Assembly (NCBI RefSeq): GCF_030704535.1
Contig: NC_081821.1
Coordinates: 6,773,001 to 6,837,000 of the forward strand
From: Vitis vinifera
Lineage: Eukaryota; Streptophyta; Magnoliopsida; Vitales; Vitaceae
Direction of reading: 5' to 3'
DNA: 64,000 nt
The position numbers and the translations under genes are program-made. The first letter of the stretch is position 1. Each line of letters begins with the position of its first letter. Shown one piece after another: positions 1-64,000 of this stretch. The notes below the pieces were generated by a model. That model was not told where the DNA came from. It was given only the letters and a program-made list of their open reading frames with translations, and searched no databases.

Positions 1-1932
1 TGTGATGCTGCTTCTCACTTTCCAAAAGTTTTCGTTCTACACCTTTCACACCACACACAAGCACGCCCTGATTCGATGCTGCTTCCCATTTTCCAAGAAT
101 TTTGGTTCAGTTCCTTTAACAACACACTCAAACACACCCTGAGAATAGTCAGCTTAGTATTGCTGCAACCTGGTGAGTTAGATCCTACCTAACCCGTGAG
201 ATCCCAAACTTGGATTAGGAAATTTTAACTTGATCTAAGATTGTGTTGAGCTTGGATTGAGGCTTTAGCCTTTGGGTATCTATAAAATTTACTAATGATA
301 GGTATATATCATTTTTCATTTTATAGCACTCAAAAATTGAAATAAAAGGAAAAAGTAGATAGAGTTAGATATAAAAGCAAAGAGAAATGAACTTTTATAT
401 TAAATATATGCACGATAGATAGGATAACTTAATTCATATTAATTCTAATTTTTTTCTGTCATATAGAATTATGACCATATTAATCCTTCTACAAATTTTT
501 ATTTTAGCTTGTAACATATTTGATCTTATATTTATAGATGCATTATTTTGAAAAAACTATTTATTTTCTTAATATTGTCTTAATTAAGTAACTATATGAT
601 TGATGATCCGACAGATTTGACTTGAGTTGAAAATTTCTAATCTGAAGTGAGGTATGATTGGGGTTGGGTTGACTTCTGATCTATCAACCCACCCGAGTTG
701 CAGTTCTAATTACTGTTTTGTTTCTCCATGGGTTGGAATTGGGATTTTCTTCATGCCACTCCACAGTGCTGTGCATGCAAGTTATGATGCATCTTAAAAG
801 CTAGTATTCTCAATATATAGTAAATTTCCAAAAAGAGCTTTGTCATATTTTGTAACAAACCTTTGCATCAACTCAAATAGAAATTCTCAGTATGAAAGAA
901 GAATTTTGCGGCTTTTGTAGAATAGACATACCTCATCAAACATCTAGGTGGCTTATTATTTTTTATTTTTAGAAATAAAAACTGCTATATAAAATGATAA
1001 CTTATAAAAAGATAAAATTCAACTTGTGTTCAAAACTCTTTTCAAAATTTTAAAAATTTGAGGAAGTGATTTTTACTTAAATGTCAAAATTTTGAAAATG
1101 TGTTTTCAACCTGTATTTTGAATAAGAATTGCAACATTTTATACATGACATTCTATCACTAAAAATAAAAAAAAATAGAAAATGTATCCATACAGGCGTT
1201 CTTATGCACTCACTTTTTCATTATCTTTTTTGTTTTTGTTTTTTGGCCTTCTCGTTAATATCTTGGTTCTTGTTTGATTTTACAGCAAAGGTGGCAGTCC
1301 AAGCAGAGTGGAGAAGGTGATTGGAAAGAAATCCAAATTTTAAGAAAAGTTACAGTAAGTTAAATTTGTGAGCAACTTGTTGGCTTTGTCTTTATGGTGC
1401 AAGATTATTGTGTAAAAAAACTGAACATGGGTTCCCACTCGGAGGTGTGTGATTGTGCGAAGAGCTTTTTCAAAAGTTTCTTTTGCTTTTGAGTGTGAGA
1501 GAGTATATGTACATCCATAGGATTTGAAGTTTCATCGTACTGCAATCATTCATTAATTTTAATTTCTGCTTGGTTTCTATTATGAGAGTATAATTTCTGT
1601 TAAGTTCCCAGATTATTGCTAATCACTAGTTGGTTTTCCCTGCATTTGGACTCTTCTTTTTTCATATGCAAAAGTCTCTAAAGTCGTCGTAAGCCTAGGT
1701 GAAAGCCAGACACCAAACTGGAACCACTCAACATGATAATCGTTGGGCAATGATGAGGAGAATACAGAAGATCAAAGCATTATTCTCAAAAGATGTTATT
1801 CTGACAGGCATTTCATTATTTTAGTTGCTATACAGTACATTTAGGACATTATTACAAAACGCTGCCACGCTTCAATTAAATGTATGAGATAACAAAACAT
1901 GGTATTTTTACCTGTGTAAATATTAGAATCTA
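1..1932. other. Intergenic stretch downstream of the ABCA2-type gene
   Basis: No coding region is recognised. The first 143 bases hold two imperfect tandem copies (period about 71 bp, starting near 4 and 75) of a stretch beginning GATGCTGCTTC. The rest is AT-rich and contains only short chance ORFs. The last few hundred bases are probably 3' UTR of the minus-strand transporter that ends at 1933. Confidence 0.5.
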
Positions 1933-4528
1933 TCATCGATCATCATTTGAAACAATTTGATTTGGGTCAATCACGACCCCTTGAACAGTCCTTGACCTTC
2001 TACGCAAAGAAGGCATCTGTGGGATGCCAGGAGGTACTGGAGTCTCAGGCGAGTGCTCGGAAATGCAGAGCGAACCAGTATCATCTTGTTCCCATTGTAC
2101 TTCTACCATAACTCCTCTGGGATTCTCTGCAGACTCTGTTCCTGGAATTCCCACAAATCTGGCTCCCACAGGTACCTGCATTTTCATTGTAAGAGAGGAG
2201 AAAAAGGTAAAAATAAGTCAGTATAATTGTTTTTTGAATAAGGAGCTTGCTATGTTACGATGACTTAAGGTTGGAAAGAAAAAAATTGCTACAGAAAATT
2301 ATTTTATATATAATTAATTAATTAATTAAAAATTTATGTATTTTAAAATTATTTAATTTTTGTATAAAAAAAAGTTAAAATAAGTCAAATAAATTTGAAA
2401 TAATAAATAAATATAATTTATTGATTTTAAAATTATTTTTTATTTCTTTTTTTTCCCTATCATTTTTCTTCTCTCTTCTCTCTCTTTTATTTTGTATTTT
2501 TATTTTTTTGTATTTTTCCTCAAATATTCTAGAGCTAAACATAGCCTAATATAAACTTTACCTACCTGAACCACTATGCCGGATGTTAAAGTCAGAGATT
2601 CCATGCTCCCTTCAGCTGCGGCACTTTCTAGCTCTGCCTTCTTTGCAATATTCAAGAAAACTTCTTCAAGAGTTGTAAGCCCCAGTTGAATGTCTGCTAT
2701 TCCAAATTCTGTTTCTCTATCTTGGAGCTCCCCAAAGAATTTCTATTGAGGAATATAAAAGCCACGAAGGAGAAAAGAGAAACAAACACCAAATTCTACT
2801 CAAAATCTTCATTGGTAGCCGTAGTAAAAAATCCTGATAAATTAGGTTGTTCAGAGTAAGTATATAATTAAACAAGGCAAAAAATGAGAGAGTCGTCTAC
2901 CGTCAACCGTGCTTCTCGATCATGGGGAATGACAAAAGTCAAGAAGGCCTTGTTCTCTTCTTTGGGCACTATATCCAAATGCTGTAACAAAACATTGAGA
3001 AATCAGAAACCAAGCTTTGGGGGGGGGGGGCCAAGGATATGTGTAAGCAACCTTTATTAGTTACACATACATATTTAAAGAATTGCTTTACGGCCTCATG
3101 ATAAGGTGTGGTGACTGCATCGTCATTGGGGCGAGTGTTTCCATTCGTGCTTCCAGTGAAGCTTACATGAGCAATAAAACCAGTTCCAAACCGAGACTTC
3201 AACCTAATTGAGGTCCCAATGCAACGAAGCCTACCCTTTGCCATGATTCCAATGCGGTCACTTAATATGTCCGCTTCTTCCATTGAGTGTGTAGTTAGGA
3301 CAATGGCACGTCCTTTCTTTGCATTCTCTATTATGTCCCACACATGCCTCCTCGTTATCGGGTCCATGCCAGTTGTCTACAAATCAAAAGAAACCTCGTA
3401 TGAAACAAATACATTAAAGAAACATGCAGAAAGGAGAAGTCTCTAGTCTGCATACCGGTTCATCCATAATGACCAACTTTGGATCACCAATTAGTGCTAT
3501 AGCAACACTAAGGCGGCGTTTCATTCCTCCACTATAACTCCCAGCTCTCATTTTGGCTGCTTGGGTGAGTTTCACCTCTGCCAATGATTTTTGAGCAACC
3601 TGCACAAAAGTAGAAGCATTTGTTCCAGGAAATATGAATAGAAGAGAGACATTCTACTGACACGAGTTCATCAAGAATGAAGTGAACATCTATATTGGTG
3701 TAAAAACTAATAATTGGACAAAAACCAAGTCTTCCAATAAATAGGAAAAATCAAGTAGGTGAAGGCCCCTTATTGGGGTTTGCTCAGTACATACTGATTT
3801 GACTGAAGAAGGGGGGAGGCCTTTAATGCTAGAGAACAGCTCTAGGTGCTCTTGACCAGACAAAGAATTCCAGAGAATGTCAAACTGTGAAAAGAAAAAA
3901 ATTTAAGTCAGTCCTCTTGAAAACTAGATTTATTTGAATAAAGATGAAACCAAAGAAAAAAAGAAAGGGTCACCTGGGGACAAACTCCTATGATTCTTCG
4001 AATGTTTGACATTCCTACAGAGCTTCGAATGGAATATCCATATATTAATGCTGTCAACAAGACGGTTCATAATGTAGCTCAAGTACATTCCATTAACTAC
4101 ATAGAAGAAATTAATAAACACGAAAATTGAACATTACCATCACCCTCAGTGACTGGGGTAATTCCAGTCAAGCAATTAATTGTAGTAGTTTTTCCAGCTC
4201 CATTGGGTCCAAGGAGACAAAATAGTTGATTCTTTGGAAAGTTCACCCATAATCCCTGAAGGTAATTTGCAAATATGCAGTGGTTACAACATTGACACAT
4301 ACAAAATAAGATATACCCCTTTGTCATCTTGCCTAACACAAGAATTTTCAAATGGTGGAGATGGCACGCACACTTGATCATCTGAAGATCTAAAAAAATA
4401 CATGAAATTAGATGAGAAGTGTTCCCCCCTGCACCTACTTGCATTTGAGAGATGGGCCTCTCACACCTACCTTTTATTTTAACAAAGGACATGTCTTGAG
4501 AGATGCTACACAAGTTACAACAAACAAG

Positions 4529-4572
<44 letters not shown>

Positions 4573-7500
4573 GAGGGAAAAAATAACTAAATTTTCTTAG
4601 GTCAATGTGGCATAAAATCTGCTAATGGAAAACATCAAATTGTAACTCTTTGCATCACTGTTCATGAGTAAAGTTAAGTTATCACAAATAAATAAATCCC
4701 CTATAATAGTGACAGATAGTACTACTGAATATCCCTGTAAAATAAGTTCATTACCTTGAGAGCATGGTAAGGCGAAGTCTTCTTGCATTTACAGCAACCA
4801 ATATTAGTTGTCCCAGGATATGTTTTTGCAAGACCGCATATCTGAACTGCAATATTTGGATCAGCTACACCTTCCCTTCTTTGTTGTTTTACTTTGTTTT
4901 CCTCTTCAAGGACATCTTCATCATCTGGAGTGATGTCCTCCAAAGATGGAATAGAACCTATGCAACTACAAATGCCACCCTCTAAACGAAGAAACGTAAA
5001 GATGGGTCAGGTCAGTTATAACTACCAGCCAACAAGGAAATTCATGAGCATAGATTAAAATTTTGATCTTGATTACCTTCCACCTTGTTTCCACCTCTTC
5101 CTGTCCAATACCCAGGCTTCAAAAAGTAAAATAGAGATTTCCTCACACCCGATGAATTTGGGATTATATTATCGAAGTAGATGGCCAAAAGAAACCATAG
5201 AAAAAATGTGGCTGTGAGCCATATATAGATATCATTCTGTCAAGAATATAAGAAGTGAGAGCATAATATAAAGGATAAACCTTAATAATTACCTTTCATG
5301 ATTAAAAATAAAAGTGAAGAAGGAATAATGAAAGAAAGTAAGTGAAGAGCAAAGAAAAGAAAATGGAATGCCAAGGTGATGTCTTAGTAAAAGCTACAAG
5401 CAACCTAAATTGTCATTGTTAGGATTTTGAGCTTTAATGCATAAACATACAATTGTAATGACACAATCCAAATCATTTGGTGCACAGTCTGCTCGTTTAC
5501 TCCAGCTAATCCCAGGATCTTGAGGAGTGGAAGTTGCATCAGCAAGCAATGATAGAGCTTCAGCAAGAAGATTAGGAGGGAATAGTGACCATATAATCCG
5601 ATAGAAATTAGGAAAGTTGTTACTATAGGGAAATCCAAATATTGTAACAAGCTGCAATGACCAAATTGAATTTATTAGTGATGACTGAGTGTGTAATTTC
5701 CATTCCATAAATTTAAGGGGAAACCTTACCTGTGAAAAAAATCCGAAGATAAAAATGCAAAAACCAATAATTGTAGATGAAGATGACTTGCTTATGAAGG
5801 ATGACAGCATGAAAGCATAACCAATCTAGAATCACAAGCCAACACGATGAATGAATGATATATATGCTGAAATAGGATTATTTATGTCTAAGAACAAATA
5901 AAATCAATGACCAATTTAGGATAATAAGAAAGAAAAATTACCATATTGAGTTGGAAAAGGAAGAACAAGAGGAATACAACTGAAAAACTGTTGTTTAAGA
6001 AAAAATCAAACTGGAACATCATTCCAAAGAGAACAATGAAAAGTGAAGCAATAAGTATGATAATTCCCTCCCATGTGAGCCATGACAACCAGTAGGCAGA
6101 ATCATAAAGACCCATCATTGTCATTGCCTATGAAGTAAAACACAAAAATAGCAAACATGAGAATAATTCCATAACATGAGAATAATTCCATAAAAGTGCA
6201 TGAATGCTGAAATTTTTATTAAATAGGCAGATTCGAACAATCAATACCTGGCGAAGTTTTAGTTCCTTCTCTGTGATCAAGGAACTAATTTGGATAACAA
6301 AACCAAACATGGCAATTGCAAGGAAAAATGTTGGACCTACTACAGCCACAACAGAGAACTCTTCTATTGCAGGGTGTGCAAATTCCTTAAATCTAGCAGT
6401 CCAGTTGAAGTTTGGATCTGAGTATGCAAGAATAAAATGTATGTTTAAGACAAATGGATATAGGGACATCATAGCATTGGCCAACAATAGAAGATTTTTA
6501 AAAGACAACAAAAATAAGGGTGAAAATTTGATACCTCCAATTAGAGACCTAGCCATTTCACGTTCTGCAACAATTTGGAGTGGAATTTGAAATTTGAATG
6601 TGGGATCTTCATAATGCCCTCGTTTACTAACTGGAGTAGAATTAGTTTGTAAGCCATAGCTAATTACAGTAGCATTTGTTTCTACAAAATGCAGCGCTCC
6701 TGGGCAACGCATTGGATCACTATATAGCCATGCATCCACTTCATCACGTGTACTAAATGATTTGACCTAGGCAAATAAAGCAAAGATAGAATGGTTATGT
6801 CCTTTAATGTATGGACTTTCTCATAAGTGTTTCATTAATAAGGATTTGCTTAATGCATAGATAGAAACAAAAGAAAGAAATAAAAAGAAAACCAAAAGGA
6901 AAAAGCTTTAGAAAGGTAAAACTCATGAGTAATAATAAGAGATGTTGGCCATGCTTCTTCACTGTCCAATAATTTACATTTTATCTCACCTTTTCACTCA
7001 ACTCTTAAAGAAGGGGCCAATATAAAGTATGTGAAGAAGAGTCATGGGTAAGCACACACTTTCATTGCCTTTGTTTCCCAATCCTTATTTTTAGAAACAC
7101 CAACTTTTTTTTTTTTTGTGACACAGACGACCTAAACCTATTAAGTTATTGTTTGATAAGTGCTCCACAAGACTTATCATAACCTTCTTGAACTATTGAC
7201 GAAACCATCAATAAGATATTCATTGAGAGTGACATTAAAATTTACTTTGTTTGGCTGCAGGAAATAATGCTAGCCAAGAAAAAAGAGTCTCATATTTTCA
7301 AAGAGCAAAATGGAGCCACGAAGAGAGCAGCTATATTTAAAATGGAAATTGCTTGAAAAAAAAGGTGTCAAGGTAAACAAAAATTTTAAAAGCCATTTTA
7401 CAATGACTTGACATCACCAAATAACTCAAGGGCATTGTATACCAATTTATGAGAAAACACAGATTATTCTTCCCATCTCACATTTAACTTTACATTTTCC

Positions 7501-9709
7501 CTTTTGTAGATAAACACAAGAACACAGAGACTGTCACAAAATGAACAATACAAGTCTCTGTCAATTTAGCTACGGACAAAAGCTTTATTTTACTATGAAC
7601 CTTAACTTGTAGCAGGAAGGATATAACTCACAAAGCTTAACTTAGTTAGTGTTTGTTTTTTTGACTTAATGTTGAATGTAATTTGTTTTCAGACTTCAAA
7701 TTATTTGTTTTTAACAATTTTTTTTCTACTTTTTATTTATTTAATTTTTTTTTATTGAATAGAAAAAGCCAAAATATTTAGGTGGTGTTTGTTTTTTAGT
7801 TGAATAGAAAAAACCAAAATATTTGACTTTTTTTATTCAACTAAAAGTAAACTGTTGACATCGTCTAATGTAAGTAAACTGAACATATTGATAACAAGTT
7901 CACTTTAGTTATATTGGATGATGTTAACAGGTTACTTTTAGCTTAATAAGAAAAGACAAATATTTTGATTTTTTTTATTCAGCCAAAAAACAAACACCAC
8001 CTTAGGTTTTTGCCGAATGCTAAAGATAACTTTTTGAAACAAACCAAAACACAATCTCAACACAACCTTCACCTATTAATGCATAATACTTAATAGAAAT
8101 AAAATAATAAAAAACAACTTAATGCTTAATACTATCGAGTTGTATTTAAAGTTAAATTAATTTAAATTCTATTTAGATTTAAGTGAAAAAAAAAAAAAAC
8201 CACCTTAGTCTTATTTGATTAACCCAACTAAACTTGGAAAATAAATTTTGGTTGCCGATAAACCGACTCAAATTTTTGTTTGTCTCTTTATTATCAACAA
8301 TAAAACATGGTAGAGATCCAAATAAAACCAATTTCCATCATCATATATTGTTTGCAGGAGTTGGTTAGCTAGTAAAATCAGCTAAGAACCAGAACCACAG
8401 AAAAAATAACTGTTTCCATTTTCTTTTATTTTTTTCTGTTTTTCCAGAGGCAAGTCTTAATGTTACTAAGGAAAAATCCTAATTCTCCTTTTAATTGCTG
8501 AGAGAAGATAGAAAAATAACAGAATCTTAAAATTCTTTCATCATTTAGGATTCACGAGAAGAAAAAAATTCCAGTTGAATGACCAAATGTAATTATTTAG
8601 TTAGTTTGAGGAAATTATCCATAGTTTGTCTTGAGGAAATTCTCCATTTTCTCAGCATGATAGCAACCAAAAAAAAGCCTAAATATAACAGAAAGAAAAA
8701 AAGATTTCCACCAGCATGCTTCCCTACAAAGAAATATAATTTTGATGGTTTCGACGGAACTATTACTATGAAATATAATTTTGATTGTTTCAAGTGAACT
8801 ATTACTGTGAAATACTTGTTTATCACGAAACAAAAATGGTGAAAATTTTCAATTTTTCTCACCTCTTTTTTTTTAATATTTTCCTCCCGTTTCTCATAGA
8901 CCTAGTAGAAATAATTAGAAGTTTTAGTTACTCACTAAAACTTGAGAGCACGGGTTTATTTTTAACACACAAAAATCATATTTCCACTTGTTTTCTTTTC
9001 TTTTTCCTCACAACCAAACAGACCAAAGTGAAAAATCTAAATCTCACGAATAATCAAAATTCACAGTAATAAAACTGGTTCACAGAATCAAACAGCAAAA
9101 TTATCTTCCATAATACACTTCACAATTGATTCAGCCGGCTGTTTCCAGATAAAGCTATGGAAAGGGGAAACAAGAAAAAAGAAAAAGAAAAAGCTAAATT
9201 CTCATTAGTTATTACCGAGAAAGAAACATTTCATCCTTCATTCCCTTTCTTTTTCCTCCATTTTCTCTCTAACCAAATCACGAATAATTGAAAAAACAAG
9301 AGACAAAAAAATCCGAATCTTCGAAATCCAAAATTCATACCTTATCGGAAGGAATTGGGCGGCCAGGATTATTGGTCATGATTCTATTGACAATAGACTG
9401 GATCTTAGCGCTTCCATTACCGCTCCAAACAAAGTCGAAGCAAGGAAGCTTTGTGTAGAATTTATCCTCGCAAGGAGGAATCGGAAGAGAGACCAGAGGC
9501 TTAGGATCAAAGACGTTTTCATACTCTGTAGAAGAGGAGAACCGAGAACGAATGGCTTTCCCGATACAGAAGATGAGGAATATGAAGAAGAGAGACGAGA
9601 AGAGTTGAAGAAACGTCGCCCCCTTGTTCCGCCATGAGAGAAGGAAATTCTTCTTGAACAGTGCACCGAATTGTTGGATTAGCAGTGGCAATCCTCTCTG
9701 CAAATCCAT
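1933..9709 (-). CDS. ABCA2: ABCA2-type half-size ABC transporter (ABCA subfamily), 16 exons
   Basis: Membrane ATP-binding-cassette transporter of the plant ABCA (ATH) group: one transmembrane domain followed by one nucleotide-binding domain. Coding exons on the minus strand, read by splice sites and frame: 9709-9341, 6766-6535, 6417-6248, 6127-5942, 5825-5730, 5651-5451, 5236-5077, 4981-4755, 4255-4138, 4050-3974, 3884-3795, 3599-3456, 3376-3071, 2981-2901, 2742-2566, 2175-1933. They sum to 2877 nt, predicting 958 aa, close to the family's usual 930-985. A first hydrophobic segment lies near residues 32-52, with several more in exons 3-7. Walker A GPNGAGKTT is in exon 9. The signature YSGGMKRRLS is in exon 12. 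Walker B DEP-TTGMDP spans exons 12/13. A Cys-rich stretch (GCCKCKK) precedes the NBD. The start MDLQRGLPLL resembles the ABCA2 N-terminus as I know it. The lipid-related substrate is family inference only. Confidence 0.93.
3024..3033. repeat. Short G homopolymer in ABCA2-type intron 13
   Basis: Run of about ten G bases within an otherwise AT-rich intron between exons ending at 3071 and starting at 2981. Its only note is as a likely length-variable site. Confidence 0.6.
4532..4571. repeat. (AT)n microsatellite in ABCA2-type intron 8
   Basis: About 40 bp of AT/TA dinucleotides interrupted once by a G, inside the intron between exons 4981-4755 and 4255-4138. Confidence 0.9.
7649..8204. mobile_element. 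Probable outer Tourist-like (PIF/Harbinger) MITE, interrupted by another MITE
   Basis: The left end GTGTTTGTTTTTTTGACTTAA and the right end (read on the minus strand GGTGGTTTTTTTTTTTTTCACTTAAA) are imperfect inverted repeats, and TTA lies at both outer edges (7646-7648 and 8205-8207). A TTA target duplication is the hallmark of PIF/Harbinger elements. The better-preserved MITE at 7781-8001 sits inside. The low-complexity T tracts make this call tentative. Confidence 0.45.
7781..8001. mobile_element. Tourist-like (PIF/Harbinger) MITE, 221 bp, in ABCA2-type intron 1
   Basis: Terminal inverted repeats of about 70 bp start GGTGGTGTTTGTTTTTT on both strands, and TTA target duplications lie at 7778-7780 and 8002-8004. 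There is no coding capacity. The TTA duplication, the GGTGGTGTTTG terminus and the small size are those of Tourist-like MITEs mobilised by PIF/Harbinger transposases. Confidence 0.85.
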
Positions 9710-11234
9710 TGATTTCTATCTTTTGCTAAAGCTTTTAGTTTTAGCTGCTCTATATCGTTGAAACTGCTTTCTGATTCTGCCATTTATATGCTTTAGGCGC
9801 GTAAAACGCACCGTTTCAGCGCTTCTTCGAAATCACTCCGTCGACGTTTTTGACGTGTCTTTTCGCATCCTGTCTCATACTACATCTTTTATCATTTAAA
9901 CTTCACTCAAAACATGGCATCATACATTTTTAAGTTTGAAATTCTATCTTATAAATTGACATTTGAAAATAAATTTAAAGTATATTATAATAGGGGCATT
10001 ATGGTCATTTGAGTGGAAAATGGTGAAGGGCATTTTGGTCTTCACAAAGAAGGACGTGTGAACTTTGATGTGTCCAATATCAAGAAGGAATCGCGTGTCC
10101 GTTCACATTCTGAAAGCGAGGTGCTGGAATACGATTTTGCGGTTACTTGGAAGGTTGGCAAAGTTTAAAAATTGGTTGTGTTTACATCGGCCTGCATCTA
10201 ACCATTTGAAAAGTAGTTATTACTCTTGACCGTTAAGCCTTCCACCATTGGGAGATTTACGGGGGATAGGATTGTATTAAAAGAATTTTCTTGTTGATTA
10301 TTTGAGACACGGATGGAGGAGCTAAAAGCCAAACAAAACACCGGTTTGATCCGCGTTCCCATTTCCTTTAATCGAAACCTAATTGATTGATTGTATTTTT
10401 AAATTGAATGTATTTGGGCATTAATCATATTTGTGAGGGGAATTTTTTTATAATAATATTATTTTTAAAAACAATAATAATAGAAATATTATGATAATAT
10501 TTAGTAATTATTTTTTAAAATAATTTTAAAATAGTTTTTGAGAACAATTTTTAAAAATATTGTCTAATATTTTATAAAATAAATAAAAAATTGAAATATT
10601 TTTTAATATATTTTAAAAAATAATTTTTATACGTAAAGTTTTGTTTTTTTTTTGTTTTTAATAATTCTCCATATTGTAGATTATTTTTTAAAACAATTTT
10701 TAAAAAGAAATGAAAATAACTGAAAATAGTTATCGAACAAATTTTATATGCTTAAAAGAAAAATAATTTTACATGTAGAAATTATTTTTAGAATTATATA
10801 TTTAAAAAAAAAACATTTTCTCATAATTGGTATCCCATTTTTCATCTTTAATTTTTATTATATTTTAGGTAAAATTATCTTTTCAAAATAGGATTTGAAG
10901 GATTTGAATATGCATACAATTTATAAATTTATATTAATGATTCTTTTTTTATATATTTTAAAAAATACACTAAGATATGAAAAAAAAAACCATCTATTAG
11001 GGAAGTAGAACATTTTTCTTTTAATAGACTATATTCTAAATCCACTTCAATATTTCCTTGTATTTTTGCTTTTGACTATTGAATTCCCGCCATTTCATTT
11101 CAGCCCCCCCTTTCTCAACGGCTAGTATGTAAATTAGCAACATTATACAAATCCACTCCACTCCCTTCACTCTCCTCGAAGAAGACATCAACGAAAAATT
11201 AATCATGCTCCTCATTTCTATTTTGTTGATGTAA
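9710..11234. promoter_or_regulatory. Divergent intergenic region between ABCA2-type gene and PPR gene 1
   Basis: About 1.5 kb between two head-to-head genes, so it must contain both 5' ends. No single core promoter element is convincing. Bases about 10430-10800 are an AT-rich, self-complementary stretch. It resembles the hAT-like repeats at 33.1, 35.4, 36.1 and 40.6 kb (AACAATTTTTAAAAA motifs, with GTTATCGAACAAATTT near the right edge). Confidence 0.4.
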
Positions 11235-13091
11235 ATGGAACGCTATCTCATAGATTTACTTCACTGCTCTCTGCCCATAAACCAGTTGAAGCAAATCCAA
11301 GCTCTCATCATCATAAAGTACCTCTCTCTCACCCCACTTTTTATTAGAAGGCTATTGAACGCGTCCTTTATCCAATATGCTCGCCAAGTGTTTGATCAAA
11401 TTCCTCACCCAGATCAAGGCGTTCATTGTTCTTTCATTACTGCCTACTCTAGACTTTCCTTGAACAATGAAGCTCTAAGAACATTCGTTTCGATGCACCA
11501 AAACAATGTCCGGATAGTTTGTTTCACAATTCCGCCCATTTTTAAGTCATGTGCTTCGTTGTTGGCTATTGATGTGGGAAAACAGGTTCATTCGTTGGTT
11601 ATACGTTATGGGTTCCACTCAAGTGTGTTTTGTCAGAATGCTTTAATTAATTTCTATGCTAAAATTAATGACTTGGGTTCTGCTGAATTGATTTTCGATG
11701 GGATTTTGGTGAAGGACACGATTGCTTATAATTGTTTGATTTCTGCTTATTCAAGATCTGGTGAGGTTTTAGCGGCTCGAGAACTTTTTGATAAGATGAG
11801 AGATAGGAGTATTGTTTCATGGAATGCTATGATCTCTTGCTATGCTCAGAATGGGGATTATCATAAAGGGTGGATAATTTTCCAAAGAATGCAGGATGAA
11901 ATGTGTGAGCCCAATGAAATTACTTTGGCCACTGTACTCTCTATTTGTGCTAAACTTGGGGATTTGGAGATGGGTTTGAGGATTAAGAAGCTTAATGACA
12001 ATAAAAATCTGGGTTCAAATATGATTGTTTCAACTGCGATGTTGGAAATGTATGTCAAATGCGGGGCTGTTGATGATGGGCGTCTAGTATTTGACCATAT
12101 GGCCAGAAGGGATGTTGTTACATGGAGTGCCATGATTGCAGGTTATGCCCAAAATGGGAGATCAAATGAGGCCTTAGAGCTTTTTGAAAACATGAAAAGT
12201 GCACAAATTAAACCTAATGATGTTACACTTGTTAGTGTTCTATCAGCTTGTGCTCAGTTGGGTTCAGTAGAAACTGGTGAACGCATTGGAAGTTATGTGG
12301 AGAGTCGAGGCTTAATTTCAAATGTTTATGTTGCCTCAGCGCTACTGGGTATGTATTCTAAGTGTGGAAATATTATAAAGGCTCGCCAAATATTTGATAA
12401 GCTGCCTCAAAGAGATAATGTTACTTGGAACTCAATGATTATGGGGCTAGCTATTAATGGTTTTGCGGAGGATGCAATTGCTCTTTACAACAGAATGAAA
12501 GAAATTGAGGTGAAACCGAATAACATAACATTTGTAGGACTAATGACAGCCTGCACCCATGCAGGTCATGTTGAACTGGGTCTTGAGTTTTTCAGAAGTA
12601 TGAGGTCAGATCACAACATTTCACCAAATATTGAACATTTTGCTTGTATTGTGGACCTCTTTTGTAGATCAGGAAGACTAATAGATGCCTATGAGTTTAT
12701 ATGTAGGATGGAAGTGGAGCCCAATGTTGTAATATGGGGCACATTGTTGAGTGCATCCAGGATCCACTTGAATGTAGAGCTTGCTGAGCTTGCAGGGAAG
12801 AAATTACTAGAACTAGAGCCCGATAACTCTGGGAACTATGTCATTCTTTCTAACATATATGCCAGTGCCGGCAGATGGCAAGAAGCACTGAAGGTGCGGA
12901 AGTTGATGAAAGATAAGAGGGTGCAGAAAGCAGCTGCGTATAGTTGGGTAGAAGTGGAGGATAGGGTGCATAAATTTTTAGTCGGTGACACATCCCACCC
13001 TAGATCTGATGAGGTTTATAGCACCATTGATGGTTTGGCATTGCTTTCGACTTGGGTTGGTTATGAGTTGGATTTTGAAATAGAGGCCTGA
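11235..13091 (+). CDS. Pentatricopeptide repeat protein, PLS class with E/E+ tail (618 aa)
   Basis: Organelle RNA-binding helical-repeat protein. The single uninterrupted exon carries repeated motifs of PLS type, such as VVTWSAMIAGYAQNGRSNEA, NVTWNSMIMGLAINGFAEDA and PNNITFVGLMTACTHAGHVE, from roughly residue 50 to 500. An E domain follows (NYVILSNIYASAGRWQEALK). An E+ stretch (YSWVEVEDRVHKFLVGDTSHP) ends at about residue 610. No DYW deaminase domain is present. Proteins of this class usually specify C-to-U editing or other RNA processing sites in mitochondria or chloroplasts and recruit a DYW protein in trans. The start is the first ATG after an immediately preceding in-frame TAA. The N-terminus has no obvious transit peptide by eye, so the target organelle is open. 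Confidence 0.92.
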   Translation: MERYLIDLLHCSLPINQLKQIQALIIIKYLSLTPLFIRRLLNASFIQYARQVFDQIPHPDQGVHCSFITAYSRLSLNNEALRTFVSMHQNNVRIVCFTIPPIFKSCASLLAIDVGKQVHSLVIRYGFHSSVFCQNALINFYAKINDLGSAELIFDGILVKDTIAYNCLISAYSRSGEVLAARELFDKMRDRSIVSWNAMISCYAQNGDYHKGWIIFQRMQDEMCEPNEITLATVLSICAKLGDLEMGLRIKKLNDNKNLGSNMIVSTAMLEMYVKCGAVDDGRLVFDHMARRDVVTWSAMIAGYAQNGRSNEALELFENMKSAQIKPNDVTLVSVLSACAQLGSVETGERIGSYVESRGLISNVYVASALLGMYSKCGNIIKARQIFDKLPQRDNVTWNSMIMGLAINGFAEDAIALYNRMKEIEVKPNNITFVGLMTACTHAGHVELGLEFFRSMRSDHNISPNIEHFACIVDLFCRSGRLIDAYEFICRMEVEPNVVIWGTLLSASRIHLNVELAELAGKKLLELEPDNSGNYVILSNIYASAGRWQEALKVRKLMKDKRVQKAAAYSWVEVEDRVHKFLVGDTSHPRSDEVYSTIDGLALLSTWVGYELDFEIEA

Positions 13092-13917
13092 TGAGTGGAA
13101 AAGCTAGAAATCATAAGAAACCTGCTGGTGCAACTGCTAAAGTGTATTGGAGGTTATACCTAGGACCTTTTTTTTGTTTTCATAGTTTGGATGGAGTTTG
13201 GCCACCCTTTTCTCCTGCTGTCTATCCAAGCAAAAGAGGATTAAAAACCAGGATAAAGTTTTTGTTTGGCTACCATTCTTCTTTGATTATACTGTATCTT
13301 AATTCAAATAGTAGACAGTGAATAGTCTGGATTTCCTGTAAGTTTCTAATGCCTTTCAGTCTCGGGAGAGGAGATGGATTATTCCAACTTCTAATATTAT
13401 AAATTTTTAATCAGTTAGATGAAAATTAGTTTCATTTATCTGAAATGCTGTTAATAGAAATGTTTCATGTGTAGCAGCAGAGTCTTGCAGCTGGTAAGGT
13501 AGTTCAGCCGGTGATAAATCCTGGTAAAGGTATATATCACTTAAATAGAATTTATTTATTTATTTAGTTTAACGAGAAATGAGTCACTTCTATACTGAAA
13601 TGCTGCTAATACGTCGTTTTTTTATTTTCTTTCCTTTTTTTCCCCTTGGTTTAAAGATTATCTAAATTCTCAAATATTCACGTTGATAACTCTTTTAGTA
13701 TTTGCTGCAACAGACTTGATCATTTCTGGCACATAATTGGGACTTAATGATCATAGATTCATGGGATTTGGAAGGTACTATCTATTAATCCATTGATTAA
13801 TGATTTTATCGATTTGATTCTTATTCAGCTACATGGATAATATACTTAACCTGTTCTAACACTCAAAAGGCCCAATTAGATTTCAGAACAAATACAAGGT
13901 TTCCACATTCTTGGAGC
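13092..13917. other. 3' flank of PPR gene 1
   Basis: Probably 3' UTR followed by unannotated DNA. A 76-codon ORF begins with the ATG that overlaps the PPR stop codon but shows no recognisable family, and I regard it as untranslated. No other gene is seen. Confidence 0.4.
13910..13917 (+). repeat. 8-bp target-site duplication, left copy (CTTGGAGC)
   Basis: Identical to 14726-14733 and exactly flanking the terminal inverted repeats of the hAT element. Eight base pairs is the hAT duplication length. Confidence 0.8.
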
Positions 13918-14301
13918 CAAGGATGAAAATATCGATAATCACGGATATATCGGTACTTCGATTTTACGGATATATCGGCAGATATTTTGGAAAAAAATAT
14001 CGATAAGTTTAAAATTGTTAAAAACTCATAAAAATATAAGGAAAACCTCATAATAATATAATTAGAAGTATAATAGATATTTTATTGAAAATTTTGATAT
14101 ATGTATAACATAATTTATTATATTTGATAATAATATCGTATACATCAATAAAAATATGAATTTTATAAGTGTACATTTATTATTAAATTACATATAATAT
14201 TATGATATTTAATTATAATATGTCTAATTTTAAAATATATATTAATATTAAAATATGATCCATTTAATTTAATTGTATTAAACAATATAAAATAAATTAT
14301 G

Positions 14302-14326
14302 ATATATATATATATATATATATATA
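14302..14326. repeat. (AT)n microsatellite inside the hAT element
   Basis: Uninterrupted AT dinucleotides, about 25 bp. Confidence 0.9.
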
Positions 14327-14559
14327 ATTTTTTAATATTTAATTAATTATTAATGATATTAAAACATTATGAAGAAAATTATATAATTTTTATATTTTTG
14401 GTAATTAATTTAAAATTTTTTTGCATTTAATTATAAAATTATTATAATTAATTTGCTCTTTAAAATATTCTTTTAATATTTTCTTTATATAATGAGTTTA
14501 AGTATATATAAGTTTAGTACACATTATATAATAAGGGCAAGTTAATCCAAATGGCAAGT

Positions 14560-14659
14560 GGAATGAACCTCAAACCTTCAAATCCCTTTGGAAGCAAAAG
14601 GGGAGGCGCAATGAATCCCAAACCTTCAAATCCCTTTGGAAGCAAAAGGAGAGGCGCAC
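14560..14659 (+). repeat. Two ~50-bp tandem units near the right end of the hAT element
   Basis: Each unit runs from AATGAA(C/T)C(T/C)CAAAC through CTTCAAATCCCTTTGGAAGC and ends in GAGGCGCA. The two differ at only a few bases. They are subterminal, where hAT transposases normally bind repeated motifs. Confidence 0.75.
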
Positions 14660-14725
14660 TAGCACGTTGATTTCACTGCACAAGCGCACTAGCCCAAAAG
14701 AAATATCGCGACATTTTCCTCCTTG

Positions 14726-14733
14726 CTTGGAGC
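14726..14733 (+). repeat. 8-bp target-site duplication, right copy (CTTGGAGC)
   Basis: Matches 13910-13917 exactly and abuts the right hAT terminus. Confidence 0.8.
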
Positions 14734-14764
14734 CAACAATATGATATAGTAGTCAATAGAAACC

Positions 14765-14773
14765 AAAACCATT
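14765..14773 (+). repeat. 9-bp target-site duplication, left copy (AAAACCATT)
   Basis: Identical to 16141-16149 and immediately outside the long terminal inverted repeats. Nine base pairs is the usual Mutator-family duplication. Confidence 0.9.
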
Positions 14774-16140
14774 GAGTTTAAGACCAAAATAATTTATTTG
14801 TAAAAAAAAATGATAAGAATAGTATCCATTTGAAAATATTTGTCAAAGTAGTCTTCTTTGTCCACGTAAGCATCCACATGGATTTTAAGTGTAAAAAACC
14901 ACCGTTGGTGACTGTGGTTTTAAAACTTATAGAAATTTTCTTAAAACCACAGTTACAAACTGTGGTTTTATAATTTCTCTTAGAACCACAGTTACTAACT
15001 GCGGTTTTAAAAGAAGTCTCCTTAAAACCACAATTACAAACTGTGGTTTTACAATTTCCCTTAAAACCACAGTTAGTAACTGTGGTTTTACAATTATTTT
15101 TAATCTTAATGGTGTTATAATTTTAATATTATTTTTAAAATATTTTTTTATCAAAACAACCATAAAACCACAGTTACTAACTATGGTTTTACTAATGGTG
15201 TTGTAATTTTAATATTATTTTTAAAATAATTTTTATCAAAATAACCATAAAACCACAGTTAGTAACTGTGGTTTTACATTTTAATATTATTTTTAAAATA
15301 TTTTTTTTATCAAAATACCCATAAAACCATAGTTACTATAACTATGGTTTTAAAAGAAATATTCTTAAAACCACAGTTACAAACCGTGGTTTTACAACTA
15401 TTTTTAATCCACACCTGTTTTAATAGTATTGTAATTTTAATATTATTTTAAAAATATTTTTTATCAAAATAACCATAAAACCACAGTTACTAACTGTGGT
15501 TTTACAATTATTTTCAATCCACATCTATTTTAATGGTGTTGAATGGTGTTGTAATTTTAATATTATTTAAAAAAAATTTTTTTTTATCAAAATACCCATA
15601 AAACCATAGTTACTATAACTATGGTTTTAAAAGAAGTATCCTTAAAACCACAGTTACAAACTGTGGTTTTACAATTTTCCTTAAAACCACAGTTAGTAAC
15701 TGTGGTTTTACAATTATTTTGATAAAAAATTACAACATAATTGTAATTTTGATAAAATAATATTTTAAAAATAATATTAAAATTACAACACCATTAAAAT
15801 AGATGCGGATTGAAAATGATTGTAAAACCACAGTTACTAACTGTGGTTTTAAGGGAAATTGTAAAACCACAGTTTGTAACTGTGGTTTTAAGGAAACTTC
15901 TTTTAAAACCGCAGTTAGTAACTGTGGTTCTAAGAGAAATTATAAAACCACAGTTTGTAACTGTGGTTTTAAGGAAATTTCTATAAGTTTTAAAACCACA
16001 GTCACCAACAATGGTTTTTTACACTTAAAATCCATGTGGATGCTTATGTGGACAAAGAAGACTACTTTAACAAATATTTTCAAATGGATACTATTCTTAT
16101 CATTTTTTTTTTACAAATAAATTATTTTGGTCTTAAACTC
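14774..16140. mobile_element. Non-autonomous Mutator-like element (MULE/foldback), 1367 bp, packed with palindromes
   Basis: Long terminal inverted repeats begin GAGTTTAAGACCAAAATAAT on each strand and extend about 380-390 bp (left about 14774-15153, right about 15747-16140) with only scattered differences. A 9-bp AAAACCATT duplication flanks the element. TIRs of hundreds of bases and a 9-bp duplication identify a Mutator-like element. No transposase is encoded; the ORF at 15803-16120 is just translated repeat. About 18 copies of a 27-bp palindrome, typified by AAAACCACAGTTA-C-TAACTGTGGTTTT (written as arm, centre, arm), are spread through it. Five lie in each TIR and eight in the middle, separated by related AT-rich spacers. 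The whole element can fold on itself as one large hairpin made of small hairpins. Confidence 0.88.
14895..16017. repeat. Array of about 18 palindromic units within the MULE
   Basis: Units start near 14895, 14943, 14981, 15024, 15063, 15164, 15249, 15323, 15367, 15477, 15600, 15645, 15684, 15824, 15863, 15905, 15946 and 15991. Arms are 13 nt (AAAACCACAGTTA and its complement) around a 1-nt centre. Variants include AAAACCATAGTTA with a longer centre (15323, 15600). Spacing is irregular, from about 38 to 140 bp. Units 1-5 mirror units 18-14, as expected from the TIRs. Spacers in the middle share GGTGTTGTAATTTTAATATT and TTTTTATCAAAAT. It is not a CRISPR array: the repeats are palindromic, spacers are related to one another, and the host is a plant. 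Confidence 0.9.
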
Positions 16141-16149
16141 AAAACCATT
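16141..16149 (+). repeat. 9-bp target-site duplication, right copy (AAAACCATT)
   Basis: Matches 14765-14773 and abuts the right MULE terminus ...CTTAAACTC. Confidence 0.9.
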
Positions 16150-16974
16150 GACCTTTTCGCTTATTTCCACCTGTCTCAACCATGATGTACCCATTTTTTC
16201 CATGTGAGGAGCTTCCTAGCATTTTCAGTGAAATTATAGGAACTGCTTTCCCACTGGGTCAAGTGCTTACTCATTCTGGTGGTCTGACATGTAGGGGAGG
16301 AACTCCTCATCATTCACTTACTTTCTTGTGTTTCAATTGTCTACTGAGGAAATCAGAAAGTAAACGACTCATTAAGGTGGTCATTATCTTTTGTAGAATT
16401 TCTCAGAAACTACATTATGTTTTAGGTGTATGATAATGAAATTGATGGTATGGGAGCAGCTGTGGTCCGCTTCTTTGACTATAACATTTATTAACCAAAC
16501 ATCCCAAATGTCATATACTTGGAACTTAAGGAATGGAAATATTCTTGCAAGACTATTTTGCTTTTATATTGTGGGTGGACTGACCTCAATCAATAGTTTA
16601 TAACGAAGTTCAACTGTGAGAATAGGTTAGTTAGAGTTAGTGGCTGTTAGACTTAGACCCGAGTATATGTAAGTTTAATCTAATAACTTAGTATCCGTTT
16701 GGATATACTTCCTATTGTTTTTGTTTAAAACGTCATTGATTACTGTTATGTCACATCCGAAAGGTATTGTTTGGACCATTGCTAAACAATTTCTTGCAGC
16801 ATGGTGCTCGTAATCATCACCATTTGTAGTTCCTACTACGCGCACTTGAACGTTTTATATTTTCTTGGAAAGTAAGTTTCCTGGACTTGATCAAGTTTGT
16901 CCTTTGAGTTTCGGACATCTTTTGAAAATTAGTTTTTTCAATTAAAAGAATAAGTTGTACAAACTTTTAATGGA

Positions 16975-17010
<36 letters not shown>

Positions 17011-17236
17011 GTTATGAAAATAAGTTTTTTTAAGACAAAATTTAAATATTTTTAATTATTTTTTTTTTACCAATAATAATTATAGATGTGAAGAGTACTT
17101 TGGAAATTTTTAGATTATATACAAGTTTCTATAAGGATGAATCAGAAAAAAAAAATATTCTTAGAACTAATTTTAAAAACTGTTTTTTTAATAATTATTT
17201 TCAAATAGATTGTCAAACATGTTCTTAGTGGTTGAG
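16150..17236. other. Intergenic stretch
   Basis: Contains an 83-codon plus-strand ORF (16182-16433) with no recognised family and an AT microsatellite at about 16975-17002. No gene is supported. Confidence 0.4.
16975..17002. repeat. (AT)n microsatellite
   Basis: About 28 bp of AT dinucleotides. Confidence 0.9.
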
Positions 17237-18057
17237 CAGTGGGGAGGCTAGGGACTTTTGTTAGGAGGGGCATCAAAGAAAAATATCATAGTCATCATTC
17301 ATAAATTGTAAGGTAATTAATAGTATTTTATATTATTATTAAAAAAATTAAATAATAATAAATATTAATTATGAAAATGTATCAAATTAAACAACCATGG
17401 TACTATGAACATTTAAAAAAAGTTTTAGGTTTTACATAAAAAAGAAATTTATCCGGAATATTTAAAGGAAATTTTCAAAAGAATTAAAAAAATAAAAAGA
17501 AAAATCATTAGAAATTTTTAATAATTTGAATTATTTTATAGCAAAAACCTTTAAAATTATTTTAAAGAATTCATTAATTTTTCTTCTAAATATTTTTAAA
17601 ATAAACTCATGTTATATTCTTACTTCTAAATAAAAATATAAATAATTAATAATAACTAAACAAATATTATTTTTTATGATTTAGTTCATTCAACCATAAA
17701 AAATAAGTATAAAAAGAGAAAATATTGAATCAATAAGAAAAAATAAGTAAGAATAATATTAAATAAGATTTTTTTTAAAAAAATTTATAGAGGGGCCAAA
17801 TTTTCCATTTTGGTTTTTATTTTCTTAAAAAAAATTTACATGTAAGGGATTTTTTATTTTTGGAAAATTGAGGGGAAATTTGTCATTTTGGTTTTTATTT
17901 TCCTAAAATTTTTTTACAATATAAGGGAATTTATTTATTTATTTATTAATTTTTTTGGAAAATTGAGGGGAAATTTTCCATTTTGGTTTTTATTTTCCTA
18001 AATTTTTTTTACATGTAAGGGAATTTTTCCATGAGCCAAGCTGGCTCCGCCAGTGTG
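17237..18057. mobile_element. Putative hAT-like element with degenerate TIRs, 821 bp
   Basis: The left end reads CAGTGGGGAGGCTAGGGAC. The right end on the minus strand reads CACACTGGCGGAGCCAGCTTG, an imperfect inverted repeat. Candidate 8-bp duplications TGGTTGAG (17229-17236) and TGGTTGCG (18058-18065) match at seven of eight positions. No coding capacity is seen. The right third is made of three tandem units starting near 17790, 17870 and 17965. The GGCGGAGCCAG terminus is a common sight in plant genomic repeats. The superfamily call is tentative. Confidence 0.5.
17790..18030 (+). repeat. Three tandem units of about 80-95 bp
   Basis: Each unit starts GAGGGG(C/A)(C/A)AAATTT, continues CATTTTGGTTTTTATTTTC, and ends in a TAAGGGA(A/T)TTTT stretch. 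The second unit has expanded TTTA repeats. Confidence 0.8.
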
Positions 18058-18712
18058 TGGTTGCGTGGGGTCGTGCTCGTGACTCGTGACTCGTGAGGAA
18101 TGAAAAAGTAAAAACTAATGCTTCATTAATTACAACGTATTCAAGGCAGCGTGATCTTAAATTACAAATTAAACGGACTGTTACTTAGGTAGTCAATTTG
18201 TTTAAATATAATCAGGAAGATATGCTTCTGCTCTATTATTTTTTCTTTCAATAGGATTCAGGTTACGTGGACCCCACATTCACATGGGCACCTGGGCCCT
18301 ACAAGAGGGCTCATGAAAACGCGTAGAGGGCACTTTGGTCATTTTGACAAGGGCAGTTTCGGTACATGAATTTCACGGTTTACGACTGGATTTGTGGAGA
18401 GCGACGGCCAATAAAAAGACACGAGTAATAAATAAGGAGAAATAAATCGTATTGAAAACCACCAATTACATGGGAAAGCGGCAAGAAGGGGGGTAATTTC
18501 GTTATTTTATGCTGGTTGGGTTCGTGCATAAAAAATGGCGAGAAGGGGGGTGTCTTCATTTCTGACTTCTGAGCAGTGAACACGAACAGCGAAGAGAGAG
18601 AAAACACCAACCTCAAACCCAAAGCTTCTTTATCTAGGCGCGAATTTTGAAATTAACGGTCGTATTTTCAGTTTTGAGTTGGACGTACATCTGCTAAGGT
18701 TCAGAGGCACCA
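18058..18712 (+). promoter_or_regulatory. Promoter and 5' UTR region of the ABCA7-type gene
   Basis: The sequence between the repeat and the ATG at 18713 is less AT-rich than its surroundings. It contains a CCAAT string at about 18408-18412. I cannot place the transcription start from sequence alone. Confidence 0.3.
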
Positions 18713-21700
18713 ATGGCGGATTCATCCTCCGGTCCCGCGAGCTTCTGGACCCAAGCCAACGCTTTGCTCAGAAAGAACTTAACCTTCCAGGTTTATTAAG
18801 ACATTGATTTTTTTTTTTTTTTTTTGTCTGTCGTTTCTATTTATGGGCTTGTTTAGTGGGATGCCTTTAATTTTATTTTATTTTTGGACTTTTTGTTTTT
18901 AATTTCTGTTGTTTGAAATTTTGAATTCATATTTAGTTACTGAATTGAAATGGATTGTTCCGTAACACCTTATCGTTTTGTGTATAGGCTGAGTTATTGG
19001 TCGTAATTGATGGGTAGTCCCTAGCTGGGCTGGTCTGATTTTAGGATCATAATTATTGTTGTTTATTTTTCTAGGTTTTGTTTTACTGGAAATTGAGTTT
19101 TTCAGTAACCGTGTGAATGAATCAGTTTTATCTGATGTGAAAAATTAAAAAAGAATGAGCTGAGAAAATGGCAGATTGCTGGAAATATTTTTGAAGGTGT
19201 TGTTTCAAATAAATTTGGTTAACATGCAGTGGATTTTTATTTGTTTGATGATTGGAACTTGAATAGTTCTTTTTTGTGTTATTGGAAAATCCAGGCCTTG
19301 ATCATGCCATTTTTTCCTTTAATTTTTTAAAGGAATATCAGTTCAGTTGTCAAAGTCATTATGATTTGAATTTGTTTGATGATTGGAACTTGAATCGTTC
19401 TTTTTTGTGTTGTTGGAAAATCCAGGCCTTGATCATGCCAATTTTTTCTTTAATTTTTTAAAGGAATATCATTTCAGTTGTCAAAGTCATTATTTTTTAT
19501 CTGGCAGGGACTAAGTTAAATGAGCCAATTTTCTGATCTTCAAATTCAGTTAATTTATATATATATGATGACATTCCTTCTGTTTATTGCAGAAACGAAA
19601 TATCAGGACAAATATTCGGCTCGTTTCATTCCCTATTTTACTCTGTGTGCTACTTGTTGTCATCCAAAAATTGGTCAACAGTGAATTGGATAAAGCTGAG
19701 AACAAGTGTGGCTGCATTTCTGTTACCAATGAAAATGGTCAAACTGAAAAGAGGTGTGGGATTCAGTACTCAACTCTGGATCAGGTGGGCACTTGTCCCA
19801 TTCCTAGCCCTCCAGAATGGCCTGCATTATTACAAGTACCAGCTCCTGAATATCGTGCAGTGAGAGCCGATTTTATTCAATTTACAGATTTGCCAGATGA
19901 CTCATGCAGGAGGACAGGGTCATGTCCTGCAACTATACTTTTCACTGGGAATAATCGATCTCTTGGATTAAGTATGTGTTAATCTCTGTATGCCTTTGTG
20001 AGTTTTAATCCATTATTTGATTTTGATTGCTTCATTTGTTGGGATGATGCAATTATGGATTTCTATTTGTTTTAACCTTAATCTATAATTCTTGATAGCT
20101 TTGGCTGGGAACATGTTCTCGAGTTCTTCCTCTCTAAATTCCTCCAATATTCTGGGTAATTTATCCAATTTTGTGCTTGTAAGTTCTTTTTCATCTTCCT
20201 TTTGTTTTCATTTTATTTATTTATTTCTTTAGATTATTTAAGTATCTTCTTTCACTTTCATCTTTGGTAATGATATTGTTATTTTGCATCTGTACTTCGC
20301 TTATCTTTTCTGTCATGATATTTGAATCAGCTTCTAACATGTCTTTTGTGAATGCGTTAGGGATCTGAATCAATGCCTGAGACGACCAATTTTCTTGATC
20401 CTGCTTTCTTCTCGGATCTTCCCATATATCATGTTGAACCTCAGTGTGCACCAAACTCAACATTTTCAGTGTCCTTCTCCTTAGCATCCACTAATGTGCA
20501 GCAAGGTTAACAGTTTGACCCTTGTAACTATAGTTACTCTCTCAAATCCTTAATTCTCTCAAATAAACTTTGAAATGCACATCCATGCTTTATGAACATG
20601 TGGATGGGATGTGGATTCTGCACAAGGCAAATATGATATGTGAATTAACCATATTATTTATGTTTAGTACTATATTGTTGATGCTGAACATGATGGTTTA
20701 ATTATCTAAAATTCTATGTTTCTATTTTACATTATTTGTAAATAGTAATCATTGTATGCAGTTTGTAAAATATTCATTGAAGAAGAAGGCAAAGCATGGA
20801 GAGATAATAACATATAAAAGTGCAATTTTTCATATTTTCTTCTAAACGGAAAAAAAAAAACCCAAATACTTGGCAAACAAAAAAGGGGCATGAGCCAACC
20901 CTCTCCTCGCCATTGATTTCAATAACCTTTTTATGAGGATGTTAGTTAAAGCTCTTGTTATGCTCGACTTTTTACATGTACTTTTTTTTTCTATGTTAAA
21001 TAATACAATGATGCTCAGATCTGTTCACTTCTTGTCCCTCCTAATATAATTTTAGGCATGCTTTGGGTGTCTGGTATAGTCAAAACTCTGTACAGGTGCC
21101 TCAAAGATACACTTATGGTTTTTGTAAAGATATCAGTTTAGCATACATTGTGCAACTCAATTAAGGAATCTAGGGCCTTAGAGCTACACATGTGGTTTAT
21201 GTAAAGACATTAGTTTAACATACATTGTGCAATTCAGTTAAGGAAGCTTCCATGTGGTAGATTCTATTTTTGAGGTTCCCTTGCTAACTCCAACCAGTTA
21301 AACTGTAGTCCATATCCTAGCTCAACTCAAGTTAAGTATTAGTCCCTATTATACAACTCTTCTGTTTGTTGAAAATCTTTGGATGATCAGTAAACCTCTG
21401 GGAAATATTTTGCATACATGATGAGTAACATCTATGTATGTCTCTTTGTGCACATATGTGCACATGTTGTATTTAGTGCTGTTTGAATAGAACATTCTGA
21501 AAATGCGTTTGATGCTTTATTTACTTTTTGTCTTCAATATAGAGATACAATGTGTTCAAGGCTTACATTTGTGGCGTAATAGTTCTTCTGAGATTAATGA
21601 TGAGCTGTTTAAGGGTTACCACAAAGGGAATTCAGAGAGGAAGATAAATGAGATTGTTGCAGGTTGGTATACCTGATATTGTTGACCGATGTATTTGATG

Positions 21701-24700
21701 TGATTGAAATAGTATTTTAGACCATACTTACAGATTATTTTGTCCACAGCATATGATTTCTTAAATTCGAACGGGAATAATTTTAATGTGAGTATATGGT
21801 ACAATTCAACATACAAGAATGACGCAGGTGCTAGTTCTATCGCATTAGTGAGGGTTCCACGCTCAGTGAATCTGGTATGTACTCTGAACTAAATAACTGT
21901 GTGAACTTCTTCTGTTTTCAGTGGTGAATTTTATTATATTAGATTTGTCTAATAGGAAAACTTGTGTGGGTTACAGGTATGTGTTTTGAAATGGTTTTGA
22001 GATAACCAACTGTTTACCCCTTCTTGCTAGTTTAGGTTAGTATAAATTTCTCCTTTTTCTTTTTGGACAAACATGAAAAATTCAGAGTAAAAAGCATCTG
22101 GAGATCACTGGGAATTTGTTAAGCACCTCTAGCCACCATTCTAGGGTGGATACTACCCTTGAAACTCTTGAACTCTTGCATTCCAGTTCTCAGAGTAAAA
22201 AGTAGAAGGGATAAGGGAAAATAAAAGAAATCTCATGATGCACATTTCCATCGTTCAGGAATGGTCTGTTTGAGATAGAGTTCATTGCATAAATGAGACT
22301 GCAATTTCCAGTAAAATGAAGTTGGATAGTCAAACAAGGGATATGTTGTCCATTCTCTGGAAATTGGAATTGGTGTTTCCTTGTGGCACTTAGATGCAAC
22401 CATAATATGTAGGGATTCTCCTGCCTTGTGCAAAAGTGGATAAAGAAATTGATTCAAGAGAGTGGACTTTTCTTATTAATAAGGAAGATAGGAGCATTAA
22501 GGAGTGAAAAGATGGGATTTGTGCAAAAGAAATCCTACAAGAATAAGTGGATATTTTTTTTTGATAGGTCACAATAATAAGTGGATATCTTCCTGGATGT
22601 GACCTGTTAGGGCTTACTGTCTCAAAGGAGGTATAGCTCCTATCATATAATTTATAAAAACAATTATCTTATTTCTATAATGGAGGAAAGACAAATCCCG
22701 GGCTATTATTTTCACCTACAGCTTGCTTGTATTTACTAGGGAGACAGAGGCTTCTCCATTTCTCCTTTTCTGTTCTTTTCTCCAAGTTTGGTAGTTCTCA
22801 AGTCATCATTTATTGGAGGCTTTTCTCTTTGTTTTTCCTTTAAGCATGCTCCTGAATGATGAGTGCCTTTTTTTTGGATACCTTCATCTTTGGAGCCAAT
22901 CAAGGCTATCATATGTTTATTTATGACCCCAATTTCTGGGAGGTTCAATCCTTTATGGAGGAAGAGTTCCTATGGTTGAGAAATTCTCTTGTCCATTTAT
23001 TTGTTATCCTTTTTAATGGTTTGCATGCTCTTCGGATGAGAGAACTGTGACATGTAACACTTTTTTTGACTAAAGTTACATATATATCTTTTTGTGGGAA
23101 AGAATTCCCTTTGATAGGATATCCCTACATATTTCCAGCTTGGGACCCTATATCTCGACTAGTTGTTTATGCCACCTGTTTTAGAGCGCACATCCTATGC
23201 CAGACCGGGTCCATGGCTTGCCATGTAGCAAGGTTACTAATTATGTTGGTCATAAACTCACCTTGTAGGCCTTCTTACATGCTGTTTGTGTCACCTGAAC
23301 CATGTGATTGGCTTAATTCAGTTCTTTTTGCGGTCTGTTGCTAGCTTAGCCCTAGTCTCCAAATCATGTAAGTGTTAATGGCTTGATCATTTAATAACTT
23401 TCGAAAAGAAGTTTCATGAGCAGCTATTTTATTTCTGGTAAAGTCTTGCACCTTATGCATTTTGGTTCAGTTTATTCCATTGAAAAAAAGAAAAAAAAGG
23501 AAAAAGGCATAGCTCTCCCTTAAGATGTGTTTTCATTTTCTTTATTCACATTTTTTTTTCTTTAAATTTATCACCTCATGATTTGGGTTTATGAATCTTT
23601 AATTTATATCTACCTATCTGTATCAACTGACCGACAACCAAACTGCTGACAATATCATTATCTATGTTTACAGGCATCCAATGCCTACCTGCAGCTTGTG
23701 CAAGGAGATGGTGTCAAAATGGTACTTGACTTCATTAAAGAAATGCCCAAACCTGAAACCCAAGTCAGGCTGGATTTATCTTCTGTTCTTGGTACACTCT
23801 TCTTTACGTGGGTCATTTTGCAACTGTTCCCTGTAAGTACATGAACAAATGATATTCGCTTTAGATGTTCATAACAATTTGAGGCTTGAGTGATGTTGCA
23901 AATTTTCCATAATATTCATGTACATTCTTAATGTGGTAATTTGTTCTCCCTGTGAACATAACCCTTGTATTTTTCAGCTAACTACTATGTTTTCATTATT
24001 GGTTGCATGTATTAAAACAATTATTAATGGAAGATTTTTCTATTCTATTTACTAGTACTTGCATATAAGTATTTCATATGGTGTATATGAAAATGCTCAT
24101 ATAGTTGATGCCTGAATAATGCTCATTTGTAGGAATGAATTGACAGTGCATGCTATAGATGTCACTTGAATTATTATTGAGTTTGCATGTGCAGAAAGTA
24201 CAAGTGAATGTAACCAGTTACTATTGCTCTACAATTCAGAGAATATATCCTTTTTTCACAAGTGAATGTAACTTGGCTCTTATTTAGTAGAAACAGAGAT
24301 TCTTTTAAGGATTTTTTTTCTATGTTAAATAGTCTAAATTTTAATTTAGTGGTTGGGTCCTCTATACTAATTTATGTGAATTTTAGATCTATGCTTATTC
24401 ATGAGTTTACAAAAACAGTGTCCTTGTAAGCCCCAAATTCCTAGTTTAGATTTATAGGATTAGATCACTGAGAATAGATATTCATGAAAAAGGATCTTTG
24501 TGCTATTGATTTAATCTTTTAATATCCTCACTTTGAGTTTGAGGCCCATATGGTTGAGAGCAAAAGTCAGTGGTTGCAGTAATATCTGATGGCTTCTTTC
24601 TTTTCCTTTTTTATTTTATTTGTTTATATATTATTTTAATTATATTTGTTTGATTAACTTTTTTAAAGTTGATTAATTATCAGAATTTCTGTTCTTTGAT

Positions 24701-27700
24701 GTAGGTTGTGTTGACATCTCTGGTTTATGAGAAGCAACAAAATCTAAGAATCATGATGAAAATGCATGGTCTTGGTGATGGGCCTTATTGGATGATTTCC
24801 TATGCTTATTTTCTTGTCATATCTTCAATCTACATGTTATGTTTTGTGATATTTGGCTCAGTTATAGGTAATAATATAATCAGTTTGACTGCTTTTCTTT
24901 CTTTGTCTTTGCTTCTAGTAGCTCTAAGTATTTGACTTCTTTGCAGGTTTAAAATTCTTCACCTTGAATGACTACAGCATCCAACTTGTGTTTTACTTTA
25001 TCTATATAAACTTGCAAATTTCACTGGCCTTTCTACTAGCTGCTGCATTTTCAAACGTTAAGACTGCCACAGGTTGGGCCATGGCTAATTGATGTCATTT
25101 ATAATTGTGGGCAAGATCTTATTTTTTGTCCCCTAAGAGCTTACTTAATTAACAAATGTTCTGATGGAAATTCGATGATTGCAGTTTTAGGATACATATG
25201 TGTCTTTGGAACAGGACTCTTAGGAGGCTTTCTTTTCCAGTTCTTTATTCAAGATACATCATTCCCGAGTAAGTGGAATACATTATGAAAATAAAGTCTG
25301 ACAATAATTTCTCATGGATTTCCAGAGATACTTTGATCCTTTTTCTTTCAGTAGATTGTTTCCTGATAGAAACTTGTGTTCTAGTTAACTTCTTCTAAGG
25401 GAGCCAATTCTAATTCCATGTGGCTCAAACTTGTTTATTGGTTCCAAGTGGCAAAAACTTGGTTATTGGCTCTAAGCTATGTCAATTTCAGTTTTAATAT
25501 TGGTAAAACTTTTGCCTATCAAAAAAATTATTGGTAAAACTTTTAATTTGTTATCAATTTGATTATTAATCTTAGTAAAATTACTCTGAATTATGTTGAT
25601 ATCAGTTTTAATCTTGAGGAAAGGGATGTTAATGATGTCAAATTGTCAATGGGCTGGTTCAGAACAGGCACCTAATTTTGCCTCAGCAAATCCTAGCTAT
25701 GGTGGGATGAGGTGGGGACCACATAAAGATGCATGGGTAGGGCAGGTCCTTGTCTGAGTTCACCAATAAATTACTTTTTGAATTTCTTTCATGTGGCTGC
25801 CTGCAGATGCATGTGTCAATAAGAGTTAGGTGCAGGGACTTGTCCTACATCAGAATGGAGGGGGTAGGATCTCTCTTACAATGAACTGAAGTTCCACTAC
25901 TGTAGGTGAACTTCTGATGTGAAATGCAAGGAGAGTGCAGTTAGACTTTACTGCCACAAATATGACACCATTTTGTTTGTGACAATGTGTTCATGTTTTA
26001 ATTGGCAAGTCCGAAACCTCTCCTGTCAGCAATACAGTCTCTTTATACTGGCCAAAGCCAAAAACTTCCTGCCCTACATCAAAACTCTAGAAACCCACAA
26101 GGGTTGTACTTCTTATAACAGTCTCAACCCTCAAAAGGAAATAAATAGCAATAATAATAATTACCCCTTTTCAGCCTCTTATGGGCTCTTTCCTCATTTA
26201 TGCTTTTCATAAAGTTGCCAAAATTTTATTTGACTTTTAGAAATATCCTTACTAAGCATGCAACAAAATTAGGAAAATAGAAATCAGGGTGGACTCTGGT
26301 TGTCCACTCTATTCTGTCCACAAGGATCGATATTTTTAAGGACCATTTGACTATTACTTGGGATTTGAGCTACTGCAATGCAAGTTATTTTTCCGTTGCT
26401 TCTGCCATTATATCTATTATAGCATTCAAAATCTCTTTTTCTGTCTTGATCATTTGATAATACAACATTGTATATTATATTCCCGTTATTTTCCATTACT
26501 TACTTCCACTATCTTTTGTTATCTAGAAATATCACCTGAACACTTTCGCTGATTATTTAAAGATGTCAGTTTCATTAGGTTATTTTGGTAACATTGCATT
26601 GTGAGGTCTTGCAATAACTATTATGTAACTTTTTTTTTCTTGTTGCAGATGGCTGGATTATAGTTATGGAGTTATATCCTGGTTTTTCTCTATATCGGGG
26701 TTTATATGAGTTTGCACAGTACTCTTTCACAGGGAATTATATGGGGACTGATGGGATGCGATGGGGAGATCTGAGTGATAGCACAAATGGGATGAGAGAT
26801 GTCTTGATCATCATGTTTGTGGAATGGTTGATAGTGCTTTTTGTTGCATACTATATAGACCAAGTTTTATCATCAGGGAATGGTGTTAAAAGAAGTCCTC
26901 TATTTTTCTTGCAAAACTTTCGGAAAAAAAAGCCTATGTCATCTTTCCGGAAGCCTAGTTTGAAAAGGCAGGGATCCAAAGTTTTTGTTAAGATGGAGAA
27001 AGCTGATGTTTCTCAAGAGGTAACTTTTTATATAGTTGTTTTACACTTTCTAGGAGAGGTTTTGGAAGAGGAATTATAAGCATTCATTAGATAGACTAAA
27101 AAATGGTAAACTAGAAACAGCACTGTTCTATCTCTTGCACCTGTAAAGGTGGTAAATACTTGCTTCAATCACACCAGAGTTCTGGTGTGAAAATGTTGAC
27201 AGTTGAATAATCAGTTCTCTCCGCCATTCTGATGATTATATTTTACTTTTATTGCTTGCTTGCCTTTCCTTGTTGCATTTCTTCCCTCTCTCTACCATTC
27301 AAAACAGAGTGATGAAAACGATACTTGCAATAACTTCATTTACTGAACTGCCTATCAGGAAAAAAAGAAATGACATACGTTTATTATATTCAGAGTTTAC
27401 CAAATATGACTTGGTTAAATCCCACCCATGTATGATCAGTTCATTTCTGTAATGTTAATAGATCTTAGCTGCTGCATACCTTCGTTTATACTTAATGTTT
27501 TATGAATGTGGCTTAGTTATGTAGGCAAATAATAATTTCAGTTGTTTATTTATTGTAGAGGGAGAAGGTTGAACAGCTGCTACTTGAATCTGGTGCAAAT
27601 CATGCCATCATCTGTGATAACCTCAGAAAGGTGTATCCAGGAAGGGATGGAAACCCCGAAAAAATTGCAGTGAAAGGATTGTCTCTTGCTTTGTCTCATG

Positions 27701-30440
27701 GGGAGTGCTTTGGTATGCTTGGTCCCAATGGTGCAGGCAAAACCTCTTTCATTAGTATGGTAAGTATAAAGTGCTCTTTCACTCTTTGAATAATATACCA
27801 TTCTAGAGATTTGCTTTCATGTCTTCTTATTTGTGGAATGTTAACGTTGTATCTGGAGTTTCCCAAGAGAATGATACAAAAAGAACATGCTTAAAAGTGG
27901 TTTCCTTTCTCAGGTGTCTTAAGACAATTTTATTTTCACTTTTCTCATTCTTTCTAGGAATTGAGTAGAGTGAAAATTTTTGGAGATATCTTGGATATCT
28001 AGGTTCTAAGGTTTATTGCTTCCTTGCAAGAAGTCTTACTTAATATGAGCCATCTTTTATTTCCTTGGTGAAATTAAAAATTACATTAGCTTGGTCCTTT
28101 TGGCAATATTTAAGTGTTCACATGTATCTGTTGACAGATGATTGGGCTCACAGTACCAACCTCCGGCACAGCGTTTGTTGAGGGTCTGGACATACGAATT
28201 GATATGGATGGAATATATACCAGCATGGGTGTATGCCCACAACATGAGTAAGCTAGAATTTTCTTTTGTTTCAAGAAAGGATTTTCATAGCTTTTTTATG
28301 TCCTCTCTACTACTTTCAAATGTTTTTCTTATTTCCTTTTGTTTCTTGGGGAAAATTATACAGTCTTCTCTGGGAAACACTAACAGGAAGAGAGCACCTG
28401 CTATTTTATGGAAGACTTAAAAACCTCAAAGGTGCTGCCTTAACACAAGTAAGTCAACAAGGCCTTTACTTCAAGATTTTCTTGTTAAGATTTTTTTGGA
28501 TTCAAGAGCAATTGGTGCTTGTGAGAGGATTGTTTACTTGGAAAGTGAGCATGTCCCTCTACATTATTTAGTTCCAAGAAAGAGATTTGATTTGCCAAAG
28601 TAAGAGCTTACACGAGTTTCAACTTATCATGAATTAGAGACATGTAAAACTCAAACTACTTTGACCTTATCAAGAATTAGAGAGATGCAACTTAAAATAT
28701 TGTTCTGGGAAAGAAAAAAAAAATGATATCCCTTTTTCTTGCTGCCTTTACCTGTTCTACTCAAATAAAACAAATGTATATAAATGATGGCTAGGATTAA
28801 TTAATTAGATGGGAACATTGTGGCAGAGCAGAAATGTGAGCAACACTTAATTCTGTGGTCTTTTTCAGCAATACAAGTCTTGATTTTCTATCTTTTATTC
28901 CTGTTTTGCAGGCAGTGGAAGAATCTCTTAAGAGTGTCAACCTATTTCATGGAGGGGTTGGGGACAAGCAGGCTGGAAAATACAGTGGAGGAATGAAGAG
29001 GAGGCTTAGTGTTGCCATTTCACTGATTGGAGATCCCAAAGTATGTATTAACTTTTGTACCATCTATGATTCTATCTTTCTGTGTAAATTCTTTTTAAAT
29101 ATTTTACCTCCTGTATACTTTTTGTGGTATGATTCTTGGAATTTTTGGAAGGTTGTCTATATGGATGAACCGAGTACCGGATTAGATCCAGCTTCAAGAA
29201 ACAACTTGTGGAATGTTGTGAAGCGTGCAAAGCAAGGCCGAGCAATAATTCTAACAAGTACTCTCTCTCTCCCTCATTACATTTGGAATTGCATCAATAA
29301 GGAGTACACCCTAGTTGTATATGGTCCTATTCCTATGTTTAGTTCTGCACTAGGTCCTTGTTAGACGTCAGCCTTGTAATAATTTCACTGATAAAGCTTG
29401 TGTGAATATTTTCAGCGCATTCAATGGAGGAGGCAGAGGTTCTATGTGACCGACTAGGAATTTTTGTGGATGGCAGCCTGCAATGTATTGGAAACCCAAA
29501 AGAGGTATCTTAAATTTGATATGTTTTCATTTGTATTTTAGACATGTTTCTACCAAATCTCCACCTTAATTTTATATTGGGATAGATTGTGTTCATTCTT
29601 TTGCGTTAACATGCCACACAAAAATACACTTTTGATCGATGCACTAACTAAATATAATAATAATAAAAAAAATGTTTCTCAAATTAAATTCCCTCGCTTT
29701 ATGAAACCTCGTGGTCTAAATTTGGATGTCTGACCTAATTTTTATTTTTAGGTTAGACCCAAAGAAGCATAATCACGAATTAGTATGCCACATGGTTTTA
29801 ATTTATGGGAAGCAATGAAAACATGCAAGCTCCTTGGAATTGTATCCAGAGGCAAAACTTTCAAATTGCACCCGAGTTCCAAAGTTTTCGAGAATATTAA
29901 ATTATATATAATTTTTTTTTTCTTAAGTACACTTCCCTTATTTTTCATAGCATGATTTATCCAATAATGAACACTGCAATATTAGAATTCTCCGCTAACT
30001 ATTCACAAGTTTCATGTATCATTTAGTTCATAACATGTTACCTCACTTCCTCACACAAGCACAAGCTTCAAGTGCTTTTATTTTATTTTATTTTTTTAAT
30101 TCAAAGGCATTCTAATGGGTGTTCTTGTGGTGAATGGCAGCTGAAGGCTAGATATGGAGGGTCTTATGTGTTTACAATGACAACATCTTCGAATCATGAG
30201 GAAGAAGTGGAGAACTTGGTGCGGCAACTCTCCCCAAACACTAACAAAATATACCAAATTTCTGGAACCCAGAAGTTTGAGCTTCCAAAGCAAGAGGTCA
30301 GGATTGCAGATGTTTTCCAAGCAGTTGAGAATGCAAAGAGCAGGTTCACAGTTCAAGCATGGGGTCTGGCTGACACCACTTTAGAGGACGTGTTCATCAA
30401 GGTTGCACGCGGAGCCCAGGCATTCGATGTGCTCTCTTGA
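18713..30440 (+). CDS. ABCA7: ABCA7-type half-size ABC transporter (ABCA subfamily), 18 exons
   Basis: Plant ABCA half transporter of the ABCA3-12 branch. Exons by splice sites and frame: 18713-18790, 19593-19971, 20099-20178, 20361-20505, 21543-21662, 21750-21874, 23674-23832, 24705-24867, 24947-25072, 25185-25268, 26649-27019, 27559-27759, 28138-28247, 28364-28448, 28912-29040, 29152-29257, 29416-29504, 30141-30440. The sum is 2850 nt, 949 aa, a normal family length. The start ADSSSGPASFWTQANALLRK is like other members. A membrane segment lies at about residues 36-55, followed by a large Cys-containing extracytosolic loop and a membrane block in exons 7-11. Walker A GPNGAGKT is at about 665-672, signature YSGGMKRRLS at about 766, and Walker B VVYMDEPSTGLDP at about 786-798. 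The His of the H-loop (THSMEEAE) begins exon 17. A role in membrane or ER lipid transport is inference from related proteins. Numbering within ABCA3-12 is uncertain. Confidence 0.92.
19240..19492 (+). repeat. Tandem duplication, 131-bp period, in ABCA7-type intron 1
   Basis: Two nearly identical units start TTTGTTTGATGATTGGAACT at 19240 and 19371. Each contains GGAAAATCCAGGCCTTGATC and ends with GTTGTCAAAGTCATTAT. The high identity suggests a recent event. Confidence 0.9.
21113..21248 (+). repeat. Imperfect tandem duplication, ~75-bp period, in ABCA7-type intron 4
   Basis: Two units share TGTAAAGA, CATACATTGTGCAA and TTAAGGAA (first about 21113-21180, second about 21188-21248). They are diverged at perhaps one base in ten. 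Confidence 0.7.
21875..23673. other. Large intron 6 of the ABCA7-type gene
   Basis: 1.8 kb without coding exons. Several 60-90 codon ORFs occur on both strands between 22190 and 23344. None matches a family I recognise, and the stretch looks like decayed repeat DNA. Confidence 0.5.
25269..26648. other. Intron 10 of the ABCA7-type gene
   Basis: 1.4 kb with no exon or recognisable mobile element. Only chance ORFs are present. Confidence 0.5.
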
Positions 30441-32812
30441 TTTTGAACCATTCGATCCAATACTCTTCTTACTTCAACGCACCAGTCATTTTATTGCAGC
30501 CACATTTATTTACCTTTTGGATTTTCACAATGTCAATACACTTATAAGCACTGTTTCTGACTAGGTCCCTGTGTTGTAGACTTGTATTCTGTATAGAAAC
30601 ATCAATTCAAATAAACACTACATAGTGTAATTTTTGTGATCAAGTTACCATTCAAAAGACCCACCCACTTCATTGCTATGAAAAATAAGTGTGGCACCAA
30701 ATGATTGGAATAATAAAATATACAGATTTCCAATGAATGCTTTGTCTCATGCATGAGCACATACTATCATGGCAGAGGAACCCTTATAAAACATAGAGAC
30801 CAGTGTGAAGTAGAAATGCAATTTAGGGTCTTTTCCAGGGCCCAAATCAGTCTGCATTAAACCCAAAAGGTAATATGAAAGAAGGCCTTATTTTAAAAGA
30901 GACTGATGCATCATCATATGAGAAGGTGCATATCTACACCTATGACAAAATGAATAAACACAAAAGAAAGGTTAAGTCAAAGAAAAAAGTTCCTGCTAAT
31001 CATGCTTACATGCCTTAGTATCAGGTGGCACCAAGAGTTCCTCCAGACTCTTCAGTAGAGGAAATCACCCTGGAAATAGATAGTAGAAGAAGATTTGATG
31101 AACAAATTAAAAGAAGAAGAGAGATGGTCATACTGGAGGGGTTGGGGGAACTCTCAAGGCCACTTGATAATGTTGCTTCATTGCCTTTGTATTTGAAAGG
31201 GTAATGCCTGATCTGGGTTCAGTGCTACCTGCCTAGCAAGTAAGGAGACTATTTCTGGTGGAGGAAAGAAAAGGGATACTAGATAGTTGGATGACTTGGG
31301 TGCTAGACAGATGAGTGCGGAAGAGTAGTTGATCTGGACTGAGGTGAGTGGTGGCTAAAAGCTGGTCTCTGCATTTCCACTACTATTTGTAAGCGTTTAC
31401 TTGGCTACCTTTTGAGGTAAAGGTGGGGTAATTGGTTGGGAAATGAAGTTGGGTCTCCTCTCTAGTCTTTCTAGTTTCTAACTTTCTACTCAAACGAAAA
31501 CAAGAAACGAGAAAGTTGCCCTTTCTCTAACTCCCTGACCCTCTCTCTTTAATCGCTGTCTAGTCTGATGCTTTTTGTCCTGAATGACCAACCACCAATT
31601 ATGTACTGAAATGAATAAAACTGATTCAAATGGTTAGTATTTTTGAAGTGTAATTGTTTTAAATTAGTGAGGCAAAATCCATTTTTCCCAAAAACTAAAC
31701 CCAGGCATAATTGTGCAATTTACAAAGAGGAGTAGAAGTAATTAATTGATGTTTAGTTGTTTTTCATTTAAAAAATATATTTTGAAAATACTTTATATAA
31801 ATATAAAAATAATTTGAACATTTTTAAAAATTTTAATGAGTAATAGCAAGGGACCCATAAGTTTTTAAAACGTAGAAGTATAAAGCTTACATTTAAAAGT
31901 TGTATCAAAATTCTACACTATAATTTGAAAAGCTATCTGATTTAAGGTTATATTTAATTTCCTAAAAATTTAAAGAAAAATGTAAAGAAAAGTAAAAAAA
32001 ATAAACAGATAAGTTTAAATTTAATAAATTACTTTTATATGTTGAAATAATAATTTTTTTAATATTTATTTTCTCACTCTAGTATTTTTGAGAATGAAAC
32101 ATAGTTTAAATGTTTTAGAAAATAAAAAAAAATTAATAATAAGATGTATAGGAAAAAAAAATAAAAAGCCGAGGAGAGGACCATTTTACTTTTACGTTGA
32201 TATGATTAAATTAAATTAGTTGATAATGATAAAATTATTGAATATTATTCAATAATTAATATATAATTTATTAGTTTTAACTTTGGAATTTATGATAATT
32301 TCTTTTATGATGATTCTTTGAATTTGGCGGATGAACTTACAATTTTAACTTGATTCCAAGGATTTTCATTCAATGATGCATGTTTTCGTTAACTCGCACG
32401 CCTATCATAATTATTTATTATAAAATTAATAATTTCTCCTATGATTCCTCAATATTTAATATTTTTAAAAAAAATATATTACGTCTTGATAAATTGAGAG
32501 AAATTATCGTTTTCATCTTATTTTTAGTCACCTCCCTTGAAATAATTTATGGAAAAAAGGGAAAAAGAAAAAAGGAGAGAATTTTCTGAAAGGAAAAATA
32601 ATCCAAATTTCAGATTGATATCAGAAGCCTTATCCAAAAGTGAAGGCAATTTTCCAAATAAAAGAGCTTTTGATCGTTATCGTCACGCCTTGTGCGCTTT
32701 ACCATTCCAAGATACGATTGCATCATAACTGAAGACTCTTCAGCATTCTCTCGCAGATCTCCATCCCTATCGATAAATATATTATCTCTTTGTTGAAGAC
32801 TCTTCATCTGAA
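30441..32812. other. Intergenic region: ABCA7-type 3' UTR and epimerase promoter
   Basis: A canonical AATAAA at about 30610 may serve as poly(A) signal of the ABCA7-type transcript. Bases 31740-32340 are AT-rich without structure that I can name. The 5' flank of the epimerase gene contains two copies of TGAAGACTCTTCA (about 32730 and 32795), each an inverted repeat. I see no gene. Confidence 0.4.
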
Positions 32813-35333
32813 ATGGCTAAGATTCGTGAGTTGTGTTGCTTTCTCTTACTGGCATTTGCGATTGCTAAGGTTTCTGAGGCAAGTAGTGAAATCGGGGTGT
32901 ATGAATTGAAGAGGGGAAATTTCTCTGTCAAGCTCACCAACTATGGCGCCACTGTTGTCTCTGTTATTCTCCCTGATAGGAATGGTATGTTTTGTTTCTC
33001 TTCCTCAAACATTGTTTTTGAAAATAATTACTACAGGAATGTTTGGCAACTGTTTTGCAAAATAAAAAACTAGAAAACAAGTATAATAATCAGAAAACTA
33101 TTTCTGTTATTGAAAACAAAAACTAAGGGCATGTTTAGCTCTGTTTTCAAGAATAAAAAATAATTCTTAAAAACAAAAAACTGGTTTGGGGAAAGGGTTG
33201 TATTTTTTGTGTTCCAAAAAACTTTTTAGAAAACAATAAAAAGACATTTTCATTGTTTTTTCCACCGTTTAAAGAATAAAATATTTTTTGTATTTTCTTT
33301 TTCATCGTGTTTTCTTAATTATCTTTTATGTTTTCACAAAGGTGAGCTCCACCCAACCACCGTACCCTACCCCCATCCACAAATATTTTCTTATTTCTTA
33401 AATTATTGAAATTAATATACTTATACATAGCGATAAAGTCATTATTTGTTTAAAAAAAATTATAATTGGTGTAAAAATTTCAAAATGATTTTTTTTTAAA
33501 ATTTAAATGAAATGTGCATATTAAAATTATTTATATATTTATAATATCAAATTAATGGAAGAAAATACTTTATTAATTAAAAAAAAAACTTCCAAACATG
33601 TTTTTTTTATTTATTTTTAGAACAAAAACTATTTTTCAGGATTCATTTCCCAAACATAATTTTTTTTTTTTTTTCTGAAAACACAAAAACGAAATAGACC
33701 CTAAAATGTTTTCACGTAACATCTTTTAATTATTTTTATTCATTTAAAAAAAAGTAATTATACAAATATTTAAAATAATTAAAAATAAAATTTTGAACAT
33801 AAAATTTTTATAAAATATATTTAAAAATAATAAAAACAGATTAAAAATATTTCACATTTCAAACTTTTATTTTAGAAAAACATTAAAAAAAATTTCTAAA
33901 AACTAATTTTCAGTTCTTTTCCTTTGGTTACTTTTTTTATTTTTTTAATCAACTGAAATCAAATGAATGAAAAAGAATCAAAATCTTGGAAGGTGTTGGT
34001 TTTTGTAGCAATTTTTTTTTTTTTTTTTTGATCTTTTTTTTTTCTTGACCTTAAGGAAAATTGGACGACGTCGTTCTTGGATTTGACTCCGTTGAAGACT
34101 ATAAGGTTAGATCCATAAGCTCCTTTTAATTGGACTAGAATGCAACGATAGTTTTGGATTGGGCCTCGTCCTGTTGGGCCCAGAATCAACGTTCAACAAT
34201 GAGCTGCCGATATCATATTCCCTGCCTAAACTGGGAAAATTCTTTGATTCATGGTTGGTTTGTCCTTTTGACTTAGGTCTTAGACCAAGTAACTAGAGCT
34301 TTTGTTTTCAGAACGATACAACCTACTTCGGCGCTATTGTGGGACGTGTGGCGAACCGAATTAAAGGGGCTCAGTTTACTCTGAATGGCAAAAAATACAA
34401 GTTGGTTCCCAATGAGGGAAAGAACATGCTCCATGGTATGAAGTTACTGTTACAGTCATTGTCAGAAGTTTCTTTGTTTTTCTTGTTGATTTAATTGAAT
34501 TTAGTTGTATACAAATTTCAGGTGGCCCCAAAGGATTCAGTGATGTGATATGGCATGTTCAAAGCTATGACAAAAACAGTCACGTTACATTCGTATATCA
34601 CAGCTTTGATGGTGAAGAAGGTATAGTATATGTAGGATGAGCCTTTTCATTTTTCGGGTTTTCTTCTGGTTGTCTCTGTATGTAGCTAAGATTTTCTCTC
34701 TTCTATCATGTAGGATTTCCTGGTGATCTTCATGTCTCAGTGACATATATGTTCTTCCAAACGAACAAGTTAGTCATAAAAATGACAGGTAGACCTCTTA
34801 ACAAGGCCACCCCAGTGAATCTGGCCTCCCATAGTTACTGGAACCTTGGGGGCCACAGCAGCGGCGACGTCTTCTCACACCAGGTTCAGCTGTTTGCAGA
34901 CAAGATCACTCCAGTTGATGATGAGCTCATTCCCACCGGCAAAATTCTCCCTGTGGAGGGAACTCCGTATGATTTTCTCAACATCCATGAAATTAAAACT
35001 AGGTTCCATGAATTACCTAGTGGTTATGATATCAATTATGTGCTTAACTATGTGGGGAATGAGCACTTCCATAAGGCCGCCGTGGTGTATGAAAGCAAAT
35101 CGGGGAGGAAGATGGAGCTGTGGACTAATCAGCCTGGCCTGCAGTTTTATACCAGCAACATGCTGGGGACTGTGAAGGGAAAAGGTGGTGTTACTTATAA
35201 CAATTATGATGGAATATGCTTGGAGACACAAGGGTTTCCAGACGCCGTGAATCATCCAGACTTCCCATCACAGATCGTAAATCCTGGGGAGATTTATGAA
35301 CATTTTATGGTTTACAGGTTCACAGCCAAGTAG
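32813..35333 (+). CDS. Aldose 1-epimerase (galactose mutarotase-like), 5 exons, secreted form
   Basis: Interconverts alpha and beta anomers of aldohexoses such as galactose and glucose. Exons: 32813-32984, 34056-34105, 34312-34435, 34522-34620, 34714-35333, totalling 1065 nt or 354 aa, the usual length. An N-terminal signal peptide (RELCCFLLLAFAIAKVSEAS) suggests entry to the secretory pathway. Family motifs are in order: FSVKLTNYGATVVSV, GRVANRIKGA near residue 83, the substrate-binding NMLHGG / KGFSDVIW stretch, VNLASHSYWNLGGH with the likely catalytic His, and CLETQGFPDAVNH with the likely catalytic Glu near residue 318. The C-terminus YEHFMVYRFTAK is typical. Intron 1 holds a repeat of about 580 bp. 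Identification is firm. In vivo substrate and apoplastic versus vacuolar location are inferred. Confidence 0.94.
33125..33705. mobile_element. hAT-like MITE copy in epimerase intron 1
   Basis: The left edge AGGGCATGTTTAGCTCTGTTTTCAAGAAT and the right edge (minus strand AGGGTCTATTTCGTTTTTGTGTTTTCAG) are imperfect inverted repeats. The interior is AT-rich with TAATTAT(AC)AAAT(A)TTTAAAATAATTAAAAAT-like tracts. The same style of sequence occurs at 35.4, 36.1 and 40.6 kb. I found no clean target duplication, so the borders are approximate. Confidence 0.55.
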
Positions 35334-35364
35334 AAGATTTGAGATTTGTGCAAGTAGAGATGTA

Positions 35365-35715
35365 GAGTCTGATTGGAAACTGTTTTTTAGAACAGTTTTT
35401 TATTCTCTAGAATAAAAATCACGATGTTGGATAACAAAAAACTGTTTTCTGTTTTTTTATTTAAGATAGAAAATATGATGTTTTTAACATATTTTAGTTG
35501 TTGTCTATTGTTTTATTAGGATTGTTTTAAAAAATAATTATACAAATATATATAATAATTAAAAATAAAATACTAAATATAAAAATTATTTTTAAGATAT
35601 ATTTAAGAATATTAAAAACATTACATGTTTTGAAAGGACTTTTATTTTTTTAAAATTAAATAACAATTTTAAAAAACTGTTATAAAAAACTATTTTTTAT
35701 AATTATTTTAAAAAG
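35365..35715. mobile_element. hAT-like MITE copy
   Basis: Shares AACTGTTTTTTAGAACAGTTTTTTATTCTCTAGAATAAAA at its left edge and ACAATTTTAAAAAACTGTT near its right edge with the other family members. The interior has ATTAAAAATAAA and TTTAAGATATATTTAAGAATATTAAAAACA motifs. Borders are approximate. Confidence 0.5.
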
Positions 35716-36087
35716 CAGTTAGTAGCTACACAACTTGTGTTGATTTTTCTTAGAAGTTGATGTTTGGTGAGATGTTCTGTCATGGGAAATGTCTTCAATC
35801 AGCAACCTATGTTATTTTCCAAAAGTGATATCAAAAGGATAGATGGGGAACAAAAAATCTTTTCTACTTCCCTTACATAATCGTATTCGAGTAGTGTTGG
35901 TTTTTAGAAATGGGAATAGGAATCACAAAATACTCTTATGAAAATCAAAATCCACTCTTTCTATGATTTTGATCTCTTTCTTCTACATAGGATTTTGATT
36001 CATCTTCATTTTTGCTCTAATTATATTCTATTTCTTTGTGAAAACAATAATTGTTTTGTTTATATCAAGAAAACGAGAAAATTATAG

Positions 36088-36430
36088 GTCTATTTAACAA
36101 TTGTTTTTTGAAACAATTTTTTGTTTTCTAGAATAGAAAAACAAAAAAACATGTTAATAATAAATAAGTAAAAAAATTGTTTTTTATTTTTTTTATTTAA
36201 AATATGACATTTTCAGATTTTTCATTTGTTTTTTGAAGACTATTTTAAAAAATAATTTAGAATGATTAAAAATAAAGAAATACATATAAAAAAAATATTT
36301 TGAAAACATATTTAAAAATATATAAAAAAATAGGTTAAAAATGGCTCAGTTCCCAAACAGATTTTGTACAATTAAACATCAAATAGAACTGTTTTTAAAA
36401 ATTATTTTTTAAAATTGGCTTTAAAGGCCA
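36088..36430. mobile_element. hAT-like MITE copy
   Basis: The left part AACAATTGTTTTTTGAAACAATTTTTTGTTTTCTAGAATAGAAAAAC and the right part AGAACTGTTTTTAAAAATTATTTTTTAAAA match the family at 33.1 and 35.4 kb. It is bounded by GGTCTATTT and AAAGGCCATG-type ends. Confidence 0.5.
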
Positions 36431-36840
36431 TGTTTCTCCATAGAAGAGACAATTAAAAGTTTATTATTGTGCTAACATGCCATCAGAGTAGGCTTTTCAT
36501 TCATGAACAAGATTGGTACCTATATTTTTCCATGGAAGAGACAATCAAAAGTTTCTTTAAAACTGTGCTCACATGCAATCCGAGTAAGCTTTCCGTTTGT
36601 GAATTTCAATTTTGTGCATAACATAATGATTTTTTTGTGAACGAGAAAGGTTAAAATGATTTTTTTTTTAAAGTAATTTTATATGTAAAATTTTATTTTT
36701 AATCATCCTTTATATTTGTATAATTATTTTTTAAAACATCCTAAAATATTTGAATAATCATTTTTAAAACAATCCAAATAATAATTGAACAATTAAAAAC
36801 ACCCTATTTTTAGAAAATAAATGAACACTTAAAAGAACTA

Positions 36841-37632
36841 TGATATCTTACATCAAGTAGGAGAAAAAGTTTTTTATGCTATATAAGTATGAACTTATCT
36901 TAACCATATAGATGCGTTTTAAAGTCGTAAGGACCTCTTTAAATATAAAGTGAATAATATCTACACGACTAAGTATAAGTCGTTATAAATGATATCCAAG
37001 TGTAAGCCTAAGTTACCCTGTTTGAAAGATTCAGTGCCATGTTATGGACCATTCATCTTCACAATGTTTAAATGTTGGTGAACTTTGTAGTTGTTATATT
37101 GGTTTTTTGAAGTTTGCTCCTGCCTATAGTTTGAAGTGTACCCACCTTCGACTAGGGATGGCAGTGATAATGGGTTGATTTTTTTTTTTTCCAAATGTCC
37201 AGCCTAAAATAAATTAGAAGTAAATAAAAATAATTTATTAATTTTAATTTTTTTTCTTTTTTTAATTGTTTCTTGTTATATATATATATATATATATATA
37301 TATTTTAAAAATATAAGATAAAAAAATGATTTTCTAATATTTGATTTCTTATAAAATAATTTAATAATATTAAATCTATAATTGACTCGGTCAGAGGTAT
37401 TTGTCTATTTGACCCTTTAATTTCATGGGATATAACGATAACGAGAACGTTATGTCTATATGAAAAGGTATTTGTGACATCTCACATCAGATAAGAGGGA
37501 AAGTTCTTAGCATGATAAGTATGAACTTCTTTTAACCATGTAGACGCATTTTAAAACCGTGAGAACTCCTTTAGATCTAGACTAGATAATATATATATAT
37601 GATTAGATGCAAGTCGTTATAAGAATACCATA
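36841..37632 (+). repeat. Pair of dispersed direct repeats (~160 bp each)
   Basis: Copies at about 36841-37000 and 37473-37632 share, with divergence, CATCNNAT..AG.AGAAAAAGTT, TATAAGTATGAACTT, TTAACCAT(A/G)TAGA(T/C)GC, TTTTAAA(G/A)(T/C)CGT and AAGTCGTTATAA. The unit resembles terminal fragments of plant LTR retrotransposons starting TGTGACATC(T/C)CACATC, but no coding part is left nearby. Confidence 0.6.
37277..37303. repeat. (TA)n microsatellite
   Basis: About 27 bp of TA dinucleotides. Confidence 0.9.
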
Positions 37633-37797
37633 TTTTCATAAATTGCTTTCAGCTATAAAATAAAATATAAAAAAATTACAAAATGTGTTTTTGGGTCTTC
37701 TCTATTTTTAAGTCCAAAAAACTGTTTAATTTTCGTCCCAGAGAGACTTATGGCTTCTCATTTCTTTGTCTTCTAGTTGAGAGTAGTTTTACCTTGC

Positions 37798-37982
37798 CAT
37801 GGAGTGTATGGAAAACGGCAAAACTAAGTTCTGCCGTATAGAAGTCTTGGCTTTGATGCGTGAGAATGAAGGGAAAAACTCTAATTTGAAATGCCTTGTT
37901 ATACAGCACTGAGGATGGTGAAACCGTTCCTTCATTTCGTGACCAATTTGAGGCTGCAGAGATGAAAAAGGGACGAGCATAA
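37798..37982 (+). pseudogene. Exon-like stretch, unidentified
   Basis: A 37-codon plus-strand ORF starts MECMENGKTKFCRIEVLALM at 37799. A possible splice acceptor (TTATACAG) ends about 37911. From there an open frame encodes TEDGETVPSFRDQFEAAEMK and stops at 37982. Base composition is less AT-rich than the flanks. I do not recognise the protein, and the two parts are in different frames. It could be a gene relic or chance. Confidence 0.25.
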
Positions 37983-38694
37983 TGTGGTTTTAGCTTTCAT
38001 TTCTTTGACATGAAGTCTCCAATTCAGAAAATCCCCGCACTCACCCACCATCTAAACTACAGAAAGAGTCTTCAAAATGTATAAAGATAAATGATTATCA
38101 TCACTTTTTAAGTTGTCTGTTGTATCAATTGTGAGCAGGTATTTTGTTTAAGAGCTCATAGAACTGATCTTTGCTGTATATGTTTTCTTTACAGAATCCC
38201 TTGGCATACAAAAATGAAAAAGTGTTCGATGTTTTGTTTCTCCACACAGTATTGAATCCCTCCCACATTCATTCTATTTCCCTGCAACCTGCTTTCTGCA
38301 TAAACACCCCCATAAATGCTTCTTCATCAAAAACCCTCTCCAATATATAACACAACGTATTCCTCCAACCACCAGGTTCTTCTCCAAACCACAACAGGGG
38401 CCCAGCCGATTAAGAGCCACCACACTGCCTGCTCCTACGCACAATGTTTGTTTTCAGAGGCCTCACCACCTGGTTCTCCAATTTAATGTGCTTCATACTT
38501 TTTGGGCCTTCTTCCTGCAGAAGGGGTTGTCATCTTCAATCTCTGGGAGGGAAAGGGCGATAGCAGTAATCCCTGATGACAAATCCAATTTGTGTTTGCA
38601 TGGAATCCTCAGAATTACTTCAGACTTGAAAGAATTCATGGAAAACCTAAGGCTTAAAAGAACCATCATACTCCTTAACTCAGCCATATACATT

Positions 38695-40473
38695 CTAATC
38701 TGCCTCTATAAAACTACAGCCAGGATCTTGCTTAGTCACTCCTCTATCCCCCATTTCCTTCCTTACTTCTCCAACGTTATCCCATTCTGCATTTGAAGCA
38801 AACAAATTTGATAACAGAACATAGTCTTCACTCTTCTTAGGCCCCAATTCACATAAATAGTTCATCACTTGATTTGCAAGACTGATATTTCCTTGGGTGT
38901 GACATGCTCCAAGCAATGTACGCCACACAATCATGTCTGGTTTAATTGGCATATTCTGAACAAACTTAAAAGCTTCATCAACTAGGCCGGCTCTACAAAG
39001 GATATCCACCATGCATCCGTAGTGCTCCATCCAGGGTGAAATGTGATAATCGGCTTCCATAGAACTAAAACATCTCCATCCTTCATCTACCAAACCAGCA
39101 TGGCTGCATGCAGATAATAGGCTGAGAAAGACAAGACTATCCGGTTTAAACCCCTCTCTTTGCATTTGACAGAACCGAACCAGAGCTGAAAGCCCATGCC
39201 CATGCATTGCTAGCCCTTGTATCATAATAGTCCAGGAGACAATTGTTTTCTCCTCCATTCCATCAAAAATTTGACACGCTCTATTGATGTTACCACATTT
39301 AGCATGCATATCCATTAAAGCATTGGCTATAGCAGGACTCTCTTTTAAGAGCCCTATCTTCACAACATATTGACTTATCCACTCTCCAAGCTCAAAACTT
39401 CTCAACTTACTGCACATACAAACAACACCCAGCACGGTAATTTCATCCGGCCTTATGTTTTCAGCCTCCATTTGTTTGAAGAAACCTAAGGCCTCATTTG
39501 GACAATTGTTATCACTATAACCATTGATCAAAGAAGTCCAGGAAACCACATTTCTCATTGGCATCAGTTGAAAAACCTGGACAGCATCCCGGATAGAACC
39601 ACATTTTGAGTAGACAACAATCAAAGCATTATGAACAAAAACATCAAATTCGATAAGGTTTTTAGTCACATAACCATGAACTGCTTTCCCCTCTCTTAAG
39701 GCCCTCAAAGAAGAGCAAACTGAAAGAATGCTGACTGCAGTCACACCATTGGGTTTCACATTGCTTCTAACCATATCATATGAAACTTCCCTCACCTTGT
39801 AAGGGCAGTTTCCATGAGCATATGCAGCAATAAGGGCATTCCACATAACTAAGTCTCTCTGAGGCATTTCGTCGAATATTTGTTGCAAACCACAATCTTC
39901 ATCAAACAAACCATACAGATTAAGGAGGGCAGTCTGAATTATTACCTCAAATTCAAAACCCAGTTTGAAAATCTGCCCATGTATCTGTTCCCCTTCAAGA
40001 ATCACAGGCCTGAGCCCACATGCCTTGATCACAAACACAAGGGTATATGTGTCCACTTTCAGGCCTTTCTTCCTTACATGGTTATAAACCAAAATAGCTT
40101 CTTCAGGGTCATTTCCCTCCAAATAACCTCTGATGATAGTGTTCCACGTGTAAGTATCTAGGCCGTCAATTTGGTCGGCGATCCTCCGGGCAACGGAAGT
40201 AGTACCAGGGAGGGTTATTGAGGCAAAAGATACAACAAGCTTGCTTGCTAAAGTGGGGTTGTGAAGGTGGCCATTGGTGATCATGTGTGCATGGATTTGA
40301 TTGAGTTGGCCTTTGTTTCTGCATGTAGAATGGGTGAAGATATTTGGAAGTGGGTATTGGTAGATTGGGACCGATGGTGGCTGGGATTGGAAAATCTTTG
40401 GTCTGATTTGATTGTGGAACGTTTCGATGATACGAGAGTTTGAAAATCTAAGAAATGGAGGGTATTGAGGCAT
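38695..40473 (-). CDS. Pentatricopeptide repeat protein, PLS class with short E tail (592 aa)
   Basis: Intronless plant RNA-binding repeat protein. The N-terminal stretch of about 50 residues is rich in Pro, Ser, Gln and Phe with few acidic residues, compatible with a transit peptide. PLS motifs follow: TYTWNTIIRGYLEGNDPEEA, DLVMWNALIAAYAHGNCPYK, NVVSWTSLINGYSDNNCPNE, TIVSWTIMIQGLAMHGHGLS and DSLVFLSLLSACSHAGLVDE. An E domain is present (DYVLLSNLFASNAEWDNVGE). The protein ends at ...GCSFIEAD, just where an E+ extension usually begins, and the codons beyond the stop still read N-V-Y-G before another stop. The usual role would be site-specific organellar RNA editing or processing. Confidence 0.9.
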   Translation of the reverse strand: MPQYPPFLRFSNSRIIETFHNQIRPKIFQSQPPSVPIYQYPLPNIFTHSTCRNKGQLNQIHAHMITNGHLHNPTLASKLVVSFASITLPGTTSVARRIADQIDGLDTYTWNTIIRGYLEGNDPEEAILVYNHVRKKGLKVDTYTLVFVIKACGLRPVILEGEQIHGQIFKLGFEFEVIIQTALLNLYGLFDEDCGLQQIFDEMPQRDLVMWNALIAAYAHGNCPYKVREVSYDMVRSNVKPNGVTAVSILSVCSSLRALREGKAVHGYVTKNLIEFDVFVHNALIVVYSKCGSIRDAVQVFQLMPMRNVVSWTSLINGYSDNNCPNEALGFFKQMEAENIRPDEITVLGVVCMCSKLRSFELGEWISQYVVKIGLLKESPAIANALMDMHAKCGNINRACQIFDGMEEKTIVSWTIMIQGLAMHGHGLSALVRFCQMQREGFKPDSLVFLSLLSACSHAGLVDEGWRCFSSMEADYHISPWMEHYGCMVDILCRAGLVDEAFKFVQNMPIKPDMIVWRTLLGACHTQGNISLANQVMNYLCELGPKKSEDYVLLSNLFASNAEWDNVGEVRKEMGDRGVTKQDPGCSFIEAD

Positions 40474-41969
40474 TAGGTAAGAATATGTTGCATTCTTAGA
40501 CTATGGAGTGTGTAGTATACTAGTATCAGAACTGGGGAAGATAAATTAAATTACCATTCCCCTACCTTCTCATGTACTAAATGCAGTGTTAAAATTGAAC
40601 ATTCAAGAAAGGGTTTCAATAAACAGAAGAGGAGGAAAAAAACTAATGCCTGTTTGGTAACAGTTTTCATACTTACATAGTGATTTTTTTTTTTTTTGAC
40701 AGAAAATAGTTTTCTAAAAACTAATTTTGAAAATAAAATATGTTTTAAATTTATATTTTAATTGTTTTAAGTTATTTTCACTTATTTTTAAAAAGTTATT
40801 TTCAAAAAATAATTATACAAATGATTAACAAATAAAAGATTACAAGTAAGAATTATTTTTAAAAATATTTGAAAATACAAAAAGCAGATCCACAACATCC
40901 CAAGTTTCCACATATACTTCTGTTTTTGAAAATATCATAGATCTATGTTTTGAAAATAATTCTCAAAAACTGTTTTTGAAAACATTTCCTAATAAGTCCT
41001 AAAGGTTTGTTTTTTAAGGCTTTTGAAATTAGGTTTCAAAAAATTAATTGTGAAGAACATATTTTAATTAGTTTTTAAAATATGAAAAACAGCTTTCTCA
41101 ATTGTTCTCCATAAAACTACTATGTAAATTATGTATAAGATTTGTTTTAAAAAACAACCTACTTTCAGATTAAATTTTTATAAAAAAATAAAAACTGTTT
41201 TTTTTTTTTTTTCACCATACATGTTCTCTTGAGTTAGAAAATTAAAGCCTATTTAGAACATTTAAAAATAAATAAATTTCTGCTCTAAAAAAACAGAAAA
41301 TGTTTGGGATGCTAACACTGGACATGAAAAACCACTAACCATCGATAAGTAAACAAATATGGAGTGGACTAGATATTCAAACCATATTTAGTTCTCAAAA
41401 GGTACTAAGAAAAGCATAAAAATGTTAACGAGAAAAATGCGAAAAAAAATATCAAATATGATATATAATTAAAATTATTAAAAAAAATAATATATTTTAA
41501 AATTATTTAATCGAGAAAAGTTAATAAAAATAATTTATTTATTTAAAAAAAAAAATATTCCAATAACCAAACATAGCCTAAAAGTTCTCTCCTTTGGTTT
41601 CATAGCCTCCCTGCATAGGGTTTATGGCTGCACATAGAAAATGAATGGAGTTCCTGAGAGAAGAATTTTTCAATTTTCAAGAGTATTGAATCTCTATATC
41701 AAGTCTGAACACTATGTTCCAGTTCAGTTATATCCAAACAGTTTGGGTATTGCAGCTTGAAAAAGAACCATCAAATTATCAGCTTTAACTATGAAACTAG
41801 AAAAGGACACTAAAGATTGGCCTTTAGAAATCATTCCTGGGCCAATCTCTATGAAAACAAAAGCTTCCACCACTCCAACAGGAAAAACAATGAGATCACA
41901 TATACCGGACTAGTCAGATTCTGAAAAAACCCAAGGGTAGTCCATAACACCCAAAAGAAAGATTTGTTG
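40474..41969. other. Intergenic region upstream of PPR gene 2 and downstream of VPS29
   Basis: Mostly AT-rich repeat of the hAT-like MITE type (about 40640-41260). Further AT-rich DNA reaches to about 41580. No gene is seen. The last part, 41600-41969, is likely VPS29 3' UTR. Confidence 0.5.
40643..41010. mobile_element. hAT-like MITE copy
   Basis: The left edge GCCTGTTTGGTAACAGTTTTCAT faces a right edge that reads GGACTTATTAGGAAATGTTTTCAA on the minus strand. The interior shares TTATTTTTAAAAA and GTTTTGAAAATAATTCTCAAAAACTG with the family. A second, less clear copy may follow to about 41260. Confidence 0.5.
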
Positions 41970-44900
41970 TCATTGAGTAGAGCGAGTTGTGGCTGCTGTT
42001 TTCTTAAAATCAATCTTGTCAACCTTAACCTCCCCATCTATGAGTTCATAGACGTAGACGACAACACGCAGACCATCGATGTCCATGAGAACGAAACTAG
42101 GATTAACATCATAGGTGATGCTGCTGAAGGCACCAGTGGCAGAACCCGGGTTAATAACAACGCCACCCTCATGTTTGTAAGCTGTGAATCGATGGGTATG
42201 ACCTGTCACAAGGATGTCTACATCCAACTGCCTCTGGAGCATGGCTAGTGAGTCTAAGTCCCCCCATGGAATAACCTTCAGAACAATAAGCCACGCAGAA
42301 CTTAATTGTGATTTGAATCAAATATGAGAAATTCAGAAGAGAACACCTGATCACTTATGAGAACAAGACTGGCTGCAAGTGGACAGTTATAAGGCAGTGA
42401 ACATGCTTCTCCTCTTTCCAGAATTTTTCACAAAACAGGGAAAACCATCAGAGTGATGGAAAAGTAGTAAATATTCTGAAAAGGGCATGCTGATGAAAAT
42501 TTTGCTTTGGTGCTGTATCAGCAGAAAGTGAATTTTCTGCAACAAACAAGGGTGATAAAATTCTCTAAACACTTTGTAGGCTCTAAATACAGACTCTTCC
42601 TGACCTTTCTCTATATGCATAAATTTTTGGCCCATACTTTTTTTTCCCTTCCATTATTTACAAGTGTTTCAAGAGCTTGAACAAGGAAAGGTGGAATGAA
42701 CAGATGAATAGCAAAATGACTCAGTTGAAAAGACAAGTTTTCCAGGATCAGCATAAAACTGTAAATGTTTTACAGTATGGAATATCCGCAATCAAAAAAC
42801 ACATTTTTAAAGGCAGATATGAGGATCTTGAGCCAAATAAACGGCACCCAAAAGATAATACATGACATAATGCATTTGTTAGAAAGTAAAGGGAGCACCT
42901 ATTAGGGACAAGCTGAACAAAGTTGAGATGGCTTGGCCATCTGCATCAAATGAAGACCAATGAATCAATGATGGCACACTAAAATAAGTGATATGGTTTA
43001 GATTGAAGGTGCTGCAAAGAGAAGGGGAAGACCAACAAGAAAATGGGTTCAAGTAGTGAGTACAGACATGTATATTACATTGAAAAGAGAATATGGCCAT
43101 ATATAAGAAGTGTGAAAAAAGATTCATGAACTTGATAACAAATACTTTAGATCAGGCAGCCAGGGCAAGTTGAGTTGTGCATGAGGCCAAATTTCAATCA
43201 GAAGAGTAAAATCTTAGTCTAACTTCCATCTATATCCTGTAGAATCTCGATGTTTTACTTGTAAGAAACATGCACGGATTTGTAATCATCAAGAAAAGAT
43301 GCCAATAGGGAATGAAAATTGAACCTGATGACCATGGCATAGTCCAAGCTTGAATTGACCAATGGTAAGTGTTTTGGTCTCTGGGTAACGTGTCTCCTCA
43401 TCATATTCACCTCGGGTAATATGCATGTCAGGACAAAGGGTTTTCAAGTAATCATGAACCTCCTGCAAACCATCATTAGAATGTAATGAAGTCACTTTTT
43501 CTACATCAAGTAAACTACAACAAAACATGGATAGAGCAATCCCAAAACCAATTTACATACACCTAAACCCAAAGTTGAATGTTATATATGGCAAAGAAAG
43601 TAAGAACTTAGACAATGCAATAAATATTTGAGTGAGTATATATATGAGAAAGATGTCAGGTCTAGGCATAAAAAGTTGCAACATCTACATGCGGAGGAAA
43701 AATAAAGCAGGTAGAAACCAACAAGCTTCAAACTGCAGGAAAGGGCCCCCTTACCTCACATCTGCATTGACGGGAAGGCTGGATAATAGGACCTAAGGCA
43801 AATGAATACAGTAATAGTTCTTAATGAAAATTCAGATGAAGCTAGAAGAAAGACGGCTGTTTACCATAACCATTTGGAGAAAAATTAAGGGGTCCATGCA
43901 AAGAAATCACTTTTACTTAACCCTAACTCTAACCCTAAAGTCCCCTTCGTTATTTATTAGAATTCAGTTTCCAAACAAAATTTTGTTTATGAAACCAATA
44001 GAGAACTGTTTTTAAGAATTGCTCTCAAAAACTGAATTTTAAGGATTATTTTCAAAACCGTTACCAAACCAAACAGGCCATAACATTCTATTTCCTTTCC
44101 TATTTCATCATAAGACAAAAGAGAGATGTGTATTAAGAAGGATATCATAGATGCCCAAAAGAAAAGGCCATTAAGAAGATTCAAACCATTAACATGTGAT
44201 CGTCTGGATTGCATCAAGGAACAGAGTTAATAAATCAGATGCTCACAGTCATCCAACACACACATTTCATGTCTGAGTAAAAACCTAGTTACATCAAACT
44301 GTTATTAGGAAGTCTTTTCAATACGTGCAGCATACACAACAAGGAGTCCTTAAAATAAATAAATAAATAAATAAATAAGATAGAGAAAAGAAAAAAGGGT
44401 AGTCTGAAAAGAGTTTAACAATACAGTTTTATTTTTTATGTTTATTATTTTTTTCCTTAATCAACTTGAACTGTACATCCAACAATACTGATGTTCAGAG
44501 TCTTCCACTAGGATAACAAGAAAAGTGTTCCCAACAATTGGGCATTAATGGAACTCGTTCCAAGGATGGCTTTAAGTAACCAAATTACAACAAGATTATA
44601 TATGAATGCAGTGTAAACCAGGAAATTTAAATTTATCACAACTCCATTCATCTATCCCAGAAATCAACATTTAAAAATTTCTGATATTCTGGGTGCATAG
44701 AAGAAGATCAACTTAAAAGCTTGCAAGAAAGGCCCTGTGTCTGTTATGTGCATGTGGTATGGTGAGGTAGGGGGTGAGAGGACATCAGTTGCTAGCATCA
44801 AATCTCCCAAAGAGGGAGACAGCAAGAGACCCAAATATACCTTCACATGGAACAAAAGAACATACAACCACCAGACTACTCATATACACCATCTCATGAT

Positions 44901-45643
44901 TTTCATTTTAAATTCTTAACAACAAAAAACAACTTAAGAGCAGTTGCCACAACAAATAAGGCACTCGAAAGGTAAATTCAACAAAGAGTACTTGGGTGAT
45001 CCTCATAGAATATCATCCCTGTATTGTAATCCTGAACATCAATTCTTTTTCTTTAAAAGACTTGTCAAGAAATATGATCAGATTCATCATATCAAATTCT
45101 ATATAAAAGTCAATGGGGTAACTCGATTTCAAAAAGACACCCAAACTCCGCCATCCCTTCACTGATTCCCGAATCCCTTGACGGATTTACAAAATGAAAT
45201 GACTAAAAATTTCAGATCCCATGTTATCAATTGTATCAGTTTCTTGAGAAATAAATGAAAACAAAAAACAAAAAACAAAAAACAAAAAGAAAATTAAATA
45301 AAATCAGACCCAATAGTTATATTACAAGGCTTGGCCAGGTGGAGGTTAATTTTCTCAGCTCTCAAACACTGAAAAAACCTAAGACCCATAAATCTTGATT
45401 TCCTTTCTCTTCCTACATTTGCTCATAAACCCAAGTCCAGAAATAGTATTTAAATAACTGGCATAGCAACAGAAGAATGAAAGAAGAAAAGAAAGAAGAA
45501 AAAGCACTGACTTTGATACACAAATTCCCAGTGCAAATGATGTGTTGGATCTTGCCAGGAACAAGCATGGATTTGAACTTTGGCGGCAAATCAGGAGCCC
45601 TATCAGGGATATGAAGATCCCCTAAGGCCAACACCAGCACCAT
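41970..45643 (-). CDS. VPS29: VPS29, retromer subunit, 3 exons
   Basis: Core subunit of the retromer complex (VPS26-VPS29-VPS35), which recycles vacuolar sorting receptors and plasma-membrane proteins from endosomes. It has a calcineurin-like phosphoesterase fold used as a protein-interaction scaffold. Exons: 45643-45512, 43462-43325, 42275-41970. They sum to 576 nt, 191 aa, matching plant VPS29 length. Fold motifs are visible: [60 protein letters not shown] and INPGSATGA. Here the phosphatase-type GDxH..GNxx..GHTH pattern is partly kept. The tail [14 protein letters not shown] is as in plant orthologues. Intron 2 contains a LINE relic on the opposite strand. The identification is firm. Confidence 0.96.
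42888..43105 (+). mobile_element. LINE (non-LTR retrotransposon) 3' relic in VPS29 intron 2
   Basis: Plus-strand translation in two frames gives [12 protein letters not shown], then [12 protein letters not shown], then [19 protein letters not shown]. This is the order seen at the C-terminus of plant LINE-type reverse transcriptases (…KLRE..RWFGHVQRR…GRGRPRKTW…). Stops and a frameshift interrupt it, so it is non-functional. It lies antisense to VPS29. Confidence 0.65.
43985..44090. repeat. Fragment of the hAT-like MITE family in VPS29 intron 1
   Basis: Contains GAACTGTTTTTAAGAATTGCTCTCAAAAACTG and ends ...ACCGTTACCAAACCAAACAGGCC, the right-edge sequence of this family. The left half is missing or unrecognisable. 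Confidence 0.5.
44353..44379. repeat. (AAAT)n microsatellite
   Basis: About six tandem AAAT units in VPS29 intron 1. Confidence 0.9.
45258..45290. repeat. (AAAACAA)n minisatellite
   Basis: About four tandem AAAACAA units, inside VPS29 intron 1. Confidence 0.85.
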
Positions 45644-46239
45644 TCTTCTCTGCTTCTCTCAGGAGTCAGGGACACCTCAATGCCCAAAGTTCAAACTTAC
45701 CCATCAAACGCCCAGAACTCAATTAATTTATATCACATTTTTTTTGCAAAGATGTTTAACAGAAGGTCCATGGCATAAATGATTGATTAGCATCATTGGA
45801 TTAAACTGATTTTTAATCCAACTTTTTTTAAAGCCCTTAAAAATCTACATTACCTACTCCCATGTAGGTTTATTTATTTATTTAAATTCCTTCTTCTTTT
45901 TTTCTTTCAATTTTATTAAAAAAATATATAATTTTAAATTTCTAGTTCCAATAATTTTACCATAAATGATAAATTCCCATTAAACTTAAAAAAAAAAAGA
46001 CAAAAACTAATTCAAATGATATGATTCTTTAATATGATATTAGTTAAACTATGAGGGTGTTTAGTAAATCAATTTAATGATTTAATATGATTTAATAATT
46101 TAATTTAAATTATTAAGTGGATCATTAAGTGGATTAATCATGTTGATAAATAATTTAGAGGATGTTTGGTAAATCAATTTAATGATTTTATATAATTTAA
46201 TAAATTATTTTAAGTTATTAAGTAGATTAAGTATATTTG

Positions 46240-47100
46240 ATAGAATAATTTAAATTTATTTTAAACTTTAAGTATCAAATCAAAATAGTTAATTTATTCT
46301 TAATTTCAAATTCTATTTATGTCATTTACGTAGACTAATGAGAGTATATTTTCAAATTATAATTCTATATTCATAATTCATTTTTTATAATAAATATTTT
46401 ATGGTTATCTTGCGTATCTACAATTGTTTAAATATAGATGTTTTATAAATAAATTTATTACTTAAAATTAATGAAAATAAATTTGAATTAAAATCGATCA
46501 GGATAAATATTTGTTAAAATTAATGATTTAAAATAAATTTTAAATTCATTTTACCAAATAATTTCAATGTTTAAAGACAAAAATAAATAATAAGTTGTAA
46601 GCTAACAACTTAAAAATAATTTAACTTAAAGTCAATTTAAATTGTTAAGTAATAAGGATCAAGTTTTACGAAATACCCTTTCATATTATAAGTTATTTTT
46701 AAATTGAAAGCATTAAGTCAAAATAATTAATTTATTTTTAATTTCAAATCTGTTTTGCCTCATTTGTCATAAAAATAAGAGTGTTTGAAAATTATGATTC
46801 CATATCCATGATCCATTTTTCAAAATAAATATTTTATAGTTATCTTATGCACCTTCACTACTTTAAATATGAATGTTTTATAAATAAATTTATTACTTAA
46901 AATTAATAAAAATAAATATGAGTTAAAATCAATAATGATAAATATTAATTAAAATTAAAGAAGATAAATATATTTATTTCATAATTTAGAATAAATTTTA
47001 AGTTGATTTTATGGAATAACTTCAATACTTAAAATAAAAATAAATAATAAATTTTAAGTCAATAATTTGATAATAATTTAACTTAAATCAACTTAAATTA
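46240..47100 (+). repeat. Diverged tandem duplication, ~440-bp period
   Basis: Unit A (about 46240-46640) and unit B (about 46690-47100) share in the same order AAAATA(A/G)TTAATTTATT, ATTTCAAAT, AATAAATATTTTAT(G/A)GTTATCTT, ATGTTTTATAAATAAATTTATTACTTAAAATTAAT and AATAATTTAACTTAAA. Just upstream, GGGTGTTTAGTAAATCAATTTAATG (46055) and GGATGTTTGGTAAATCAATTTAATG (46145) form a further pair. This looks like a rearranged AT-rich transposon. Confidence 0.7.
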
Positions 47101-47763
47101 TTAAATAATTAAATAATTAATTTTAAATTTTAGAAAAGATTCTCTATGTCTCATGGTTGTATTTGATACCTTGATTTAACAATTAAATATAAATAAAAAT
47201 GATAAATAATCTTAATATGATTATTTTATCCATTTGAATTACCTATAATTTACACAATAACAGTTTTAATTAAATTAATTATTTTAATACATGAGATAGT
47301 AAAGTGAGTAATAAAAAATATGAGTTATTCAATTGCAGATACAAGAGAGTTTTTACTTTTTATTCTATGTAAGTAGAGGTGTGAAGTTGAGAACAAGCCC
47401 CACCAGAAGGTTTTTAAATCCATTTTAATAAGCCTAATTTCATGGAGTTTTATGTCATCCCATTTAGTGGTGCTGATCGAAAAATTTGCCCCTTCAAATT
47501 TGGATCCCATTCCTACATTTGCTTTCATCTTTGACTCATTTCTTTCTAATAAGAAGATTTGGATCCTTGTCTTCTTTTTTTTTTTTACATAAAAAGGAAT
47601 TTAATATGTGAAAAGCTATATTTATTTATTTTGAATGAAAATTATCATATATTGAACAATCAATTTTCCTAAAAACTTGATCTCCCTCATATGTTATCTT
47701 ATTCCTATGGGCACTAGAGTAGTAGGCTAATCGGATAGTACAACTCAAATGAACCATTCAAAC

Positions 47764-48335
47764 AATATAGCACCCAACCAATGTAGATTACTCCAAGCAA
47801 CATCTACTCGGATAGCTAGATGTCATAAATGGATTAGTTATGCATTTTCCGTAAGATAGTTATGTTACACATCATGATTGAACGTTATACATTAAAACCT
47901 TAATTAAGGGCAACGAAAAAGGCAAGAACGGTGTTACAAGTCATCTTCTTCAAAAGCCACTAGACAACTAGAAGAAAATATATGCAATCTAACTTTTATA
48001 AAAACTCTGTCAAAAATTCTCTTCAAGCTAACTTAGTCACCAAAAGTAGCAATATAACACCCAACCAATGTAGATCACTCCAAGCAACATTTGCTTGGAT
48101 AACTAGATGTCATAAATGGATCAATTATGCATTTTCCGCAAGATAGTTATGTTACACATCATGATTGAACATTATACATTAAAACCTTAATTAAGGGCAA
48201 TGAAAAAGGCAAAAATGGTGATACAAGTCATCTTCTTCAAAAGCCACTAGACAACTAGAAGAAAATATATGCAATCTAACTTCTATAGAAACTTTGTCAA
48301 AAATTCTCTTCAAGCTAACTTAGTCACCGAAAGCA
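47764..48335 (+). repeat. Tandem duplication, ~287-bp units, about 93-95% identical
   Basis: Unit 1 starts near 47767 and unit 2 near 48054, each with AACCAATGTAGAT(T/C)ACTCCAA. Both contain GTTATGTTACACATCATGAT, CCACTAGACAACTAGAAGAA and CTCTTCAAGCTAACTTAGTC in order. No coding potential is evident. Confidence 0.92.
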
Positions 48336-48786
48336 CAAAGATTCGGATATACCTTTTAACAAATCCACCTAGTGCAAGTGTGAGGAAAACTATACAAAGG
48401 GAGCGTTGTTGACCACATTCGAACAATTCCCATATGTGAAGTGAGAGAGACCACATGTGGAGAGAGAGAGAGGTAAACAAATGTAAATAGTCATTTTTTT
48501 TACTTTACAAACATGTAAATTATCAATCTCACGTCAAACCAAATTCTAATAGTGTATTAAACTATTAATTTTCTTAAAATATATAGAATTTAAATTCGAT
48601 ATGCATACAATGTTCTTAACACAAAAAAATTAAACTACATAATCCTTAATTATACATAAACTACCCTTTTAATATTATTCATAAATTACATATATGTCCA
48701 ACACACTGCAACAAACTTAGATGTTATAACATCAAGCATTGAGAATTTTTCAAGAAAGTAATGATAGTCACCTAGAAAGAGACAAA

Positions 48787-49125
48787 TTAACTCACAATCT
48801 GTGCTGCATATGCAATATCAAACCATTTATCTGTGAGGTAGAAGCTTCCAACAATAGTATGATTTAAAGTCAGATTAAGAAACACCATTGGATGGAGTAT
48901 ATCAACTGGTTCAATGTCAGTAATGATAGCTCTTTGACGTACGCTGACAACATGTTTGGATATTATCAAAAATGATGTGGTGAAGAGACAGCCGCAATGC
49001 CAAAAATATATGTATATGTTAAAGTATTTCACTTCAAATTGTCTACGCAACTCATTTGAAAGACCATTACCAATCAAAATATGCATATAATCATGTATAC
49101 TTTGAAAGCCAAGAAATCTAATCAC
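48787..49125 (-). other. Unidentified 112-codon ORF, possibly an exon or relic
   Basis: The C-terminal half (SVRQRAIITDIEPVDILHPM, then VFLNLTLNHTIVGSFYLTDK) reads like real protein with balanced composition in an otherwise AT-rich area. A GTGAGT donor-like sequence overlaps its stop codon. I cannot assign a family. No partner exons were found, so it may be a gene fragment or chance. Confidence 0.25.
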
Positions 49126-49887
49126 AGTGGAGAAGTGATCAAACTAAGCACGAAAAGCTTGTTTGGATTTATATAAGAGTTATTTGATTAAAATGACGAA
49201 ATAATATTTGAATTGTAAAAGTAATCACTTTCACATTAAAATTTAAAAATATAAAAAATGGGTTACTTTTCAAATTGAAATATGTACTATATCTAATTAT
49301 TTTATTATTTTTAATCAAATAATTCTTTATTTTTGGGTCTATATAAATCATCCTTATTATGAGGAACATCTCATAATAAATATCATATTCTTTTGTTACC
49401 CTATGATATCCCAAAATATAATTTTAAAACTTCTTTGAAACCTTACCTTTAGCTTAGCTCAGATTAGAAAATCTCTTCAAGTCTTGGATGAGGTGTGACA
49501 ATTTCTCCAAAGCAATTTTAAGGAATTGCCTATTATGAAATTAGGAAAAATTCCTTGACAAACAACAGCAATCTGTCTCCATATATACTTTATTTTCCAT
49601 GGGATGAAGGAATAACTGAAGCAACTTGCATTTTCACTTTCTTGGACTGGTGGGTAATTTCTGGATCAGCCTCAAAATGAGATTTTCACCTCGTATATTT
49701 CTTTTTCTTGACATCACCACCTTGTCTGTGATACTCAGATACCGGCCATATCTATATGACCAAAAAATGCTAAGCTGGCAAGCTTGGCGAAAGGGAATTT
49801 CCTATACAAAACTATTAGATAAAAAATAACGAAAATAATTAAAGATTTGACATTGAATTCCTAGCCTGATACAAAATTTTCTCTCCC

Positions 49888-52539
49888 TCATCCTAGCTGT
49901 TGGGGAGGCTGAGGAGAATGGGCAGGTGATGGGGATTCTGCGGGGGATTGAGGATGAGGTGAAGGGTTACTGCTTCCCACCGTGGACCTGCCAACAGGAC
50001 TAGGTGCTGATTGCTGCGCAGATTGGGATGGTCCTGCAGTGTCTGTGGCAGCCAAGATCCGTTCAAGAATTTTCACAACTTCACTCATTGTTGGCCGATT
50101 TTTGGCATGACAGACACACTGTAGTGCCAGAGTTGAAGCAATATAAGCACCGGTTTTTGGGTACCCACCCTCCATCCTGCTATCCATAATTCGATAAAAC
50201 ATTTTCTTGTCATTCAAGTAGGGTCTTGCCCAGCTTACTAATTTCTCTTCGGCACGAGGTTTTGTCTTATCTATTGCACGCCGTCCTGACAGTATTTCGA
50301 GCAACACAACCCCAAAGCTGTAGATGTCGCACCTGGTCGATAGATGACCTGTTCAATAAGGGAAGATCGATTCAATGAAAAACCAAGCTTTAAAATGAAA
50401 CTTTTACAAAACAAAGATGAAGCTTCTGCAAACAATTGAAGTAGCACCATAAATTATACTAAAGTTTTTAACTGATAATTTCCCATGAAATATTTAATGG
50501 TTCGGGGGTGGTCAAATTATAGGAATGATTGGATTAACTCAAAATGACTGGAATGTCAAACAATTTCATACCAGTGCACTATACCATAGAAAATACTGTA
50601 GAATTTGTATCAGTCAAGAAGCAATTTTTCGCAAACCTTGGTGCATGTTCCACCAACTTTACTGATCTGAATAACCGTTTGAAGTTGCAGTAGTTTTACT
50701 GAATAATGAGATGGCTCAATGTGTATTTATTCCTGATATGAATTCTGGTCCAAAAGAATTGTCGATAGGCTTCTTGTAAATGATTAAAATAAAACACTCG
50801 GTCCTAATGACAACTACTAGAAAAAATCTTCAGAATTTGATTCAATTAATTTAAAAAAATCTGTTAGCACAATTCAAATGACTTGAAACCTTTTACATTC
50901 ACAAAAGGATACACATCAGTAAGTACACAGACCAAGAGAAGAAAAGGATTTGCAAAAATATCGATGACCATTTCTATGGGTTGTCAAGTGGGTAAGAGTT
51001 GTCCCAATCTGGAGAAAGTTATATAACAGTGGGGTGGTTATCCATTGACCTTAACATTAAAAAAATGCACAACAAAAAATCAGATTGATGATTGGTTAAC
51101 ACTATATGACTAGACTACCTAGATAACAGGAGTCTAATAGCACTGGAAATTATATGAAATTATGAATCAGAGCTTCGAGAGACCATATCAGTAAGTGCAG
51201 TAATCATTGGAAAACTATTATCTAACAGCATTAGATCCAAATCAAAAGCCAATAAGGAAGTTCAGATAGCAAAATATCCATAAACATAAAGCAATGCAAA
51301 CAGAACAAGTTATTGATAAGGCAAAAAAACCTGTAGCTATGTATTCAGGTGCAGCATAGCCCTGTGTTCCAAACACTTGAGTGGAAACATGAGTCCGATC
51401 ACCAGTTGGTCCTTCCTTTGCCAATCCAAAGTCTGATAGCTTCGCATTGAACTCCTAAATCCATTAGAAAAAATGTGTTGCACATGCCAAATCTGGATCT
51501 TATGTATAAGGTACAAAGTTAAAAGGACAGAAAAACATGCTATGTTGACTTCTAATTTTTTGTAAATAACCAATTCACGTTTAACAAACTCATGTCAGCT
51601 TGCCTTCTTGAGTTCATCTGCTCACTATACCAAACAGGTTTTAATTCAGCTTACCGAATCCAACAAAATATTTGAAGCTTTGAAATCACGGTAGATTATT
51701 TCTGGCTGGGAGTTATGCAGGACGGCAAGCCCTCGAGCAGCCCCCACAGCAACCTTAATCCTTGTTTCCCAAGAAAGTGGTGGGACTGTTCCTGAAAATA
51801 AGACACAACAAAATAATGAACACCAATACCCTGCAGGATTAAAACCAGAAATCTCATGATATCCACACAATAACTTGGTCAGTTGTTTCCAAATTATGGA
51901 AACGGGGTTACAGCAAAATAGAAGCTTACATGCACAAAGTAACAATAGAAGTAAAAGAGAACTGTGATTCAATGAATATGTTAGGAATAATGTTGACTTA
52001 CTTCTAAACAGATGATTCTCCAAGCTGCCTCTGGCCATGAATTCATAGACCAAAAGCCGGTCCTCCCCTTCTAAGCAGTACCCAAGTAGCTTGACGAGGT
52101 TTGGATGTTGCAGCTGGCCGAGAAAATTAACTTCAGCCTGCAATCAATTGTTGTTAGTTAGTCAGCAGAGCCAAAAATTAGAAGATGAAAAAAATAAATA
52201 AGTGTTATTGATGATGGATGAAACCTACTAGCCACTCTTTGTGACCCTGGAAACCTGCAGGTATGAGCTTCTTGACAGCAACAACCATAGCAGATCCAGG
52301 CCTTGCAGCACCAAGAGTATCAGCATCTATGCAGCCTTTGTAAACAAAACCAAAACCTCCTTCGCCGAGAAGACTTTCCAGATGGAAATTGTTGGTGGCA
52401 GATTTGAGCTCACTAAATGAGAAGGCTTTCAAATTTGATGAAGATAAAATTTCAACTTCAGATCTTGAAGTAGGGCAACTTCTAGCTTTGGGTTTTTTGC
52501 AGTCACGATGGCCTTTTTCATTGGGAGATTTGTAGGCCC
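49888..52539 (-). CDS. RLCK-VII (PBS1-like) serine/threonine protein kinase, five visible exons, first exon missing
   Basis: Receptor-like cytoplasmic kinase of class VII, which relays signals from immune and developmental receptor kinases at the plasma membrane. Exons: 52539-52229, 52137-52002, 51791-51655, 51454-51331, 50348-49888, encoding 388 residues in continuous frame. Motifs: the RLCK lead [21 protein letters not shown]-loop [17 protein letters not shown] lysine, [20 protein letters not shown], catalytic loop [19 protein letters not shown], activation segment [20 protein letters not shown], and [16 protein letters not shown] Pro/Ser-rich tail ends ...PPQQLG. A 3' splice acceptor (TTTCAG) lies directly before the first visible exon, so a short first exon, normally encoding an acylated MGxC start, is expected upstream. 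I do not find it in the window. A Ty3 remnant starts about 200 bp upstream. The kinase core looks intact. Confidence 0.87.
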
Positions 52540-52740
52540 CTGAAAGAGAATAAGAATGTGACTGGTCCAACATTTGAACTAAAATCATGTTCAGAACATG
52601 ACAAAAACCAGATGTAGTCACTGGAAGAGGAGAAGAATACAGATGGTCTCCTATATAACATGAACACAAACACAAGTGTCATTAAGTTGTAAAAATGAAT
52701 GACTATTACTTGTGATCACCACTGGAAGAATACAGCTGAT
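52540..52740 (-). other. Kinase intron 1 segment up to the Ty3 breakpoint
   Basis: A frame remains open upstream of the acceptor to an ATG at 52675, but the residues do not look like an RLCK N-terminus. ACTGGAAG(A)..GAATACAG occurs both at about 52620-52650 and at 52722-52738, next to the retrotransposon breakpoint. It may be filler DNA or a short duplication. Confidence 0.4.
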
Positions 52741-53109
52741 CTCTCCATACAAATAGTGCCTCCAAGTCTAAAGGGCAAACACCACTGCTGCAAGCTCCAA
52801 ATCATGTACTGGATAATTCTGCTCATACTGCTTTAATTGTCTTGAGGCATAAGCTACCACCTTGCCTTATTGCATTAGCACACACCCTAGCCCCACTACA
52901 GAAGCATCACAATAAACTGTAAACAACTCTCCACTAATACGAGCAGTTAACACTGGGGCAGTGGTCAATTTCCGCTTTAACTCCTGGAAAGCATTCTCAC
53001 ACTCCTCCTTCCATTCAAACTTCACTCCTTTTCTAGTCAACCGAGTCATTGGAGTTGCAATCCTAGAGAAGTCTTCCACAAACCTCCTATAATATCTAGC
53101 CAACCCCAA
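52741..53109 (-). pseudogene. Ty3 RNase H domain, truncated and with stops
   Basis: The RT-connection (FVEDFSRIATPMTRLTRK) leads into the RNase H start with the first catalytic Asp (VYCDAS). A stop follows GCVLMQ at about 52868, after which the frame continues with recognisable RNase H residues to YLYGE, where similarity ends at about 52741. Confidence 0.85.
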
Positions 53110-53145
53110 GAAACTTCTAACCTTAAATACATTAGTAGGCCTTTG

Positions 53146-54359
53146 TCACTCCTGCACAGCTTCCACCTTGGAACGGTCCATTGCTATTCCTACCTTAGAA
53201 ACCACATAGCCTAAGAAATTCACTTCAGTAAGCCAAACCTCACTTTTGTCCAACTTCCCATACAACTGATGTCTTCTTAAAGTTCTAAGGGTGGTCACCA
53301 AATGTTGCTTATGCTCCTCCAAACTCCTTGAGTAAATCAAGAAGTCATCCACAAAGACAATCACAAATTGATCCAAGTACGAAATATTCTATTCATTAAA
53401 TCCATGAAAATAGCGGGGGCATTAGTTACTTCAAAAGGCATGACTAAGAATTCATAATGCCCATATCTCGTTTTAAAAGCGGTTTTAGGAACATCTTCTT
53501 CCTTAACCCTCAATTGATGATACCTAGTTTTCAAGTCAATCTTACTAAAATACTTCGCACCCTTCAACTGATCAAACAAGTCATCTATCCTTGGAAGATG
53601 ATACTTATTCTTCACAGTAACTCTATTCAACTTCCTATAGTCAATACACAACCTCAAGGTGCCATCCTTCTTCTTCACAAACAACACCGAGGCTCCCCAT
53701 GGCAATGTACTCGGACGAATAAAATCCTTACTCAACAATTCCTCCAACTGAGTTTTCAACTCCTTCAACTCAAGAGGCGCCATCCTATAGGGGGATACTG
53801 AAATAGGATCCGTTCCTAGGTAGACTTCAATAGAGAAATCAAACTCTCTATGTGGTGGTAAACCTGGTAACTCATTTGGGAATACATCCTGTAACTTTCT
53901 CACCACTGAAATTTCTGTAATGTCCTTTTGGGCTTTCTCCTTACTATGAAGGCAAGTTAGGAAATTTATTGATCCCTTCCTCAACACGTACTGATAATAC
54001 AGATCGGACTGCGAAAAAGGCAAACTAACACACTTCCCTCCAACAAAGCAAACCTCAAATCCATCTGGTAGACAAAATATTATCCTACGGTGATGACAAT
54101 CAATAAGCGCTCTATACACCATCAACCAATCCATTCCCAAAATAACATCATACCCAATCATGTCCAAAATCCTCAAATCCACCTTAAGTGTTCTATCCGC
54201 CAAAGTAATAACACACCCCTTGCATATTCTATCAACTCTAGAATTCGTACCCATAGGAGACTCGATAAGTAACAGATTTCCTACTCTTTCCGTTTTCAAC
54301 CTCAATGCATTAGCACAAGATGCAGAAATGAAAGAATGAGTTGCACCATTATCAAACAA
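53146..54359 (-). pseudogene. Ty3 protease and reverse transcriptase, frameshifted
   Basis: The first frame, 54359-53361, begins with an aspartic-protease motif in which the usual D-T/S-G reads D-N-G (DNGATHSF). It continues into RT with [28 protein letters not shown] and [12 protein letters not shown]. The second frame, 53376-53146, carries the RT active site FVDDFLIYS and LGYVVS. The overlap marks a frameshift near 53370. The protease substitution and frameshift both argue for loss of function. Confidence 0.88.
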
Positions 54360-54592
54360 AACATGTACTCAAAAGTACCATATACCAAAATCATACCTTC
54401 CACCAAAAGGGAGTCATCCTCTAGCTCTGTTGGGGTCAAGGCAAAACCTCTTCCTACCACCTGCCTTCCCTTACCTCTAGCATTCGACCGCTAAGAAGAA
54501 CAGGTCTGACCACTCATGGTAGTTGTCCTGGCTCCCTGCGCTGCTGGGGGTAAATGTGGCGTCTAGTAGTAAGACAATTAAAATTGAGGGGG

Positions 54593-55446
54593 TTAGAAAG
54601 GCACTACCGACTGCTGCTGAGAACCTCCCTGAGACTGAGGTTGAGTCTGCTGTGCGCCCCGCAATAGGCAAGCCCTCCATAAGTGGTCTCCCGTTCCACA
54701 ACCATAACATACTCTAGCAGTAGCCGCCCTCTGAGCACTCTGCTCACCTCTTGCATAGAACGAAGAATGCCCCTCAAACTGCTGACTCCTCTGCCTCTGC
54801 TGCGAGCCCTGGGATCTCCTTTGGGAACTTTCCCCCATTCTTAGTTTCACTTTTCTATTCCCCTTTGCTCCCGAATTTGGTTGGTTTCCTCAATGTCCTG
54901 CTCCACCAACAAAGCCCTCTTAACCAACTCAGAATAGTCCCTTATTGTCAGTGGGACTAATCTATTTCGAATGGCAGGCCTCAACCCCTACTGGAACCTC
55001 CTAGCCTTTTCTCCTTCCTCATTGATCATCCCCAAGGCGAATCTGGACAATTCCGAAAAGCGTGACTCGTACTCCAGCATCGACATAGTTCCTTGGATGA
55101 GGTGCTCAAACTCCATCATCTTGGCATGCTTAGCCACCTCTCCAAAATACTTGCCTAGGAAGATTCTCTCAAATTCCTCCCAGGTCATCACTTCTGTGTC
55201 GTACACTATTTTCATTGATTCCCACCAGAAATCAACTTTGTCAACAAGCATGTATGCCGCCAAACTTACCCTCCTTTCCTCAGGTGTGTCCAATCCTACC
55301 AGAATTCTTTTAATCCTCCTCAACCAATGCTCAACTGCTTCCGCATTGGGCTCTCCATTAAAAGATGGAGGTTGTATCACCATGAATCTCTTCATCGCCT
55401 CCATCTGGCTCATTACTGGCCTCTCAGAGCGGCTCCTCCTATGCAA
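54593..55446 (-). pseudogene. Ty3 gag with zinc knuckle, interrupted
   Basis: The capsid-like part (55446-54988) contains PPSFNGEPNAEAVEHWLRRI and WEEFERIFLGKYF. It is followed by an in-frame TAG where a Gln codon is expected, then a Gln/Ser-rich part and a CCHC knuckle (CYGCGTGDHLWRAC) in 54850-54593. The order is that of plant Ty3/Gypsy gag. Confidence 0.88.
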
Positions 55447-55892
55447 GTGATCTGAATCCTCTTAGCCCTGGGTACCTCCAGACCTCTTGGAACCCTGACC
55501 TCTCATCAACTGGGCAATCTCTCTCAACTCCCTTCTTACTTCTCAAAGTTCTTCTCTTACTGACTCCAACTCCTCATCTCTCTCAAATCTTCCTCTTCTG
55601 GTCCTTCCCGCCATTTCAAATTGAACAAGCCCTAATTCAACCACACTTCCAAGGTGAGCAAAACAAATTCATATGTAACCATTTAGCAACTTCAACAATT
55701 ATCAAAACTTTCACTTTCACACAATCTCACACAATCTCAAACAAGGTTTTTCAAACATCAAGAATCAACAATTAAATAATTCAATTAATAATCAGCTCGT
55801 TAGCTAACACATACAGAAAATCATAACATAACAAAACATAACAATACACACAAACACGCACAAACACCGACCCTAAGGTATTATTGCAACCT

Positions 55893-55906
55893 TGGCTCTG
55901 ATACCA
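55893..55906 (-). other. Retrotransposon primer-binding site (initiator tRNA-Met)
   Basis: The minus strand reads TGGTATCAGAGCCA, complementary to the 3' end of plant initiator methionine tRNA. It lies three bases inside the inner edge of the LTR. Confidence 0.9.
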
Positions 55907-55909
55907 CGC

Positions 55910-58064
55910 TATCACGACCCAAATTCCGGGCAACCCAAAATTTGGCCCATGACCCCAGGTCAAAGGTTTGACCCTAAGGGTTTCTCCTATTCCTCGCTGG
56001 CAGTCAACTAAAACACTCTGAATTTTTTTTTTCTACACATACATCACACTAGAGTTCTCACCAACTAACAATATCCCAAACACTACTCAAAAGCAACAAG
56101 ATATATTAATTATCATTACAGTCCAAAAACAAAAGTTCATAGTTAAACAACTTAATCAAATTAGAGTCTCATTACAAATCCATAGTTTGCAGTTTACTAA
56201 AACAAGTCCCAATACCACAAACACAATAAATACAATACGCTTCACTAGACCGCTCCAGGAGCATCCTGAAGTCCTCCCTACCCCACATGTGGATCCTTAG
56301 GAGTGATATTTGCATCTAAAAAGATGTAAAAAGGAAGGGGTGAGCATTCCACATTGCTCAGTAAGGTGCCTAACACCCAAGGGATAATGGGGATTACTAA
56401 GTTTCAAAGAACACAAAGAAGCATTTCAACAACATTGATCAAGCCACATACATTAATCTCTATAATTATACACAATTCCACAATATTCAATAATTAAATG
56501 AAATGCATATGAACGTGTGACACTCAATCATACAATGCACTGTCATTCTCGGGCTTTCACCGAATGATATGCGTCCGCACCCAAATACACTCCCCATTTG
56601 GAGTCTTCCCGTGGTAAACTTTTGGATCTTTCACTCTAAGAATCTCTTTCCCTTCTTAATTCGCCTCACATAGGCTTTTACTTTTCATCACTATTTCATT
56701 TTTTCTTTTTTCTTTTTTCCATTTCATACACTTTTCACAATTTTTATCCTTTCTTCACACAACCATGATGCAAATGAATGTCATGAGGTTAATTACTCTC
56801 ATTCATATATCACCAATATCATTGGAATTACAATCACGCCACAAATCCCAAAATCTTCCAACAATTTCAACATTCTCAATAATCCAATAAAATAAATTTT
56901 CCACAATAAAATTATTGAAAGTAATCCAACAAATTCTAAAAAATTCGCATATCAATAAATTTGAAATTATACCACAATTTCGGAATTTCCCAAAATTCTA
57001 ATAATTTCCAATATTCGAAAATAATAAATTTTCCACAATAAAATTTTCGAAAATATTCCAACAAATTCTCAAAAATTTACATATTAATAAATTTGAAATT
57101 ATACCACAATTTCGGAATTTTCCAACAATTCCAATAATTTTTAACAACCCAAAACAATTATGTATTAACCAAAAAGAAATTCCCGAAATTACAAAAATTC
57201 CTATAGCACTAATATTACCTACTTAACTCATAATAACAAGATTTATAATTTTTTTCTAAGGAAAAACGCATTTAATTAAAATTTTAGGGTTAGGTTCCCC
57301 TACCAAAAATCTAAGAATCCGACCGTTAAAATCATGACAGGCCACCGTAGAATCATTCCTCTCGTCGAGTAGAACACCTCCTCAAATTTTCAGGCAAAAC
57401 GAATGTCGTTCAGCCGTCCAAATGGCTGACCAAAGTTCCGGCGGGATGACTTCTCCCACAATCGCCGAGGCTCTCTCCCCCTTCTGCCACTTTTTAACTC
57501 CTTTCCTTTTTTCTTTTTTTCTTTTTTTTTAATTTAACTACCAACCACCACAAGCCCCCTTTCTTGGCTTTTAACCATCCACAGCTACGACCCAACTCCC
57601 AAAAGCCCATTTGAATTAATTTTCTTTTTCTTTTATTTCCATTTGCTTTATTTCATTTCCAATTCATTTCATTTTTCATTTTTTTTTACAACACACAAAT
57701 TAATTTATTAAGCACCAACCCAAAAATTTAATTTTCTCAATTTTATTAATAAGCAATTTAATTTAATTTTTACTTAATTAATTCTAATTAATTTTAATTA
57801 ATTCACTTTTTCATTTTCGTTTTCGTTTTTCATTTCTGGAAATTTTTAATTTCTAAAATCCTAAGAAATTTTCTACTATAAGGCTGACGTGGCACAAAAT
57901 TTTCAACTCGCTTAGTTAACCAACAAAATAATTCGAATTTCGCCAATCAAAAATTAACACATGTTCCCCAAACACTTTTCTTTTTTACTTTTCAACCACC
58001 ACTCAAAAGAAGACTTTTTAAACTAGAATTTCCAATGTGGCAAAAAAAAAACCCGGTCATTACA
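55910..58064 (-). repeat. 5' LTR of the Ty3 element, about 2155 bp
   Basis: On the minus strand it begins TGTAATGACCGGG at 58064 and ends ...GGGTCGTGATA at 55910, just before the primer-binding site. A standard LTR would end in CA, and the final GTGATA looks like a C-to-T decayed GTGACA. The first base of the flank gives a possible 5-bp target copy CTATC (58065-58069), but its partner was lost with the 3' end. Confidence 0.8.
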
Positions 58065-61000
58065 CTATCTGTCACCTTGTTTCATATATCTAGCTGGATC
58101 AGGACAGATCATAATGAAGCACAAAGAGTAGAGAGGTCTTCTATCCTCTCAAAGATAAGAGATGAGAGAAGCAAAGACAAAGGGATAAGAAAAGAAAAGA
58201 TGAGAGCAAATGAATGTTGTCTCCGTTTCTTGCTCAGACTTAGAGAGACACAAGGGTTTACGAATCCCATTCCTACCTGTCACCTCACTTCATATATCTA
58301 GCTGGATTAGAACGGATCAAAATGAAGCACCCTAAATCTGGAAAACCTACTTGATTTATTTTTGTCAAAGGCTTAAAGCCAACTTTTTCATTCTAAATAG
58401 AGCTTGTTTCCAATGAAGGATTGATCTTATTTTGCAAAGAGAGCAGGTAGGTTAAGATCTTAGTCCCAAAATTTACATGTCCATAATGCCAAATGTAAAG
58501 AAGGCAACAACTTATTAATGGAATATGCTACCAATCATGGCAGGAGAAAAGAGGATCAATAGTGCCTCTAAAGAGGGATGTATAAAATAATGCATATCAT
58601 CCAACTTTTACAACAAAACAAATCACCTATTAAGACTGCCCTTTTTCTAGCATTCATTAATAACCATTTGGTACTTAAAGCTATGCTCTTGATCTTTAGC
58701 GCTCCCACCATTGCAGCTACATTGGCATTACCAATTCTAGTTAAGGCCATAGTCTTTCATCTATCTTCTAGTAGTCGTGCTTTGCGAATAAGATTTTTGG
58801 GCATGGTGTATATATATATATAAATGGAAACAGTTGAAGTAATATGAGTGTGACAAGAGCGATAGCAACAAGGAAAAAAAATTGAGCAACAGTTGGTATT
58901 TATAAAAGCATTGTTATAATGAAATGAAAAATAAAGGTAATGACGCAAAATCACAACCCATCTGGAACAGAATGGGGCAAGGCAAAACAATACCATACCT
59001 TGGCCCAAACCTAACCCCTAACCTACTTAGAGGCTATACCTAAATCCGTTCTATTAGAAGGAGGTCAAACCTAACACCACAAAAAATAAAATAAATAAAT
59101 AAAACAGCCTTACTATCATCCTTAATTCTTAATTAGGTGGGCAAGTGACAAAATAAAAGGTAGGGAAGAGGTTAGACTAAGTACTTCTTGTTGGATACAT
59201 ACGAAATTAAATTGATCTTGAGAATCTTAAATATGATCCATGCTTAGCAAAATTGATTACAACATAAATGGTTAGTTTGATGACAGGGGATAAATTTACC
59301 ATATGTGAAAGATAGAGGTTGACAATTCAACCCTTATCAACTGCTCATTTTACCTCAATCGGCTCCTATCTTAAGTTTTAGAACAATCTAAGCAACAAAC
59401 CCAGCTTCCATATGGCGGCAGTCTGAAATTTAATATGACCGTAGCATAATTGTTCGAGGACTTAAGAACAACTCTTATCGTTAGTTACATGTTAAGCTAT
59501 GGTATGCAAAAATAGAAGATCAAATCAAGAATTCATTTTCATAAGGGCACGGGGTGTCAATGGTGGGGAATGAATCTATAATAAATGTAGACGTGGGTGA
59601 TGTGATCTAGGCTGTCTAGCTTAGTAAACCAAAGCCTACTCAACCATCAGACAAAAGGGTACATGTTTCCCATACAAAACTTAATTAAATTGTGCATGCT
59701 CACCAGCTATAAGAGAGCCCGATAAGCTAATTTTAGGTAGCAAGTTCACTCTAAGAAAAGTAGGACTACTTCCACGATTCCTTTCTGTTAATCCATCTCC
59801 GACAACCCTAAGTTTCTAAAGTATTTGCAGGATTATCCCCAAGTTTCAGCTACCATTATCATCTCCATTCTAAAAGCCTTTCACCCATCTATTCAGTCCC
59901 ATACTCCAATGCGAAACCTAACTATTTTGCCAATGATCTGTTCCAAGTTGTCACAACATTGCATCTTCTTTGTCCTCAAAGTTTATTAGGGCATCAAAAC
60001 TTCAGTTTTGTTGCCCTTTAACCTTTAATTTTCTTTAACAGCAGCTTGAATTTTTTGCATTTCCAACTCTTCAATGGGTATTCGATACCAACTGTCATGG
60101 ACAAACATGACCATTATACTTAACTTAAATGACAAAAAACTATAGAAGATCAATTTTTTTACCTCAAAAACTTAGGTTAAATTCTCAGAGGATATCTTCA
60201 TGGAACTATCACAAACCTTGCCATTAATAATAATGCGATAACCACATAGTCCCAAAATAATCCTTTGTTAGTCACCTGGATACTTATTTCATCAAACCCA
60301 ACAATAATCTTTCCTAACAACCATTTGCTAGTGCATCAGGAATTTGGAATAATCCAAAGAAGCACTATCATATATCACCAAACAAGTAAGGCCAAGAAAT
60401 TTCAATTTGATATTAAATTAGTTAAATAAAGGGAGGGAAATAAGATAGTGTACGATTATTATAATGGTTGGCTCATTTATTGTTCCACGATTTTGAATGA
60501 TGTACAACAACCTCACTTTCTTTGATCATCAAGGTATACAAGATGCTCATACTTGCCTTGTATCTATGAATCAAGGGCTTGGAATAGAGCTTGGTAGGTG
60601 GATCAATTGAATATGGAAGAACCTCTAGGTCTTGATATTGGTGTTCATGAATTTTAGAAAGAATAAACATGTGTCAATCTCATTGCATGTTATTAAAGAT
60701 GCAAATTATTCCTAACCCTATATCTGAAAATCTAGCTCTAAAAATTACAATAGGATGCTAAGTTCGTAAAAGTTTTAGGCATATATCAAGGAATTACAAG
60801 AAGAAAATTTATTGTTGTTACTTACAAGTGAGACATGCATGTCATCTCTAGATATATCCTATAGCCTTTGAGCAAAATGCCAAGATTAGTCCAAACAAGC
60901 AACAATTTGTTTCTTTTAGCCTTCATACCTTCATGACCTCTTGTTTTTTACCCACACATGTTAGAGCTTCCAACCAAACAATATGTAAGGGTGTTAAAAG

Positions 61001-64000
61001 GTGCGGCTTGATTGGGTTTTGAAGGAAAAATTAGTTGAACTGACATAGTTTATATGTAAAATTTCTAGTCTAAAATATAATGAATGCATTTAGAAACTAA
61101 TTTGACCATAATCTAATAACAATAAATTCTTTTAATAGTGTACAAAGCATATATAATGATAAATATTAAAAAACTCATCTAACATTGAACGATTATAAAT
61201 CACAAGAGATAGAAGTCTTGAAATGTCAATTTTTGGTTCCATTTTTATTAGTTAGGAAACAAAGAAACTAAAAACCAAACCAATAAACTCGATCTTCAAA
61301 ATTCTCAAACCAAACTAACCTTTATAATTGTTGAAAATAGAACTAATTTAAAAACCAACCAATAATGTCAATTTTCAAAATCCTCAAACCGGACTGACCT
61401 TTATAGTTGTTGAAAAACGGAATTGATTTAATCTGTTTTAATTGGGTTAGATTGATTTTTTATTGGTTTTCACTTACACCCCTAACTATATGACTCCTAT
61501 GAAACATAATCTTAGCCCAATTCAACCTTGTGCATTGTTTTTCTTTTTCTTTTTTCTTTTTTTTTGTTAATAAGTAGACCGAAAATGTATTAAAACCTAT
61601 AAAAAAAAAAATGATGCACCAGAGTATATGGGACAGATACAAGAGTGCCAAAAGTCCTAATTCAACCAAGTGCATGTATGATCAAATTTTTATTACTTAA
61701 GAAAATAATCTTTTTTTCTATTAATAAGTTAGTTGACGATAAGTGTTGTTCATTTTGACTCGTTTAGTGTGTTCCACAGCTTGCTAGAGCATTGATGGTT
61801 GGCAATAAATGTGTATGCTCTATCAAGTTGGAATCTGATGGAAGTTTTAAAAAAAATGCAACACTAATCTCATAGTTTAGGCCTTTAAATAGAAATATGG
61901 CATTAATTAAGAAGAGAAATTCATGCTTGTTGCTGAAATGATTATATTTCACACTGTACTACCAATTGTTGCCACAGTAAATTGATTTATTTGTCAAAAT
62001 GGATATAGAAGAAATGAAGAAAGAAAAAGATTCCTTCACATGGGGACCTTCAAAAACAATTTTTAAGCAACCACCCCTAGATATGCTCTAGGCAATCTAC
62101 AAACTTTTAATTGAAAATTCCTCTATGGATTGAACATGTCCAGATGCATGGTATAGAATTCCCAATACTTTCCTTCATATACAATTATACCAAATTTCAC
62201 GTGGTCATTCAATGTTGACTCAAAAAATAGGGAAATTTGACGCTAGCTTAATTCTCTATCATAATATGATTATTAAAGAAAAGTTCATTTCAATATTTCC
62301 ACTTTAAAAAGTCTCTAATGAGCAATTTCAAAATGAAAGATTTGAGGTCCATGAAAGAGAGTATTGTGAGGATTTATCCCCTTTGGTCTCTCCAACCAAT
62401 TCTAAGCACACACTAATATGCTAATAAAGTTACAATTCAAATTGTGTAAAACAAAAACAAGTCATCTACTAACTCAATTATATCAATAACTTGTTGGAAG
62501 TTCGGTCTTTATTCACTAGGATAGGTCCAACAATACCAAGCTCTTACAGGTATGTTGGATTCTTCATTATCTTCACGATATTCTTGACTCATGATTGTGG
62601 CATCTTGTGCTCCTCTACTTCCACTTCCATATGAACAATTATAGATGAGGATTGAATGCTCGGAAACATGGAGATTTATAATTGGTCGGTGTATGGTTTT
62701 AGTCACATCACTTGAATCTTGAAACTGAAATAAGCAGGGCTTCAATCTTCAAATCTTCTACTAAATCAAAGCAAATATCCATGTCTTGTGCTAGTAGTTG
62801 GGTGACATGACTTCTTCAACTCCTCTTCGAACTCTATTTTTAACTTTACTCCTCTCTAATCGAAGTGTCATAGAAACCACTAATAACCTTATATTTCATA
62901 AGCATAGTGGCACATTCAAGTAAATTATCATTTCATTTTACCACATCTCCTTTTAGGGGTTTTCCATCCCTGATTTTTTTTCTCATAATCAATTGGAGAC
63001 CTCCTCACTATAGCAATTTTGCAACCTTGCCACAATTTTCTTACCACCAAATTGACCTTTTTGTTCTCAATAGCATTAATTTGAGGGTCACTGTAAAAGT
63101 GGACCACATGATCAAAGCCTTTAGGCTTTAGCCCATCACAACGAAGCATAGTTGTTAAAGCCACCCTTCAACATGCCTAGGCCAAATGGGTAGCGACTAC
63201 CCACCTATGGCAACTTGCATACCAAGACACACACCTTGTCATAGAGGTGCACCTCATCTTTTCTCCTCTCAAGGAAAAGCAACCTGGTTTTAGCCCTAAA
63301 AAAAGTGAAAGCAAAAAAAATATCCTTTGGCCCTAAAAAGAACTCTTCGCTCGAGCATATTCCTTAGTTGCACTTTCACCTAGATCTTGATGATGATGGT
63401 GACAACAAACATATCAATTTGATGTAGGGGTTAGCAAACTTGGCCAGCCTTTTAACTTTTCTCCTTCCTGCATGTTTTTTGTCCCATTTTCTTGCAAAAC
63501 TTGCACCACATCATCAATACACCTTAAAGTGATAGATTAACTAAATAGAACATTTTAAGGCTTAAAAATTGCACAACTCATGGTCAATAGGCAAGGTAAT
63601 TTATGCATCTTTTTATGCCTATTAGATCTCAAGCGACCTTTGCACTTTGGCACCGCCTTTCACCTTCAGAACTATCAAACAAAGTCCACTTAGCCATTGG
63701 TCAAATGGAATAATAGTTTTTCTTATTATATTCTGCATACTTTACCAACTAAGAGATTCCAGTTAGCTAACATAGATAACAAATTTTTTTATAACTATTT
63801 AATTTTTTTATTGAAACCATCATTGTAATAAACTATTTTGGCAATAGTTATGTTATTTAACATGGTCAAATCCCAAAGAAAACCAGACCTTTCTCTATAA
63901 CTCCTTTCCTCCGATTTTGTCTTCATATCTGATTATTATAAAGAAGGTAAGATACATTGCATTAGTACTCATATATCATGAAAATATTGATAAAGAGACT
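58065..64000. other. Non-coding right flank
   Basis: No gene is recognised on either strand. Short ORFs (for example 62509-62745 and 62928-63164, minus) have no family I know. The missing kinase exon 1 was sought here as an M-G-x-C start on the minus strand, and no candidate was acceptable. Confidence 0.45.
58070..58330 (+). repeat. Pair of ~53-bp direct repeats at the LTR boundary
   Basis: Copies at 58070-58122 and 58279-58330 share TTCATATATCTAGCTGGAT and ATCA(T/A)AATGAAGCAC. Similarity begins directly at the edge of the LTR (CTA(T/C)CTGTCACC), so the element inserted at the left edge of the first copy. The intervening ~155 bp is purine-rich. Confidence 0.8.

Follow-up and report, generated by a model that had tools for sequence, protein, structure and literature searches.

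Why a transposable element should carry one palindrome many times over, and what such an array could serve, is the question raised by an element at positions 14774–16140 of the window (the whole stretch of grapevine, Vitis vinifera, DNA analyzed here: 64,000 nucleotides, C17:6773001–6837000). A sequence-only reading had described it as a Mutator-like element (MULE) built from palindromes with a MYB core, and had suggested that conversion, or selection on a hairpin or a binding site, maintains them.

Structure of the element

That reading proposed a 9-bp duplication, inverted termini of ~380 bp, and 18 palindromes, five per terminal inverted repeat (TIR) and eight inside, all of which we confirmed (Table 1). 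The target-site duplication (TSD) AAAACCATT is exact on both flanks, a gapped alignment of the left 383 bp with the right end gives a 94% match (97% complementary over 304 nt without gaps, arms 14802–15105 and 15808–16111), and the palindromes were counted as 5 + 8 + 5. Both ends of the element read GAGTTTAAGACCAAAATAATTTATTTGTAA inward. The assignment to the MULEs also stands: the element has a ~9-bp TSD and long TIRs, as TIR-type MULEs do, and relatives with the same TIR encode a MULE/MuDR transposase, as described below. A likeness between the TSD and a palindrome arm was taken as chance, and AAAACC, from the outer arm, occurs in no other TSD seen.

Table 1. Features of the element and its target-site duplication (positions in the window)
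Feature	Position	Strand	Description
Target-site duplication, left copy, AAAACCATT	14765–14773	no strand	exact 9 bp
Left terminal inverted repeat	14774–15156	+	unique tip 14774–14894, then five palindromes
Five palindromic units, left TIR	14895–15089		starts 14895, 14943, 14982, 15024, 15063; 39–48 bp apart
Interior	15107–15713		eight palindromic units; starts 15164, 15249, 15323, 15367, 15477, 15600, 15644, 15683
Variant palindrome	15323–15351		C-to-T in both arms, 3-nt loop; block-duplicated at 15600–15628
Right terminal inverted repeat	15747–16140	−	inverted copy of the same (L-type) end
Five palindromic units, right TIR	15824–16018		starts 15824, 15863, 15905, 15944, 15992
Target-site duplication, right copy, AAAACCATT	16141–16149	no strand	exact 9 bp

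Spacers in the interior are AT-rich and for the most part longer; this region corresponds to the L-end array found in the autonomous-type copies described below, and it contains a block duplication (15295–15407 and 15572–15684, 92%). The left and right TIRs differ by nine substitutions, all transitions, which fall on 3 of 135 palindrome positions and 6 of 197 others and thus show no arm–spacer difference. As judged from translations, the element has a PPR-like frame (11235–13091) on one side and ABC-transporter-like frames on the other, and remnants of a Gypsy-type retrotransposon polyprotein lie on the minus strand at 53361–55461. A 48-bp tandem repeat of two copies (93%) occupies 14562–14658, ~110 bp before the insertion.

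The consensus unit is a 27-bp palindrome in which 13-base arms, AAAACCACAGTTA and TAACTGTGGTTTT, flank one central base. A scan tolerating up to six mismatches in all found 18 palindromes in the element and none at 1–14700 and 16201–64000, and no half-site with two or fewer mismatches was present elsewhere in the 64-kb window; the 18 palindromes of the element are not due to chance. Ten single palindromes were predicted to fold as hairpins, as they would because they are palindromic. Rfam gave 83 matches at E ≤ 1, each below the gathering score of its family, and these were rejected as generic hairpins. Searches of the GTDB and viral collections returned no matches, and a literature search with the sequences themselves returned chance-like matches in 10 papers, none of them on transposons by title.

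The family in the grapevine genome

The sequence-only reading had suggested looking for other copies with the same TIR, and the genome holds many: the tip of the element (GAGTTTAAGACCAAAATAATTTATTTGTAAA, hereafter the L tip) occurs 87 times at three or fewer mismatches, and its reversed control does not occur. We paired these 87 tips, one further L tip with an indel, and 19 tips of the type (R) that marks the other end of autonomous-type elements. This gave 43 paired copies, namely 26 L-L copies (the window copy among them), 17 L-R copies of 0.7–18.6 kb and no R-R copy, with 19 L tips and 2 R tips left over; these numbers are not an unbiased census, since the L pattern came from an L-L copy, which favors L-L copies, and the R pattern from three R ends. 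Two more L-R elements (L041 and L046) have R tips too diverged for the R pattern. A DNA similarity query of the genome scored the best 40 of 235 candidates, the pattern counts hold for the stated mismatch limits, and the fetched set leaves aside 18 further single-tip stretches.

Both classes show traces of transposition. Exact 9-bp TSDs flank 24 of the 26 L-L copies, including that in the window (L024 has one mismatch and L017 four), and six of the seven L-R copies checked, the seventh having one mismatch. The palindrome array was present in all 26 paired copies with two like ends and is thus a hallmark of the family, as had been supposed. Its unit number ranges from 5 to 19 per copy across the family and from 6 to 19 among L-L copies, whose composite TIRs with variable numbers of subrepeats are of the foldback type.

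Genome-wide (495.6 Mb, 21 contigs), the palindrome occurs at 358 places with at most one mismatch, and the reversed pattern at none. Among the 50 places listed, four lie away from L tips, and all four are diverged family copies; at the places examined, the palindrome is thus associated with this MULE family. These diverged copies (L052–L055) were each reached from one perfect palindrome: the two L-type tips of L055 are 81–82% identical to the window tip, and in L052 one tip is at 79% and a partial second tip at 83%.

Every part of the element in the window has its counterpart in the L end of autonomous-type elements. It consists of two copies of one end of an element whose other end is free of palindromes, a feature that the sequence-only reading had not seen. 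The transposase and plant mobile domain (PMD) proteins of the autonomous-type elements gave no hit in the 25 other L-L copies. A long-arm breakpoint at 1772/1774 bp, measured from the L036 L tip, is common to 20 of the 26 L-L copies; two copies have an older breakpoint (1594), and four, the window copy included, are without that segment. Of 13 inner L-L junctions read, seven end at a palindrome center and six in a spacer, at short shared stretches. Elsewhere, the two most similar copies share 99.1% identity over 1,476 bp, and the closest relative of the window copy 93% over 847 bp, which suggests recent movement of the family and a greater age of the window copy.

Autonomous-type elements with one palindrome-bearing end

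An autonomous-type partner sharing the TIR, which the sequence-only reading had also suggested looking for, was found in the form of elements of 9.8–11.9 kb with a transposase and a PMD gene. At sixteen loci (L033–L048) the fetched stretch includes a single L tip, and many of these loci have long frames. With hmmscan, MULE (PF10551), DBD_Tnp_Mut (PF03108), and SWIM (PF04434) domains exceeded the cut-off in L038 and L044 (L tips matching that of the window copy at 96.7% identity over 120 bp), and a PMD (PF10536, E 6e-53) was detected in the second gene of autonomous-type elements. Part or all of the transposase/PMD coding sequence is present in 14 of the 16 loci, the exceptions being L040 and L046. 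Three elements, of 9,756, 10,197, and 11,928 bp, were followed to the far end, and all three have exact 9-bp TSDs; the transposase of the 10,197-bp element is split over two frames. The family may already carry a Repbase name.

The two ends of these elements are unlike. The R tip is 68–71% identical to the L tip over ~105 bp, and in all seven R ends analyzed no palindrome unit was found inside the element near the R end. The L arrays hold 8–16 units in ten transposase- or PMD-bearing loci and 5–7 in four further L-R elements. One unit in L035, 8,053 bp from the L tip, lies by its position outside the element, in the flank. The transposase and PMD frames read toward the L end, which places the array downstream of the PMD gene.

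A second noncoding array, a 152-bp tandem repeat of five copies, lies between the transposase and PMD genes of L044 (4875–5646). At C19:7924953–7944632, tip positions place two autonomous-size L-R copies (9,831 and 9,819 bp) head to head, with L tips 30 bp apart.

Divergence of arms and spacers

The sequence-only reading also held that the arms were kept while the spacers drifted, which agrees with the variation among copies. In 31 of 68 TIRs, those with four or fewer gap columns (the other 37 have unit gains or losses or belong to diverged or truncated copies), diversity was 0.028 in the tip, 0.035 in arms, 0.072 in spacers, and 0.170 in loops. The arm–spacer difference was significant overall (P = 0.0085), at A/T sites (P = 0.009), and at C/G sites (P = 0.014), with the columns treated as independent and the relatedness of copies ignored; arms and tip did not differ (P = 0.18 and 0.86).

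The arms are not uniformly conserved. Of 896 arms, 735 retain the outer AAAACC unaltered and 483 the MYB-like CAGTTA, both counts including states fixed in particular units. The "MYB core" is thus the less conserved half of the arm, contrary to the emphasis of the sequence-only reading. CAG/CTG is a CHG methylation site, which may speed the decay of CAGTTA.

C-to-T and G-to-A are common among the minor variants, making up 68 of 138 site-wise changes. Across the 31 TIRs the C-to-T share falls from CG (0.121) to CHG (0.071) and CHH (0.042), and within the arms alone from 0.073 to 0.058 and 0.035. CHH sites in spacers reach 0.089, and the order of contexts is partly confounded with region. The order CG > CHG > CHH is that expected of methylated plant DNA, and its occurrence in these TIRs suggests long silencing.

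Paired changes and the hairpin

Selection on a hairpin would be expressed as changes in both arms, and the sequence-only reading had pointed to such a case, AAAACCATAGTTA...TAACTATGGTTTT. The paired change does exist, in units 15323 and 15600, but both lie inside the duplicated block; a compensatory meaning is not supported, and the change probably represents one inherited unit type. Within the palindromes of the window element, arm mismatches numbered 20, against a mean of 21.3 with shuffled partners (P = 0.34). The left TIR and interior alone gave 12 against 14.7 (P = 0.07), and 12 against 13.2 (P = 0.23) after removal of one duplicated unit. In the stems of the five TIR hairpins of 28 distinct TIRs, no compensatory change was found: 0 of 65 pairs had changed on both sides, compared with 1.1 after shuffling and 1 in each version slid by 1–3 columns.

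A broader count pointed in the same direction, with exceptions. Among 448 units (the window element not included), 30 doubly changed cells were found at all positions, against 34.6 expected under independence of units that are not in fact independent. Position 8 departs from this pattern, with 17 units changed alike in both arms (4.9 expected). Ten of the 17 are a single unit type with a 3-nt loop, which occurs in the transposase-bearing L036–L039 and in the L-L copies L021 and L025, and whose paired change we take to be old and inherited; the other seven have a 1-nt loop. Smaller excesses were seen at positions 5 (3 vs 0.7), 6 (1 vs 0.2), and 12 (5 vs 2.5), near-equality at position 10 (3 vs 2.6), and shortfalls at positions 2 (0 vs 5.2), 7 (0 vs 1.5), 9 (0 vs 2.2), and 13 (1 vs 14.8). 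The excess at position 8, together with the smaller ones at 5, 6, and 12, runs against a reading without hairpin selection. Taken as a whole, structural selection on the hairpin is not supported. Ongoing conversion among the units, the other process invoked by the sequence-only reading, is not favored either, because the units keep private states across copies (31 TIRs, by eye).

Origin and role of the palindromes

We consider it rather probable that the window element is a non-autonomous MULE in which the L end of a ~10–12-kb autonomous-type MULE is joined to a second, shorter copy of itself in inverted orientation, with the palindromes as putative binding sites. Membership of the family, the existence of transposase-coding relatives with the same TIR, the restriction of palindromes to the L end, and the past mobility of L-L copies are established. 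The palindrome is conserved as a sequence and not as a pairing, which points to a dimeric DNA-binding protein, and the absence of compensatory pairs fits a double-stranded site rather than a hairpin. The palindromes would accordingly be bound as double-stranded DNA by a dimeric protein that the element itself encodes, with the transposase as the likeliest candidate. The L end may be a strong end usable at both termini and moved in trans; aberrant repair would have produced an inverted duplication of this end, and the resulting L-L forms would then have been amplified. Counting against this explanation, the outermost unit starts about 110–150 bp inside the L tip, which is far for a core binding site. 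The palindromes are not needed at both ends, because L-R copies moved with a palindrome-free R end. The excess of L-L copies could reflect ease of formation or few founders instead of better transposition, and few founders are suggested by the breakpoint common to 20 of the 26.

The array could also be a passive by-product: slippage and template switching at palindromes would make it grow or shrink and would generate inverted L-L forms without selection. The block duplications inside the element, the spread of unit numbers from 5 to 19, and the absence of R-R forms, which fits the palindrome-free R end, are all in line with this, as are the inner junctions, 7 of 13 of which fall at a palindrome center and 6 in a spacer. 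However, arm variation, compared position by position across copies, is about half that of the spacers, and several units persist in diverged copies. Passive growth is, in our judgment, a secondary candidate with perhaps a third of the weight of the binding-site explanation.

We regard it as unlikely, slightly more so than passive growth, that the array serves as a docking region for an anti-silencing protein, as the VANC target repeats do in Arabidopsis VANDALs, in which case the PMD protein of the element (or the transposase) would bind it and counter methylation. The array resembles VANC target repeats (PMC5735166) in being noncoding, so far confined to this family, and variable in unit number; the autonomous-type element encodes a PMD protein; and PMDs borne by MULEs have been proposed as anti-silencing factors (PMC5418596; PMC8616336). 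The CG > CHG > CHH order of C-to-T changes, seen also within arms, is compatible with the same idea, but it is weakened by the spacer CHH value and the partial confounding with region. Moreover, the VANC motifs described in PMC5735166 are arrayed in one orientation and are not palindromes, and DNA binding by the PMD is putative here. A bolder version, to which we assign a little less weight still, is that this grapevine MULE lineage evolved a sequence-specific system of its own for anti-silencing or for controlling transposition, in which a PMD protein would act on a one-ended array, convergent with VANC/VANDAL of Arabidopsis, and L-L copies would exploit a double dose of the target.

It seems improbable that the hairpin itself is functional and that an L-L element acts like Mu killer, a transcript hairpin feeding siRNA against the autonomous L end. 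In the predicted fold of the whole element the ends pair over nearly their full length (−750 kcal/mol), the C-to-T spectrum is methylation-like, and maize Mu killer is described as carrying one MuDR TIR twice, as an inverted duplication (PMC3440606). Nevertheless, a near-perfect inverted repeat folds in this manner whatever its function, and the small palindromes show no compensatory change.

Amplification of host MYB sites for transcription can be largely set aside: each consensus arm contains CAGTTA/TAACTG, which we take to be a match to a plant MYB site, but this motif is far less often intact than the outer AAAACC, and the array lies downstream of the coding frames and not at their starts.

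Comparison with known systems

Arrays of subterminal repeats are already known. Muta1 is reported to have nine copies of a 12-bp repeat in a long TIR (PMC5225508); in piggyBat, an imperfect palindrome occurs three times on the left end and not on the right, according to PMC11707139, and the same source describes a palindromic sequence of piggyBac bound by two C-terminal domains, one per monomer. Muta1 and Tm1 (PMC3169594), both foldback-type MULEs, share with the present family long TIRs, short subterminal repeats of variable number, 8–9-bp TSDs, and many non-autonomous copies. Their tandem motifs, as reported, are 12 and ~14 bp, whereas those found here are 27-bp palindromes at only one end of the autonomous-type element. 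The VANDAL21/VANC target repeats (PMC5735166; PMC10398659) are likewise noncoding arrays of a largely family-specific motif in variable copy number, although the VANC21 motifs are 9-mers in one orientation (PMC5735166), and here palindromes are combined with a PMD gene.

Among grapevine elements, the Mutavine MULEs (Benjak et al. 2008, PMC2528002) also have 9-bp TSDs where these were found, and table 4 of that paper gives several families of 9–11 kb with TIRs of 80–441 bp. Its main text does not contain "palindrom", "subterminal", "tandem", or "mobile domain", and the comparison is by the lengths in table 4 only. No description of this palindrome array was found in the literature on MULEs (those of grapevine included), subterminal repeats, foldback structure, PMDs, VANC, and Mu killer, as represented mostly by records without full texts.

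This family places unlike-ended autonomous-type elements, L-R deletions, and L-L derivatives in one genome, with L-L and L-R but no R-R combinations among the searched tips, and would make the role of MULE subterminal arrays testable by end swapping. It probably also provides, for grapevine, an example of a MULE in which the PMD is encoded by a gene of its own; PMD captures have been reported for grasses and Amborella (PMC5418596).

Mu killer of maize resembles the L-L copies in that one MuDR end is present twice, in inverted orientation, but according to PMC3440606 it is a locus that includes a portion of the transposase gene, whereas there are 26 paired L-L copies here, 24 with exact TSDs, and no coding sequence was detected in the 25 searched. 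The MULEs with multiple TIRs (Ferguson and Jiang 2012, PMC3310237) provide a parallel in TIR duplication followed by amplification; their extra TIRs are reported as mostly tandem, while in the present family an inverted L end replaces the R end. A tandem duplication of the TIR tip does occur at C16:20439159: in the L-L copy L026 (C16:20438659–20441485), a 114-bp stretch is repeated at positions 501 and 615, with an exact TSD at the outer tip.
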